Source: Diplonema papillatum
Taxonomy: Eukaryota > Euglenozoa > Diplonemea > Diplonemida > Diplonemidae
Length of the DNA stretch: 64,000 nucleotides
Assembly (NCBI GenBank): GCA_030068145.1
Contig: JAPJBO010000788.1
Location: forward strand, 42,775-106,774
Direction of reading: 5' to 3'
Shown: positions 1 through 64,000 of the stretch, in pieces
How positions within the stretch are numbered: the stretch's first letter is position 1
How the letters are laid out: every line of letters starts with the position of its first letter
Notes under the pieces: model-generated
Database searches by the model: none
What the model was told of the DNA's origin: nothing
Seen by the model: only the letters and a program-made list of their open reading frames with translations
Program-made: the position numbers and the translations under genes

Positions 1-1908
1 CCATGTGGATGCACGGCGGCCCCGGCGTGTTCGCGGGGGGCAAAGGCTGCAAAGGGATGGGCCACCCCGGCGTGAAGGGCATGTCCGCCGGCTGCGGCAA
101 AGGGTGGAAGGGAATGCACGGCGCGGGCGGCAAAGGCTTCAAGGGAATGTTCGGCGGTGGTTGCGGCAAAGGCATGCACGGCGGTGGTTGCAAAGGCATG
201 TTTGGCGGCTGGGGCAACGACGAAGCGGTCGATGCGGAGCAGGTCGGGCAGAAGTGCTCGAACTGCGACTTCCAAGCGACAGGTATTTCTTTTTGCATAG
301 GCACCTCGCGTGGCGCGCTTTGGGGCTTGGCGCTTGTGGTGAACACAAGCTCGTAGAGACAGGCAGGTTAAAGCTTTGCAAGCTGTGGTCAACCGTCACG
401 TTCCGGAGTGGCCTTTTCTTCTTTTTCTTCTCTCTCATCAGTGGGACTCCCTCAATGCGGGAGTGGAACCCCCTCAACGTGGGAGTGGCCACTCCCGCAC
501 TTTTTCACTCCCGCATTGACTTAGTATATGGCTGCTGAAGTCCGGGGTGCAGGTAAATCTGGGTTTAATGGCGGGCGCAAGCGTTAGACCTACTATGTAG
601 TTGTATTGTTTCATAACGTGGGCGGCGTCGAAGGTTTACCAGCTTCGGCTGACACCATTTGCGCACTTAACCATGGTTAAGATGACGACTGAAAGCACAG
701 ACACGAAGATAGCACAAAGTATTTGCAAAATAACACGAAAAGCCTCTAGGCAAAAACCCGTTTTCACATTTCTCCCCCTTTAGCCTCCTTCGAAATAAGC
801 AGAAAGCAGCCCCTGAGGGGGGCCTCGAGTTTTTTTCAGTCCCAGCAAATATCATGGATTTGCCAGAATCCATCAACCCCCACTCATTGCAGGACGCGTT
901 GATGGCTTCTGCTGCGTGAAATGCAGTCAAGGTGAATCGCACGGCAGGCATTGTGAGCAAAAGCCTTTCGTCGCGCCCGGTGCAGAAGCAGAAGAGCAGC
1001 CGGGGAACGAATGCCCCGAGCAATGCGACACCGAAGAACAACCGCAGGCAGAGCACCCTTTCATGTGGATGAAGGGCGGCGGCAAAGGCTGCAAAGGGAT
1101 GGGCCACCCCGGCATGAAGGGCATGTTCGCGGGCTGCGGAAAAGGCTGGAAGGGAATGCACGGCGCGGGCGGCAAAGGCTGCAAGGGAATGTTCGGCGGC
1201 TGCGGCAGGAAGGAGGAGGTGGACGCAGAGCTGATCGGGCAGAAGTGCTCGAACTGCGACTTCGAAACGACGGGCATCGTGGACTCGTTCTGCTGCAGAG
1301 CATGCAGATGGGGAAAAGGCCACGGCAGATGGTGTGCGCAGAAGGTGCACTCTGACACGGAAGAGCCGCAGTGCGAGGAGAAAGAAGTGCCCCAACACGA
1401 AGGAGAAGAAGCACCCGAAAGGGCAGCCGGCGTCGAAGCCGCTGCTGAGCCCGGGCGCTGCGGCAGGCGGGCTTGGAGGTGCCGCCAGCCCAGCGCCGCT
1501 TCGAGCGGGGGAAAGTGCGCGAAGTGCGACTTCAAAACGACGGGCCTCGTTGACTCCTTCTGCTGCCGGCGCTGCCGCGGCGGCAAAGGCCACGGGAAGA
1601 GGTGCAAGCAGCTGCCGTTCGCCGAGCAGCAGCCCGCCGACGAACCGGCGCCGGCCGCTGTGGAGGGCGTCGTGGCGGGGGAAGCTGTGGCAGGGGTGCC
1701 GGTGTGCGACGGCTCGACTGCAGCGCCAACGGCAGTCGAGGTGGATGTCACATCGTGCTCCGGGGCGAGCGCTCCAAGGGAACAACCGTATGCCGCCGAA
1801 ATTGCGCGACTCGAAGACATGGGCTTCACCGTCACGCCCCACATTGTCGGCCAACTCGTGGCTTCGAACGGAAACGTCCCCTTCGTGCTGAACACGTTCC
1901 TGGCGTGA
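1..1908 (+). CDS. Cys-rich module / UBA-domain protein (5' partial, 2 exons visible)
   Basis: I read this as one gene, join(1..282, 893..1908). Exon 1 is open from the window edge and ends ..GCG ACA G with donor GTATTT at 283. Acceptor TTGCAG ends at 892, and G+GA restores the Gly of a motif repeated elsewhere in the protein. The visible coding part is 431 aa. It holds three copies of a Cys/His module, roughly CxxCxF.xTGxVDxFCCxxCxxGxxHGxxC, one of them split by the intron. It also has two Gly/Lys/Met-rich stretches built from KGCKGMGHPG-type repeats that look like an internal tandem duplication. The last 40 residues (EIARLEDMGF..NGNVPFVL) fit a UBA ubiquitin-binding domain. The module probably binds zinc (inference). 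I do not recognise the whole protein; a ubiquitin-linked adaptor is possible. The true start lies upstream of the window. Confidence 0.7.
283..892 (+). other. intron with a piece of dispersed repeat family R1
   Basis: This 610-bp intron joins two exons in matching phase. From about 548 to 612 it carries the 3' half of repeat R1 (GTAAATCTGGGTTTAATGGC, then GTAGTTGTATTGTTTC). The same segment recurs near 13045, 20795, 34290, 41320 and 50460. Its lower GC contrasts with both exons. Confidence 0.65.
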
Positions 1909-3267
1909 AACACCGACGACTCGAACGTTTTCCTTCGCCGCGCTCTCCTCAACAAGAACTCCCCGCAATGCAATAACCGCCTCCGCCTCCCCTTCCTCCT
2001 GCCTGCCTCGTGGTTCTGACGAGACCAACACCATTCCATCCCCGCCACCCTTCGACGATGTTATTGGGCTCCTCTTGAGCCCGCTTCCTCTCTAGTTCCT
2101 CCCGACCGGTTCTAGCTCGATAAACGGTCGTTTTGTCTTCCCGTTTGCTTTTTTCCTGATGTGCAAAATGAAATGATTCGGTGGGAGGGGAGAGTCCGGC
2201 GCCGTTTTTTTTTGACGGCGTGCGACCCACCACCCCCCTCCCACAAGGCTAGCCAATAACCCATGATTTTTCTTCGACGTGAAAAAAAAAGAAGTTTGTT
2301 TTCCTGATTATTTCTGGTCCCGGACGCCTCTCTCCCTTGTTCTTGAGCGCGGGGTGGTTGCGGTGTGCGATGGCTTTCGACTAACGATTGAGCGATTGTC
2401 GCGCCCGTGGGGCACGCGTAGATTGCCACCGATAGAATGAGCCGTCTGCAGACCCACTGTTAGTCCATTTACTCTGAGACTTGCGTGGCTTAATCCCCGG
2501 CGAAGCAACCGGTTCACACACCAACGATGACTCCATCAGACGAATAACCTCGGTACAACGAACAGTTTTACCCTGCAAATATACCCAAAAAAGCCTTATA
2601 TTAGGGCGGAAACAACCCGCACCTCGTGAAGTGCCGCAAGTGTCACGAAACCCAAGCACTACTCTACGAAAAAATGCATAAAAACGCGGACAACAGACCG
2701 GTACGGGCTACAAGGCAACCCCTGCTCAACTTGTAGAACGTGGGGGGCCCAAGACTACACTCCACGAAGGAATGTACTTGGTGTCGGTCACAAACAGTCC
2801 CGGACATGGTTAGCCAGAACCCATAACGAAAGCGTGCACCAAATATACAACCCGTAACCATATAGCCCTTTCTTGCTCTAAGAGAACCCATTCATGAACG
2901 GTCACACGGAGACCCTAAAACCCCGGAATTTCAAGCGAACTTTAACTCTAAATAAACGAACTTTACCTTCAAACAGTGAAACGGAGCAAGCGCACCGCTC
3001 TAGTTATATAGCTGGCTAAATAGCCGGCATACCAGCGACTCGATGGTAGTGCAAAGGATCCTCTCCTCCTGGAGCCTGAAGGTCGGAGGATGCTCAGCTG
3101 GTACCCGGGCATTCAGGTGGCAAAACCTGCGAAAGTCCAAAGATAGCCGAGTCGTTTTTTGTGACACTTCTTCGTGGAACGATCTCAGCAAGTTGAGCTC
3201 TATACTCAGAACACCGTAAGTAGCAAGCGCGCAGGAAAAAGAGAAGAAAAAAAAAACAGTCCAAAAA
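1909..3267. other. intergenic region between the UBA gene and SOD
   Basis: No coding exon was recognised. A copy of repeat R4 lies at 2612-2952. The stretch just before the SOD start (3225-3267) is purine-rich and is the likely 5' UTR; no TATA-like element or other promoter motif could be assigned. Confidence 0.5.
2612..2952 (+). repeat. dispersed repeat R4, copy A
   Basis: This about 340-bp segment is nearly identical to 21088-21428 and shares its last about 120 bp with 21737-21860. Its end, CACGGAGACCCTAAAACCCC followed by TTTCAAGCGAACTTTAACTC, is a sub-motif (R2) found on its own in many introns here, for example 9950-10005 and 11665-11705, and inverted at 17710-17757. No ORF of note is inside. 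Confidence 0.85.
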
Positions 3268-4409
3268 ATGGCCTTCACGCTCCCGCCCCTGCCGTGGCCG
3301 GTGAACGCTCTGGCCTCGAAGGGTCTGTCCGAGCAGCAGATCGACTTCCACTACAACAAGCACCACAAGGGGTACGTGACGAAGCTCAACGCCGCCGCAG
3401 AGTCGCGCCCTGAGCTCAAAGACAAGAAGATCGAGGACTTGATCAAGGCGAAGGATGCCACGTACAACCTCGCTGCCCAGATCTGGAACCACACCTTCTA
3501 CTGGAACTGCATGTATGCGCCTTTCAAATAAACGAAATAGCATGTGGACCCGGTGTTCGGTCACATCAATTGATAATCAGGTCAGAGCAGAGACCAGCTT
3601 GCGGGTGCTTTTGCGGACAAAATATGGGGTTTGTTAGGTCCGGGAGGGACCGGCCGCAATGCAGTCGTACAGTAGTGCAACAGGATACGATCCTGATGCT
3701 GTGATAGCACCGTTCTTCGGGGGCCTGCGCTGATGCTGAATGTCGGGACTGAACCGTTCCTCGACGAGATCAAGCAAAGCGGATAGGAGTCTCTGGAAAA
3801 GGTTGTGCTGGGTCTCCTCGACTGCTATCGTCCTGCCTCTGGGAACAGCCTCCGTTGGACATGTGTTTTCGAAGACAAAACAAGACTTCAAAAAACCGAC
3901 CGCTTACTACAAGAAACAGTCTACAAAACGAGATCCGACCTGGGCTGGGGCTGATGCTCAGTCCCCGCGACGCTTGGTAGCTCTCTCTCCGTCTGCACTA
4001 CAAGAAATGTGTAGAACACATGTTTTGATGAACCTGCGCTTTCTGAAAAAAAAAAAAAACGCCGAATCCCCCTGACAGGTCGCCCAACGGCGGAGGCGAG
4101 CCGACCGGCAAGGCAAAGGAGATGATCAACGCCAGCTTCGGCGACTTCGCAACGATGAAGAAGGAGTTCTCCGCGGCTGCGGGAGGACACTTCGGAAGCG
4201 GGTGGGCGTGGCTCATTAAGGACGGCGACAAGCTGAAGGTGCACCAGACTCACGACGCAGGCTGCCCGTTGTCGGACAACCTGAAGCCGGTCCTGACGTG
4301 CGACGTGTGGGAGCACGCGTTCTACATCGACTACAAGAACGACAAAGCCAAGTACGTCGAGTCCTTCTGGAACGTCGTAAACTGGGACTTCGTCAACAGC
4401 CAGCTCTGA
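3268..4409 (+). CDS. iron superoxide dismutase (Fe-SOD), 2 exons
   Basis: Join(3268..3512, 4079..4409) gives 191 aa, the usual Fe-SOD length. It converts superoxide to O2 and H2O2. Donor GTATGC at 3513 and acceptor TGACAG ending at 4078 rebuild [14 protein letters not shown], the expected family sequence across the splice. Metal ligands by family pattern are His28 (FHYNKHH), the His of WNHTFYW, and Asp157 and His161 (DVWEHAFY). The motif [11 protein letters not shown] and Gln before WNHTFYW favour iron over manganese. Start ATG at 3268 gives the normal N-terminus [10 protein letters not shown]. There is no obvious signal or transit peptide, so a cytosolic enzyme is likely. The 566-bp intron is AT-richer and holds an A run just before the acceptor. 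Stop is TGA. Confidence 0.93.
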
Positions 4410-5957
4410 GCATGAAGCGAACCCACACGAAAAGACTGAAAAACAGAGGGGTACCGAAAAGGTCTCGGGCCCCGGGGGAAACCTATTGCATCCATGAAAA
4501 ATGAACAAAAGATAATTGGAAAACGTGAGGTATAGCGGACGGATCCCACCAACCCAGGCCCCCCTCCCTCCCCTTCTCCCCGCGCTGCTCGTGCCCTCGA
4601 TCCGATGGGCTCTCGGCTTCAGCAAGGGGGGTGCCCCGCTTCTTTTCTAGCTGAGAAACATCGAGGTTCGGGCGTTGGGCATCGTCGCATGAAGCGAGCT
4701 CCCCGCTCCCCAAGCTCCATCCCGCAGCCCATCGGTAGCAACGACGGGTGGTGTGTGCAAAATGGAAGGGAGACGTCGTCAGTGCAAGCTGGCCGACTTA
4801 CTTGACACCGTTGCGGCCGTCTGATGCGCCGCTTGGACACTCCAGCGCCTCGCCTCCTCGTACAACTTTTCTCGCGCGCGCGTGCTTTTCGAAACAGCCG
4901 TACGCATCGTCCGTAGCCCAACCCTGATTGAAGTCCAAATAGCTGCGACAAGGAGTACGGGCCAAGGAAGGCTCTTCACGACTACGCGGAGCTACAAGCA
5001 GCCTGACTTCCTCGGTCGAGGCTGTCATCGAAGCTGATTCCAAGGTTTTCACCGCATACGGTTGGGAGGCGTTCTATCTTGCCGGCTTTTCCGGCAATAT
5101 GCTGCGGTTGCTGCTTTGAATATGTTTTCTTCCTCGTTTGAAACGACGTTTCCCCCTTTTTTTTTTTTTTTTTTTTTTTCATTCTTGGATTTCGCTTTTC
5201 AACCGCGCTAGGGGGGATACCGTTCGCTCTTTGTTTTGCAAAGCGGATGACAGCACCTCTCACGGGTTGCGGTCGTGGCACTGTCTTCGTGAGAGAAGCA
5301 GTAGGAGGACAAACGAGAGTTACAGTGTCGTATGTGGTGTTGGATACTGTGTGGGCTCGACGCGTCACGAACAAAACGTGTGATCTTCTTCTTCCCCCCT
5401 TACTTTGAGGCTTTCATTGCTTCTCTTCTCCGCACCGCGGTATCGGGGTGCGTTGAGGGATTGCGAGAAGCGGTCTTTGTTTCTCCCGACGAGCCTGTGT
5501 TCCTCCACGAAGGGGACAGTTGCTCGTCTGGACTCCCCATTGGGTTTCCCCGCTCGCATGCTTTCTTCTAAGGAACCGCCACCCGATTCCGCTTCTTCGC
5601 TCCCTTTCGCCTTCGTCTTGCAGCTCGCATGGTTTTCAGGACAAGAGGAAGTTGGCGCGTACACCCCCCATGTGTAGTTTTCTGAGGTGCCCTAGTACCG
5701 TGGGAGGTGGTGACGAGCTACGACAGCCGCCTATCAACCAGACTCGCACCGCTGCCGACCCGCATGATCTCACGCGTTCAACACGTGGTTCGTAGTTACA
5801 GCCCTTCGGTTCTTTGTCCGGCAGCTTTTTGTATCGAGAGCATTTCCTTCCAAGCTGGCGCTTATGTAAAATAATTCAACAACGCAGCCAAAAGAACAGA
5901 GCGTCGTGGACATCTGCAACAAAAAGGGGGTGAGGGCGGGCAGGCAGGGGTCGAGAG
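4410..5957. other. intergenic region between SOD and TRM5
   Basis: No gene was recognised. A run of 23 T lies at 5157-5179. Short ORFs on both strands have no recognisable motif. The 60 bp before the TRM5 ATG are G-rich. Confidence 0.5.
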
Positions 5958-7163
5958 ATGTCGGAAGCCGTTTCGGAAGCGCGAGAGGCTGCGGAGGAGG
6001 TGCCCGCGGTCAGCCGGGAGTACAAGAAAGCGTTCGACCGCGTCGAGAAGGTGGTCGGGGTCCGGGTGAGGAAGGGGCAGATGCAGGACGTGTCGCGAAC
6101 GTACAAGGACTACAGGTATTCTCGCCGGGGCGTCCGTCCGGTGGTAGACGACCCCAACGGGTGCACGGACACGAAGATCTTCCTCATAGCCAACCGGGAC
6201 GAGCCGGCGCTCGCCGCCCTGGAAGGCGACCGAGTCGAGGTGGACATGAAGGTCACCGCCGAGAACTTCTCGACGTTCGAAATCCTCTCCGAAATGCTCC
6301 CGGGGGGCATCACCGTACCCGGCAGCTTCGAAGCCGTCGGCCACATCGCGCACATCAACCTCAAAGACGAGCACCACCCGTACCGCTTCCTCATCGGGCA
6401 GGTCCTCCTCGACAAGAACCCGGTCATCAAGACCGTCGTCAACAAGCTCGGCACCATCGGCAGCGAGTTCCGAGAGTTCCAGTTCGAGCTCCTCGCCGGC
6501 GACGCGGCTTACAACGCGGTCGTGAAACAGCACAAGTGCACGTTCCGCGTTCCGTACGACAAGGTCTACTGGAACAGCCGCTTGCAGACCGAACACTCCC
6601 GTCTCGTAAAGGCCTTGCCCAAATCGGACCTGCTGGCTGACGTGATGGCGGGCGTCGGCCCGTTTGCAGTGCCCGCTGCGATGGCCGGGATGACGGTGCA
6701 CGCCAACGACCTGAACCCCGCCAGCTTCGAAGCGATGAAGGAGAACGTCAAGCTGAACGACGTCTCGAAGCGGGCGACCTGCTACTGCATGGACGGGAGG
6801 GTGTTCATTCGCCACATCCGGGACACGTACCTGCGGTGCGACGCGGAGAACGGCGACAGGCAGGTCCATTTCGTCATGAATTTGCCGGCCACCGCTGTGC
6901 TGTTTCTGGATGCGTTCCAAGACTGGGCCCCTCACCTGTACGACGTGCACCGCGCGACGGTGCACGTTTACTGCTTCTCGTCGGCCGTCGACTTCAAGCA
7001 CGATGCCCTGCAGCAGGTGCACGACAACCTGAAGGAACCGACGGCCCACGGCATCGTCAATGCCACGGTCCACCACGTCCGCAACGTCGCGCCCAAGAAG
7101 GAAATGCTCTGCGTCTCGTTCACTCTGGCGGAAAACAAGAGCAAGAAGCGGCGGACCGAATAG
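5958..7163 (+). CDS. TRM5: tRNA (guanine37-N1)-methyltransferase, TRM5 type
   Basis: Single-exon 401-aa protein of the archaeal/eukaryotic Trm5 family, which methylates N1 of G37 next to the anticodon with S-adenosylmethionine and protects against +1 frameshifting. Visible family motifs are SRTYKDYRYSRRGVRPV near the N-terminus, HINLKDEHHPYRFLIGQVLLDKN-type text (residues about 135-160), VYWNSRLQTEHSRL (about 200), the SAM-binding DVMAGVGPFAVPAA (about 228-241), NDLNP (about 250), the catalytic-site NLPATAVLFLDAF (about 315) and a basic C-terminus. ATG at 5958 is the first in frame after the 5' UTR. The protein is slightly short for a eukaryotic Trm5 and has no clear mitochondrial presequence, so a cytosolic/nuclear enzyme is likely. 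Fragments of its own 3' end lie just downstream. Confidence 0.93.
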   Translation: MSEAVSEAREAAEEVPAVSREYKKAFDRVEKVVGVRVRKGQMQDVSRTYKDYRYSRRGVRPVVDDPNGCTDTKIFLIANRDEPALAALEGDRVEVDMKVTAENFSTFEILSEMLPGGITVPGSFEAVGHIAHINLKDEHHPYRFLIGQVLLDKNPVIKTVVNKLGTIGSEFREFQFELLAGDAAYNAVVKQHKCTFRVPYDKVYWNSRLQTEHSRLVKALPKSDLLADVMAGVGPFAVPAAMAGMTVHANDLNPASFEAMKENVKLNDVSKRATCYCMDGRVFIRHIRDTYLRCDAENGDRQVHFVMNLPATAVLFLDAFQDWAPHLYDVHRATVHVYCFSSAVDFKHDALQQVHDNLKEPTAHGIVNATVHHVRNVAPKKEMLCVSFTLAENKSKKRRTE

Positions 7164-7263
7164 GCGGCACGGCCGGCAGTCAGCTTTGCGACTCTGCTTC
7201 TTGTTATCGAAGCTGCCGCGACTGCAGTGTTGTTTCTGTCCCTCACTTGTACAGTGCTGAACC

Positions 7264-7321
7264 GTGCACGTTTACAACTTTTTGTTGGCCGTTGCCTTGG
7301 AGTGCGATGCCCTGTAGCAGT
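7264..7321 (+). pseudogene. decayed fragment of TRM5 3' part, copy 1
   Basis: GTGCACGTTTAC, then TTGTTGGCCGTTG, then GCGATGCCCTGTAGCAG align with TRM5 positions about 6960-7016. CAG has become TAG. Substitutions are scattered and the frame is lost. This is the first of two ghost copies downstream of the intact gene. Confidence 0.7.
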
Positions 7322-7569
7322 ACTGTGCACCCACAACTTTCCCACAATGAGGCCAGAATTGCCACAACACTACACCGCGGCCATTGGGGTTAGAATCTTT
7401 TTCCTTTGCGGCCATTGAAAAAGGCAATACTCAATGCCCAGGGTTGTAATCAATTCGTCGACACGAACCTTTCCCGCGTATCATGCGACATTGGACCCCA
7501 GTTCCCCGGGTCATGAGAAAACGATTCTGCCCACAATAATAGCCAGAATACATTGTGGGTGAAAGTTGT

Positions 7570-7711
7570 GGCTGTACTGCCTGCAGCAGGTGAGCGACAA
7601 CCTCAGGGAACCGCCAAACGTCATGTTCCAACACGTCTGCAGATCACAGGAAATGCTCTGCGTCTCATTCGCTCTGGCGGAGAACAAGGGCAAGAAGCAG
7701 CAGACCGGATG
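7570..7711 (+). pseudogene. decayed fragment of TRM5 3' part, copy 2
   Basis: The stretch beginning CTGCCTGCAGCAGGTGAGCG matches the TRM5 end at 7009-7160. Readable remnants in shifting frames are QQVSDNLREP, then EMLCVSFALAENKGKKQQT, against QQVHDNLKEP and EMLCVSFTLAENKSKKRRT in the gene. A piece coding about 15 residues is missing, and the stop is replaced by read-on sequence. Confidence 0.85.
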
Positions 7712-9460
7712 GTCCTTCTTACTATTCTAGCTATCACTCGTCTTCGTGGAGTGCACGTGCATAAAACCGGTGTAGAAGAACCGGCGCTCAGCTGAATATG
7801 CCGTAGCACTGCGGTCAGCAGCAAGGCTCCTCACGACCTTGTTTTCTCAGGCACGCCGGTTGGTCGGAACCGTGCCGAAAGCTCAACTTTGCCCCTTCTC
7901 TGCATCCTACCGTCGCCTATCCCTTTGACCGCAGGATGGAGGCTGTTCCTTGCCGCCAGTCAGGCCGTTGTCTTCCCATCGTTTGTTGCCACTTCTGCGC
8001 AGACACGCATGCGGAACCTGCAACCTCAAGACGAGTCCCTTCGACGGGGAAACGCCTGTCCTTGCAGCCCGTAGAGGTAGAGATACGATCGAAGACAGCC
8101 CCTTTGAAAGTTGCAAAATGAAATGGAATCATCAATGCATCCCGGAATTTAGCCAAATAACCTTTGGGAAATTGCCGCGTTCCAGCGTCACATCATACCA
8201 GCAAAACGCCGCCAGGCGGTCTCGGTCTCACCCCGGAATCCGAGACGATCTGCCACCGTCGCGCCACCGCCGCAAACGATGCCGTTGCGGGAGCTCGCTC
8301 CAGCTCGTTTTTCACCAGTTTCTCATTAAATCCATGCAAACACTGCAGGAATAGGTTGACTAGACCTGTTGAGTTTGTGCTATCCACGAATGTGGATCGG
8401 GGGAACCTAGCATAACCTAAAGCGTAGACCGACCCCTTTCGTGCGAAGAATAACAATACCTTCTACCCGCATCTACCTGCATGAACGGACCTGTGAAAAG
8501 AATTCAGAAGGACTACACAGTCCAAGTCCAGACAGAAACTAGCCCAGCATCTACCTGGCGCGCCTGACCCAGCGAGCTACGAGGGTCCAAAAATACAACC
8601 TGCCCCTTTTCTTTTTAGAAACATTTTCTCCTTTCCTCCTTTACTTTGATCATAGGTGTCACGGCAAGTTTTGGCAGCCGCTGCTTAACAAAATTAAAAG
8701 AACTCAATGCTTAACAAAATTTTGACGTGGGCGGCTTTGGATTTACATCTGAATGACACCTCAATACAAAAGAAGTTGTCGACAACTAACAAGTAAAAGA
8801 ATAAAACAAAACTACGCACTTCTTTCTAGCAAACTTGTTTGAGCACCTTCGGTGCGTCTAGGGGGGTCGAGTGAGGATTTAAAGAGAGACAAGAGGTATT
8901 GAACGACAAGCCCAGAGTGTTTGACGCCCACTTGCTTCAGAAGAAGGTTGGAAGGGGACGATTCGGAAACTTAAGGATTCGGAATTGGAAAATAACACAG
9001 ACAATTCCTCCCTCTTCTTTGTTCCCGACCTCGCACCCCTCGATCGACTTTGCGCCAATGGGGAGTTGCTGTGTGCTCCTGCGGTCTTTGTGTGTTTCGT
9101 ACTTGACGAAGAGGTCCACTCTCCCGCACGCCATAAGTTCGTCCAGAACTCTCACTTCGTTTTGCGAAGTTCTTGATCCATCTGTCTTGACAAGACCTGT
9201 GACCTAACTATTCCCTTTCGCACCCTGCAAGCGCACGGGACGGCGGGAATGAAAGCCGCCCCCCAAGCTCAAATCATCCAGGTTCAGTACCCCCCCACAC
9301 CCCCCACCAGGGGGATCCCAAAAGAAGAAGACTCTAGCCCAAGCAATTCCTGCCCGGCAGAGTAAAACTTGCCTGGAGAAAATCTGCCGTCGGGTGGGCT
9401 CCAACACTTGCCGTTCGCGGCATCGGGAAGAAGTAGAAAGCAAGCCAGAAAACAAAGGAA
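7712..9460. other. intergenic region between TRM5 and the CCDC177-like gene
   Basis: No coding exon was recognised. The region contains a LINE-tail-like repeat (R6, 8690-8830) and otherwise unremarkable DNA. The last about 100 bp before 9461 are the probable 5' UTR of the next gene. Confidence 0.5.
8690..8830 (+). repeat. repeat R6 copy (LINE-flank/tail-like)
   Basis: AAAGAACTCAATGCTTAACA, then GACGTGGGCGGCTTTGGATT and ACATCTGAATGACACCTCAA, then GTTGTCGACAACTAACAAG. The same order occurs at 28010-28180. It is the repeat into which the LINE at 45725 is inserted (flanks 45663 and 48505). Confidence 0.75.
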
Positions 9461-12400
9461 ATGGAGCCGCTGCCGACAGAAGCGCCGGTTGCCGCGCATC
9501 ACATGGACCCGATGGACGGGGGCAGCCCGCGCCCCGGGCACGAGGCCGAAGAGTCGGACCGTGAGCCGGTGTCGAAGAAGCGGGCGACGCCTCCGGCTGA
9601 GCTCGCCTCGCCCGATTCCCCGCAGATGCATGTGATGAGCACGGCGTCTGCCGCCGCGTCGCCCGTCCACGTGTACAAATACAACTTGGACGACTTGCTC
9701 GCCGCTGACGCGAAGTCCTACGGCCTGTTGACCAGTCCCCGGTCGAAGGAAGCATGCCGCATGCACGGCATTGTCCCGAACGAATTGTACCCGCGCATGA
9801 TACACACCTTCGCCGCATCCAAGTATGCATTCACAACAATCCTGGGTCAAACCTAGCAAATGCAACGAAGACACACACGTAATCGCACCGATACTACCAC
9901 AGATACGAAATGCATACCGGTATACGATACCTCAAAAAAAACCCTTTCGACGGTGGTCACCGATGATCTTGAAGCCCCGGGACGCCAAGCGAACTTCTGC
10001 TCTAAAAAGGGCCCCGCCGCCAGAATACTGTCTTCAAAACAGTCTAAAAAGCAGACCCTTCTCCCATCCCACAGGAACGAGCTGCCTCAGGTGACACAGC
10101 GGAAGTACGAGCACTTTGAGAGGAGGCGTATGCAGAAGCTGCAGTTTTTGGTCGGGGAACGCCGCAAACTAGGTCGGGCGCACTTCGACACGATGGCAGG
10201 CGGCGTCTCCCGGCGTCGGAGTCCGAGCGTTGAACTCGACCTCGAGACGGCTATCGACTGCCTGACCTCTGAGGAACGGAGGAAGGTATGCGCGCAGCCA
10301 TCACCCGGCCTTGCTTTCTTTAGTACCAGCACATCTTACTGTTGCCCTGCCCGTGTATTGTGCAGGCCAAAATGTCGCAGGCAGCGTGTTTCGGTGCGCT
10401 TGATGCGCGACCGGCTTCCGACCCGCAAACCGTCGTGATTTTCGGCCCGGTAGCGGTTGGCACCGTGAGTGATTCCGTTGTGTGACTCTGTACCTGTGGG
10501 TACAGAGTCACATGGAAACGGTCGCGGTTTCCGTCATTGTCGGTACAGTCGCACTCACTGAGGCACTTTCGGTTGCTGTCGGGACTGTCAACGTGGTCGT
10601 TTCCGTTTCCGTGGCAGTGGGCACGGTTAAGCTTGTCGTGTACGTTTCTGTCAGCCCAAGACACCTGTGCAGATCGCCGACGAGATCGCAGAGGCGGAGA
10701 AGAAGCTGCACCGCCAGTACGCGGCGTCCGAGACCCAGCGCCGGCGAAAGCAGCTGGCGAAGGAGCAGAAAGCCGCGCTGGAAGCGAAGGAGACGGAGCG
10801 GGTGCGGCTCATCGAAGAGAAGCGCCGCGACGACGAAGCGCGCCGGCTGCTGAAAATCGAGCAGGCCGCCGCCCGCGCCGAGTCGATCCGGCAGCGGAAG
10901 CAGAACCTCGACCGCACCCGGGCCCTGCGCGTCGAAGAGGAGCTCCAGGACAAAGCGGAGAAGGTGATCAGCTTCGAGAGGGAACGCCTCAAGCAGCAAG
11001 TCGAGCGCCAGGCTGCGGCAGAGGTGTGCATCCATTCGTTCCTGAAAATCCCGATCCCAGTTGTGTCGCGCGTGAAAGGTTGAGCGAAGCCAACCGAAAG
11101 AAAAAATAGGGAGTACTGGTGCAGGAGAACCCCTCTCCCATTTTCATTTCTGTTCATTCTATGTGTAACGTCTCCTTCGTTCTCCTTCGTCGGAGCATCT
11201 CCTTCGTTAATACACGAAGCGAGCATCAGGAGTCTACAAAGATGAACTGCTGTTTTTTATCAGGGCCTGACAGAGGACCTGCGGTCGCCATGTAGATATA
11301 CTTCAACAAAGGGCTGACCGACTGTAATGCAGCGACCGACTGGTTGACGTCAGTCGAAAACGGTGACATTGAGCAACTCGTGAAGAAGGGGGTTGCGTAG
11401 TTGTTGTTACCGCATACGACACGTCGGACAGAACGGCCGATCCATGGATAGGTCTGCGTTCTTGAGTGAAACCCCGACAAAATCGGTACCAAGAAGACAG
11501 ACAGTCACCTACTGCGGCACCATACTTAGGGTATGTGGACAATGGCTGAAACCGCCAATGACCAACAACCAAGGTACCCACCGATCCTCTTACCTCATGT
11601 AACCACCACTCTTACGACACTCAGAGCACAAAGGATATCTTCCCATAACGACGAAGGTCACCCGGAGAATTTAAAACCCCGGAGTCTCAAGCGAACTGAA
11701 AACAAAACCTCCTTCAGGCAAAGGCGCAGCAAGAGGTGGGCAAGCTCGAAAGGCACAGACGAGAGGTCGAGGAAATGCTAGACGCCGGCTGGGAGAAAGC
11801 AAAGCTTACCGAACTGTCGCAAGACAACGTGCAGACGCTATCGGAAAGACGCAGGCGCGAATACCAGGTATCGCCTGCTGTCTTTTTCTGAACAAGCACC
11901 CGCTTTGTGTAGGAATACCCGAGAAGGCTGCCAGATGCAAAATCTCATAAGGGTAGATAAACTCCAAACTTTGTTTCTTCGTTGCGCGCGTTCGAAATTT
12001 TTTGATCTTGGCTGGTTGGTCGGCCCGCCGCAACCCGCCGGAACCCTCTGAATGGCACTTCCAACCCGCCGGAACCCGCCGGAACCCTCTGGATAGCATT
12101 TTCAACCCGCCGGAACCCGCCGGAACCCTCTGAATGGCATTGTCAACCCGCCGGAACCATCCGGAACCCTCCGAATGGCATTTCCAACCCGCCGGAACCC
12201 GCCGGAACCCTCCGAATGGCATTTCCAACCCGCCGGAACCCGCCGGAACCCTCCGAATGGCATCGCCAACCCGCCGGAACCCGCCGGAACCCTCTGAATG
12301 GCATTTCCAACCCGCCGGAACCCGCCGGAACCCTCCGAATGGCATCGCCGGAACCCGCCGGAACCCTCCGAATGGCATTTCCAACCCGCCGGAACCCGCC

Positions 12401-14361
12401 GGAACCCTCTGAATGGCATCGCCAACCCGCCGGAACCCGCCGGAACCCTCTGAATGGCATCGCCAACCCGCCGGAACCCTCTGAATGGCATCGCCAACCC
12501 GCCGGAACCCGCCGGAACCCTCTGAATGGCATCGCCAACCCGCCGGAACCCTCTGAATGGCATCGCCAACCCGCCGGAACCCGCCGGAACCCTCTGAATG
12601 GCATTGCCAACCCGCCGGAACCCGCCGGAACCCTCTGAATGGCATTCCAACCCGCCGGAACCCTCCGAATGGCATCGCCAACCCGCCGGAACCCGCCGGA
12701 ACCCTCTGAATGGCATCGCCAACCCGCCGGAACCCTCTGAATGGCATCCAACCCGCCGGAACCCGCCGGAACCCTCCGAATGGCATCGCCAACCCGCCGG
12801 AACCCGCCGGAACCCTCTGAATGCCACTTCCAACCCGCCGGAACCCGCCGGAACCCTCTGAAAGCGTTTTCGCACGGCGGGGACGCCTTGCAGCCTTCGT
12901 GTGCGCGCTGCACCCAAAGTTTTCTTTGAGTCTTTTCTTTTCTCTTTTGCGCGCGTGCGTTCGCTCCGGCGGCAAGGCAAAAACTAAGAAACAAAGTCTT
13001 GAGTTTATCTACCCTAACGAGGAAATGTGTGCTCGCAGCTCACCCGGAGCACAGCACTAAATCTTGGGCGTAAGCGTGCAGCAAAGCCCACTTTGTAGTC
13101 GTATTGCTTCTCGCCCTCCAAATATGCACCGGACGGTCGCTGTAGTAGTACGGAGTAGTGAGGCTACAGGAACCCTGGAGAGGGTGGTTGCACCCTCACT
13201 CACTCGTCCCTCTCAGACGAGCCACGAGCAGCTGCCTGGCAAACTAGACTCACACTTGATGATTGAGCAGAGAAGACCGGAGTGGTGTCGTGCGAGCACA
13301 TTTTTGCATTTATTCTCCTCCCTCAGCGTGAGGTTAAATGACCCACCTTTTACCAACCAGGAGCGCACTGAAGACCGAGCGAGGAAACAGGAAGCAGCCC
13401 GACAGCGTGTGAAGCAGATGGAGGAGATGCGGAAGGTTGGGATCGCTCAGAAGACGCAGGATAAGCTCGACCGACAAGAAAAGGCGTTCCGGATGCAGAA
13501 GGAGCAGCAGGTTCTACAGCTTACGGAGAAGAGCATCCGCCACGAGGAAGCGCAAGAAGCCGTCGATCGCATGCGCCGCAGGGAAGCCTATGAGCTTGAG
13601 CTCAAGCAGCGCGACGTGCAACGCAAACTGGACCGAATCGCGTATGTGGCGCTTTTGATTAACCTCACGGTTCTCCTGTCTGATGTGATCCCCGTCTACG
13701 AGGGCTCTTTCACTGTTGCTGCTTCTGCTCCTGCTTACAAACACCTGCTTTGTAGGAAATACTTGAGGAGACTGCCAGTTGTGAAATCTCAAAGAGGTCA
13801 ATGTGCTGTAGCTCACCCGAAACGCGGGTAAATCTGGGTTTCGTGACGCGTTCAACAAAAGGGTTTCTCGCTAGGCAGTTTCGAGTCCGCTCCCCCGGCT
13901 GCTTCGCCAGTTGCATCGGGTAGGGGCTGAAGAAGTTCCTCTCCATTCGTGGGGCATCTTTATTTGGAATCCCGCTCCATTCGTGGCATCAATACATAGA
14001 AGACGAGGCATTTGCCTTCAAGGGGGGACCGTAGTTGCCCCCCGGCTGGACGCCAGCTGCATTGGGTAGGGGCTTAAGAATCTTTATTTAGAATCCCGTC
14101 CATTCGTGGGGCGTCAGTACATAGAACGACGAGGCATTTGCCTTTGAGGGGGGACCGTAGTTGCCCCTCAGCTGGAGGAAAGGGCGTCCTGCAGAAACAT
14201 AAAAACACAGTGAGCATGAAGAAGCGCGGTGGCTCGCGCAGCAGCACAAGAAGCAACGCATCGAAGCTCTCCGTCTGCAGGAAAATCGGCCGGCGACGCC
14301 GCGCAACAAGCACACGAACGCCGAGTGGGTTTCGTCGACAAAACGGTCTGCGATGACTTGA
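9461..14361 (+). CDS. CCDC177-like coiled-coil protein (7 exons)
   Basis: Join(9461..9822, 10075..10285, 10366..10464, 10655..11023, 11718..11867, 13361..13641, 14211..14361). All phases agree and give 540 aa ending TKRSAMT with TGA. Exon 4 could instead begin at 10673, same frame. The N-terminal block YNLDDLLAAD, then LLTSPRSKEACRMHGIVPNE, then a basic KYEHFERRRMQKL segment match the CCDC177 family as I recall it. The rest is Arg/Glu/Lys/Gln-rich coiled coil. The family is typical of ciliated eukaryotes, which fits the PFR gene next door; an axonemal role is inference. Introns are 252, 80, 190, 694, 1493 and 569 bp and carry repeats. Donors are GTATGC, GTATGC, GTGAGT, GTGTGC, GTATCG and GTATGT. 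Confidence 0.8.
10481..10512. repeat. perfect hairpin inside CCDC177-like intron 3
   Basis: Fourteen-base arms (TGTGACTCTGTACC and its exact complement) are separated by a 4-base loop, TGTG. It lies 16 bp after donor GTGAGT in a 190-bp intron, so the donor would sit close to a stable RNA stem. Confidence 0.85.
12023..12862 (+). repeat. minisatellite filling CCDC177-like intron 5
   Basis: About 840 bp of head-to-tail units made of one or two AACCCGCCGG boxes plus AACCCTCTGAATGGCATCGCC, with units of about 31 or 41 bp depending on box number. Variants include TCTGAATGG/TCCGAATGG and CATCGCC/CATTTCC. The array is GC-rich and stop-poor in several frames on both strands, which creates long false ORFs. 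Confidence 0.95.
13045..13115 (+). repeat. repeat R1, 3' fragment
   Basis: AAATCTTGGGCGTAAGCGTG, then CAAAGCCCACTTTGTAGTCGTATTGCTTC, a diverged version of the R1 3' half. It lies in CCDC177-like intron 5. Confidence 0.65.
13730..13860 (+). repeat. repeat R1 copy in CCDC177-like intron 6
   Basis: AACACCTGCTTTGTAGGAAA, then TACTTGAGGAGACTGCCAG, then GGTAAATCTGGGTTTCGTG and GCGTTCAACAAAAG. It is colinear with copies at 34190, 41228 and 50365. Confidence 0.85.
13897..14185 (+). repeat. repeat R3, two short units in CCDC177-like intron 6
   Basis: The pattern CATTGGGTAGGGGCTTAAG, TCCATTCGTGGGGC, ACATAGAAGACGAGGCATTT, GGGGGGACCGTAGTTGCCCC occurs twice. The same unit is amplified in PFR intron 1 (17700-18500). 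Confidence 0.85.
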
Positions 14362-16056
14362 GGCGAAAAAAGGTCGAAGACTTCTACTGCACGACATTTT
14401 GGCTCGTACCCAGCTTCACGAGTGTCGAACAGGTGTACGCCACTTGAGAGCACAGCTACCCGAGTCAAACGACGTGTGTTCTTGCATCGTGACGACGTGG
14501 GCCACAGCTCGTCGATCATTGTCTGGCTACTAGCCCTGATGTAGCATCCCTCGCGCACCCGCAAGGAGACTTGTGGATACAGGGCAATCTGGGGAACTGT
14601 TTTCGAGTTTCCCTCCCCCCGATGGCAGGCAATGTCCTGCCTAAACATGAAACTAATATTCTCCCCGGGGTTGCGTTTTACCTTTTTCGGTGCATGATGC
14701 CTCACTGTCTCTTCTTCGCGTTCTAACGGGAAGTGTAAGGGTCACGCTCTCACTTTGCACCCGGCGACTTGCCCCCGCTCACTGGCGGAGCTTCGGTGCG
14801 CTCTGTTTCATGACGCCCGCAGGATGCTGTATTCTTTCTAATGGCGCGAGTTTCTGGGTCCTTTGTGCCGGGCCTCATTCGCTCCCTCGTTGTATGATAT
14901 GCGACGGTCCTTCCGTGCGGAAGAAGGACGGCAAGGCCTCATTTTGTTTGTAGTTGTACCCGTTTCCTGTACTTTGACACCGTTCGTCTCAAGCCAACCA
15001 CTCTTGCTTGCTCCGCTCGCCATGCGGCGGGGTCTGAATTGACTGCTGGTGTGTTTCATGCCTTCCCGTTTGTACGGACTTGCAGCACTATCAAGCAACC
15101 GGAACGTGCACTACGAGCTGTGTTGGTAGCACCCGAAAGGTGCCTCCCGTCGTTTCCTGCCACTGAACAGAGTTTCCCCCCGTTGATCGACGCCGGGAAT
15201 GCATGAACAGGGCGGCAGCGGTGCCGCGAAGAGTTCGAACCCCAACCGGAGCTGGACACGCCGCACCGGCAAGGAAGGAAAAGGACGCAAAGCGACCGCA
15301 CGATGATTCGAATGAGTGCAAGCGCCTGAAGCACGAAACAGTACGACCAAAGAGGTAGTCACCTGGTGACTAGTGCAGGCTATCGCCACTGGGATTCTGC
15401 ACTCTAACTTTGATTCACTGTTTACTGCGGTTGAGCACGGGCAAAAGGCGAGCAACGGCGCCATCGCACCGGAAAGCAGTCGACGGTCTCGGCGTGAGCC
15501 GGCCGAAAGCGGAACCGCATGCCCAGCCAAATTGACCTTCAAGAGCGGCACAACAAAGGAGCCAAGGCGGCCGCAGGACGACATCCTTTGGGTCTCACTC
15601 TCCGCCTTTTATCCGTATTAGCTAAGCCGATCAACCTCTATCCCCTGTCCCCTGGAACTGCATCGAATAGCCTGCCGCTATCGATCACGGTGCACCGTGT
15701 TCTATGAGGAGGGGATGGCCCGGCTTCACGTAGAGCTCTCAGCATGAAGCTGAACGTATCGTTCATGAGGGTCCGAAACAGCACAACGTGCAAGCAGAGA
15801 ATCTGAAAGGCTGACAACACGTACTACTCAGGCTAAGAGGCGGGGAAGCGGGTGCAAAGGCAAGGGGAAATCACGCAAACGGCTACACTGGGCGGGTTCT
15901 GTCGGAAGCGCAGCTTGAACGGTGCACTCGTGCATCGCTCTTGCCCGTCTCAGCAAGTAGTTGTAAAACAAGACAGCAATTGGCGCGTGCGTGAGTGTCT
16001 TTGCGCACCCTGGTATCAAGTCATTCGGCAGACTCATCGCAGAGGGGTGGGTGGCA
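14362..16056. other. intergenic region with a decayed PFR fragment
   Basis: No intact gene. A short R5 remnant (GCAATGTCCTGCCTAAACATGAAACTAA) lies at 14628-14656. A degraded copy of PFR exon 1 lies near 15495-15605. The rest shows nothing I can name. Confidence 0.5.
15495..15605 (+). pseudogene. decayed fragment of PFR exon 1
   Basis: One frame reads PSQIDLQERHNKGAKAA, against AQQIDFQEWHKEANAA in the intact gene at 16190-16240. The DNA on either side aligns with 16160-16280, with substitutions and a missing block. It lies about 560 bp upstream of the intact PFR start, in the same orientation. Confidence 0.75.
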
Positions 16057-19000
16057 ATGGCCACGAGCTTGGATGACATCAAACGGCAGAAGCAGCTGAA
16101 GTTGACCAATGAAATGCTGCTCAGTGACGTGGACGCCCAGGAGGAGCGGCTGCAGCGCCAGCACCGGAAGGCCGGCGAGACTGCGCTCGCGCAGCAAATC
16201 GACTTCCAGGAGTGGCACAAGGAGGCGAACGCCGCCCTCGACCTGCAGCAAGACGGCACCCGCTGGGTCCAGCTGCCGCCGTTGTCGGTGTCGGATCTCG
16301 TCGAGAAGATGGAGCTGGACGTGTCGTTCACGGAAGTCGAAGAGCTCTCCACCCGGTATGGTGACGCGAAGGACTCGGACCACGCGTTCTACCAGCATTT
16401 GAGGCGGATGATCAAAAACGACGAGGAGGGCAAAGCTCACTCCGCCCACGAAGCCATCAACCACCTGAAGACGATCCAAGACGCGAAGAACGACAACGCG
16501 CACCTCGTCCGCTGCGCCGTGTCCGCTCACGAATTCTCCAAAAAGCGCCCGGTTGAAACCGACACCGTCCTGCGCATCCTCGCGGCCCGGGAGCCCAACC
16601 TGAAGGCATTGCGCAAGCAGCTCGACTCGATAGAAGTGTCCCGCGACCAAGCCCTGCACGAGCGCGAGGACATGGCGACCGCGGAAGCTCTCCACAACCA
16701 GATGGACGACGTTCTGGAGGAGATCGTGCACGAGCACTTGGCGCGGTTGTCGCTGCTGCTCGACTCCGCGCATCAGGAGAAATTCGTCGAGGACGTCGCC
16801 GGGCTCGCCAACAGCACGAAGACCGAGGTCGAGCTGCACCGCACCGACAGAGACGACCTCATCGGCAAGTTGACGGCGGATCTTGACCGACTGGACTCGG
16901 CTTTGAAGCAGGCGGAGCAGGATCACGACGAGAGCGAGGTGTGCCTTCGCTTCAGTCCCTCAAAAAACACCACCGGAGAGGTGGTCCCTGCACTCTAATA
17001 CGTCTCGCTTCACTCTCTCTCTCGGAAGGTCAGCGCGATAGCGATGACACAAAGTACGTGCGCTCGGCTAAAGACCGGCGCGGGGCGAGACTGGAGGCAG
17101 CAGTTAAAGTTCGGGGAACAGTAAAGTTCGGGCGAAGCTAAGTTCGGGCGATGCTAAGTTCTGGTGAAGCTTAGTTCGGACGGCGCTAAGTTCGAGTGAT
17201 GCTAAGTTCTGGTGCTAAGCGCTGGTACTAAAAAAAGTTCGGGCACGAAGCGAAGTTCGGTCAGGGTGGTAAAGTCCGGGTGAAGTTAAGGTCGGTGCTC
17301 GCCCCCCTGGGGGGGGCACCCCCCCCGGACCCCCCCCGTCCCACCGAGCACGGGTAAAGTTTGGCGCTGGTACCCGATTCACATTGCATGTTCATAGGAC
17401 CTCCAGTCTCGAAAAAAGAAAATGACAGGAGGATGGGACCGGGCCCCGGGACTGCTAAGGCGTGACAAACCTTTCTCGTTCTCTCTCTCTCTCATAAAGG
17501 CCAGCTCTTGGGACAGAAGCAGACTTCTTCAGTTGACCTGCCCTCTACACCTTGGCCTGCAGAGTAGCTCTGTGTTATAAGCAACGAGCAGACACACCCG
17601 AAAAGCCGGTGTGAGGCCCGCTTTTCGAACTCCAGCTTTTGCTCCAGCTTCTGGGGCTGGACTCTCTACCTTTAAAAACGCAAGCAACCACCCGCCTCCT
17701 TCTTTTTCAGAGTGAAAGAAGTTCGCTTGAAACAACGGGGGTTTTAAAGGCTCCGGGTGACCTTTGTCATATATGACACGATACCCCTACGCCAACCGCA
17801 TGGGGTAGGGGCTTAACCAATCCCTCTTCCATCGTGGGACATCTTTATTTAGAATCCCGTCCATTCGTGGCATCAGTACATAGAAGACGAGGCATTGCCT
17901 TCAAGGGGGGACCGTAGTTGCCCCACCCCCCGGCTGGAGGAAAGGGCCTGCAACCATTAGAAAAGGACAACTGGGTGTCCGTCCCACGTGGCGGTTGGTT
18001 ACGAGCCCACAACCCACCCTCGAGCGTCGTTCTTTTTCAGAGTGAAAGAAGTTCGCTTCAAACAACGGGGGTTTTTAAGGCTCCGGGCGACTATTGGCAA
18101 TATAGGATACCCCCAGTTGCATTGGGTAGGGGCTTAAGAAGTCCCTCTCCATTCGTGGGGCATGAGTACATAGAATACGAGGCATTTGCCTTCAAGGGGG
18201 GCCCGTAGTTGCCCCCCGGCTGGAGGAAAGGGCCTGCAAACATAAGAAAAGGACAACTGGGTGCGCAAAGGCTACTTCGTCCGTCCCACGTGGCGGTTGG
18301 TTACGAGCCCACGACCCACCCTCGAGCGTCGTTCTTTTTCAGAGTGAAAGAAGTTCGCTTCAAACAACGGGGGTTTCAAAGGCTCCGGGCGACGTTTGGC
18401 AATATACGATAAGATACCCCTACGCCAGTTGCATTGGGTAGGGGCTTATCGAATCCCGTCCATTCGTGGGGCATCAGTTCATAGAAGACGAGGCATTTGC
18501 CTTTAAAAACGCAAGCAAAAGATCGCAAGGCGCCAAGCCGTGCCGCCGGATCGTCGGGAGCACGAAAAGCCTACCTAACAAAGACCCATGCGTGTGGTGC
18601 AGCTGTGGTTGTACCTGCGGAGTGGAGGAGCCAACGGCAACGGAAACACAGGATGACCTCCGCAAGTTGCAGGCGAAGTGCAAGATGACGCTGCTCGAAA
18701 ACGCCCGCGCGCAGAACGACGTGTACGACGAGATCGGCAAGCTCTACACGAGTCTGAGCGCCCTGGGGGAGGAACGGAAGGGCTTGGTCGACGACCTCAT
18801 CCACGAGAAATCGGCGCACGAGGGCAAAGCGGCGGAGATCACGAAGCTCCAGCAGACCGCCCGAGGCCACCGGGAAACGCTGAAGTGGCTGCTGGGCCGC
18901 GTAGAGGACTCGGGCGGCGTGCTCGACCTGGTGGAGGCGTTCACGAACAAAACGAAGGAGTTCGTCGTCGAGGCCTCGAGCCAAGCGAAGCGCGAAACCG

Positions 19001-20412
19001 GCGACGTGCTCCTCAACGAGCGCCGCAGCCACTTCGCCGCATACAAGCAGTACTACCACACCCTCGGCGACCTGCTTTTCGCGAAGGAGCTCCGGCACCA
19101 GAACATCGTCGACCAAGCTGACTCCATCCAGCAGTCGCTCGCCATGACGAAGAACACACTCGACCCGAAAAAAGCGGAGTATCAGCATGCCCTGAGGGAG
19201 CTTGAAATTCTTAGGCAGAGCATAGAAGTCGACATCGACAGCCTTCGGCTGAAAGCCGACGAGGCGACGGAAGACGCAGTCTGCACGGAGGAGGCGTTGC
19301 TCGAGGCCGGGGACCACGTCGTGTCCCCGGCGATCGAGCTGCAGGAAAAAAACGCTGAGCGGACCGAGCAGCTGACCGTCCGCCGCCGACAGCGGCTCGA
19401 CCAGCAGCGCCGCGCCGTCGACGCACAGGAGCAGGACACCGCCGGCCGGAAGCGGCTAGCGAAGCAGGCGCGGATCACCGGCCTCAGCGCGAGCATGGCT
19501 CCGCTCAGCCCGGCGTACAAACCGAAGGAAGGGTATGCCCCTCCTCCGAAGGAAAACACCACACAACGAGGACTCGTACCTCAAGGTTTCATACCCTACC
19601 TGCGGAGTCTTATACTCCCCGCGACCCCTTTACCCTTTTCCTTTTTCCCTTTTCTATTTTACACTCTCTTCGAAGAAGACTTGATGCTAGCATCAAACAT
19701 GCATAAGAGGCAGTGTCCTGCCTAAACATTAAACTAAGTTTTTCCCCCGCTCGAATAACCCTCGTGTTTTCTTAATGGCAGCCCTGCTGTACTGACGGGA
19801 ACTCTTCCGGAACAACGGTTGCACCTTGAAGAGATGTAAAAGAACAAAGTACAAAGCTACAGGTTTGACACGTAGACCAATACGGACTGCACGGCAACCC
19901 CTGCTCAGCGTGGTGCTCGCCTGCCTTGATGACATTTGCACTTTAAAGAACTCAATGCTCAACGTGCATGCTAATCCATGTGGTTCATGTACTTAAAAGA
20001 ACTCAATGCTCAACGTGTAGGACGTGGTGCCCAGGACCACTTGCACAACGCAGTACAAAGAACAGTCTAGATAACGAGGCCAAAGAAGAAGTGCTAATAC
20101 AGGAAACTGCCCCCCAGAGAGATACCCTGCACACGCAAGAGAGCAACAACTTTTGTCGTTGTGTAACATTATCATCGCCCTGGTGCTGATCGTCCGCTAT
20201 TTCGTGTCATCAGAGCAAGCCCCCAACTCCGGAACGACGGTTCCACATGAAAGAGAAAACGAAGCCAACAAGAAAGTGCCAATTCTACTGAAACGACATT
20301 CGAGGAACCCCCCGGTTTTCAAACCCCCGCCTCCCTCTCCGCAAACAGGCCCGAAGTACGCCGGCGAAACTATGCAGAAAGGCTCCGTCGTGCTGTTACC
20401 AGCCCAGCATAA
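16057..20412 (+). CDS. paraflagellar rod protein (PFR1/PFR2 family), 3 exons
   Basis: Join(16057..16938, 18652..19532, 20349..20412) gives 608 aa, matching the about 600 aa of kinetoplastid PFR proteins. The N-terminus (RQKQLKLTNEMLL, then WHKEANAALDLQQDGTRW, then MELDVSFTEVEEL) and the C-terminal half (DDLRKLQAKC; YYHTLGDLLFAKELRHQNI; NTLDPKKAEY; GDHVVSPAIE) follow the trypanosome PFR order as I recall it. The protein is almost entirely coiled coil and would form the filament lattice beside the axoneme. Exon 2 begins after ACACAG at the conserved DDLR. Exon 2 ends in phase 2 with GG, and exon 3 after AAACAG supplies G, giving a basic tail ending AVTSPA and TAA. ATG 16057 (GGCAATGGCC) is preferred to an in-frame upstream codon at 15991. 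Intron 1 (1.7 kb) is full of repeats. Confidence 0.88.
17055..17412 (-). repeat. TTCGGGCGAAG-rich element, copy 1 (inverted relative to 32 kb copy)
   Basis: About 350 bp of short reiterated AAGTTCGGGCGAAGCTAAG-type words, a poly-C/poly-G block near 17300-17335 and an end segment GTTCATAGGACCTCCAGTCTC. The reverse complement of the same parts occurs at 32003-32043 and 32540-32888. It lies in PFR intron 1. Confidence 0.85.
17700..18500 (+). repeat. tandem array of repeat R3 in PFR intron 1
   Basis: About 2.7 units of roughly 290-310 bp. Each unit has the R2 motif inverted (GAAAGAAGTTCGCTTCAAAC, GGCTCCGGGCGAC), TTGCATTGGGTAGGGGCTTA, TCCATTCGTGGGGCAT, GACGAGGCATTTGCC, GGGACCGTAGTTGCCCC, GGCTGGAGGAAAGGGCCTGC and ACGTGGCGGTTGGTTACGAG. 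Single units or parts recur at 13897-14185 and after the USP fragment (45480). Confidence 0.92.
19665..19750 (+). repeat. repeat R5 in PFR intron 2
   Basis: GAAGAAGACTTGATGCTAGC, ATCAAACATGCATAAGAGGC, AGTGTCCTGCCTAAACATTA, then AACTAAG and TTTTCCCCC. Colinear copies lie at 28185-28262, 32910-32995 and 48705-48778. Confidence 0.85.
19960..20020 (+). repeat. R6 5' part (same sequence as the LINE flanks)
   Basis: CGTGCATGCTAATCCATGTG, GTTCATGTACTTAAAAGAAC, TCAATGCTCAACGTG. It matches the 55-bp repeats at 45663 and 48505, so it is an unoccupied copy of that LINE's target sequence. Confidence 0.85.
20095..20245 (+). repeat. repeat R7, copy 1
   Basis: CAGGAAACTGCCCCCCAGAG, then CACACGCAAGAGAGCAACAA, then GGTGCTGATCGTCCGCTATT and CCCCCAACTCCGGAA. 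It is colinear with 35045-35225 at visibly lower identity. Confidence 0.7.
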
Positions 20413-20794
20413 GCGTTTCCGCTCCGTGTGCTGTCAGCAAATTTGGCCCCGACAGACTGGCGTGCGAATGGCCTCCCGAATTGCCGAACTCAAGATGTCT
20501 CGCCGTGCTCCTGCTGCTGACTCCCACCCAGAAAGACCTGTGCTTGGACTCTACGCCACTGCAGGTCAGACGTCATAGGTTCGGAGACAAGCAACCACAA
20601 GCTTTGTCCGAGACCTCGTTTCGCGGGATCAATGAAGACCGCTGGCGTTTGGCTCCCCGAAATACGAACCCGAACCAATTCTATTAGCTATCTACGTCTG
20701 CTCGTTCGGAGAGTCGCTGAATGCCATGCCCATCTGAGCCCAATTAGGAGTGCGGTTGGGGACGCCGGCTTCCGCACCACACGAAACGCAGAGT

Positions 20795-20885
20795 AAATCT
20801 TGTGTTAGTGGCGGACGCAAGCGTCCAACAAGAACCCCCATTTGTAGTTGTATTCTTTCACCCCTCTCTGGCCTCCGTCGAAATT
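20795..20885 (+). repeat. repeat R1, 3' fragment
   Basis: GTAAATCTTGTGTTAGTGGC, GGACGCAAGCGTCCAACAAG, CCATTTGTAGTTGTATTC: the 3' half of R1 with scattered changes. Confidence 0.7.
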
Positions 20886-21087
20886 AAGCACCCGACGGCC
20901 GATCCTCGTGTATTTCAGCAGCGTTTGCCTCCTCGCACAGCTGCTCTTGCTCCCTCTCAACAATCACAGGGGTTCACTATCGTGTATATTTCTCGCATTT
21001 TCTACTTTCGAAGGAGTACATTGTACTCAGATAACATTTCCGGAACAACGGTTGCATCCGAATTAAGCGAAGCCAACGAAAACGAAA

Positions 21088-21428
21088 GCAACCCGCACCA
21101 CGTGAAGCACCGCAAGTGTCGCGAAACCCAAGCACTACTCTACGAGAAAATACATAAAAACGCGGACAACAGACCGGTACGGGCTACAAGGCAACCCCTG
21201 CTCAACTTGTAGAACGTGGGGGGCCCAAGATTACACTCCACGAAGGAATGTACTTGGTGTCGGTCACAAACAGTCCCGGATATGGCTAGCCATAACCCAT
21301 AACGAAAGCATGCACTAAATATACAATCCGTAACCATAAAGCCCTTTCTTGCTCTAAGAGAACCCATTCATGAACGGTCACACGGAGACCCTAAAACCCC
21401 GGTATTTCAAGCGAACTGTAACTCTGAA
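21088..21428 (+). repeat. dispersed repeat R4, copy B
   Basis: Near-identical to 2612-2952 in the same orientation. Differences are single bases, for example AAAAATGCAT versus GAAAATACAT. Confidence 0.9.
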
Positions 21429-21539
21429 AAGTAGTGCAGAAACCCCCCTTTTACAGCGTGAAGACGCAGACACTAACACCACATCTTCAATGTTTAGGTG
21501 TTATGGTCAGGGCCGTTTTGGAGAAATACTCGAGGGACT

Positions 21540-21742
21540 GCCTTGTGCTCATTTCGAAGGAGGCTAGAGGGGAGAAAACAATACAACTACAAAGTGGGTC
21601 TTTTTTGTTGAACGCTTACGCCCGCCGCTAAACCCAGACCTGTGTTTCGTGTGGGCTACAGCACATTTACCTCCTTTGATCTATCGCAACTGGCAGTCTT
21701 CTCGAGCATTTCCTACAAAGCAGGTGCTTATACAAGAAGTGC
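21540..21742 (-). repeat. repeat R1, inverted copy
   Basis: On the minus strand this reads ATAAGCACCTGCTTTGTAGG, AAATGCTCGAGAAGACTGCC, then AAATGTGCTGTAGCCCACAC, CAGGTCTGGGTTTAGCGGCG and CCCACTTTGTAGTTGTATTG, a near-complete R1. An R4 fragment follows directly. Confidence 0.88.
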
Positions 21743-21860
21743 ACTAAATATACAACCCGTAACCACATAGCCCTTTCTTGCTCTAAGAGAACCCATTCAT
21801 GAACGGTCACACGGAGACCCTAAAACCCCGGAATTTCAAGCGAACTTTAACTCTAAAAAA
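21737..21860 (+). repeat. repeat R4, 3' fragment
   Basis: The last about 120 bp of R4, from GTGCACTAAATATACAACCC to GCGAACTTTAACTCTAAA, fused to the inverted R1. Confidence 0.88.
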
Positions 21861-23007
21861 AAAGAGCCCCGGGCCGATTTGATCACTGCACTACTACCAA
21901 CTCGCTACTACTCTGCAACAGCTGGGGTGGATCTCGAACTTTATCCCTGGCCTGTACTGCTGGTAGAGAAACCTGCCAAAACGAATCATAACAACCACCA
22001 CCGTGGGCGTCGTTGTCTGCTCAGGAGTCATGACGGCCGTGCGGTCTTAGGATCCAGGTGCCACCAGAAGCAAGCACGTAGCATGTGGTCATGGCGGAGA
22101 CAAGCTACGAACGAACACACATCGCTATCCCGTCTGCCGGTGCGCCTATCGTGTACCGCGGCTCGAAAGACCAGAGTGCGGTGCGACGCTATTCCAAGCA
22201 CGTTTTCGAATTTCATCCGCCTGCAAAGTTCTTACCTTTCCCTGCGTTTTCAAAAAATCAGCTTCAACTACAACGACCCTCCCAGTAACGATGCACGTCG
22301 CCTCTTGGAAAGGCGGATGTAGTCGTTTGCGGATGTCGTGCACGTCTGTGTGTACACAGCTTCCTGGCGCACGAGCCTACGACAACGCTTCCTCTCGCAC
22401 TTTTGTTTCATCCGCTCCCATTACCGCTCCTTCTCTCGATCTGAGGATGTGTGCATCGCACCGAGGAAGCTTGACAGCTTACCTCACGCACGATGTCTGT
22501 CCAACACGTTGTCTGGTCAACACATTTGCTTCTTCTCGTTTGCTCTTACCTTTTGCAACGGCGTTGACCAGTCATGTTGACACTCCAAGCGAACGGAAGC
22601 GTCCGCAATGAAGATCTCCCGCAGACAACTGATCCCCATACGTCTCGACGAGCTTGGATTGTAGCCTTTTGCACGGGGAGCAGCAGTTGCCGGGAATGGG
22701 GCTTTCGATGTTCCACCTGAGAGCGGCCAACGATCTTGTGTCTTAGAATCGCGAGCTTTCTAGGGACAAGACGATGGGGGAAGCTCGTCCACTCTCGTTC
22801 CAGATCGAATTTGGGTGCTTTGCCACTCCTGAACGTTCACAGCGACCGTCTATTGCGGTGCCCTGCACTTCCGGATCGAAGGGCATGCCCACTGCTTCTA
22901 GGCTTCCGCCAGCAGGCAAGCTCTCGACCACGGATAGAAAAGTCAGTCAAAATTCAAAGCAACTGCAGAGGGATTGAGAGAAAGAAACCAACGAAGGGAA
23001 AGGAACG

Positions 23008-26000
23008 ATGGGTTACGGCGGCGACGGCAAGGGATACGGAGACGGCGGTGGGAAAGGGTATGGCGACGGCGGCGGGAAGGGGAAGGGAAAAGGAGGCAAA
23101 GGGAAGGGCGGCAAGGATGGAAAGAAGGGCGGAAAGAGCTTCGACGGCTCCAAGGGCGGCTTCCACAGCGGCGGCTTCAACCCGATGGGCGGCCGGAAGG
23201 ACGGCGGCAAGGGCAAAGGGAAGTACCAGCAGAACAACTTCGGGAACCAGAACCAGAACCCGAGCAACTTCTCGAACCACACGTACTCCCCGCCGCAGAT
23301 GCAGAGCATGCTTCCGATCGAAATACCCCCGGCGCCCCCTGCGCCTGGCATGATCCCTCCCAGCTCGGTCGAACTTCCCGTTCCCACCGCCGGAACCACC
23401 TCCTCTTCGGGTGACCCGACGCTGAACACGCTGAACGTACTCAACCTGCCCAGCGACTGGGAAAACATCAAGCTCGGCCAGTTTTTCGAACAATACGGCC
23501 ACGTGCTCGACTCTCAAATCATCACCAAGCCTGGCGGCCAGCGCTGCGGGAAAGTGAAGATGAGCAAGTCTTCAGAAGTCATCAAAGCGTACGAATCCGT
23601 GCAGTCGCTGGACCCCGTCGACGGCACGAAGCTGTCGGTTGAGCTCGAAGACCCCGAAGAGCCCACCCAACCGGATGCTGTCCCGCCCCAGGTCCCGGAC
23701 ATGCCGTCCCGAAAGACTCAATCGGGAGTCCCTTCGACCGACAGCTTGCCGCCAGTCCCCGCGCCGCCGCAGGCTACCGAACCCTCGACGGACCTGGGCG
23801 CGCCGCTGGCCCCGACGCCCCAGCCCCCGGTCGCGCCGCCTTCTTCTTTGCCGGCCCCCGGAATGCCCAACCCCGTAGCTTCGCCCTCTGCAAGCCTCCC
23901 GTCGCACCACATGAACACCTCTGGCAACATGCAGGGTGGCATGCCGGGTAGCATGCAAGGCAACATGCCTGGTGGCATGCAAGGCGGCATGCATGGTGGC
24001 ATGCAAGGCAACATGCCTGGTGGCATGCAAGGTGGCATGCATGGTGGCATGCAAGGCAACATGCCTGGTGGCATGCAAGGTAACTCGCCTGCTGGCATGC
24101 AAGGCAACATGCCCGGTGGCATGCCAGGTGGTATGCAAGGCAGCATGCCGCCAGGCATGTCGGGCATGCCTGTCTTGCCGAACATGCCGCCACAGGGGCT
24201 GGCGTCTCTGCCGGCGACTGCTGGCATGACCCCGCAGCAGATGGCGGCGTTGCAGCAGCTGATCCACGGGAAGGGGATGATGGGCGGCAAGAAGGGCGGA
24301 AAAGGCGACAGAGACGGATTCGAGCGAAGGGACAGGAGGGACAACAGGAACGACAGAGACCGAGGTGACAGAGGCGACAGAGACCGGAACGACAGAGGCG
24401 ACAGGGACAGAGACATGAGAGGTGACAGAGGCGACAGAGACCGGAACGACAGAGGCGACAGAGACAGAGACGGCGGAAGGAAAGGAGGAAGGAGAAACGA
24501 GCATGGAATCACCCTGCCCGGGCCTGGAGGACTGGGCGGCCTGCCCCCTCAGGGTGTCGGCATGGGCGGCGTCAACGGCATGAACATGAACGCGTTGATG
24601 AACTTGGGCTTGGGCGGAAAAGGACTCGGCCCCGGCACGCCCGGCGCTGGCGTCGGCCCACTTCCCCCGCAGCAGCTTTCGCAGCTGGTGCAAGGCGGCG
24701 CCCCGCCGGCGACGCTTCCGACACCCACGCCTTCCACCATGCCGTCCCAGCAGCAAAAGTCGCAGCGCCCGACGCCTACCGCCGAGATGCTCAAGCAGCT
24801 GCTTGCGTCCGTATGCACGTTTCTCTGGTGTAAGGGGGGGGGAATCACGCCTGCGTGGAAGTCGCGTTCAACTGAGAGTCTGGCGGGTGAAACACACAAT
24901 GAAGTCCAGCCTTAAAACACCGGACTTAAAAGAGGGTGTGCCCGAGTCACACCTGTGCCGCCCGCTTTTCAGGGGGTCCAGCTTCAACTGTTAACTGGAC
25001 TCCACCGTGTGTGTACAGGTCATATCGGTATTGGTGCCGTCACGTTGTCACTGGTGCCTCTAGCGAAACGACTAACGTCCTGCGTAGCAAGGGACGATGA
25101 TCCATCTCCGGAGAAATTGGGCAGGCCCTTTTCCTCGTCTTTCTCCTATTCCTTTCTGTCTCTTCGTTGAAGAACCGCTAAATACACGCAGACGACGGAA
25201 TCGTCGAACTCATTGCAAACTGTAATGAACCTCGCCATGTCCGAACCCCGCAATGCGGCGTCCGTGGCGCAGATGCTGCCGCAACTCATGGCCCAGCAGC
25301 AACAGCACACGATGGTTATCCAAGAGCTTCTGAAGGTACTGCAAACTTGCTTTCTCTCAGGCCATCACATATTTGCATAGTGTTTTGCTTACCGTATTTG
25401 TACAAAAGACGTGCCGTCTTGTCGAGCCCTAATAGCTTTGGGCCAGTACAGAAGACGTACCGTGTTGTCGAGCTCTAATCATTTTGGGTCAGAAGGCAAA
25501 TCATTTGTGGCGATAATCTGCATCGCCGGCGTCGCGGTTATCTCTTCGCACGTCAATTCGTCTCTTCAGCTCGTCTTGGTCGTCAGCTTCGCAGTACGGA
25601 GGATTCCCCAGCGAGAACAGACTGCATCGCGATTGATAGCTTGTTTTTGCCATTCCCGCATTATCAGAGTCGTCTCCCGTGCAGAGGGGACCCGGAACTC
25701 TGAACCCCGGCTACCCAAGAATACAGATGGCAGCCATCGAACCATCAGCACCAGGCACCTTGCGACCGGGCACCCTCGACTTTTTCCGGGGTTTTGGGTC
25801 TAAATCCTGGCCACGTCAGGTCGGCACCTTGTCGACTCCTCGAGGTGGATACAATTGACCGAGATAAGAACCAACGCTACCAACGCTAGCAATAGCAGCG
25901 GTGTGTGGATGAAACAGGTCAATCGAGTGATAGCACACGACTTCAAGTCGGTGCAAGCCCGCAAGAGCTTCTGCCCTATCAGCTTTTGACGGTAGTGTAG

Positions 26001-26481
26001 TGGACTACCGTGGCTGTAACGGGTAACGGGGAATTAGGGTTCGATTCCGGAGAGGGAGCCTGAGAAACGGCCGGGCACCCTCGACTTTTTCCGGGGTTTT
26101 GGGTCTAAATCCTGGCCACGTCAGGTCGGCACCCTGTCGACTCCTCGAGGGGGAGCGGGATTTCCGAGGTTCAAGGGCCGGAATAAAGAGATACACCACA
26201 TATATATTTTCATTCCCGCCCTTGAAAGCTGTTTTCGACACACCTATATCCCAACTTTCCGGCATGTCTAAGAGAAATGGGCTATCGAAGAGCTCTCATC
26301 CCACCCCGAGGCGGGCAGACCACAAATCAACACAAATTGCAGAAGACGGAGAAGCCGATCGTGCAGCCGAACGCGCCCCCGCAGCAGCAAACGAGCATGC
26401 CGCCGCAGCAGATGCAGCAGGTGCAGCAGCTCCAGCAGCTGCAGCAGTTCATGCAGCAGCAGACCGAGGCCGCGATGCGCC

Positions 26482-26515
<34 letters not shown>

Positions 26516-29500
26516 CGAGCAGCAGCAGCTGCAGCAGCAGCAGCAGCTCGAGCAGCAGCTGGTGCAGCAGCAGCAGCAGCTCGCGCAGCTGCAGCAGCAG
26601 CTGCAGCAGCAGCAGCAGCAGCAGCAGCCGGCGGCGGCGGCGCAGCAGCCGCCGCAGGGCCACGCGGCCCCGCAGGCCGCGCCGGCCCCGCAGGCACAGC
26701 AGGCCCAGGCCCAGCCCGCCCAGGCTGCCCAGCCCGCCAACCTGACGGCCTTCTTGCAGCAGCTGCTCGCCAGCCAGCAGGCCGAGCAAACCGGCCACTC
26801 CCAAGCCCCGGCCCAGCAGACCCAGCATCAGCAAGCCGCGGCCAGCGCTCAGCCGGCGCAGCAAGCAGCCCCGGAGTCCCAGAAGCCGCAAGACCGGCCG
26901 ACGCGCTACATCATCGTCCGCAGTCCGAGCCACGACTACCTTCCCATTTCGCTCGAGCACGACATGTGGTACTGCCCGGATGCGAAGTTCGCGCAGCTGG
27001 TCGACACGGCTTTCAAGCAGGGCGCCAAAGTGAAGCTCATTTTCACGGTGAAAAACGCCGGGTATGCTTTTTTTTCAGTGGAGCCCGCTCCGCTCTTGAA
27101 TTCGTTCGCTGCTGCATCAGAATCGCGAGGAGACCCAGCCACGAAGACCCCCCCAGTAGAACTTGATCTCAACGGAATGGCAGGCGAAGGCGACGTCAAC
27201 CAGGCCGTGCCTTTGAAGTGTGAACCTCACGAGACTAGACGACTGTTGGAAATCGTCAGTCGCTCATTCAAGATTCAATGGCCAAACACCATCCAATTTC
27301 ATCAAACCTTGCGATTCAACTCCAGAAGATATGCGATGCTCGTTCTCGGACCCAGGACTTCAAACAGAGCATCGATAGAAGTGATCTTTGCACCGCCACA
27401 TTCTCATTCAAACCGGATCGACTCGATCGATAGTAGTCGGCGAGCCAATCATCGTCGAATCGAGAGTCGAACAGCCAACGAGAAGGCGCTTCCACGTGGT
27501 CCATTTACTCAAAGTAAATCAGCGCTCCACACGTGCATGTGCACGTGCAGGGCTCAGGGCAATCATCATCGATCAGCCAGTTGAACTTTGCGTTATTGCT
27601 TTCACACACAGGTTCTTTGCCGGCTATGCTGAAGTTGCTGGCACCACGAGGCCCCGCACGGCTAGTGACGCTGCCCTGCCTGGGGCGTGGACGACCGTCT
27701 TCCGTGTTTCGTGGGAGACCGTGGGAGCGATTGAATACTCCAAGACGCAGGGTATCGTGACCATCGGCAACCGGCCCGTGCAGATGGCGGACAGCGGCGA
27801 GGAACTTTCCCCGCAGAACGGTACGCACCCCAGCCCCCCGTTTACGGAGTCTTCCCGCTCCCTCTTTTCCTTTAGCCGTACTTCAACTCCCTTTCTAACA
27901 CTCGCAGGCAAGTCCAGCCGCAAACATCCCACAAACACAAGAACAGAGTTCCCAGAACGTACTCAAATGCCGCCATTGTGGCGTGACAACAACAAGGTCC
28001 GGCAACCCGTTCACTGCTTAACAACTTGCACTTTACAAACTCAATGCCTAACAAAATTTGACGTGGGCGGCTTTGGATTTACATCTGAATGACACCTCAA
28101 CACAAAACAAGTTGTCGTCAACTAAGAAGGAACATAATAAAACGAAACTACGCATTTCTTTACGATTTGACATCTTCGTCAAAGAAGATTTGTTGCTAGC
28201 ATCAAACATGCATGCAAGGCAGTGTTCTGTCTAAACGTTCATCCAAGATTTCCCCACCAGCTCTGCGGAGTTTACGTCGCAGCTTGCCACTATTAACACT
28301 TAGTCGTAAACTCGAAAGAGAACGCTGAGGCAGCGCGTTTGAGAGGAGATCAGCCTAACGATCATGCCCACTCACTGACACCCCGGCGCGTGCTGACAAC
28401 AAGTAACGTGCCCATATTCTTTTTAGCCACATGCAATGTGTGAGGAAACTGAACCGCCCAAGTAGGACCTTCTGATCATGATCCTGAAACCACGTCCAGG
28501 GTTTGGGTTCGGCCAACGAAAATTCTGGGTTTTCCTTCCTACTTTCTCCTACTCTTGCGGTATACGGTATTTTGCTTTTTTCCCCGGCACTTCCAGCGCC
28601 GACCTGCCACGCTCAAGCCTGCTCCGACCACTGCACCCTATCCCTGTCGGCTTCGAGCGCGCCGCAGCCGGAAGGGCTGCACTCCCAGACCTGATCCAAG
28701 GGCTGCTTGACGTCCTGTGTTGTCGGCTGGTTTCGATATCGACTCCGACGACAGCGTCGTCGTGGCCACGACGGTGGCTGCCGCGCACCGCCTCGCCACC
28801 GCTGTCCTCGGCCCCGAGCAGCCGGTGGACCGGAGGATGCCGTCGACGCTCATGACGGCAGCCCCATCCTGAAGTGCAAATACTCTCGACGCGTCACTGC
28901 TGCCGCTCAAGCGGCTACCGCAAGTCACTCGTTTGTTTGTAGCTCCGTTTCTTCTTCCTGACTTGTTCCCGGACTAGAACGACACATACTACCGTGTTCG
29001 GAAAAATGTTGAACCGGAACACAGTCCAAATATTTTTCAGACCCCCCAAAAGTCCAATTTTTTTCCGGTCCAAATATTTTCCGGCAAAACTAGTTTCACA
29101 CTGGATGCCTTGTGAAATGAAGCCAACGGAGTCAAGTAGCCGTGGACAAAAGAGCAGTCGTTGCGGATGACGAGTTTTGTGACTGAACAGTGACCGTACC
29201 CTATGGAATAATCAGTGGGCACTGCGACGCGGATTTAAGGTATGAAGAATTAACAACATCAGAAGCGCAAACACCACTCAAATTCACGTCGCAATGTGCA
29301 CAACGACGAGTACTGACCGTGTTCTGGCTTGCTGTCGCAGCCGCTGCAGTGCAGTCCCTGCTTGGACGGGCTTGGCCCAATAACGCGACGTGCAGTCCGT
29401 TTGCATCCTTCTTCAGTGCAGTCTAGCTTGAGGTGAGAGACGAGGGCTTAGCGGTGAGAGAAGAGGCAACGCGCACATTCTCGCCGCTGTTGGCATCGGT

Positions 29501-31294
29501 GGTGCTCTCGTCCTCTGTCTCCTCATTGTACACCATCTGATCATCGCTACTATCACTATCGTCCTCACCTTCGATCGCGGAATGCCCGGATGCTTTCTGT
29601 GACGTCATGCTCACCAACCTTCTGAGATTTGATCTTCGCAAGAGGAACGTTTGAAAGTTCCGCCTCGGGTATCAACTCGCTTTGATCAGTGTCTTCGCCA
29701 CCTCCATAGTTTTCCATAGTGTTGTCGTAGCAAGGTTCAAAAAGCGACGTCCCCCACGGCAGGGTCGACGACTACGTCAGGGTGTGCACCGACCATTTCC
29801 GCTGTGTCTGAATGGTGGTGCGGGTCACTTTGTCGACTGCCGCTAGAGGTACGATCTCCACATCAGAAGCACATACAGGCGCCGGGTCAACTTCCACGAC
29901 CCCTGAAACCGGATAGGCGTTGTCAACTACGATGACCTCAACAGAAGCGGGTGCATCGTCGACTACAAACAAAAAGCTAATTAGTCTCGAGAGATCAGTG
30001 GTTTTCTGGCACGAGTAGTTTTCCGGTGTGCCACGAGTGGCCGTAGTTTCCACTTTTCCGACGAGAACTGACACTTCTACAAGGTTATTACCCGGCTGTC
30101 CCGAGAAAAACACCGCATATTTGCCTCGCTTACAATACCGGTGCCGTCGTTCCGGTGCGGCCGGTTTCCGGCCTGCATACTTGTATGCTCAGAAAGACCG
30201 GAGCATATTGACAAAGAAACGAGTGGCAGAGGTTCCCTGGGTCAGGCTTCCAAATACCACAAAGAAAAAACGAAAACCCCAAACTTGGTTTGAGCAGAAA
30301 AAGGCCAAATTTTTCAGAACCTTCGAAAAGTCCAAAAGTTTTCCGGTCCAAACATTTTTCCGGTCCAATTGTCTTCCGAACACGGTACTACACTGTGCAG
30401 TCTATCGGTGCAGATTGTTGCTGCATATCAAGTCCAAACTACTACTACTAGCTTGCCGGATGGATGCGGGCAACTGTACCTTTGTACCACCGACACCCTC
30501 TGGGTGCTTCCAGGTTACGCGCAATCGGGGGTTTGAAACATGACGATTAATATCAAAAGCCCGCACCCACGCGGCGTAGACTGTGGCTGGTCTTTGTAAG
30601 GGCTGCCTTGATGTTACTTTGATCGAACCCACACGAAGCTGAAACTACTACTACTACCCCCGTAATGTGCAGTCTATCGTCACAGATTGTTGCTGCATAA
30701 CAAGTTCAAACTACTACTAGTACTCCCGCGCACTTACCCGCATTCTTCCCAGGAGCCGCGCTCTGCGAGAAGATCGACAACGCCGAGGGCGCACCGGGCG
30801 AGACACAGCAGCAGGAGGCGGCCGCCCCGGCCCAGCAGCAACAGCAGCAGCAGCAGCAGCAGCAGCACCAGCAGGCGAACCCGGTCCCGGCGCAGCAGCA
30901 TCAATCGCAGCACCAGCACCAGCACCAGCACCAGCACCAGCACCAGCACCAGCAGCAGCACAGCGCGGCGCCGCAGGCGGCGCCGGCCGCCCAGCTCCAG
31001 CAGACGCAGGCGGCGGCGCTGCAGCAGATGCAAGCCGGCGGCTTGAATATGTCGCAGCTGGCGGCCCTCGCCAAGTTCTTCCCCGCGCTGATGGGCGGCG
31101 CCTCGCAGCAGCAGCCCGGCCAGCAGCAGCCGCAACAGGTCCCGCAAATGCCGCAGCAGCAGCAGCAGCAGCAGCTGCAGCAGCAGCAGCTGCCCCAGCA
31201 AAAGAAGGACAACCCGCTCGAACTCGCCGGGCTCTCGGGTCTCTCGTACGAGGACTACCAGAGGCTCGCTCAGAACTTCTCGGGACAGCAGTAG
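23008..31294 (+). CDS. RRM + YTH domain protein, putative m6A reader (5 exons)
   Basis: Join(23008..24810, 25192..25335, 26343..27061, 27612..27820, 30753..31294) gives 1138 aa with every phase matching. In order: Gly/Lys-rich start; RRM at about 139-215 ([20 protein letters not shown]); Pro-rich linker; Met/Gly/Gln repeats of the type GGMQGNMP at about 305-395; Arg/Asp repeats (DRGDRDRND) at about 430-490; poly-Gln; YTH domain at about 835-970 split over exons 3-5; Gln/His tail; final [23 protein letters not shown] marks are [65 protein letters not shown] and ALCEKID. YTH domains bind N6-methyladenosine in RNA; two Trp positions fit the methyl-A cage. Nuclear or cytoplasmic action cannot be told. 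Start ATG 23008 has no upstream in-frame alternative with coding character. Confidence 0.9.
25766..25845 (+). repeat. 80-bp direct repeat, left copy, flanking the 18S fragment
   Basis: Starts CCGGGCACCCTCGACTTTTT and ends GTCGACTCCTCGAGG. It differs from 26071-26150 at one base (CACCTTG versus CACCCTG). Confidence 0.95.
25920..26071 (+). rRNA. 18S rRNA gene fragment (pseudogenic) inside an intron
   Basis: The segment CTGCCCTATCAGCTTTTGAC, GGACTACCGTGGC, GTAACGGGTAACGGGGAATT, AGGGTTCGATTCCGGAGAGG, GAGCCTGAGAAACGGC is the highly conserved 5' region of small-subunit rRNA. The weaker stretch from about 25920 fits the preceding variable helix. Homology stops sharply at AAACGGC, where the 80-bp repeat begins. 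It covers only about 150 of about 1800 nt, so it cannot be functional rRNA. The helix GGTAGTGTAGTGGACTACC resembles apicomplexan-type 18S from memory. Confidence 0.92.
26071..26150 (+). repeat. 80-bp direct repeat, right copy, flanking the 18S fragment
   Basis: Right-hand partner of 25766-25845; begins immediately where rRNA homology ends. Confidence 0.95.
28010..28262 (+). repeat. R6 + R5 composite repeat
   Basis: CACTTTACAAACTCAATGCC, ACGTGGGCGGCTTTGGATTT, ACATCTGAATGACACCTCAA, GTTGTCGTCAACTAAGAAGG, then the R5 words TTGCTAGCATCAAACATGCA and GGCAGTGTTCTGTCTAAACG. This is the most complete copy of the repeat interrupted by the LINE at 45725. Confidence 0.85.
28992..30385. mobile_element. 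1.4-kb DNA transposon remnant with TIRs and TA target site
   Basis: The ends are inverted: CCGTGTTCGGAA at 28992 and TTCCGAACACGG ending at 30385, each bordered by TA (28990-28991, 30386-30387). Subterminal words TTTTCCGGTCCAAA occur near both ends. A related sequence without the element lies at about 44205-44275 (CACTCGTTTGTTTG, CTAGAACGGCACGTACTACT), which would be an empty site with a single TA. TA duplication points to the Tc1/mariner superfamily, but no DDE transposase is readable inside. Confidence 0.65.
29423..30113 (-). pseudogene. decayed minus-strand ORFs inside the TIR element
   Basis: Two open stretches (29772-30113 and 29423-29641) plus a frame between them reading [20 protein letters not shown]. 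The 3' piece is acidic ([16 protein letters not shown]). They may be remains of one passenger or transposase gene broken by frameshifts. I do not recognise the family. Confidence 0.3.
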
Positions 31295-32002
31295 ATGGCG
31301 GAGGCGAGAGGTTGGCGTCGTAGCCGCAGCCCTTTGAACGCGTCCGTCTTTTTCTCTTTTTCCCCTTCGTTTCCCCCTCCTCAAGGAGGAAACGTCCGAA
31401 TCGCACCCAGCGTGGCATCGAAGGACAGGGGCGCGGCACCCAGCTTCTTAGGTCCCTGACCCGGGCGCTTGCTGCTGCTCTGTACCCCCCTCCCGCCCGA
31501 AGCACGGCGCAGGTGAGACCAGTGCCGTCTTGAGCTCTGTTCTTGCAAACCCTCGCGTGCAGGGGCCGCAGCGGCTCGGCGTGCAACACCAGCAGCTTGC
31601 TGCGGTTTTCGTAGTGCGAGCAGTCTTGCAGCAGCTAGCTCGCCAACAGAAGTCGAATAGCCGGCAACAGGCCAACAAAAAGGCACCCTGCGCATGAACG
31701 AGGCCTATGCCTGCACGCGATACCTTTGAGTGTAACCTTAGAACCCCGGATTCTCAAGCGAAACCTTCACTCTCTGGAAGAAAGACCGCTCCCACTCGCA
31801 CAACTCCCCGGGCGGCAGCGAACGAATCAAGCCGTCACGCTTGGAAACGTCGTTTCTCTTTCTTCCTTCGGTCCTTCCCCCCCCCCCACCCGATAAACGA
31901 GGTGCACACAACACCGCGGTGAAAAAAACACAGGGGGCTAGTCCCTCAAGGTTTCAGTCCCCACTTTGGGAGCCGTACTCTCCCCTCTTTACAACTTTCT
32001 AT

Positions 32003-32888
32003 TTTTCGAGACTGGAGGTCCTATGAACATGCAATGTGAATAGCCTCTATTCGAGCCAACCCGGCTTTTCTTCATGAAAAAAGTGTATTGTTTTTGGAAA
32101 GAGCCGGGCAAGCTTTTTTTTTTCCTCGCAGAAGGTATGCGGGTGGCAGAGTGACCGGGCGCCGGCCTTCAGGCCGGTGAGTCCGGGTTCGAACCCCGCC
32201 CATGACATTTTTCCGGTCGAAGATTGTTTTCGAGGTTTGTTGCGTTTCGGGGTCAAATGTGCCCGAAAATTGCGTTCTTGGCGGGTTTCTCAGTATCTCG
32301 CGGTATTTGGGTCACCCCGGGAAACGGAGTCGGGCGGCCGAGCTTGCCATCACAGGCCAAACTTGCAACGAGAACCGAACTTTGCTTCACCAGAACTCAG
32401 CTTCGTGCGAACTTTGCTTCGTCCGAACTCAGCTGCGCCCGTACCAGAATTTAGCATCGCCCGAACTTTGCTTCGCCAGAACTTAACTTCGCCCGAGCGT
32501 TGCTTCGCCCGAACTCAGTCCGCCCGAACTTTTGCTTCGCCGGGGGGCGGCGGGGGGGGCGCCCACCCGGGTACCAGCGCCAAACTTTTCCCGCACTCGG
32601 TGGGTCGGGGGGGGTCCGGGGGGGGTGTCCCCCCGGGTACGAGCACCGACCTTGGCTTCACCCGGACTTTACACCCTGGCCGAACTTCGCTTCGTGCCCG
32701 AACTGTTTTTTAGTACCAGCGCAGCCTGAGCGCTTAGCAACGCCCGAACTAAGCATCACTCGAACTTAGCTTCACCAGCATTGCCCGAACTTAGCTTCGC
32801 CCGAACTTTGCTGTTCCCCGAACTTTAACTGCTGCCTCCAGTCTCGCCACGCGCCGGCCTTAGCCGAGCGCACGTACTCTATTTTGCA
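32003..32888 (+). repeat. TTCGGGCGAAG-rich element, copy 2
   Basis: Inverted partner of 17055-17412. The end CGAGACTGGAGGTCCTATGA at 32003 and the reiterated CGAACTTAGCTTCGCCCGAA block to 32888 both match. This copy carries about 500 bp in between that copy 1 lacks, including a tRNA-like hairpin. Confidence 0.85.
32140..32205 (+). ncRNA. tRNA-like segment (possible pol III A and B boxes)
   Basis: TGGCAGAGTGACCGG at 32144 resembles an A box, and GGTTCGAACC at 32186 fits a B box 42 bp later. Between them is a perfect CCGGCC-TTCA-GGCCGG stem. Acceptor and T stems do not pair well, so this is not a functional tRNA; a tRNA-derived SINE head is the likely meaning. Confidence 0.4.
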
Positions 32889-32904
32889 TCCCGTTCCTAG
32901 ACGA

Positions 32905-32998
32905 CATCTTCCTCGAAGAAGACTTGATGCTAGTATCAACCATGCATGAGAGGCAGTGCTCTGCCTAAACATTAAACTAAGATTTTCCCCCCACCCGA
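32905..32998 (+). repeat. repeat R5 copy
   Basis: GACATCTTCCTCGAAGAAGA, CTTGATGCTAGTATCAACCA, TGCATGAGAGGCAGTGCTCT, GCCTAAACATTAAACTAAG. It directly follows the TTCGGGCGAAG element. Confidence 0.85.
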
Positions 32999-33454
32999 TA
33001 AACTAAGGGCCCGTAGGAAGACCTGGTAGCTAGCTTGCTGCCTCACAACATCGACAGATTGAAGGAACAAACGGTCTCGGATTGGGAGCTTCCCTTTGCT
33101 CCGAGACTCGCTCTTTCGTTCGCTATTTTTTTTTTTTTTTGCATCACCTTTTGATTTCCCTTCATTTTTCTTCTGTTCGTTTCTCGAAGAGTGTGAGCTT
33201 TTTTTGTATCACCAACGTAACGAGGGGAGCGGGACAGCGCGCGGGAAGGGCTCGGGTCCATTTTTTTGTTGGCTTCGATGTAGGAAGCCCTTAATAACGA
33301 CCCCCCACTCTTCCTCATCTTCCCACGAAGAATTAGTAGTCGGCAGCGTACTACATGAAACTTATCAAAGCAGGTGAGTTCCACTAGTTGCGCACAAACA
33401 AACGAACCTTTTCACTCTGAAAGAAAGCGCCATACTAGTCTTTTGATTGCTTTG

Positions 33455-33560
33455 GCAGGAAATACCCAAGGAGGCTGCCGGCGGCTAAATTTAAGGAGGA
33501 AATGCGCTCTAGCCCACACGAAACACAGTAAATCTGGGTATAGTGCCGGCGTTGGCGTTC
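33455..33560 (+). repeat. repeat R1, diverged copy
   Basis: GGCAGGAAATACCCAAGGAG, GCTGCCGGCGGCTAAATTTA, AGCCCACACGAAACACAGTA, AATCTGGGTATAGTGCCGGC; lower identity than other copies. Another short R1 piece lies at 33780-33830. Confidence 0.7.
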
Positions 33561-34189
33561 TACAACAGGCTTTGCAATTGTGTCGTTCTCCCTCTTCTAG
33601 TCTCGTTGTAATGAGCACTGGGCAGCCTCCCTCCAAGTGTTTCTGCTGCCTTTCTTTGTGTTCTCCCGAATAATCGTTCGCCTCTTTTCCAAACCCAGTT
33701 TTCACGACGTCGATCCGAGGGTTCCGCTTTTTCTGAAAGCTATGTTCCTGCCGCCATCTTTTCTCTTTGATACGCACTTGCGTTGTAGGAAGTCCTTGAG
33801 GAGGCCGCCGGTTTGCAAATCAAATCGCAAAAGGGAAAAAGAAAATAGTGCGGTACTCATCAGTGTCGAAGACTCCGCAGTAGTGCAACAACAAGAGCTC
33901 TTATTGAGAGAGTCTCTCAGAGGGAGAAAGAGAGACCTATTTTTCTCCTTTCCCCCCCTTCCCCCACCTGGCCTGTTCCCTACCTGGACTGGAGCTTTTC
34001 TTCACCATGCTTTCCTCTCGTGAGCGGAAGCCGACCTGTTTTGTTCTTCCCTTTTCTTGGTTCGGATCCGTAGCAGACCCCCTTTCGTGCCGGCCAGGGC
34101 TTACGAGTCGTAGTTCATTCTCGCTTCTGTAGACAGTCGTTCGACAGTCCTTTTGCTAATAGAGTGACCGAGAACGTGCCATTTTCTTT

Positions 34190-34370
34190 TTTTGTATAAG
34201 CACCTGCTTTGTAGGAAATACTTGAGGAGGCTGCCAGCTGCAAAAGATCAAAGGAGGTAAATGTGTTGTAGCCCACACGAGACACAGGTGAATCTGGGTT
34301 CCGTGGCAGGCGTAAGCGTTCAACAACAAAGACCCACTTTGTAGTTGTATTGTTCGAAGTAAGCACACGG
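34190..34370 (+). repeat. repeat R1, near-complete copy
   Basis: TATAAGCACCTGCTTTGTAG, GAAATACTTGAGGAGGCTGC, AAAAGATCAAAGGAGGTAAA, TGTGTTGTAGCCCACACGAG, AGGTGAATCTGGGTTCCGTG, GGCGTAAGCGTTCAACAACA, CCCACTTTGTAGTTGTATTG. A good reference copy for the family; about 165 bp core. Confidence 0.9.
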
Positions 34371-35044
34371 AAGCCCCTCGAGTATTTTTTTTGCGAAAAG
34401 CGAAGTTGAGAAAGCAAGCAAAACGCGTGGAGTAATTTGGCGCAGCGCCGTACGCGGCAAGAAAAGAAAAGATACGCCCAACCGCGGGAACGTGGGAGAA
34501 AAGAAGGGAGAACCAGCGGTTCTTGTTGGCCGCACTACCGTGACTTCGAATCCTGCAGGTGGCAACTGATTGTGGTTAGAGGTTCTGCGTCTCAAAAGTG
34601 GCTTTGCGCTCTCTAATTATCTAAAAGTCTGGACTGCCGTCAGACAAAAAAAAAAAAAAAAAAAAAACGGGCAAAGGAAAAAAGAGTTGCGCGGACCAGT
34701 GGCACTTCGCCCTGCGACCCGTACACCGACCGGAGAGGGAAAGAGAAAATGAAGAAGAAAAAAACAGTTATCTCTCGGAATGCACAAAAAAGCAGATTAT
34801 GGCACACCGGTTACTTATATCTATTAAACTGTCATCCTAGGCCCGCCCTTGACTGGCTTGCGTTTCTCGTTCGTTTTTTTTGTTTCTCCCTGGCACGGAG
34901 TTGCCACTAACGTGTATTCTTCTGACCCCATGCAGGGTATTGGCCCGTGTTGCTGATCGGTTTTCGAAAACTCTTTACAGCGCATGGATGCGGGAGCATT
35001 ATCATCGAGCGGTTGGATGCGAAATACGAATCGTTGACCGAAAC

Positions 35045-35225
35045 CAACAAAAAAGGTTCTGTTGCAGGAAAGCCCAACCCCAGAGAGGGTCATCTCCTGT
35101 GCACGCAAACAACGACAGTCTTTTGCCTTCTCGGTTTTGACATCGTCGATCAGATTGATGCTGATCGTCCGTTACTTCGTTAATCAGTGCAAGACTCCAA
35201 CTCCGGAAATGTTCCGGTTCTCCGT
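35045..35225 (+). repeat. repeat R7, copy 2
   Basis: Colinear with 20095-20245: CCCCAGAGAGGGTCATCTCC, GCACGCAAACAACGACAGTC, GATGCTGATCGTCCGTTACT, CAAGACTCCAACTCCGGAAA. Confidence 0.7.
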
Positions 35226-36984
35226 AGTTCTTCCTGCACTCGGAGGCGGCCGCTTTAATTCGATCTTCCGTTTGACAACCAGGACTTGGCACACTCTGGC
35301 AAACCGTGGCCGGCATATAGAAGAGTTTGCATTGCAAGTCATTTTATTTTCACTTACTGCATGCTTACAGGCAAACCCCCGTTTTCACATTTCTTCCGTT
35401 CTTTTTCTTTTCTTTCTTCTTTTCGCGCACTACGAGACGCTGGATTTTAATTCTTCCAATACGCACGCGGGCAGTTGGAACGAGCTGCCAGCTTCGACGG
35501 AAATCCGCCTCCCCCGGCCCATATTTTCATACTGCATGTTTACAATGTGTCAAGTTGGAGGGGGGGTAGCACCACACACAAGTCGTGAAACCTTGTTGGG
35601 TTGAGCGGCAGGGAAAGGTTCTTTGTTGTTTCTTTTTTTGTTTCTGTCGTTTCAGCCCTTCCCTTCGCGTTTTCCTTCGCAAGGTCTTCGACTTCCCCAC
35701 ACCCGCTCCCAAGCATTCCTCGCTCCCCAAACCCCACGTGCCGCGATAACTGTTTTCTGTTTTTTTTTTCTTTCTCCTCCATCGGCGCCAGCTGCAGCTG
35801 GGGTCGGTGAAACCGAGCGCGGCTGCCTCTTCCTCCGTTGTTTCGTTGAGAGATGTACCAAACCTGAACTCCGCTGCGATGGGAGCGACTTGAGAACAAG
35901 ACAACGGAATCCCCCCTTGTAGAATGCCCCGCGCGATCGAAGGCTCGAACGTTTTACGTAGAGGCCGACACTAACAACCCCCTCCCCCCCCCTTCACTCC
36001 ACGAGGGCCGCATGGCAAACGAGACTCACATCCGTCCTGTCTGCTCAGGTTGATAGCCCGCCTGATGTGTCCGTGGCTTACACAACCGAAGATGCGGTGC
36101 AGATGTCGGACACAGTGACGAACTCACTTTTCCAACCACGTTCTTGCACCCCCCAAACTAAGATTTTCCCCCCGAGAGGCAAGATTCTGCCTAAACACTG
36201 AAGGCAGTGTTCAGTCGAAACATTGAACTACGACTCCCCCCCTTCCAATATCCACAGTGAGCATGAAAGCTTCTCATATTTCTCAAGTATTGCACTCTCC
36301 CTCAAATCACGGGCCTGACGAAGCAGAGGGCAACCCACAACGTTGAGCACACGAGCCACGTTCTTGCAAAGTTCACAGCAGCGGCGTTGACGTAATGAAA
36401 AATGCAGGTCTTGCAAGCCCCAGGCAGCGTAGCACACGCCAGCACCATACCCCTTGGGGGGGTTCGAAAACAGTCTTGGGCAGGTTGTGAAAACGACACG
36501 GGCGGTGCAGACCGCTATTGTGCCAGAAAGCCATTACGAGGACGTGCCTCTTTCTCCCCCTAGCCACCAATCCGCCGGGATGGCACCAGTCACGGCCATG
36601 CACACGCACACTCACGCACACACAGGGGTAGCAGTCGCCGGCATTGCAGAATGTCTGGCGACAAGTGATTCGCGCCACTTCCCCGTGCGAGCGAGTCTCG
36701 GAACAGGACTCAAAACTGTGACCCAGGTAGTGACTGCCGACCATGACGGGTGCTTGCACCAGGAGCTTGGAACAGCTGGTCAGGCCAAGCTCATTGCACA
36801 GAGGGAGCTTGCCACATCCTCGGGTGAGATGTGCCGCCTGTGTGAAGACACTCAGCTGTTGCACGGGGCAGAAAACCCCGTGCAGCTAACACCGCAAGAT
36901 GAAAATAGAAGTCTTGAACCGAGTGCCGGATGAAGAAGCTGACAGCCTCCCATGCTCTATCCGTCCCCCGAGGGATCCCGCCCC

Positions 36985-37110
36985 ACCCATCCTTCGGAGA
37001 GGAGTCACAGGACCCAAAAGCAGCGTGTCGGAAACTGAAAGCCGACTGGCGAAAGTGACAAGTGGGCTATACTTCGATTCAGCCGTTACCCACTCAAAGC
37101 CCGCGACTTG
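36985..37110 (+). repeat. repeat shared with the S1P-lyase upstream region
   Basis: CATCCTTCGGAGAGGAGTCA, CAGCGTGTCGGAAACTGAAA, ACTTCGATTCAGCCGTTACC. It matches 52600-52725, between the decayed and intact S1P-lyase starts. Confidence 0.8.
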
Positions 37111-37176
37111 AAAATCACACACACACCCGTGGACGTCCCTCGTGCAAGAAGGCACCACGTCAAAACGGGTCTGCAT

Positions 37177-37210
<34 letters not shown>

Positions 37211-37211
37211 C
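37177..37211 (+). repeat. short CA microsatellite
   Basis: About 17 CA units with one CACG interruption. Confidence 0.9.
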
Positions 37212-39184
37212 ACCCAACACTCTTCTTGGCTTTTTTTTAGTTACCCGGTGAAGCAAGAAGCAACCCACCACAAGAACACCACCCGCGCTTTTTTATTCTC
37301 ACCAGCCAGACTCTAAAACACCAGTCCCGGAGCGGTAGAGATCGCAAACAGCACGCGGAAACAGCATAAAAGAACTGTGTTCCGCCTGTTCTGTCTTTAA
37401 GTTCCAGTCCTAGCCCAGTATAGACCAGAAACGACCCCCCAACAGAAGCCAAACCCACTCTCTTTTGTATACCAATACCACGGCCCAGGGCACGCCTTCT
37501 TAGGAGGCTGTCGGAGGGGAATCCTGCTTTGGAACGGAGTGCTGGTGAGTATTCTTCAAAGAAGAAGAGCCTGTTCCGTCTGGCAGTTTCTTCGCCACCA
37601 GTCATCAGCCACGGTCATACATCCAAACGCTCTGCGATGTTCGGGTTAGCAGCGAAGCCGCGAAGAATACCGTCAAGTATCAGTAGAGCCCGACGGGTCT
37701 GGCACATTCACTTCTTCCCAAGGAGCAATACCGGGCGCGCTAGCATAACTGTGTTGTCAGAAGAAGCTCGTTTGGTCCCGAACCATCAGTCAAACGTTCC
37801 GAAAGCACCCTTGAAGACCAGTCGAAACACCCCACTGAACAAGGAACGATTTCTTACCCCGTCACCTTCATTGGGACACCCGTTCCAGACACGGCTTTCA
37901 CCGCGGGCCGCCGGCTACCGTGCAAGGTGCTTCCCCAAGGAAAAAGTCAGCTTTTGTGTGTGTAAGTCACGCCGAGGCACTGCACGGCCCGCCCGTCGCG
38001 GAATGGCTCTTCGATTGCTGCGCTGAGAAGATCGGGGCTGTGACGCTGCCAGCCGCCTCTGTGCACCTACGACCATATTCGTTGTTGTCCTGTCAACGCA
38101 GTTGGTCCGGTGAGGATGTCCGTGGATTGAAGAATCGAAGCTCGCAGACGAAGACGCAGTGTTGAGCATGCACTAAACGAAACACGTCGTTTCTACTGCC
38201 CCCCTCACTACCCGGGCACTCGGCCTATCCCGGCTCTCCCATCCAAGCACGTGTGTTGTGTGTGCTGCACCATTGATGGCTCACCACAAGCCACATCTTG
38301 TGCATATATATAGGAAATAGGAAATGAAGATGTTTGCTCTGGAGACAGAGCGCTTCCGCCCAACTCCGTTTGAGCCGGAACTTGCGCGGCTCGCCCGCCA
38401 AGCCAGAACGCCCCCGTCCCGGCTGCGCCGGCATCGGTGCCGTCACCCACACTGTGTGGCAGCGCCGCGGCGTGCACCGCGCCTGTGTGACGAAACGACC
38501 TGCGCCCGCCATCGTAGTATGGGCGCGTCGTGAGGCAACCACAAACTCCCCGGAGAGATGGCCCCTCCACTCCAAGTCGTCTCTCTGTCTCTCTTCTAGT
38601 TGAAGGACATACCATTCGTAACCACTAAACCCGGCTCTGTGCTGCCGAGTGCTCCCGTTTAGTCGACCTTGCCGGTACATACTGCGCACCTGAAGCAGAA
38701 AAAAGAAAGAGAAAATAAAGAAAAAGCACAAACCAGTTCAAATCAGCTGCTTCCGAGGGTTTTCGGATGCGCTGACGTAGACCAATGCAAACTGTGGTCT
38801 GTGTGGCAGTTGCATTGCAACCAAAATTCCGTTTGTTTTGTATGTCAATTGGGGAGCAGTCTAGTGCATGAAGGGCTGGGAGAGGATACGAGTGGTACAG
38901 CACAGCCCCCCTGTCGCCCCGCCCACGTCCGGAGAATCAGTGGGTGAGGTGGGGGGGGGTACGCGACGGGGGGAATCTGGCTGCCCTAATCGAGAGAGCG
39001 CCTCTTTTCTGTGCAACATATGTCCGCTTTCTCTAAACCGCTTGAAGTGACAGCCACCCCCCACAAATGCCCTGTCTGTGTGTATACGTTGATGGATGCT
39101 TGTTTTGGGGTTCTGAAAAGACTGCAGTGCGGGATTGACGTGCAGCCACAGTACTCTTGGCGTCAGCAAGGGCCCGAATTTTGC

Positions 39185-39655
39185 TGACAATCTTGAAGCC
39201 CAGGCAGGAAGCGGATCGGACTTGGGGGGGCTGAGATTCGGGAGGAGCTGGGACGGCGTGCGAAATCAGGGTGCACGGAGCAATACAGTGCGACTCAGCA
39301 CCAAGCAGCACGTATCACACAACGTGCTAACAATGACAATCTTGAAGCCCAGGCAGGAAGCGGATCGGAGTTGGGGGGGCTGAGATTCGGGAGCTGGGAC
39401 GGCGTGCGAAATCAGGGTGGTCTTTCTCGCCCACGGAGCAATACAGTGCGACTCAGCACCAAGCAGCATTCGTATCACACAACGTGCTAACAATGACAAT
39501 CTTGAAGCCCAGGCAGGAAGCGGATCGGAGTTGGGGGGGCTGAGATTCGGGAGGAGCTGGGACGGGGTGCGAAATCAGGGTGGTCTTTCTCGCCCACGGA
39601 GCAATACAGTGCGACTCAGAACCAAGCAGCACACGTATCACACAAGTGCTAACGA
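39185..39655 (+). repeat. three tandem units of 149-160 bp
   Basis: Each unit begins TGACAATCTTGAAGCCCAGG and contains GGCTGAGATTCGGGA, GTGCGAAATCAGGGTG and GAGCAATACAGTGCGACTCA. Starts are at 39185, 39334 and 39494. Units differ by small indels (GGAGGAGCTGG versus GGAGCTGG; a GGTCTTTCTCGCC insert in units 2 and 3). Confidence 0.92.
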
Positions 39656-41227
39656 GAGAGAAGCTGGCCGGTAACGAATCTGACCGGGGTCCATGGTCCA
39701 CGTCTGGTCCCACTGGAGCTGGTGCATATCGAGTCGGCCCGGAGCTGGTACGTGACGCACCACATCGTAGGCGGAGCAGTTGCGCTTTCGTCCAGATCCG
39801 AATCGGTTCGGCCGGAGCTGCCGCATGTATCTAGTTGGACTCGGAGCGACAGGGATACACGGCCTCCTTTTTTCGAGTGGGGTGGGGATGGGCTCAGGGC
39901 TGCAGTTGGGGATTCAGGGTAAGTGCTGGGGGTGCTAGCGTTGGAATGGATGTCCCTCGGCCTCTCCGGTTGGGGGGAAAGGTGTCTCTCAAAACCGGCA
40001 GCATCTACTGAAACAGGACCACGGCGCCGGACAATAAGGGCTACCGGTGCGAAGTTTGAGCCAATCCGTGTTGTTGTTGGATCACCTGCTGAGCTCTACG
40101 CCGTGAGCTTGTGGCAGTTTGGGGGCGTTGTGGACGAGCGGGAGGGGTTAATTCGGGCTCTGTACAAGGTCTCCCTTCTGAACATTAAACAAAGATTCTC
40201 CCGTTGTACACCGTTGATGAAGCAGGTGAGCCGATAATGGTAATATGACGAGCTTGCAGGACGTGAAGAGCAGGCACGAACACACTGCTACGACACCTGC
40301 TGGCTCTAGGGGCCGAAGTCGAAAACAACGGAGAGTCGCTCCATTGTCGCAGAAACTACAGGTGAAGAGACGCCACCTCTCGTGATGGTGCGGGGTTGCC
40401 TGAAATCTCGAAATGGTCGCGTTCAGTACGAGAAACCCACAGCGTGAATTCTGAACAACAACAGAGAATTTGTTTCAGGCGAGCAGTGGCAACCAGGCTT
40501 CCGAAACGTGTGGAGGTGAGGAATATATGTTTTTTGGTCAAGGACCAAACCGCAATAGAACGTCAAAAGAAAGAACCTGCCACCTCCAACAACGCGTTGC
40601 GAATGAAAGGAAAGTCCAGTTGCCGAGTCACTGGGAAGCGAATCTTGCAAGCATTTTGCAAGCGCTAGCTCGCAAGCGAACTTTTCCAACAAAGAGTGAA
40701 CTTGCCCTCTAAAGAAATGGTGTTACGACCACCCTTTGCGAGTCTGGAGGAACACTGATTCTTAGGCTCGGGTTTGTGCGACCGAACCCTTTTTGCTTAG
40801 TCCGGCGTTTGTGCGAGACACGCACCGTACCGAGAAGAAGAAGAAAGAAAAAAGAAAAAGGCCGCTCCGGGTCCAGGAACGTGACGGTCAACCACAGCTT
40901 GCAAGGCTTGAGTCGGAGGCAGCACAGTGCCACAACCCCGTCCGCTCTGCCCTGTGGCTGACGTCTCGACGAGCTTATGTTCAGCGCAAGCGCCAAGCCC
41001 CAAGGTGCGCCAAGCCTTGATGCTTAAGTTTGGGAAATCGGTAGCCACTTGACCCGTAGGCCCGTGGCTCTGCAGTACCGCCGAACACGTGAAGCTTGGC
41101 TCCCGTGTAGCAGGCTTTCCCTGGTACCTACCGCACCGTACCGGAAAAACGAAATTGGAGGGGCACGGTACCAAGTCGAAACCGGCTCCACGGTACAAGA
41201 AGCGCTGGGCAGGATGCGCTACTTTTC

Positions 41228-41366
41228 TTTTTGAATAAGCACCTGCTTCGTAGGAAATACTTGAGGAGGCTGCCAGCTGTAAAAGATCAAAGGAGGTGAA
41301 TGTGCTGTAGCCCACACGAAACACCGGTGAATCTGGGTTCAGTGGCGGGCGTAAGCGTTCAACAAA
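41228..41366 (+). repeat. repeat R1 copy
   Basis: AATAAGCACCTGCTTCGTAG through GGCGGGCGTAAGCGTTCAAC, colinear with 34190-34325 and then diverging. Confidence 0.9.
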
Positions 41367-41490
41367 AGCAGAGCAGCTGTGAAACTTAATTCAACTGGAA
41401 CTTCTTCGGGGCGTGAAGCAAACGAACCACAGCGTTTTTGACTCCAAAAGGCAGTGAAGCGAAATTCGTGTTGTTTTTCGAAATACTCAC

Positions 41491-41549
41491 CTGGCGGGAA
41501 CTGAACCTAGCACCCCGTCAAGCCTTGACAACCGCGCCGCGCCACGCCG
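41491..41549 (-). ncRNA. tRNA-like segment, minus strand
   Basis: On the minus strand TGGCGCGGCGCGGTTG is followed by GTCAAGGCTTGAC and then GGTTCAGTTCC (B-box like). Arms pair imperfectly. Probably a tRNA-derived repeat rather than a tRNA gene. Confidence 0.3.
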
Positions 41550-42490
41550 TGCACAAGCACCGAAGCCTCGTTTTTTTCCATTTTTTGCGATAACCAATTT
41601 CTGCTTCCCTGGAGACAGTATTTGTTACAGCTAAAAAGAACGTTGGCAGCGGTTTAACCAAATCACATACAGGTTAAATCGCACAAACAAATGGTGTCAC
41701 GGGGGGGCCTTCGCGTGGCGACACTGTTGACCGCACCTTAATTGAGTCGCGGTCGCCGACCCCCCAACCGCCAGCATCATGTACTTGATGCGACGCGGAA
41801 CAAGTGCTGAGAGCACCGCTCGGCGAATAGAGGGCCACAAAAGTGGCAATTCGACCGGTCGGGGGGTGCTTAGCAGCCAATGGCCTCTTGGCTGTGCACT
41901 CCTAAGCAGGGCTGCATCCTCGTGTTGTAGCCGTGTCGTGCATAAGGCTTCGTGGGGGCCTGGTCAACCACATCATCACAATAGGCGCAAACTTTCTTGA
42001 CAGTGATTGGACAGTCGGGATGCCGGGGGGCGGGTCTCCATGAAGAAGTGAAAAGTAAAGCAAGACCTGCCTCCTGCGCCTGCTGTCTCCGGCTGCTTCG
42101 GCAGACGACACATTCTACTACTACATGCGTAACAAATGCAATGTATCAAGAACAAAAACTGATCGATGGCAGCGTACTACACTCTCTCCCGTTCGATGAA
42201 GAAAACAGGTTTGAAGAAGTGCGCACGAACAAAAAAACTGCCGGATCCGTTTTTTTGAAAAGTATTCCAAAAAGACGATAGAGAAGTGTGCTGGTACTCC
42301 ATGCTTTCTCCCGAAAAGAGCAGGCGTTAGCGATTTTTTTTCAAACTTAACAAACTGCATTTGTACGAGAAACGTCCCGGCACATTATGCACCCGCGGGC
42401 TCCGGGGGAACCTTGACAACACGGTAGTCTTCAGAAGACTACCGGACCTAGGGCTCATAGCTCTGCATGGACTCGCCAGTGCAGAGCTAC

Positions 42491-42704
<214 letters not shown>

Positions 42705-43188
42705 CCGAAATAATGCCAGCAAAATGACTTATGCACGCATTGGTAAGTGACATTGCAAGGTGCATCTGTCTGTGACAAGAACTTCCATGGCTGACGATGA
42801 CCTCGGCTATGAGTGGGTTCGGAAGTGGATCCGGAGTCATGGATGTATCTCAGCGCCCTTCCAGTACCAGGGTTGTTTCGGTGGGCGATGTGCGTACGCA
42901 GCGGGAGGAAATCCGAGCAAGTGTAAGAGGCTTGATGGACCCACAACGTACCCGAAGCTGCAGTGCTCATAGTTGTGGTTCTCTACACTTCACCCTTGGA
43001 AAGGGTTCGAGCCAGCTCGCAGTGCTGGGTTAGTGACAATGGTACTGGTATTCAGAAGGCTGGGATCAATCCCTCGCATCAAGACTTGTGCTCTATGAAC
43101 GGTGGTAGTGGTGCCTTGCAAGTAATCTCTTCATCGGGATGAAAGCGCTTACGCGTACACCATACGCATACGGCGATGGTACTGTGAA

Positions 43189-43262
43189 TGCCCAAAGCGG
43201 GCGTTCGCCGTACTCGTTTGTTCTCTGCCCAAAGCGGGCGTTCGCCGTACTCGTTTGTTCTC
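43189..43262 (+). repeat. two exact 37-bp tandem units
   Basis: TGCCCAAAGCGGGCGTTCGC followed by CGTACTCGTTTGTTCTC, twice in a row without change. Each unit contains the dyad AAAGCGGGCG/CGTTCGCC. Confidence 0.95.
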
Positions 43263-44765
43263 TCTTGTGCTGATCCGGCACGGCTCCCGAATATCTTTTG
43301 TCAGAGCGCCACGGCAACACGGCGGATGACCGGTGTATCGCTAAAGTAAAACTGTTTCGTACTAAACACGATTTGTATTACCCGTGTCCGGTATTCCGCC
43401 ACGTTTTTACCGCAAAACGGTTCCTTCAGGAGGACTTGCATGCGCGAGGAGACTGAAAGAGCCACATGGAAATAAAAAGAGAGCTATCGCATCCACCAGC
43501 GTAAAGCCTCGTTCGATGAAGACATCCTTAAGGAAAGAAGGATGTGCGTGGTAAAGAGGAAATCCTCACGTCTCTCCCCCAGGCGTAAGCAAGACGCGAC
43601 CTGTGGTGAACTGGTGATACTGTACCGACACCACCGCCGGGAGTGTCTTCTTAGTCGCCTCCTAACTCTCGTACCTTGACCGTTCTCGTAGTTCGCAGGC
43701 GTTGATTCATCGAAGTAGGCAACCGTGGCAGTCACGTAGCGAAGGATGGCATTGGATTGTGCAGGCCGCTAGACGACCTACCTCCAGCAGCAAACCCGAC
43801 GCAGAAAATGAGGTTAGACGAAGCAAACCCGTTGCACACGCTTGAACCTTCTACTAGAATGTTCCAGTATCCTTTCGTGTCCGACAGCCGCGTACGAAAC
43901 TGCAAAAGAAGGCGTGTGGCAGACTTGGCGCTCTAGAGTCTGTTGCATTCTGCGCAAGGTATCGGTGAAGGTTTTGTCGGCGCAAGTAGAATAATACTCA
44001 AAAAATGAGGAAGAAGTGGTATACGCAGTGAACGGCACACCACTGCCGGCTCTCAGCACGGACGCCGGCGTCTGTTAGCGCGCACAACCCGTCTCGAAAG
44101 ATGCGACAAGAGATACTGGTACACTGCCAAAGGCTTGCGTACTTTTACACATCTTTTGTTGTTTGTCACTGCTGCTGAGTGCACTCGTATGGACGCCATT
44201 TCAGGCGGCTGCCTTGAGTCACTCGTTTGTTTGCACAAATTGCTCCCGAGCTAGAACGGCACGTACTACTATTCCTAAATGGACGACAGAACTAACCCGT
44301 AAACGTTATGCGGCCGGCTTTTTGTATTCATCTCATGATGCTCCGGTGTCGGGATGGGCGGGAAAAAAGGAAAGGAACGCGAAAAAACAAAAAAAACCGC
44401 GGAACGCGGTGTGAGCAAGCCCAGCTTTAATGCTCGTGCTTTGAGTTGTTGACGATACATGGCCCTCTTTCGGCAGACAAGTCTGGCCGCACCGTATGGC
44501 GCATAGTTCTCATTTATTCGGCAGACCCCTTCCGAGCAATTGAAAGCGAGATTGCACCGGCGTTTGATGGCCTGCTCCACACCGGAGACAAGGCTACAGC
44601 GGCCGCAGGAAAGAAGAAAACGGGCGGACTATCCGTGGATGTCAGCCTGCGTCGAAATCCGTGAACAGCCGCTGCACCTTCAGCTGGTTGGTGTTCGGGT
44701 GCGCAAGGCCGAGGGGAAGGGGTGACAACATTTCGATCAAAGAAACAGAAGAGACTCGGTACTGA

Positions 44766-45455
44766 ACGACCAACCTTCCGATATTAACATGGCAAGACGC
44801 TCCTCAGAACATCCCAGTTGATACAATCCTCTCCACGACGGCAGACGACTCCGCGCAGCGGGACGTGCACGAACTGTTGCCGTGGATACGCTCTTGCGTG
44901 ACGGACGACGACCAAGCGACGGTGACATACTCCCGATTGACAACGTGTACAACATGCGAAGAGTCTTCACGAGCACCGCCGGCGTCAGAACCGTTCCCGA
45001 TGGTTGAACTCAAAAACAGGGAGAAGCCCTACACCGAGTCAGTTGAGGATCTGATAAAGAAAGTGAAAACCAAGAGAGCAACCAAAGTGGACGACTTCCC
45101 CTGTAGCACCTGCAACAAAAGGACCGTTGGACTCACGAAGGAGTATTACACATTTCCAAACCAAATGGATGTAGTACTGCAACGAGCACAGCTGTCGAAA
45201 AAAACACGCGAAGACATCAAAATACCAGCCCGCACCCCGATCCGACCAACCATTCTGATCGGGGAAGACTCCTACACGGTAAATGGCTTCATCATCCACA
45301 CCGGAAGAGCGACGGCGGGTCATTACTATACCGTGCTAAAGGAAAATGACGAATGGGTGGGCTTCGACGACCAGCAGGTATTCGTACTCTCATGGGAGGA
45401 ATGTGCCAGAAGATTCACAACGAATGGCTACATCATCTCTCTCGAGAAAGCGTAA
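44766..45455 (+). pseudogene. ubiquitin-specific protease (USP) catalytic-domain fragment
   Basis: A 229-codon open frame bounded upstream by TGA (44763) and ending TAA. It carries the C-terminal USP core: an QRDVHELLPW box like the USP QDxxEFL box, a zinc-knuckle pair CTTC and CSTC about 60 residues apart, a VNGFIIHTGRATAGHYYTVL box with the catalytic His, WVGFDDQQV with the Asp/Asn region, and a final GYIISL. The N-terminal Cys box (GLxNxGNTCY type) is not found upstream, so as it stands the enzyme lacks its nucleophile: a 5'-truncated gene, or an exon whose partners I could not find. R3-like DNA follows at 45480 and a LINE at 45725. Confidence 0.65.
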
Positions 45456-45662
45456 ACACTTTCACCTGGTGGAAGTAGTGCCCCGTGGCGGTTGGTTACG
45501 AGCCACAACACACTTCGAAAACCCCCTATTTATAGAGAAGAACGGACGAAGGAAGGAGGAAGTGGAGCCATACCACGTGGTTTCAAACCACGGAGTCCTG
45601 GACTCCTTTCCCACACTTTTTCTGCGAAGCAGACGCACAAAGGGACGGTGCCACGGCACGAA

Positions 45663-45717
45663 GTGCATGCTAATCCATGTGGTTCATGTACTTAAAAGAA
45701 CTCAATGCTAAACGAAT
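45663..45717 (+). repeat. 55-bp left direct repeat flanking LINE-A
   Basis: GTGCATGCTAATCCATGTGG to CTCAATGCTAAACGAAT. It equals 48505-48559 except at two bases and is part of repeat R6, so LINE-A landed inside an R6 copy. Confidence 0.9.
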
Positions 45718-48504
45718 CCTTTAAGGGTGCCCTGTATCCGTCATACTCATCAATGCCCTGCTGTCGGTAGTGATGAAAGCGGTCAAGAAAGAAGCGGAGG
45801 GTGTGAGTCCAAAGTCATACGCGGACGACGCCACACTGCTGTCCAGGCTGTCGGAGGCCGCCCTGCAAAAAGGAGTGGACGTAGTAGACGAGTTCTGCAC
45901 ACTCACCGGTATGGAGCTAAACCTCCAGAAGACGGTCGCATTCTCGACGAGACGTAGGCATCAGTCGACTCTCAAACTCCGCAGCGTGGATGCGCTGCTG
46001 CGGTTTAGCAAATCCGTCAAGTGCCTCGGGGTCCTAGTCTCGACGGCGAAGAATAGGACGGAAAGGTCCGACTCGGAGAGGGTGGAGAAGGCGGCTGCCC
46101 TGGCGGAAGGCCTCCGCCATGCGCCGTTCCGGTACGAAAAGCGGGTCCGGATTGTGCAGTCGAATGTGCTACCGGCGGCGCTGTCAGGCTGCTCTTTCGC
46201 GCCGGTATCGAAGGTGGCGATGAAACGGCTGACGACGTCGGTGATGGGACTGATCTGGGGTGGATCCAACCCGAAGCGCGCGAGGGAGATGGTCCTAAAC
46301 TTTCAGGAGAAGGGCCACCTGACGGATCCCGGTACATGCCTAGCATATAGGGTGACGACAGCGTTTTACGCGGCGTGCGAGAGGTTGCCACGACTGCTGC
46401 CTCTGATGGAGAGCATCCGGGGAAGATACGCCGAGGGGGACCTACCCCTGGGGCCAGTTGGACTGGCGATGAGGAGCATGGAGGAGTGTGGACACGTATG
46501 GGGACCCGGGCCCCTGTCTCGCACGCTGAGGAATGGTGCAACATATGACCCGTTAGCCTCGGCACCTTCGAAGAGGGGACATGAAGTTAGGGCGGACTTG
46601 AGGGCGAAGACGTGGTCCCGACTGGTGGCGAGGCGGCCGGGATTTGAGGGCATACAGAGAGCCGACCTGGAGCGGACGAACACCTTCTGGAGGATGCGTG
46701 AATGTCCCGCGCACACCGCGAGGCTTATACGTGTAGCGTTGGCGGGGGGGGTGAACACGGCTGAGTACACGTCGCGGATGAGGCAGGCCGGAGCTGAGCC
46801 GCAGGCGCCCAGCTGCAAGCACTGTGGAAGCGGCGACACCGAGGACGAGAAACACGTATTCTGGGACTGCGGAGCGTACTCGCACATACGGCGACGAGAG
46901 GCACATGCCGAGCTGATGGCAGCCAACCGGGCCGACTGGCCCAGATGCACGCTGGAACACGGAGTGGTAGTACCCGAGAATGCCCAATTCTCGAGGCGGC
47001 TCCAGGAGATGATGGCTGAAATCCTTGCGGAACGGGCTGGGCTCGAAGCACGTGGCTGGGTGGCCAGGAACCCCACGACCCCCTGGTCGAGAGCGAATGC
47101 GATGCCTGCCGAGAAATTTGACCACCCCTTCGCGCGGATTGCCCCGGCATGGACGTGGGAGCGGAACAAGACCTGGGGACTACCGACGTTTTATGCGTTG
47201 GTAGCGTGGCTGTCGGACATGCAATGGACCGAGAACGGGCAGGCGTCAATGCTGGAGCTTGCGATCGACTTTGAACTCTTCTCGGGCCTCAGCATGCCGC
47301 TGCACGGGAATGCGCCGAAGGGGGTGAGAGAACGGGGAAACGTCCTGCGCTGCATGATGAGCGCGTTGGACAAGCTGGCGGCACAGCAAGGGCTGGGAAG
47401 CTGCATGAGAGGAGAGAGGGTGTGCCCGACGACGTCGCTGTCGTTCATGGGCATCACGGGGATATCGGGTATACGGCCCAGGCCACGCTTTCGCGAGGCA
47501 CACACGGGGACGATACTTGAGGAACAAGTGAAAGGAAGCGATGTAGGGACGCAGTGCCCGACGTACCCTGACTGGACGATCGGGAGAGCGGCGAGGTGGG
47601 CCCTGCCTGCCCCACCACAACTGCACCCAGACCCCGTGCATATGCCGGGTGTCGGTATAGAGAAGGCACTCGTCACGTGCGCGACCCATCACAAAGGGAA
47701 GTGTGAGGCGTGCAGAGCACTCGTCCGAAGGGACGTTCCCACGGTAGAGATGTGCTGCCGGCACCATCACCACGCGAACGATGGGCAGCCGATCGCGGTG
47801 TGCACAGAGCACAGCACGACGAAGTGCGGCGAGTGCAAGACGGCGGCGGCGTGTTGCCGCAGCGGGCATCATGCCTGCCGCACGCATGGCAGAGGAACCT
47901 GCCAAGAGTGCAAAAGGCTCCCTACGCTGACGCAGAGGCGACCGGCGGCATGTTGCAGCCGCGGCCACCACCAGTCCAACAAGCCGAACGTCCAGTCAAC
48001 CCCCGGACGCAACAAGAAGAAGAGGCCCTCCTCACCCACCCAGGTGGGTGTACAGCGGGAGACGCCATTAGGAAAGCGAGCGGCGCGAGCGCCGCTCGCG
48101 GCAACGAAAAAGGAGACGGCGGCAACCGGACGGGCGACCAAGAGGCCGCCACCAACGCCAGGAACCAGCGAACGACCAGCGCTGAAGAAGAGGGTGCTTG
48201 GCACCCCGAAGGAAGGCCCGATCGCCGGCCGCAAGCGGAAGAAGACGAAGGCGACCACCCCCGACTCAGGGGTGCATCGAAGGAAGAAGAAGGTTCCGAG
48301 GGCAAGCAGCTCTCAGAAACGACCGGGGACCACGGGCACGCCAATGCCCTCGAAAGTGAAAAACGGGCACACGTGCCCGCCCTCGTACTCGCCGACTCAG
48401 TCTCTGGAATCGCAAGAAAGCCAAACCCCGCTAGCTCCACAAATGCTCGACCTTGACGACGCAATGGCAGGTGACGACGTCATCCGCGGATGACTTTCAA
48501 GGCA
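45718..48504 (+). mobile_element. LINE-A, 5'-truncated non-LTR retrotransposon
   Basis: The body starts inside the RT domain and ends 11 nt after the stop codon, between two 55-bp direct repeats. There is no poly(A) or simple 3' tail. It belongs to the same family as LINE-B and LINE-C but to a clearly different lineage (YADD rather than LADD in the RT active site). Confidence 0.88.
45725..48493 (+). pseudogene. LINE-A ORF2 remnant: RT C-terminal half plus Cys/His tail
   Basis: Open for about 920 codons but lacks endonuclease and N-terminal RT because of 5' truncation. It begins CPVSVILINALLSVV (RT block before the active site), then SYADDATLL with the catalytic Asp pair, then a LINE-type zinc knuckle CKHCGSGDTEDEKHVFWDC, a conserved region (FDHPFARIAP, LPTFYALVAWLSDMQWT, LELAIDFELFSGL) and a Cys/His-rich tail with CCRHHHH, ACCRSGHH and ACCSRGHH, then a Lys/Arg/Pro-rich end. 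The reading frame is intact, which suggests a recent insertion. RT would copy the element RNA at the nicked target; this copy cannot act alone. Confidence 0.88.
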
Positions 48505-48559
48505 GTGCATGTTAATCCACGTGGTTCATGTACTTAAAAGAACTCAATGCTAAACGAAT
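48505..48559 (+). repeat. 55-bp right direct repeat flanking LINE-A
   Basis: Right partner of 45663-45717, after which R6 continues (GACGTGGGCGGC) and R5 follows at 48705-48778. Confidence 0.9.
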
Positions 48560-49624
48560 ATCGACGTGGGCGGCATAGAGAAAGAAGAACTACTCTACGG
48601 CACCAGAAAGTCCAAAAAGACCATGGTAAAGAAAGTAGAAGGAGAAAAAAGAAGTTGTCGACAACGAAAGAAAGAAAAGAACAGAAAATAAGACTCTGCA
48701 TTCCGCGAAGAAGACTTGATGCTAGCATCAAACACATGAGAGGCAAGTAGCGCGAACACGAAACTAAGATTTTCCCCTCCTCAGTAATTACGACGGCACC
48801 ATATCTGGTTCCGCTAGATGCCCATCCCGCTCTGGAGCTACGTAGTCCATGGAACCTGGTGCGCTTACGACGAGAAGTGTCGTAGGCGAGCTGAGGGGAC
48901 AAAACTACGCTACCTCAATCGCTGCAGTCGCGTAGCATTTTCTCAACCGCAAGCACAAGCCAACTTTCCGGTCACTGTGTCAAAAAGGTCGAAACCAGGC
49001 TGGTGCTCACACACTACCGCCACCAGAGTGAAGACACGTCAGCAAGGTACTTTCTTTGCTGCGGAAGCATATTGTTGAGAACACAAGCCGAAGCATGCCA
49101 CACCCACACGCGGTCATTTTACGGAGAGAGTACAAGTGTTCATGTAAAGCAACCAGTATTTATTCGTTTCGAGCACTGCGCGGCAAGTGCGATATTCAGG
49201 ATCACGAGCATGCAACTACTACTGCTACTAGAGACAGTACTGTCTTTATATACTTGTCTCATCTTCCCTTCACTCTAGAAGTAAGAAGACGTCTTTGTAA
49301 CTGATGTCACGGGTGCAGCAAAAGACTGCCTGGATGGGATGAAGCCGGGGGAAACCCTGGTGAAGGTGTCCGTTGCGGTGTTGACGTGCGATTGCTCATC
49401 ACGTCAGAGTATAGGGGCGAAAGACCCATCGAACCATCTACCGTTGCTGGTTCACTCCGAAGTTTCCCTCAGGATAGCTAGAACTAAAACAGGAGCCAGG
49501 TAAAGCGAATGATTGGAAGCATTGGGGAAATCGCTTCAATCGATCTTCTCGGGGAATGTTGAATGACTGCCGTATCCCGACGAGCTCGGGCGAGATCGCC
49601 GGGGGGTTAGGGAGGGTGCGAGAA

Positions 49625-50110
49625 CGTAACTTCCCCAACCAATCAGACCCCAAAGGCTGTGTAGAGTTCTCTTATCGACTGTTCGTGTTGTATCGTAACC
49701 TTCCCCAACCAATCAGACCCCAAAGGCTGTGTAGTTCTCTTGTCGACTGTTCGTGTTGTATCGTAACTTTCCCCAACCAATCAGACTCCAAAGGCTGTGT
49801 AGAGTTCTCTTATCGACTGTTCGTGTTGTATCGTAACTTTTCCCAACCAATCAGACCCCAAAGGCTGTGTAGAGTTCTCTTATCGACTGTTCGTGTTGTA
49901 TCGTAACCTTCCCCAACCAATCAGACCCCAAAGGCTGTGTAGTTCTCTTGTCGACTGTTCGTGTTGTATCGTAACTTTCCCCAACCAATCAGACTCCAAA
50001 GGCTGTGTAGAGTTCTCTTATCGACTGTTCGTGTTGTATCGTAACTTTTCCCAACCAATCAGACCCCAAAGGCTGTGTAGAGTTCTCTTATCGACTGTTC
50101 GTGTTGTATC
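49625..50110 (+). repeat. 69-bp tandem repeat with a three-unit higher-order period
   Basis: Seven units of 66-70 bp, each CGTAAC(C/T)TTCCCCAACC, AATCAGACCCCAAAGGCTGT, GTAG..TTCTCTTATCGACTG, TTCGTGTTGTAT. Units 2-3-4 and 5-6-7 carry the same variants in the same order (GTAGTTCTCTTGTC; GACTCC; CTTTTCCC), so a block of about 206 bp was duplicated as a whole. Confidence 0.95.
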
Positions 50111-50364
50111 AACTACCTCAGTGAAACTGGGATTGTTTTCACGCACGCACGCGGCGCATTTGATAGACTGCTCGCGAGTGAAAAGTCAACAGCAAAGCGA
50201 TAAGATGTGTGAGAAGTAAGCCACGGATGGACACCATGCAGACAATGCTGCGTGTTACCCCGGGGCTCACACTTCGAGTCAAGATTCCAAATTTCCATCC
50301 GTCCGCGTGAGCGTTTTAACAAATAATCCGGCTTCACTATTTTCGCCCTCGTGGTAGCTTTTAT

Positions 50365-50510
50365 TTTTCTATAAGCACCTGCTTTGTAGAAATACTTGAG
50401 GAGGCTGCCAGCTGCAAAAGATCAAAGGAGGTAAATGTGCTGTAGCCCACACAAAACACAGGTAAATCTGGGTTTAGTGGCGGGCGTAAGCGTTCAACAG
50501 ACTTGCCTTA
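50365..50510 (+). repeat. repeat R1 copy
   Basis: TATAAGCACCTGCTTTGTAG, AAATACTTGAGGAGGCTGCC through GGGTTTAGTGGCGGGCGTAA and GCGTTCAACAG. Confidence 0.92.
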
Positions 50511-51294
50511 GCAATCTGATGGATAGCCAGGGCGGACGAGAAGATACTATTGGCTTGTATCCCGGCCAAAACAAATTTGTGCCTTGTATCCCGAAACAGG
50601 GCACAGTATTTGTGTGAACTGGGTATAAAGACATTCCATCCACTCTTCTCACGGTGATGCGGGAAAAGCGAGAAAACGGCCAGGTACAAATGCTAACCAT
50701 GACAAGTTGTGACAGTTTGGGCACGTGCACAACTAGCCACGCTGCCACCCGACGTGCGTTCAGTCATCGGAATGAAATGTCTCGGCTTAGCCCAAAGACA
50801 AGCTCGACAGCAATTGATTCTGTCTGGTTGTGTTCAGGGCGTACATACGTCGGAGGTATTATTTATGAGACGGTAGCTGATGCGTGATGATGCAGGTTAT
50901 CGCCGTTGGTGTGTGTGCATCCGACCCATGCCTTTGATGTGTGGCTGCATAGTAGGCCAGTGGATCCACCGTCTTTAACGGAATGTACTGTCACGCGTAG
51001 GACACACCAACACATCACTCACACAGGCGGTCTCTTCGCTTCTCGACATGTAGGCTTAAGGTGGTATGCTTTCTTTACGTGCGTCGATGCACACCTGCCG
51101 TGTGCTACATACAAGCCCACGTGATTAAGCGTTCGATGTTAGCTGATCAGGCGACTGACTCAGCGAATGATTCCGGGGAAGGTAGCAGGTTAAGCTATGC
51201 GAAAGCGCCGCTGTCTACGATGCAGTCCAATTCGACTCTTCTGATGACCAGTTGTCCACGTAAAGACCCACTGAGGGCCAGTCGTCCACTTACT

Positions 51295-51462
51295 GATCGG
51301 AGTTTTGTAGTGAGTTGGACTCAGCATCGTCCTATCAGGCGCACCTTGACCGATCCGGAGTTTTGTAGTGAGTTGGACTCAGTATTGTCCTGTGAGGCGC
51401 ATCTTGACCGATCCGGAGTTTTGTAGTGAGTTGACTCAGTATCGTCCTGTCAGGCGCATCTT
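51295..51462 (+). repeat. 57-bp tandem repeat, three units
   Basis: GATC(C)GGAGTTTTGTAGTGAG, TTGGACTCAGTATCGTCCTG, TCAGGCGCATCTTGACC; the third unit has lost one G. Confidence 0.93.
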
Positions 51463-52338
51463 GGAGGCACCATGGTAGCGTGTCCTATGTGGGTTTTCCG
51501 GATCGGGATGAGAGAAGGGTACTACTGCACACCCCCCCTGTGGTAGTCGCCCCCGGACGTTGAATATCCTGTCAACAATGCTGGGTGAACAGGCAATCCG
51601 CCACCAGCGATGCCACCAACTGGCCGGTCAGAAACCCTCGTGCAAAGCGTAGTCAAAACAAGGCTTCTCAGTGTGTCATGCCCGCCCATACATACGTCGT
51701 TATCGAATTCGTTGGATCCTATTTGGAAGCCAGTAGATTGTTCGTCCGGAGCTAGCCGCGGCGCAGTACACCTGACCGTGAAAAAAAAAAAAGTTGTGCG
51801 CTCCTCTCTTACTATGTTTCATCTTTTACCCTTCATAAGCACGTCGATCACAGGTAGGTGCCAGCCAGATGCACATCTGGCGGTTATAAAGACGCTGATG
51901 ATAGCATTACCGCTGCCCGGTGCAAAAGAGTGCTGAAAGCAGCGGCAGACTAGCACGTTGACTGTTCGCTTCTTCGTGAAGTCTTGCGTGGGGAAGTCCG
52001 GGTAGCGGCAGGGGCCTACCGAATGCAACGAAATGCGCCCTTCATCAGGGCGGGTGCGTTGTGCTCAACAGGGTTGTTTCATGGCAACAAACGCGCTTGC
52101 CAAATTGCCATTCTTAGAAGAAGACGGTTGGCAGCATATCGTGTCGTAGCTAGCAACAAGCATGCGCACAAACTAGTACATGCCTGATTGAGACATCGAT
52201 CTCGCAGACGCCGGGTGTCGGGCCCGGTGATTGACGACCCCGCTAAACGCAACGGCGGATGGCATCTCAACACACATATACCCTGGGCTACATACTCCGC
52301 GTCAGGTGTTACCTATCATTGAATTCCACACACGTAAA

Positions 52339-52625
52339 TACACCCTCAGCGCGCATGAGCAAATAAAACACAAACCCTCTCCCTCCAATGAGCATGCAGG
52401 GCGCCCCCTACCATCCTCGCCGATGCGTTCAACGAGCACCTGCAAGGGTCGAGTCCCCTGCTGACCGTGCTCGCCGTCCACTGCTCTCGCTCCTGGCCCG
52501 CCTCGGGTTGCACGACTCCGCCGACGCGGTGCCTCCAGCGCTACCTCGGCCGCTTCCTGCCGCTCGAGCGTGCCCTGACCGCTAAGGAGCAGCGCGCGAC
52601 TCCGATCCACCCTTCGGAGAGGAGT
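52339..52625 (+). pseudogene. decayed tandem copy of the S1P-lyase 5' end
   Basis: From ACACCCTCAGCGCGCATGAG through ATGAGCATGC, ACCATCCTCGCCGATGCGTT, CAACGAGCACCTGCAAGGGT to CGCGACTCCGATCCAC this aligns with 52734-53085 of the intact gene. Several blocks are missing (ATCGTCGTG, TGGCGGTGC, the stretch coding RQLFFWYLR, the stretch coding TRKSFARDFAK), which breaks the frame. Upstream sequence is duplicated as well, so the copied unit included the leader. Confidence 0.88.
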
Positions 52626-52779
52626 CACAGGGCCGAAAGCAGCGTGTTGGAAACTCAAAGCGAAAGTTACTAGTGGGCGATGCTTCGATTCAGCCGTTGC
52701 CCTACATAAAGCCCCGAACTTAAACACACGCACTACACCCTCAGCGCGCATAAGCAAATAAAACACAACCCCCTCCCCA

Positions 52780-53935
52780 ATGAGCATTGCGCACGCATTG
52801 AGCGCACCTACCATCCTCGCCGATGCGTTCAACGAGCACCTGCAAGGATCGAGTCCCCTGCGGATCGTCGTGCTGACCGTGCTCGCCGTCCACTGCTGGC
52901 GGTGCCTCTCGCTCCTGGCCCGCCTGGGCTGGCACGACTCCGCCGACGCGGCGCGGCAGCTGTTCTTCTGGTACCTCCGGCGCTACCTCGGCCGCTTCCT
53001 GCCGCTCGAGCGCGCCCTGACCGCGACCCGGAAGTCGTTCGCGCGCGACTTCGCGAAGAAGCAGCGCGCGATTCCGACGCACTTCGCGGCCCTGCCCAGG
53101 CAAGGCATCCCGAAAACTGAGCTCCTCGCGTCGTGCACCGCCTTGCGCGGCATCAACAGCGACTACTCTAAAGGGCAAGCGTCGGGTTGCGTGTACCATG
53201 GCGGCGCGGATGGATATACGGAGCTGATCAACGAAGCGATGGCTTTGCACCAATGGACGAACCCGCTGCACGCGGGTCAGTTCGCAGGCGTCAGGAGGAT
53301 GGAAATCGAGGTGATTGCGATGGTCGTCGGCATGTTCCACGGCGACGACGACGCTTGCGGCGCTTTGACGTCAGGCGGAACGGAGTCGATCCTTCTGGCG
53401 ATGAAGGCGTACCGGGACATGGCCTTCGACCAGCGGTGCGTCTCGCAGCCGGAGATAGTGCTGCCCGAAACGGCGCACGCCGCGTTCTTCAAAGCCGCCG
53501 ACTACTTCAAAATCCGCGCGCGCAAAGCCCGGGTGGACCCCGAGACGTGCAAGGTCGACATGGCGCACCTGCGCAGCCTCATCACCTCGAACACCGTGGC
53601 GCTCGTCGCAAGCGCGCCGCAGTACCCCCACGGCATCGTCGACCCCATCGAGCAAATCGCAGCCCTGGGCGTCAAGCACGGCATCCCTGTTCACGTGGAC
53701 GCATGCCTCGGCGGCTTCCTGCTGCCCTTCATGCGGGCGGCCGGGTTCGACCTGGGCGAAGGATTCGACTTCAGAGTCGCCGGCGTCACGTCGATCTCGT
53801 GCGACACGCACAAGTACGGCTTCGCCCCGAAGGGCAGCAGCGTGATCCTCTACAGGTCCCGCGACATCCGCAAGTACCAAATGCACGCCGTCCCCGACTG
53901 GCCGGGCGGCATCTACGCTTCGCCAATCATCTCAG
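52780..53935 (+). CDS. sphingosine-1-phosphate lyase, first exon (3' exons not in window)
   Basis: A 385-codon exon of the PLP-dependent S1P lyase family, which cleaves sphingoid-base phosphates to a fatty aldehyde and phosphoethanolamine in the ER membrane. Seen: an N-terminal hydrophobic segment (IVVLTVLAVH), then ALPRQGIP, a GCVYHGG motif, TNPLHAGQF, the PLP phosphate-binding TSGGTESILLA, APQYPHGIVDPI, VHVDACLGGFLLPF and the Schiff-base lysine in SCDTHKYGFAPKGSS (about Lys345). It ends PDWPGGIYASPIIS with G split at donor GTACCC (53936). The family needs about 150 more residues. No exon for them was found before the LINE cluster, so either the intron exceeds 10 kb or the gene is broken. 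ATG 52780 gives the expected short lumenal N-terminus. Confidence 0.9.
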
Positions 53936-54641
53936 GTACCCCTTTCCCCTCTCGTCTACGTTACACTTTCTACCTCTGATGGCAGTCCCTATTGATCCCG
54001 CGCAACGAGGCCTTAGACGAAACTCAAAAGAGAACCGCTAAGGGATCCGCCACTTCTTGTCGCAGGTTACTGGGGGGGCCCAAATACAATAGGTATAATA
54101 TTGTATTTGGAGGGGAAGGATAGAGAAAACCGGGTTTTCAAACAGTCTGGATGCTGATAGTCTGGGTGCAGGCACTTGCAGGTCAACATTGGAGGAAATT
54201 TGGCAAATATTTTGTGGGGTGGAAAGAGCTACCCCCCGGCATGTATGGCACCTTTTCTACACTCGATGTGGCCAAAAATCTGGCCCCCAGATGGCATTTC
54301 AGACTTTGGAAAAACCACTCCGCCGAGGAATCGAACCAGCACCCTCAGCATCACATGTGGGTGTGGTGACCGCTGGACCACGGGCTAAAAGAAAGCGGGC
54401 CATTTACTTTTGTTTGGGTGCGGGCCTTAGGAATTATTGATCCCTGACCTGAGGAAAATGCCACAGATAGCGAAATCAAGTAGTATGGGGTGATCCACCT
54501 ATTTTTTAGCACAAAAAATCACAACTTTTCATAATTAGGTTTGACACATTGTTCTGCAGAGCTCTGCAAAGGTCTGCATTGCAAATGACTCCCCACTAAC
54601 GCAACAAGACGACGCAAAGTTGTGAAAAGTTGTGAAAGGTT
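53936..54641 (+). other. start of S1P-lyase intron (or broken 3' end), before LINE-B
   Basis: No coding match to the missing lyase part. It holds an 11-bp perfect hairpin at 54080-54110 (CCAAATACAAT/ATTGTATTTGG), a tRNA-like segment and a piece at 54538-54577 that recurs in the LINE-C leader (58888-58930: TTTGACACATTGTTCTGCAG). Confidence 0.55.
54320..54386 (-). ncRNA. tRNA-like segment, minus strand
   Basis: On the minus strand TGGTCCAGCGGTCA (A-box like) is followed 30 bp later by GGTTCGATTCC (B-box like). T and acceptor stems do not pair, so a tRNA-derived relic is more likely than a gene. Confidence 0.35.
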
Positions 54642-54705
54642 ATAGTGTGGTACTCATTTGCTTGCAAATGACTCCCCACTAACGCAACAAGACGACGAAA
54701 AGTTG
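54642..54705 (+). repeat. left 64-bp direct repeat flanking LINE-B
   Basis: ATAGTGTGGTACTCATTTGC, TTGCAAATGACTCCCCACTA, ACGCAACAAGACGACGAAAA, GTTG. It equals 58786-58852 except for one extra GAC there. A further partial copy lies at 54580-54625. Confidence 0.92.
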
Positions 54706-54712
54706 CATACAC

Positions 54713-55537
54713 ATGGACGCCATCTTGCAGGGGTCGGGTAGGGATGGCTGCTTCTGGCGACCAGTCGGGAGGGAAGCGCGCGACGCCACGCCGGTCGTCG
54801 CATTAAATGCGGACGTGACGCGGGAGACCGCGTTGGCGTTGTTGAAGAAGTGCGGCGAGGCCGGGGGCGGTGTTGTTCTTGGTGGAAGACGTCTTCTGCT
54901 GCGGGCGCGCGGCTCGGGGATGCTGGCGCGCGTGCGGGCGGCTGCTGGTGAGCACGCGGCGCCCCCGCTCGAAACGAAACTGCGGTACCTCGTGTCCGGT
55001 GCCAGGGCGCGAGAACACGAGGCCGACGTCGAGATGCTGCTCAGGCTCGCTGGCTGGGCTGCGACGGTCACGACATCCTTCGTGAGAAGCGGCATGCGGA
55101 CGTGCGTGGTGACGGGGGATGGCGGCCCGCCGTTTCGGGTGATCGAAAGGGAAGGGTCGCCCTTCATTGTCGTCAACGACTGCGACAAGGGCGAGATGCT
55201 GCGGCCGCGTTCCAAGCGCCTCGCCTCCTCCCTCCCGATGGCGCCCGGCCAGAGGCGGCGCATGAAGCTGCCCGCCGCCGAAGTGCACACGGATCCGGAG
55301 CCGGCTCCGTCCAACAAGCGGAAGCACGAGGAGGTGGCGCAGCCGGCGGAAGCGGGACAGTCGCTAATCCGGCGAGCAGTGGCCGGTGTGGTCGAGATGC
55401 TGTCCCCGCCGCTCCAGCGTCTGAAGGAGCCGGTCGAGGGTGAGAAGGCCGATCACCGGCACGAGCTGACCGATGGAGTGCGGGCTCCAGTGGAGTTTGA
55501 ATGCGGCGATTGTCAGAAGACAATCGCCGCATTTTGA
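54713..55537 (+). pseudogene. LINE-B ORF1 fragment
   Basis: Codes for the same 270 residues as LINE-C ORF1 from MDAILQGSGRDGCFWRP to ECGDCQKTI with only about 7 changes (for example Lys to Arg, Tyr to Cys, Pro to Leu). It then runs into the junction and stops at TGA (IAAF). The ATG at 54713 arises from the truncation point and is unlikely to be a natural start. Confidence 0.88.
55500..55533. repeat. perfect palindrome at the LINE-B recombination junction
   Basis: Arms AATGCGGCGATTGTC and GACAATCGCCGCATT, loop AGAA. In LINE-C the same site has only the inner 7-bp arms (GATTGTC AGAA GACAATC) followed by CAAAAGG, so the outer 8 bp of the right arm were created in LINE-B. Confidence 0.95.
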
Positions 55538-58500
55538 CCGGGTTCCGCAGGGTATCGTTCTCAGTCTTGCAGAGGAGATGGGTCTCGACGCGCGCATCTT
55601 GCGCCCCTTGCGCGCCATGTACGGCGGCATGAAGCGACGGTTCAAGCTGCCGCTCGGCGTGGGCTCCGAGTTCGAGGTGACAAATGGCATTCTGCAAGGC
55701 TGCCCGCTGTCGGTCATACTGATCAACGCGCTATTGTCGGTAGTGCTCCGCGCGGTTTCGGTGCGGGTGCCGGAGGTGTCTTCGGAGTCGTTGGCGGATG
55801 ACGCCACGCTCCTTGCGCCGGCGGAAGCCGAGCTGCAGCAGGCGGTCGACATCGTCGCGCGGTTCTGTGCCCTGACCGGGATGCGCCTCAACATGTCGAA
55901 AACCGTGGCAATGGGTATCCGTGCGGGCTCGACGCAGCAGCGCAGGCGGCGACCGTACGCCAGCGCGGTGAAGGTGGGCGGCGAGGCCATAGTGACGGCG
56001 ACGTCTGCGAAGATCCTCGGGGTGCGAACGAGTGTGGAGAGCGTCCGAGCGAGTCGGGCCAACGATGCGCGTCTGAGCGCACATGACGGTCTGATTGACA
56101 GGCTGAGTACCTCGAAGCTTCCGTTCGATGTCCGCTGCGAGGTGGCGAGTTCGAACGTTCTCAGCAGTGTCCTTGCGGGGTGCTCCTACGAGACGTACAC
56201 GCAGACGCGCCTGAAGGGGCTCCGGACGCGGGTCGTAAGGGGCGCTTTTGGGAGCAGGCAGCCGTCGAGAAGCGTGACGGCGGTGCTGTCGATCCTGGCG
56301 AAGGGTCACCGTCTTGATCCGATGATTGCTCGGCCGTACAGGATTCTGTGCTCGTTTTTCGACGCGTGCGAGAGGCTCCCCCGCGTGTATGCCCGCATGC
56401 TGAACATCGCCCGGCTTTACAGCCGGCACGGTGTGTTGTTGCCGGAGGCGCGCCTAGGTCCTGTCGGGATCGCCATCTCTGACGGTTTCACGGTCGCGGG
56501 CATCGGTTACGAAGGTCGCGATTTTGCGACCGCGGCGCTCGAGGGCCGCCGGCTTCTCGACATGGAGAGGGGCGAGAGGCACCACGCCATCCGGGCGCGG
56601 CTACGGCAGACTACCTGGACGCAGCTTGCGAGGCAACGACCGTCTTACAACGGTGTGCAGGCAGGGGTGGACTGCAGGCGTACGAACGAGCTGCGCCTGG
56701 CGACGGCTGACGCTGGCGAGAAACGTGCACTGGCGGTGATCCTGTCCGGGGGTGTGTTTCTCGCAGCGCGGTGGGGACGGAATGCGCGTGCGAACGGAGG
56801 GGCGGCCGGGTCGGACGGGTCGCCGAGCTCCTCGGCGTCCGTGTCGTCGACCGCCTCTGATACGACAGGCAGCTTTGACGAGCACGCCTCCGAATCCTCC
56901 TCTTCGGAACCTCAGCGTCCGCCGCTGGACCGCGGCTGCAGGGACTGCGACCGAGGCGTCCAGGACACAGCGGATCACCTGTGGTGGGAGTGCCCCGCCT
57001 ACGACGAGATCCGCGGCCGTCCTTGCTTCGCCGAACTCCTGCGGGCGGACCGGGCGAGGTGGCCGTCTTGCACGCGTGTGCATGGGGTAATTGTCGAAGG
57101 AATGCGGGTGGAGGTCGCGGCCCTTCACCGCCTCATGGCGGCGGTGTACACTGCACGCGTGGAGGCGGAGCGACGCCGCCTCTCCGCGGTGCAACCGATG
57201 CACCCCTGGCACGCAGCTGCGCCGCTGCCGGCGGTGCAACACCTGTTCAACTTCGACCGCCTTCCGGATGAGCCGCCGAGATGGCCGTACGGCGGCCGTG
57301 CGATGCGGGCGCTCAAGGGCTGGCTGTCGGCACTGAGGTGGACCGACGCGGGCGAGGTGTCGTGCGTCGAGCTGGCAGTGGACTTCGAGGTCCACACCGG
57401 GGTCGACGTCCCTGCCCCCCCGGGAATACGAAGGCTCGCCGCCAACCAGAGGGGGAAGACCCTCTGGACGATGCTGTCGACATTGTGCCGCCTGTGCCGA
57501 GACCTGCAGCTGCCGTCGCCGTTGCCTGCCGAGCGGAAGGTCCGGGTGGGCTCGATGAGGACCCTGGGGGCGCCGATGCTGTGGGGGGGATTGACACCTC
57601 GCCCACGCTTCGCCGGGGGCGAGGAGACGCACGGGGTGCTGGAGGCGAGCTTTCCGCGGGCAGCTGCCGGGGACGGGAAGAACTGGGGCGGGGACGTGTT
57701 CCCGCAGTACGACGCGGCGCGGCGGGCACAGCGTTCGCTGCGCTGGGACGTGCCCACCCCTCTGCCGCAACGCCCGCGCCTTCCCGTGCTTGTACCGGCT
57801 GCGCAGGCGGACCCTCTGCTCCGCACGCAGTCGGTCTGCGATGCCTGCGCAAAGCAGAAGTGCGCGGTGTGCACTGGCATGCGAAGAAACTACAGCCTTG
57901 TAGTTGACCAGTGCTGCCAGGTGCACCACCGCCCGGACGACGGCCTGCGCATTCAATGCTGCCGGGCGCATCGGCTGACGCGATGCGGGACCTGCCCGAA
58001 CGCCGACGCGTGCTGCGGACGGGGGCATCACAGGGGTGGTGCTGGCCGCGACAGCAGCAGTGGCGACGGGGGTGGCGGTGGTCATGGCGGCCGCGGCCGT
58101 GGCCGCGGCCGCGGCGGCCGGGGCGGCGGAGACGACAGTGGCGGAGACGGTGGCGGCGGCCGCGGCACTGGTCGCGGCCGCGCACGCGGCGGCGCACGCG
58201 GTGGCGGTCGCGGCGGCGGCGGCGGTGGCGGTCGCGGCGAGAGCGACGGCCTCACAGGCCGGAAGCGGCGCGCGCCGTCCCCACCGGGGACACCTACCAG
58301 CCGTGGCCGGAGAAGGCGGACGACGAAATCGCCCCCGAAGCGCGCCCCCCCGCCAGCAGGCAGGAAGCGACCCGCGCCTTGCACCCCCACGACCTCTCCC
58401 GCAGCCGCGCTGCGCGCACGACGACGACGCGCCCGATCTCGGCGACGACGGCACTGGCCTCGCCGGCCCGAACACACCGCGCCCACCCGGCCCCGCCCGG

Positions 58501-58773
58501 CCCTCTTCGATGGCAGGCCCTGACTCGGGCCCTTTTTCTGATTCTGGTTCCGACCCTCCACGGGTCACACAACGATCGCGCCCTCCCGCCGGCTCTTCCC
58601 GGCTACTCGCGTCCTCCGCATCGCGGCGTGCCTATCGGCGCAAACGAGAAAGCGAAGACTCCGATTCCTTTTCGGATTATGAGATCGTGAGCAACTGCCA
58701 ACAACAGTTGCAACCGACTAGAGTTGCGCCGCGCCGAAAGCGCGGAAAAAGTGACCCTTCTGGAGTCACGTAG
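55533..58773 (+). pseudogene. LINE-B ORF2 remnant: RT C-terminal half, zinc knuckle, Cys/His tail
   Basis: Frame 1 runs from FDRVPQGIVL through NGILQGCPLSVILINALL and SLADDATLL (catalytic Asp pair, with Leu where Tyr/Phe is usual), then the knuckle CRDCDRGVQDTADHLWWECP, a conserved distal region (PYGGRAMRALKGWLSALRWT, CVELAVDFEVHTGV) and a Cys/His tail (QCCQVHHRPDD, QCCRAHRL, ACCGRGHH) leading into a Gly/Arg-rich stretch. That frame stops at 58523. The frame one base over reads DDDAPDLGDDGTGL, then SDSFSDYEIV and stops at 58773, only 12 nt before the flanking repeat. LINE-A has the same spacing (11 nt), so the second frame is probably the true C-terminus after a 1-nt indel near 58415-58430. 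Confidence 0.82.
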
Positions 58774-58785
58774 CGAAAAGCTGGC

Positions 58786-58852
58786 ATAGTGTGGTACTCA
58801 TTTGCTTGCAAATGACTCCCCACTAACGCAACAAGACGACGACGAAAAGTTG
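58786..58852 (+). repeat. right 67-bp direct repeat flanking LINE-B
   Basis: Right partner of 54642-54705. LINE-C begins directly after it. Confidence 0.92.
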
Positions 58853-58961
58853 TCCAACGATTTAAAAGCTACAGTTTCTGTACTTTATTGGTTTGACACA
58901 TTGTTCTGCAGAGCTCTGCAAAGGTCTGCAAAGTTGTGAAAAGTAGGAACACATCACGGCG

Positions 58962-61037
58962 ATGGCGGCGCTTTCGGCGGCGCCATCGTCGATGCTCGAC
59001 CGCCTCGGAGAAGCAGCGGAGCGGGCCAGCCGGGCAGCAGCGGCGGCTCGAAGCCAGGAGGAGCGAGGGGTGGCGCTGACGCTCCTGGAGGCGGCTATCA
59101 GCCTCCTGGAGGCGGAGCAGCACGAGACGAGCCAGGGGGAACCGGCGCTGTCGCAAGGACGGCCGAAGTACCAAGGCGAGGATCGTGAAGGGGCACCGCA
59201 ACAGCAACAACAGCAACAGCAACAGCAACCGCAACAGCAACAACAGCAACAGCGACCGCACCAGCAACAACAGCAACAGCAGCAGCAACAGCAACCGCAC
59301 CAGCAGCAACAGCAACAACAGCAACAGCAACCGCACCAGCAACAGCAGCGACAGCCACAACAACAACGGCAACCGCGGCAACAGGCACAACAGCAACCAC
59401 AACAACAGCAGCGACAGCAACAGAGGCAACCGCAACAGCAACAACAGCAGCAGCAACAGCACCAGCAACCGCAACAGCAGCAACAACAGCCACAGCAGCA
59501 ACAGCAACCGCAACAGCAACGGCGGAACCGACCGCAACAACAAGAGCAACCGCAGCAGCGGCAACATCAGCAGTGGGTAGACGTCGTCAGACGTAAGGCG
59601 ACCGTGTGCGGCGTGCACAGTTTCGACTGGAACGTGCCGATCCTCGAGTCGTGCTCATTCGAGGCGAAGAAGGAGGGGCTCTGGGTCGCACCCAGCGTCG
59701 ATGAGGCCGAGACGGCGATGGGCGTGGCGGTCGATGCTGCGGCGCTGGCGACAGAGGAGGTTCGGTACGCGGTGTTGTGCCGACAGCCGTTCGAGAAGAG
59801 CGAGGCGCGCCACGTCCTCATGGAAACAGGCGTGGTGCAGCGGATGCACCTGTGGACGCACGGGGACGTTCGGCAGGCCGGGAAGGTAGGGAAGGTCCGG
59901 CAGGCGGCGACGGACGGCGAACAGAAGCCCGGCGCGGCCACGGCGGTGCTCGTCCTCACCGTGGCACGCAAGCACGCGACGGCAGAGACGTGGGCATGCG
60001 TGGAGAAGGACCCGCACGCGGCGATGACGCGTCTCTGCCGCCGGGCGGTGAAGGCGACTTCGGCGCAGACGCGCCTCGAAGCGGCCTCCATGTGGGGCGT
60101 GACGTCGCAGCAGGGCCGCCGAGAGCTCCTGGTTCGCGTACCTGCGGGACACGTGGACGCCATCCTGCAGGGGTCGGGTAGGGATGGCTGCTTCTGGCGA
60201 CCAGTCGGGAAGGAAGCGCGCGACGCCACGCCGGTCGTCGCATTAAATGCGGACGTGACGCGGGAGACCGCGTTGGCGTTGTTGAAGAAGTGCGGCGAGG
60301 CCGGGGGCGGTGTCGTTCTTGGTGGAAGACGTCTTCTGCTGCGGGCGCGCGGCTCCGGGATGCTGGCGCGCGTGCGGGCGGCTGCTGGTGAGCACGCGGC
60401 GCCCCCGCTCGAAACGAAACTGCGGTACCTCGTGTCCGGTGCCAGGGCGCGAGAACACGAGGCCGACGTCGAGATGCTGCTCAGGCTCGCTGGCTGGGCT
60501 GCGACGGTCACGACATCCTTCGTGAGAAGCGGCATGCGGACGTGCGTGGTGACGGGGGATGGCGGCCCGCCGTTTCGGGTGATCGAAAGGGAAGGGTCGC
60601 CCTTCATTGTCGTCAACGACTACGACAAGGGCGAGATGCCGCGGCCGCGTTCCAAGCGCCTCGCCTCCTCCCTCCCGACGACGCCCGGCCAGAGGCGGCG
60701 CATGAAGCTGCCCGCCGCCGAAGTGCACACGGATCCGGAGCCGGCTCCGACCAACAAGCGGAAGCACGAGGAGGTGGCGCAGCCGGCGGAAGCGGGACAG
60801 TCGCTAATCCGGCGAGCTGTGGCCGGTGTGGTCGAGATGCTGTCCCCGCCGCGCCAGCGTCTGAAGGAGCCGGTCGAGGGTGAGAAGGCCGATCACCGGC
60901 ACGAGCTGACCGATGGAGTGCGGGCTCCAGTGGAGTTTGAATGCGGCGATTGTCAGAAGACAATCCAAAAGGGCCGCATGCAGAGGAGGTGCGAAGAGTG
61001 CGGCGCCAGCGTGTGTGTCACGTGCTCGCGCGCCTGA
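58962..61037 (+). CDS. LINE-C ORF1, poly-Gln nucleic-acid-binding-type protein
   Basis: 691 aa. An Ala-rich helical start (MAALSAAPSSMLDRLGEAAE), then about 120 residues of Gln-rich sequence (59194-59560, mixed CAA/CAG with Pro, His and Arg), then a globular region (VDVVRRKATVCGVHSFDWNV; LVRVPAGHVDAILQGSGRDG; VIEREGSPFIVVND), a basic linker (PRPRSKRL, NKRKHEE) and a C-terminal CxxC-type cluster, CGDC..RRCEECGASVCVTCSR, probably zinc-binding. In non-LTR elements ORF1 proteins coat the element RNA; that role is by analogy, as I find no classical RRM or CCHC knuckle. ATG 58962 follows CACGGCG. The stop TGA (61035) is in the same frame as ORF2. Confidence 0.88.
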   Translation: MAALSAAPSSMLDRLGEAAERASRAAAAARSQEERGVALTLLEAAISLLEAEQHETSQGEPALSQGRPKYQGEDREGAPQQQQQQQQQQPQQQQQQQRPHQQQQQQQQQQQPHQQQQQQQQQQPHQQQQRQPQQQRQPRQQAQQQPQQQQRQQQRQPQQQQQQQQQHQQPQQQQQQPQQQQQPQQQRRNRPQQQEQPQQRQHQQWVDVVRRKATVCGVHSFDWNVPILESCSFEAKKEGLWVAPSVDEAETAMGVAVDAAALATEEVRYAVLCRQPFEKSEARHVLMETGVVQRMHLWTHGDVRQAGKVGKVRQAATDGEQKPGAATAVLVLTVARKHATAETWACVEKDPHAAMTRLCRRAVKATSAQTRLEAASMWGVTSQQGRRELLVRVPAGHVDAILQGSGRDGCFWRPVGKEARDATPVVALNADVTRETALALLKKCGEAGGGVVLGGRRLLLRARGSGMLARVRAAAGEHAAPPLETKLRYLVSGARAREHEADVEMLLRLAGWAATVTTSFVRSGMRTCVVTGDGGPPFRVIEREGSPFIVVNDYDKGEMPRPRSKRLASSLPTTPGQRRRMKLPAAEVHTDPEPAPTNKRKHEEVAQPAEAGQSLIRRAVAGVVEMLSPPRQRLKEPVEGEKADHRHELTDGVRAPVEFECGDCQKTIQKGRMQRRCEECGASVCVTCSRA
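61035..61037 (+). promoter_or_regulatory. in-frame UGA between ORF1 and ORF2, candidate read-through stop
   Basis: Codons read TCA..GCC TGA CTG CCG. It is the only stop in this frame from 58962 to 64000. UGA followed by C is the leakiest class of stop context known in eukaryotes. No ATG lies in the next 18 sense codons. Confidence 0.55.
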
Positions 61038-64000
61038 CTGCCGTCAAGCCACGACGCCCGCGCGGACGGCGATGCTGCGGGAGCCCGCTTGATGCGATGT
61101 GGGGATGTGCATCCCAACCCTGGCCCCGGGCGCCGAACGCTCGCCTCGACCGCCGCGGCGGCTTTCCGCCGCGGACGTCGCCGACGGCCGGCCGGCACAG
61201 CCCGGTACGTTGCCGCGCACGTGCTGCATCGCGCGCGGGACGTGGGTTCCCGGGTTGCCTCGCGGCGTGAGCGTGTTGAATGTGCGTGGCTACCGTCGAA
61301 GCACGACGCCCTTGAGTATGCGTACGCCGCGGGGGAACGGCTCTTGAGGTGCGGGGACGTCCACCCGAACCCTGGTCCCCCGCGCGATCTCACTCTTGCT
61401 GCAGTTAATGTTGGCTCGCTGGCCCTGCACATTGACGAGGTGCGTGCGATGGCGCCCGCAGACGCGATTGCGGTGCTGGAGACGTCGATGAGCGCGTTGC
61501 AGCAGACGCAGGCGGCGGATTATCTCGCGAGACCGTGCGCCGTCGACGGGTCGAGGTGGAAGACGCTGTGGGGGCCGCCGCAACCGCCGAAGCGCAGCAA
61601 GCACTGTCCGCACGGAAACCCGCATTCCGGGCAGAAGGGGGGCGGAGTCGTTGTGCTTGCCAGGCAGCCGGGGGTGGCCCACCTGCTGCCCAACGAATCG
61701 CTGCAGGAAGTGCGCAACCGGGTCATCCACACGATGATCGCGACGGGGGTCGGACGGATGTTCGTGCACTTTTTTGCCGTCTACGCCCCATCGGGGAACA
61801 CGGCAGCAGCGTCCCGGGAGCGGCTCCTGCAGACGGTCCTCTTCGAGGCGCAGGCCATAGTGGGGCAGGCCCCGGCGGTCGTGATGGGCGACTTCAACAC
61901 GGACCTTGAGCGATCGCCGGCGCTTCGGCATGCCCTCAGCAACGGGTGGACGGACGCAGCGCAGCTGCAGGCGGCGTGCGAAGGAGGACGACCGCCCAAC
62001 ACCTACACGGGCACGAACACGTCCGGCACGCGCATCGACTACGCCCTGATGAACCGCGCGGCCGCGTCCGCCTTTGTTGCATGCGAGACGATCGGGGTAG
62101 GGAGCGTGAGGGGCCACCGCTGCGTCCGGATTCGACTCGCGGTGCAGGCGTTCGAACAGCAGACATGGAGGTTCAACGTGCCGCGAGCGATACCCGTGAA
62201 GCCGGCAGGTAGGGTCGTCGAGGTCCCGAGGCTGGATGCCGTGTGCGCCGCCGCCCGCGAGGGGGACGTCGAAGGGGCGTGGATGGCGCTCTCCGCAATG
62301 TGCGAGCAGTACCTGCTAGACCGCAGCGGGATGCCTGCCTGTGAGAGACGTGCGCACACCGGCCGCGGTAACTCGGAGCTGAAGATGACTCGCGTTGCGG
62401 CGAGGAGTACGCCGGACCGGGGCGTGGCGTGCGAGACGGAGCTGAGGCACGGGAATGCGATCCGGCGTCTGGAGCACTACGTCTACCAGCGAGCTCGCCT
62501 AGAAGCGTCCGGACCATTCCAGGTGCCCCAAGAACTCCGCTTGTGCTGGCTGCGCTGTCTCGCCGTGATCCGTGGCGGCGGGGTCGGCGAGCCGCCCCCC
62601 TCCGACCCGCCGAGCGCAGAGGTCGCCCGCGTTTACTTGCACGACGTACGACTGCGCAGTGCGAGATTCAACGCGGCTGCGGCGAGGGTACGGAAGAGGC
62701 AGCAACACGAGAGGCAGCTGACGATGTTTGGGACGGATCGCCGGGCTCTTGTGACGATGCTGCGGGGGGGTCCGGGGCAGGCGGCCGATGCGGTGCGGAC
62801 AGCGGACGGGCGGCTCACCGCCAACGTCGAGGAGATGGACGAGGTGCTGCAGGAGGCGTGGGACCCGATCCTGCGCATGTACGGGGAAGGACGCCCAGAG
62901 CCCGAGTACGAGGTGTTCCGCAGGGCCTTCGAGGGTTTTATTCCCCGCCGCCAGATGGACCTGCGGGATGTGACCGGGAGGGAGCTACGGGATGTGCTCA
63001 ACAAGCGGAAGAAGAAGACTACGGCGTGTGGGGTGGACGGCTGGCGCTTGGACGAGCTGAAGGCCCTGCCCGACGAGCTGCTGGACGGGTTCGCGACGCT
63101 CTTCAATCTGGTAGAGGAGCGAGGGGAGTGGCCGAAGGGTATGCTGACGTCGTTGGTGTCGCTCATCCCAAAGACCGACGACACCTCGCCAACGAACCTG
63201 CGGCCAATCACCGTGACGAGCTGCGTCTATCGGTTGTGGGCCTGCAGGCGTTTGCAAGACGTCATGGAGTGGCAGGACGGCTGGATTCTTCCGTCGCAGC
63301 ACGGCTTCCGCAGAGGGCATCGGACGGACGACGTCCTCATGGAGCTGACGACGCTGATCGAGGAGACGCTGCTCGACGAGTCGAAGTCGCTGTACATGGT
63401 CGCACTCGATTTCGCGAAGTGCTTCGACCGGGTACCGCAGGGGATCGTTCTCCGGCTCGCCGAAGAGATGGGCCTCGACGCGCGCATCCTGCGCCCCCTG
63501 CGCGCCATGTACCGTGGGATGAAGCGCCGGTTTAAGCTGCCGCTGGGCGTAGGGTCCGAGTTTGAGGTCACCAACGGTATCTTGCAGGGGTGCCCACTTT
63601 CGGTGATCCTCATCAACGCCTTGCTGTCGATTGTGCTCCGAGCGGTGTCGGCGCGCGTACCGGAGGTTTCGTCGGAGTCGCTGGCGGATGATGCCACGCT
63701 CTTCGCGTCCGTGGAGTCCGAGCTGCAGCAGGCGGTCGACGTCATCGCACAGTTCTGCGCCCTGACAGGGATGCGGCTGAACATGACGAAGACACTGGCG
63801 ATGGGGATCCCCGCGGGCACGGTGCGGCAGCGTCGGCGGCGGCCCTATACGAGCGTGCTGGCAGTCGGCGACGAGACGATACCGACAGCGACGGCGGCGA
63901 AGATCCTCGGTGTGCGTACGAGTGTCGCGAGCGTTCAGGCGGAACGTACCAACGACGCGCGTCTGAGGGCCCAAAACGCATTGCTGGACAGGCTGAGCAC
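61038..64000 (+). CDS. LINE-C ORF2: tandem 2A-like motifs, APE endonuclease, reverse transcriptase (3' partial)
   Basis: Same frame as ORF1, open for 987 codons from the TGA to the window edge. First 2A-like LMRCGDVHPNPGP (ends 61127), second LLRCGDVHPNPGP (ends 61379). The APE-type endonuclease (about 61390-62160) shows VNVGSL, the catalytic Glu in VLETS, MGDFNTDL (61884-61907), RIDYAL (62031) and a final His in SVRGHRC (62115), where the usual Asp of SDH is Gly. RT (about 62990-63830): ACGVDGWRLDELK, LIPKTDDTSPTNLRPITVTS, QHGFRRGHRTDD, ALDFAKCFDRVP (catalytic Asp 63408), LQGCPLSVILINAL and SLADDATL (catalytic Asp pair 63687-63692). The enzyme nicks target DNA and primes cDNA synthesis there. 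The first in-frame ATG (61092) lies only 10 codons before the first motif's D, so it gives a very short leader; translation by read-through of TGA seems more sensible. Confidence 0.9.
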   Translation, partial: MPSSHDARADGDAAGARLMRCGDVHPNPGPGRRTLASTAAAAFRRGRRRRPAGTARYVAAHVLHRARDVGSRVASRRERVECAWLPSKHDALEYAYAAGERLLRCGDVHPNPGPPRDLTLAAVNVGSLALHIDEVRAMAPADAIAVLETSMSALQQTQAADYLARPCAVDGSRWKTLWGPPQPPKRSKHCPHGNPHSGQKGGGVVVLARQPGVAHLLPNESLQEVRNRVIHTMIATGVGRMFVHFFAVYAPSGNTAAASRERLLQTVLFEAQAIVGQAPAVVMGDFNTDLERSPALRHALSNGWTDAAQLQAACEGGRPPNTYTGTNTSGTRIDYALMNRAAASAFVACETIGVGSVRGHRCVRIRLAVQAFEQQTWRFNVPRAIPVKPAGRVVEVPRLDAVCAAAREGDVEGAWMALSAMCEQYLLDRSGMPACERRAHTGRGNSELKMTRVAARSTPDRGVACETELRHGNAIRRLEHYVYQRARLEASGPFQVPQELRLCWLRCLAVIRGGGVGEPPPSDPPSAEVARVYLHDVRLRSARFNAAAARVRKRQQHERQLTMFGTDRRALVTMLRGGPGQAADAVRTADGRLTANVEEMDEVLQEAWDPILRMYGEGRPEPEYEVFRRAFEGFIPRRQMDLRDVTGRELRDVLNKRKKKTTACGVDGWRLDELKALPDELLDGFATLFNLVEERGEWPKGMLTSLVSLIPKTDDTSPTNLRPITVTSCVYRLWACRRLQDVMEWQDGWILPSQHGFRRGHRTDDVLMELTTLIEETLLDESKSLYMVALDFAKCFDRVPQGIVLRLAEEMGLDARILRPLRAMYRGMKRRFKLPLGVGSEFEVTNGILQGCPLSVILINALLSIVLRAVSARVPEVSSESLADDATLFASVESELQQAVDVIAQFCALTGMRLNMTKTLAMGIPAGTVRQRRRRPYTSVLAVGDETIPTATAAKILGVRTSVASVQAERTNDARLRAQNALLDRLS
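61092..61127 (+). other. 2A-like ribosome-skipping motif, copy 1
   Basis: Codes MRCGDVHPNPGP; fits the 2A consensus D(V/I)ExNPGP with His for Glu, a variant known in 2A-bearing LINEs. Predicted break between Gly (61122-61124) and Pro (61125-61127), 29 codons after the TGA. Confidence 0.8.
61344..61379 (+). other. 2A-like ribosome-skipping motif, copy 2
   Basis: Codes LRCGDVHPNPGP immediately before the endonuclease. Predicted break after Gly 61374-61376. The 84-residue piece between the two breaks has 17 Arg. Surroundings AAGxRLxRCGDVHPNPGP and R-x-TLA match copy 1, so the module was duplicated. Confidence 0.8.

Follow-up and report, generated by a model that had tools for sequence, protein, structure and literature searches.

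The window analysed here is a 64,000-nucleotide stretch of the 271 Mb Diplonema papillatum genome (contig C788, positions 42775–106774), and it contains one copy (locus L009) of a LINE family designated F1. A forward frame that begins with ATG at position 58962 meets a single stop, TGA followed by C, at 61035 and is otherwise open up to 63998, just as a preliminary description of the window had read it; over 61038–63998, the other two forward frames contain 34 and 12 stops in 986 codons each. This TGA is the only one in the 1679 codons of the element that lie within the window. ORF1, upstream of the stop, matched no Pfam family at E 0.001, and all Pfam zinc-finger matches of its Cys-rich end were below the threshold, the best being IBR (E 0.015). 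A Cys-rich ORF1 end was also found in a second family, F5. ORF2, downstream of the stop, encodes an APE-like endonuclease and a reverse transcriptase, as expected of an APE-type non-LTR retrotransposon (LINE). The solved chain nearest to the RVT_1 region is LINE-1 ORF2p (E 3.3e-18), and R2-type proteins stand alongside LINE-1 ORF2p as the nearest solved proteins to ORF2. ORF2 of the window copy extends beyond the end of the window; it comprises 1874–1887 codons and ends with TAG in seven of the 20 F1 copies read, the remaining copies having an ORF2 that is shorter, broken or cut by the stretch read. F1 copies are dispersed: 40 were scored, and the 3′ flanks past ORF2 differ among the seven copies shown.

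Table 1 Features of the F1 element in the window (positions are those of the window)
Feature	Position	Strand	Remark
Spliced-leader-like exon at the element 5′ end (AACGATTTAAAAGC...TTTATTG)	58856..58890	+	
ORF1	58962..61034	+	691 codons, N-terminal part Q-rich
Cys-rich, zinc-finger-like ORF1 C-terminus (CGDC...CEECGASVCVTCSRA)	60942..61034	+	read directly
ORF1 stop TGA, context GCC TGA CTG	61035..61037	+	kept in 40/40 scored F1 copies
Open in-frame spacer LPSSHDARADGDAAGARLMRC	61038..61100	+	
Sole in-frame ATG 5′ of 2A-like motif 1	61092..61094	+	this ATG lacking in F5
2A-like motif 1, GDVHPNPGP	61101..61127	+	zero variants in 40 copies
TGG (Trp) of duplicate unit 2, aligning with the unit-1 TGA	61287..61289	+	
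2A-like motif 2, GDVHPNPGP, identical to motif 1	61353..61379	+	
ORF2 APE-type endonuclease, Exo_endo_phos	61407..62081	+	Pfam PF03372, E 1.9e-15
ORF2 reverse transcriptase, RVT_1	63165..63845	+	Pfam PF00078, E 1.7e-24

The first in-frame ATG after the stop lies 11 residues before the Pro at which skipping would occur, again as described earlier. The preliminary description had argued that a chain begun at this ATG would be too short for a 2A peptide to act; the argument holds for motif 1 but not for motif 2, which had been missed. The unit TGA-LPSSHDA...NPGP is a diverged duplicate of a second unit, TGG-LPSKHDA...NPGP (61287–61379), with a local alignment score of 36 against a maximum of 20 among 500 shuffles. 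The candidate leaky codon thus has a Trp codon, TGG, as its counterpart in the sister copy of the module, and Trp may have been the ancestral codon at the TGA site.

At its 5′ end, the element starts with AACGATTTAAAAGCTACAGTTTCTGTACTTTATTG at 58856, and we take this string to be a diplonemid spliced leader. The 20 long F1 stretches (L009–L028) divide into three that have the complete string (L009, L010, and L025), each preceded by a different flanking sequence, and 17 in which it is absent. Trans-splicing of the element RNA apparently preceded its reverse transcription. A D. papillatum assembly is reported at approximately 280 Mb, with spliced-leader trans-splicing and approximately 2500 retrotransposon-type gene models (PMC10161547).

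Conservation of the stop codon among F1 copies

A first look at the genome gave 98 F1 candidates; the 40 copies scored represent 21 haplotypes that are 96–100% alike. The preliminary description had proposed that other copies be checked for the TGA and for damage behind it: TGA CTG and an open frame over 61038–61092 are present in all 40, and neither a frameshift nor a further stop was found in that interval. Over these copies, the spacer (61038..61100) shows one nonsynonymous and no synonymous variants, and the 93 bases that span the TGA, the spacer, and motif 1 (61035–61127) show one variant against 7 expected from the flanks (P 0.007, a rough value because the F1 copies are related). The damaged copies L065 (F1) and L064 (F5; the same place as L074) still have the TGA. 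A search pattern matched 178 places, and none of the first matches listed has the unit-1 sequence with TGG replacing TGA. The alternative named earlier, that a once continuous ORF has recently acquired a point mutation, would agree with the alignment of TGA to the TGG of the duplicate unit; however, none of the 40 scored copies carries a sense codon at the site, and eleven further families have the stop. A mutation in one copy is thereby excluded, and recent mutation or chance has next to no probability.

Recurrence of the layout in other LINE families

A motif scan for GD[VIM][HQDE]PNPGP gave 525 places in the genome and 0 in the reversed control, and the junctions of further families were read from these places and from two protein searches. 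We found the layout ORF1–TGA–open spacer–2A-like motif–ORF2 in twelve LINE families of the genome. Each of the twelve ends ORF1 with TGA and keeps it in frame 0 with the 2A-like motif, the in-frame spacer being 17–99 codons long; the families come from one genome, most were read in one copy, and their ancestry is common, so these counts are not independent. The 2A–endonuclease region of F5 is approximately 49% identical to that of F1, and its junction reads Cys-rich end-TGA-CTG-LPSHHDA...LRLLRCGDVHPNPGP. Loci L070–L081 were chosen by a pattern that itself requires TGA or TGG, and the only unbiased F5 loci are L053, L064, and L066. A degraded relative, F3 (L069), came from the same pattern and was left out of the twelve. 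A second clade contributes ten families with the layout (A, B, C, D, E, G, I, J, K, and L), in the order ORF1–TGA–spacer–GDIHPNPGP, GDVHPNPGP or GDIHPHPGP–endonuclease.

The layout is common in the genome but not universal, other LINE groups being without such a stop. In family H (L091), the eleventh of the second clade, no stop was found within the 400 bases read, and in the 2A-bearing LINEs L049, L051, L052, L056, and L061 the frame is open for at least 1014 bases upstream of the motif. No TGA lies shortly before the 2A in these five or in L057 and L062, and all seven were counted as being without the layout or unassigned. The lack of an ORF1 stop near the motif, in the stretch read, at L049, L051, L052, L056, L061, and L091 counts against readthrough. 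L061 has one TGA 338 codons upstream of its 2A, which was left unassigned. Within a set of 18 loci, the truncated or degraded copies L050, L054, and L058 were left out of the junction reading.

Tests for translation past the stop

Frame 0 of the twelve spacers contains no stop in 530 codons, against 31 in the 1060 codons of the other two frames (p 3e-6); when the set was thinned to eight families, with one kept of each of the close pairs J + K and I + L, the contrast gave p 5e-5. The pN/pS of the spacer was 0.31–0.66 in all eight family pairs (0.31 for F1 versus F5), with synonymous sites saturated in F1/F5, C/D, and E/G; the comparison values were 0.00–0.90 for the ORF1 tail (eight pairs) and 0.38–0.78 for the 50 codons after the motif (three pairs). 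Fisher tests on rounded counts, which took in seven spacer pairs and left out C/D, gave p values of 0.0004 for F1/F5, 0.0004 for B/C, 0.004 for A/C, 0.002 for I/L, and 0.00007 for E/G and were not significant for A/B (0.07) and J/K (0.27). A frame-blind third-position test on the spacers was weak (p < 0.05 in two of six pairs). The single gaps in the aligned spacers measure 24, 21, 3, and 3 bases, each a multiple of three, and F1 and F5 have kept the spacer peptide from its very first codon onward (LPS.HDA...). The peptide encoded downstream of the TGA appears to be under constraint.

These data bear on termination–reinitiation, in which ribosomes would stop at the UGA and restart at AUG 61092 in F1 or at a stop-adjacent CUG, the 2A being incidental. 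SART1 is known to use such a mechanism, which has also been proposed for LINE-1 (PMC5972666); it would suit the F1 AUG 18 codons past the stop, the CUG directly after the UGA in F1 and F5, and the first AUG of family D, which is codon 36 and lies just upstream of the endonuclease core. However, in eight of the twelve families the stretch running from the TGA through the motif contains no AUG, and the stop-adjacent CUG occurs only in F1 and F5. The first AUG after the TGA is codon 178 in F5 and codon 63 in C, and A has none in 166 codons; AUGs in these families lie inside or beyond the start of the endonuclease, and a product begun at AUG would therefore lack the N-terminus of that enzyme. Reinitiation needs neither frame 0 nor UGA, yet every one of the twelve families has both, and it does not account for a peptide conserved from the very codon after the stop in F1/F5. 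We regard reinitiation as unlikely. ORF2 could also be translated from an mRNA of its own, made by spliced-leader trans-splicing, or from a cis-spliced form without the UGA. Although the 5′ end of the element is spliced-leader-like and Diplonema genes are processed by trans-splicing (PMC10161547), a separate mRNA would require neither frame 0 nor UGA, families F5, A, and C have no AUG before the endonuclease core, and the spacer after the stop evolves like coding sequence. We assign this origin of ORF2 little probability.

The two ORFs differ in their terminators. Among eleven families (all but B; one copy each, seven copies for F1), ORF2 ends with TAG in seven, TAA in three, and TGA in one, family D, the end of family K being taken from a copy of 1391 codons where other K copies have 1401. 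TGA thus terminates ORF1 in 11/11 and ORF2 in 1/11 of these families (Fisher p 3.4e-5), and the contrast thinned to 8 versus 8 gave p 0.0014. Such a contrast would not be expected if the ORF1 TGA were an ordinary terminator. The TGA at the end of ORF2 in family D counts against readthrough. Programmed readthrough would be recognized by a stop kept across diverged families, an open frame downstream of it, and selection at the protein level, and the junctions appear to combine all three. Readthrough is well supported by these sequences, which come from one genome.

Stop context and RNA structure

The TGA is followed by CTG in F1 and F5, and the 3′ contexts differ across families (CTG, GTC, GGC, AAC, AAG, CGT, CCC, and AGC). 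RNA folding behind the stop gave nothing significant in F1, F5, and F3 (z +1.27, +0.78, and +0.19). The lack of a significant fold and of a 3′ context common to the families counts against readthrough. No tRNA was found in a scan of the window.

UGA as a terminator in the host

Two HSP70 ORFs (L082 and L083) end ...VEEVD TGA, and UGA is therefore a true terminator in the host. HSP90 ends MEEVD-TAA; host stop usage was readable only for HSP70 (TGA) and HSP90 (TAA), too few for a rate. Of 83 HSP70 matches, 74 have no internal stop and nine have one or two; six of these nine hold TGA, and 77 of the 83 hold none. Three of the six TGA-holding matches are near-identical tandem copies on contig C1215. 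In an alignment of eRF1 (contig C455, L067), Thr, Ser, and Ala stand in place of human Ser60, Asn61, and Ser70; the other Pfam match, L068, looks like pelota.

A sense reading of UGA, by genome-wide reassignment or as selenocysteine, could draw on these unusual eRF1 N-domain residues (T60, S61, and A70 in human numbering), on the TGA in six of the nine HSP70 matches with an internal stop, and on Blastocrithidia, in which UGA encodes Trp (PMC12153298). By contrast, the L082 and L083 ORFs terminate at TGA, 74 of the 83 HSP70 matches are free of internal stops, and the window element has a single TGA in 1679 codons; on the HSP70 evidence, genome-wide reassignment was judged unlikely. An Rfam scan at the gathering score of five loci (L011, L018, L010, L066, and L063, the last two stopping short of the 3′ end of the element) gave no match, SECIS included, which speaks against selenocysteine. 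Taken as a whole, a sense UGA is very improbable. Leakiness might also stem from a host release factor that is generally weak on UGA, given these eRF1 residues; Ser70Gly in eRF1 accompanies UGA readthrough in Blastocrithidia (PMC12153298).

Sequence of the 2A-like motifs

2A and 2A-like motifs are described by the consensus D(V/I)ExNPGP (PMC4981915). The F1 motif reads D-V-H-P-N-P-G-P and departs from this consensus, having His for Glu. The same replacement is found in 12/12 families, and families I, J, K, and L read HPHPGP, with His for Asn too. 2A sequences with point changes in the consensus have been judged probably inactive (PMC11512398), and the 2A-like activity of the His variant is uncertain. 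In another LINE group, the corresponding motif is GDIEPNPGP in L050, a truncated copy, and GDIHPNPGP in L049 and L051, suggesting that His is tolerated in the motif. Families with HPHPGP retain both the TGA and the shared frame, so a perfect 2A does not seem to be a requirement for readthrough.

Discussion

We consider it likely that the TGA is a maintained leaky stop, UGA readthrough setting the dose of ORF2 and a 2A-like peptide likely separating the proteins. The UGA, the frame, and the downstream peptide are conserved in twelve LINE families, from which we infer that most ribosomes would stop at the UGA, giving the ORF1 protein, and that a minority would decode it as an amino acid and stay in frame. 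The residue inserted would be Trp, delivered by a near-cognate tRNA, as near-cognate decoding and the TGG of the duplicate unit both suggest. Ribosomes that read through would pass one or two 2A-like motifs into the endonuclease–reverse transcriptase ORF2, and the 2A-like peptide, if active with His, would likely set free the chain on the ORF1 side while ORF2 is still being made. The preliminary description had proposed just such a coupling of readthrough with 2A. Its readthrough half gained support from TGA and frame 0 in all twelve families, from the eight that are AUG-free before the motif end, and from the different ORF2 terminator in ten of eleven, whereas the 2A half came out weaker, given His for Glu throughout and HPHPGP in I, J, K, and L.

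The 2A of L1Tc is N-terminal, and the host of L1Tc is a euglenozoan. 2A is established in LINEs, namely, L1Tc of Trypanosoma cruzi and APE-type elements elsewhere (PMC4981915, PMC5972666, PMC12846837). In those elements, as here, an APE-type LINE carries a 2A-like peptide in the reading frame of its proteins, but here the peptide comes after a second ORF with its own stop codon, has His in place of Glu, and in F1 and F5 is present in two copies. Successive motifs with approximately 50–150 amino acids between them are reported for picornaviruses with several 2A(NPGP) (PMC11512398), in which, unlike here, they lie in one polyprotein without an intervening stop codon. SART1 and LINE-1 likewise carry two ORFs on one mRNA (PMC5972666); SART1 uses an overlapping stop–restart site and LINE-1 is thought to reinitiate, whereas the frame described here is shared and mostly AUG-free.

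Readthrough of an in-frame stop between gag and pol is established in retroviruses and has been described for LTR elements (PMC10085805). The fission-yeast elements Tj1, Tcry1, and Tosmo1-3 and Tca2 of Candida have, like the elements described here, an in-frame UGA between structural and enzyme ORFs. Fission-yeast LTR elements with the gag–stop–pol layout conserve GAA TGA CTA/CTG (PMC10085805); F1 and F5 share the codon after the TGA, as CTG, but not the GAA before it. For Tca2, which has the same UGA layout, the junction by itself reportedly failed to bring about readthrough in yeast (PMC2194720), and extra stops placed ahead of the UGA left the downstream signal unchanged; this precedent counts against readthrough. 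All these Gag–stop–Pol systems are LTR elements, the fission-yeast Pol including a protease, whereas those described here are APE-endonuclease LINEs with a 2A-like motif. UGA readthrough in LTR elements and 2A in LINEs are thus known parts, and what appears to be new is their joining in LINEs. Among the matches listed, no PMC title or abstract opening described a LINE with ORF1–UGA–2A–ORF2, and an earlier description is possible.

A wider reading, which we put forward tentatively and hold to be somewhat doubtful, is that a two-step cassette, a leaky UGA for dose followed by a 2A-like StopGo for separation, is the usual means of ORF2 expression in whole euglenozoan LINE clades, possibly exploiting an eRF1 that is intrinsically weak on UGA (Thr60, Ser61, and Ala70); the elements would thus reserve UGA for the ORF1 stop and terminate ORF2 with other codons. 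How little ORF2 and much ORF1 are made from the same LINE RNA is an old question, to which the usual answer is reinitiation. The dozen LINE families in this one genome point to a retrovirus-like answer, stop-codon readthrough, and a 2A-like peptide could do the job of the missing protease. In Blastocrithidia, a trypanosomatid, eRF1 changes accompanied the reassignment of UGA (PMC12153298). The use of UGA at the leaky site against mostly UAG or UAA at the final site may reveal how the release factor handles UGA.

Stop codons in host genes

In an alignment of the N-domain of the host eRF1 with the human protein, TATSIKS...KLAV stood against TASNIKS...RLSV, and these positions are linked to stop-codon recognition. 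An in-frame TGA was found in 6 of the 83 HSP70 matches (contigs C56, C587, C507, and C1215), three of the six being near-identical tandem copies on C1215. These TGAs may reflect pseudogenes, introns, or further leaky stops.

Table. Positions of the features described
Feature	Contig or window	Positions
Minisatellite-like stretch	Window	~12000-12900
Chimeric LINE	Window	54709-56110
Spliced-leader-like exon	Window	58856-58890
eRF1 N-domain (L067)	C455	12778-13146
LINE with AlkB-like domain (L092)	C165	110065-111000

Variation among LINEs

Two 2A-like units follow one another in the LINE group of L049, L051, L052, L057, and L062; the first is decayed in some copies (GDVQRHPGP, GDVPRHPGP) and consensus-like in others (GDVERNPGP). 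In four families (L086-L089), HPHPGP replaces HPNPGP while the TGA and the frame are kept; this motif is perhaps an inactive or altered 2A. L092 represents a LINE family whose frame stays open over ~2000 amino acids; it encodes an AlkB-like 2OG-Fe(II) oxygenase domain (PF13532, E 3.3e-14) immediately upstream of the endonuclease region.

The window also holds a chimeric LINE, in which an F1-type ORF1 part (98.5% identity to 60148-60964) precedes the reverse-transcriptase part of another family (79.4% identity to 63422-63999); it lacks the ORF1/ORF2 junction region and its TGA. Elsewhere, a minisatellite-like stretch is open in several frames, and one of its strands codes GGFRRVPAG-type repeats.

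5′ end of the F1 LINE

The F1 copy in the window begins with a spliced-leader-like exon, as do the copies L010 and L025, and the upstream flanks differ among the three; in the window, another LINE copy lies upstream, its 3′ end adjoining the exon. Because a spliced-leader-like exon is thus joined to copy-specific flanks, the template for retrotransposition appears, from these sequences, to be a trans-spliced RNA.
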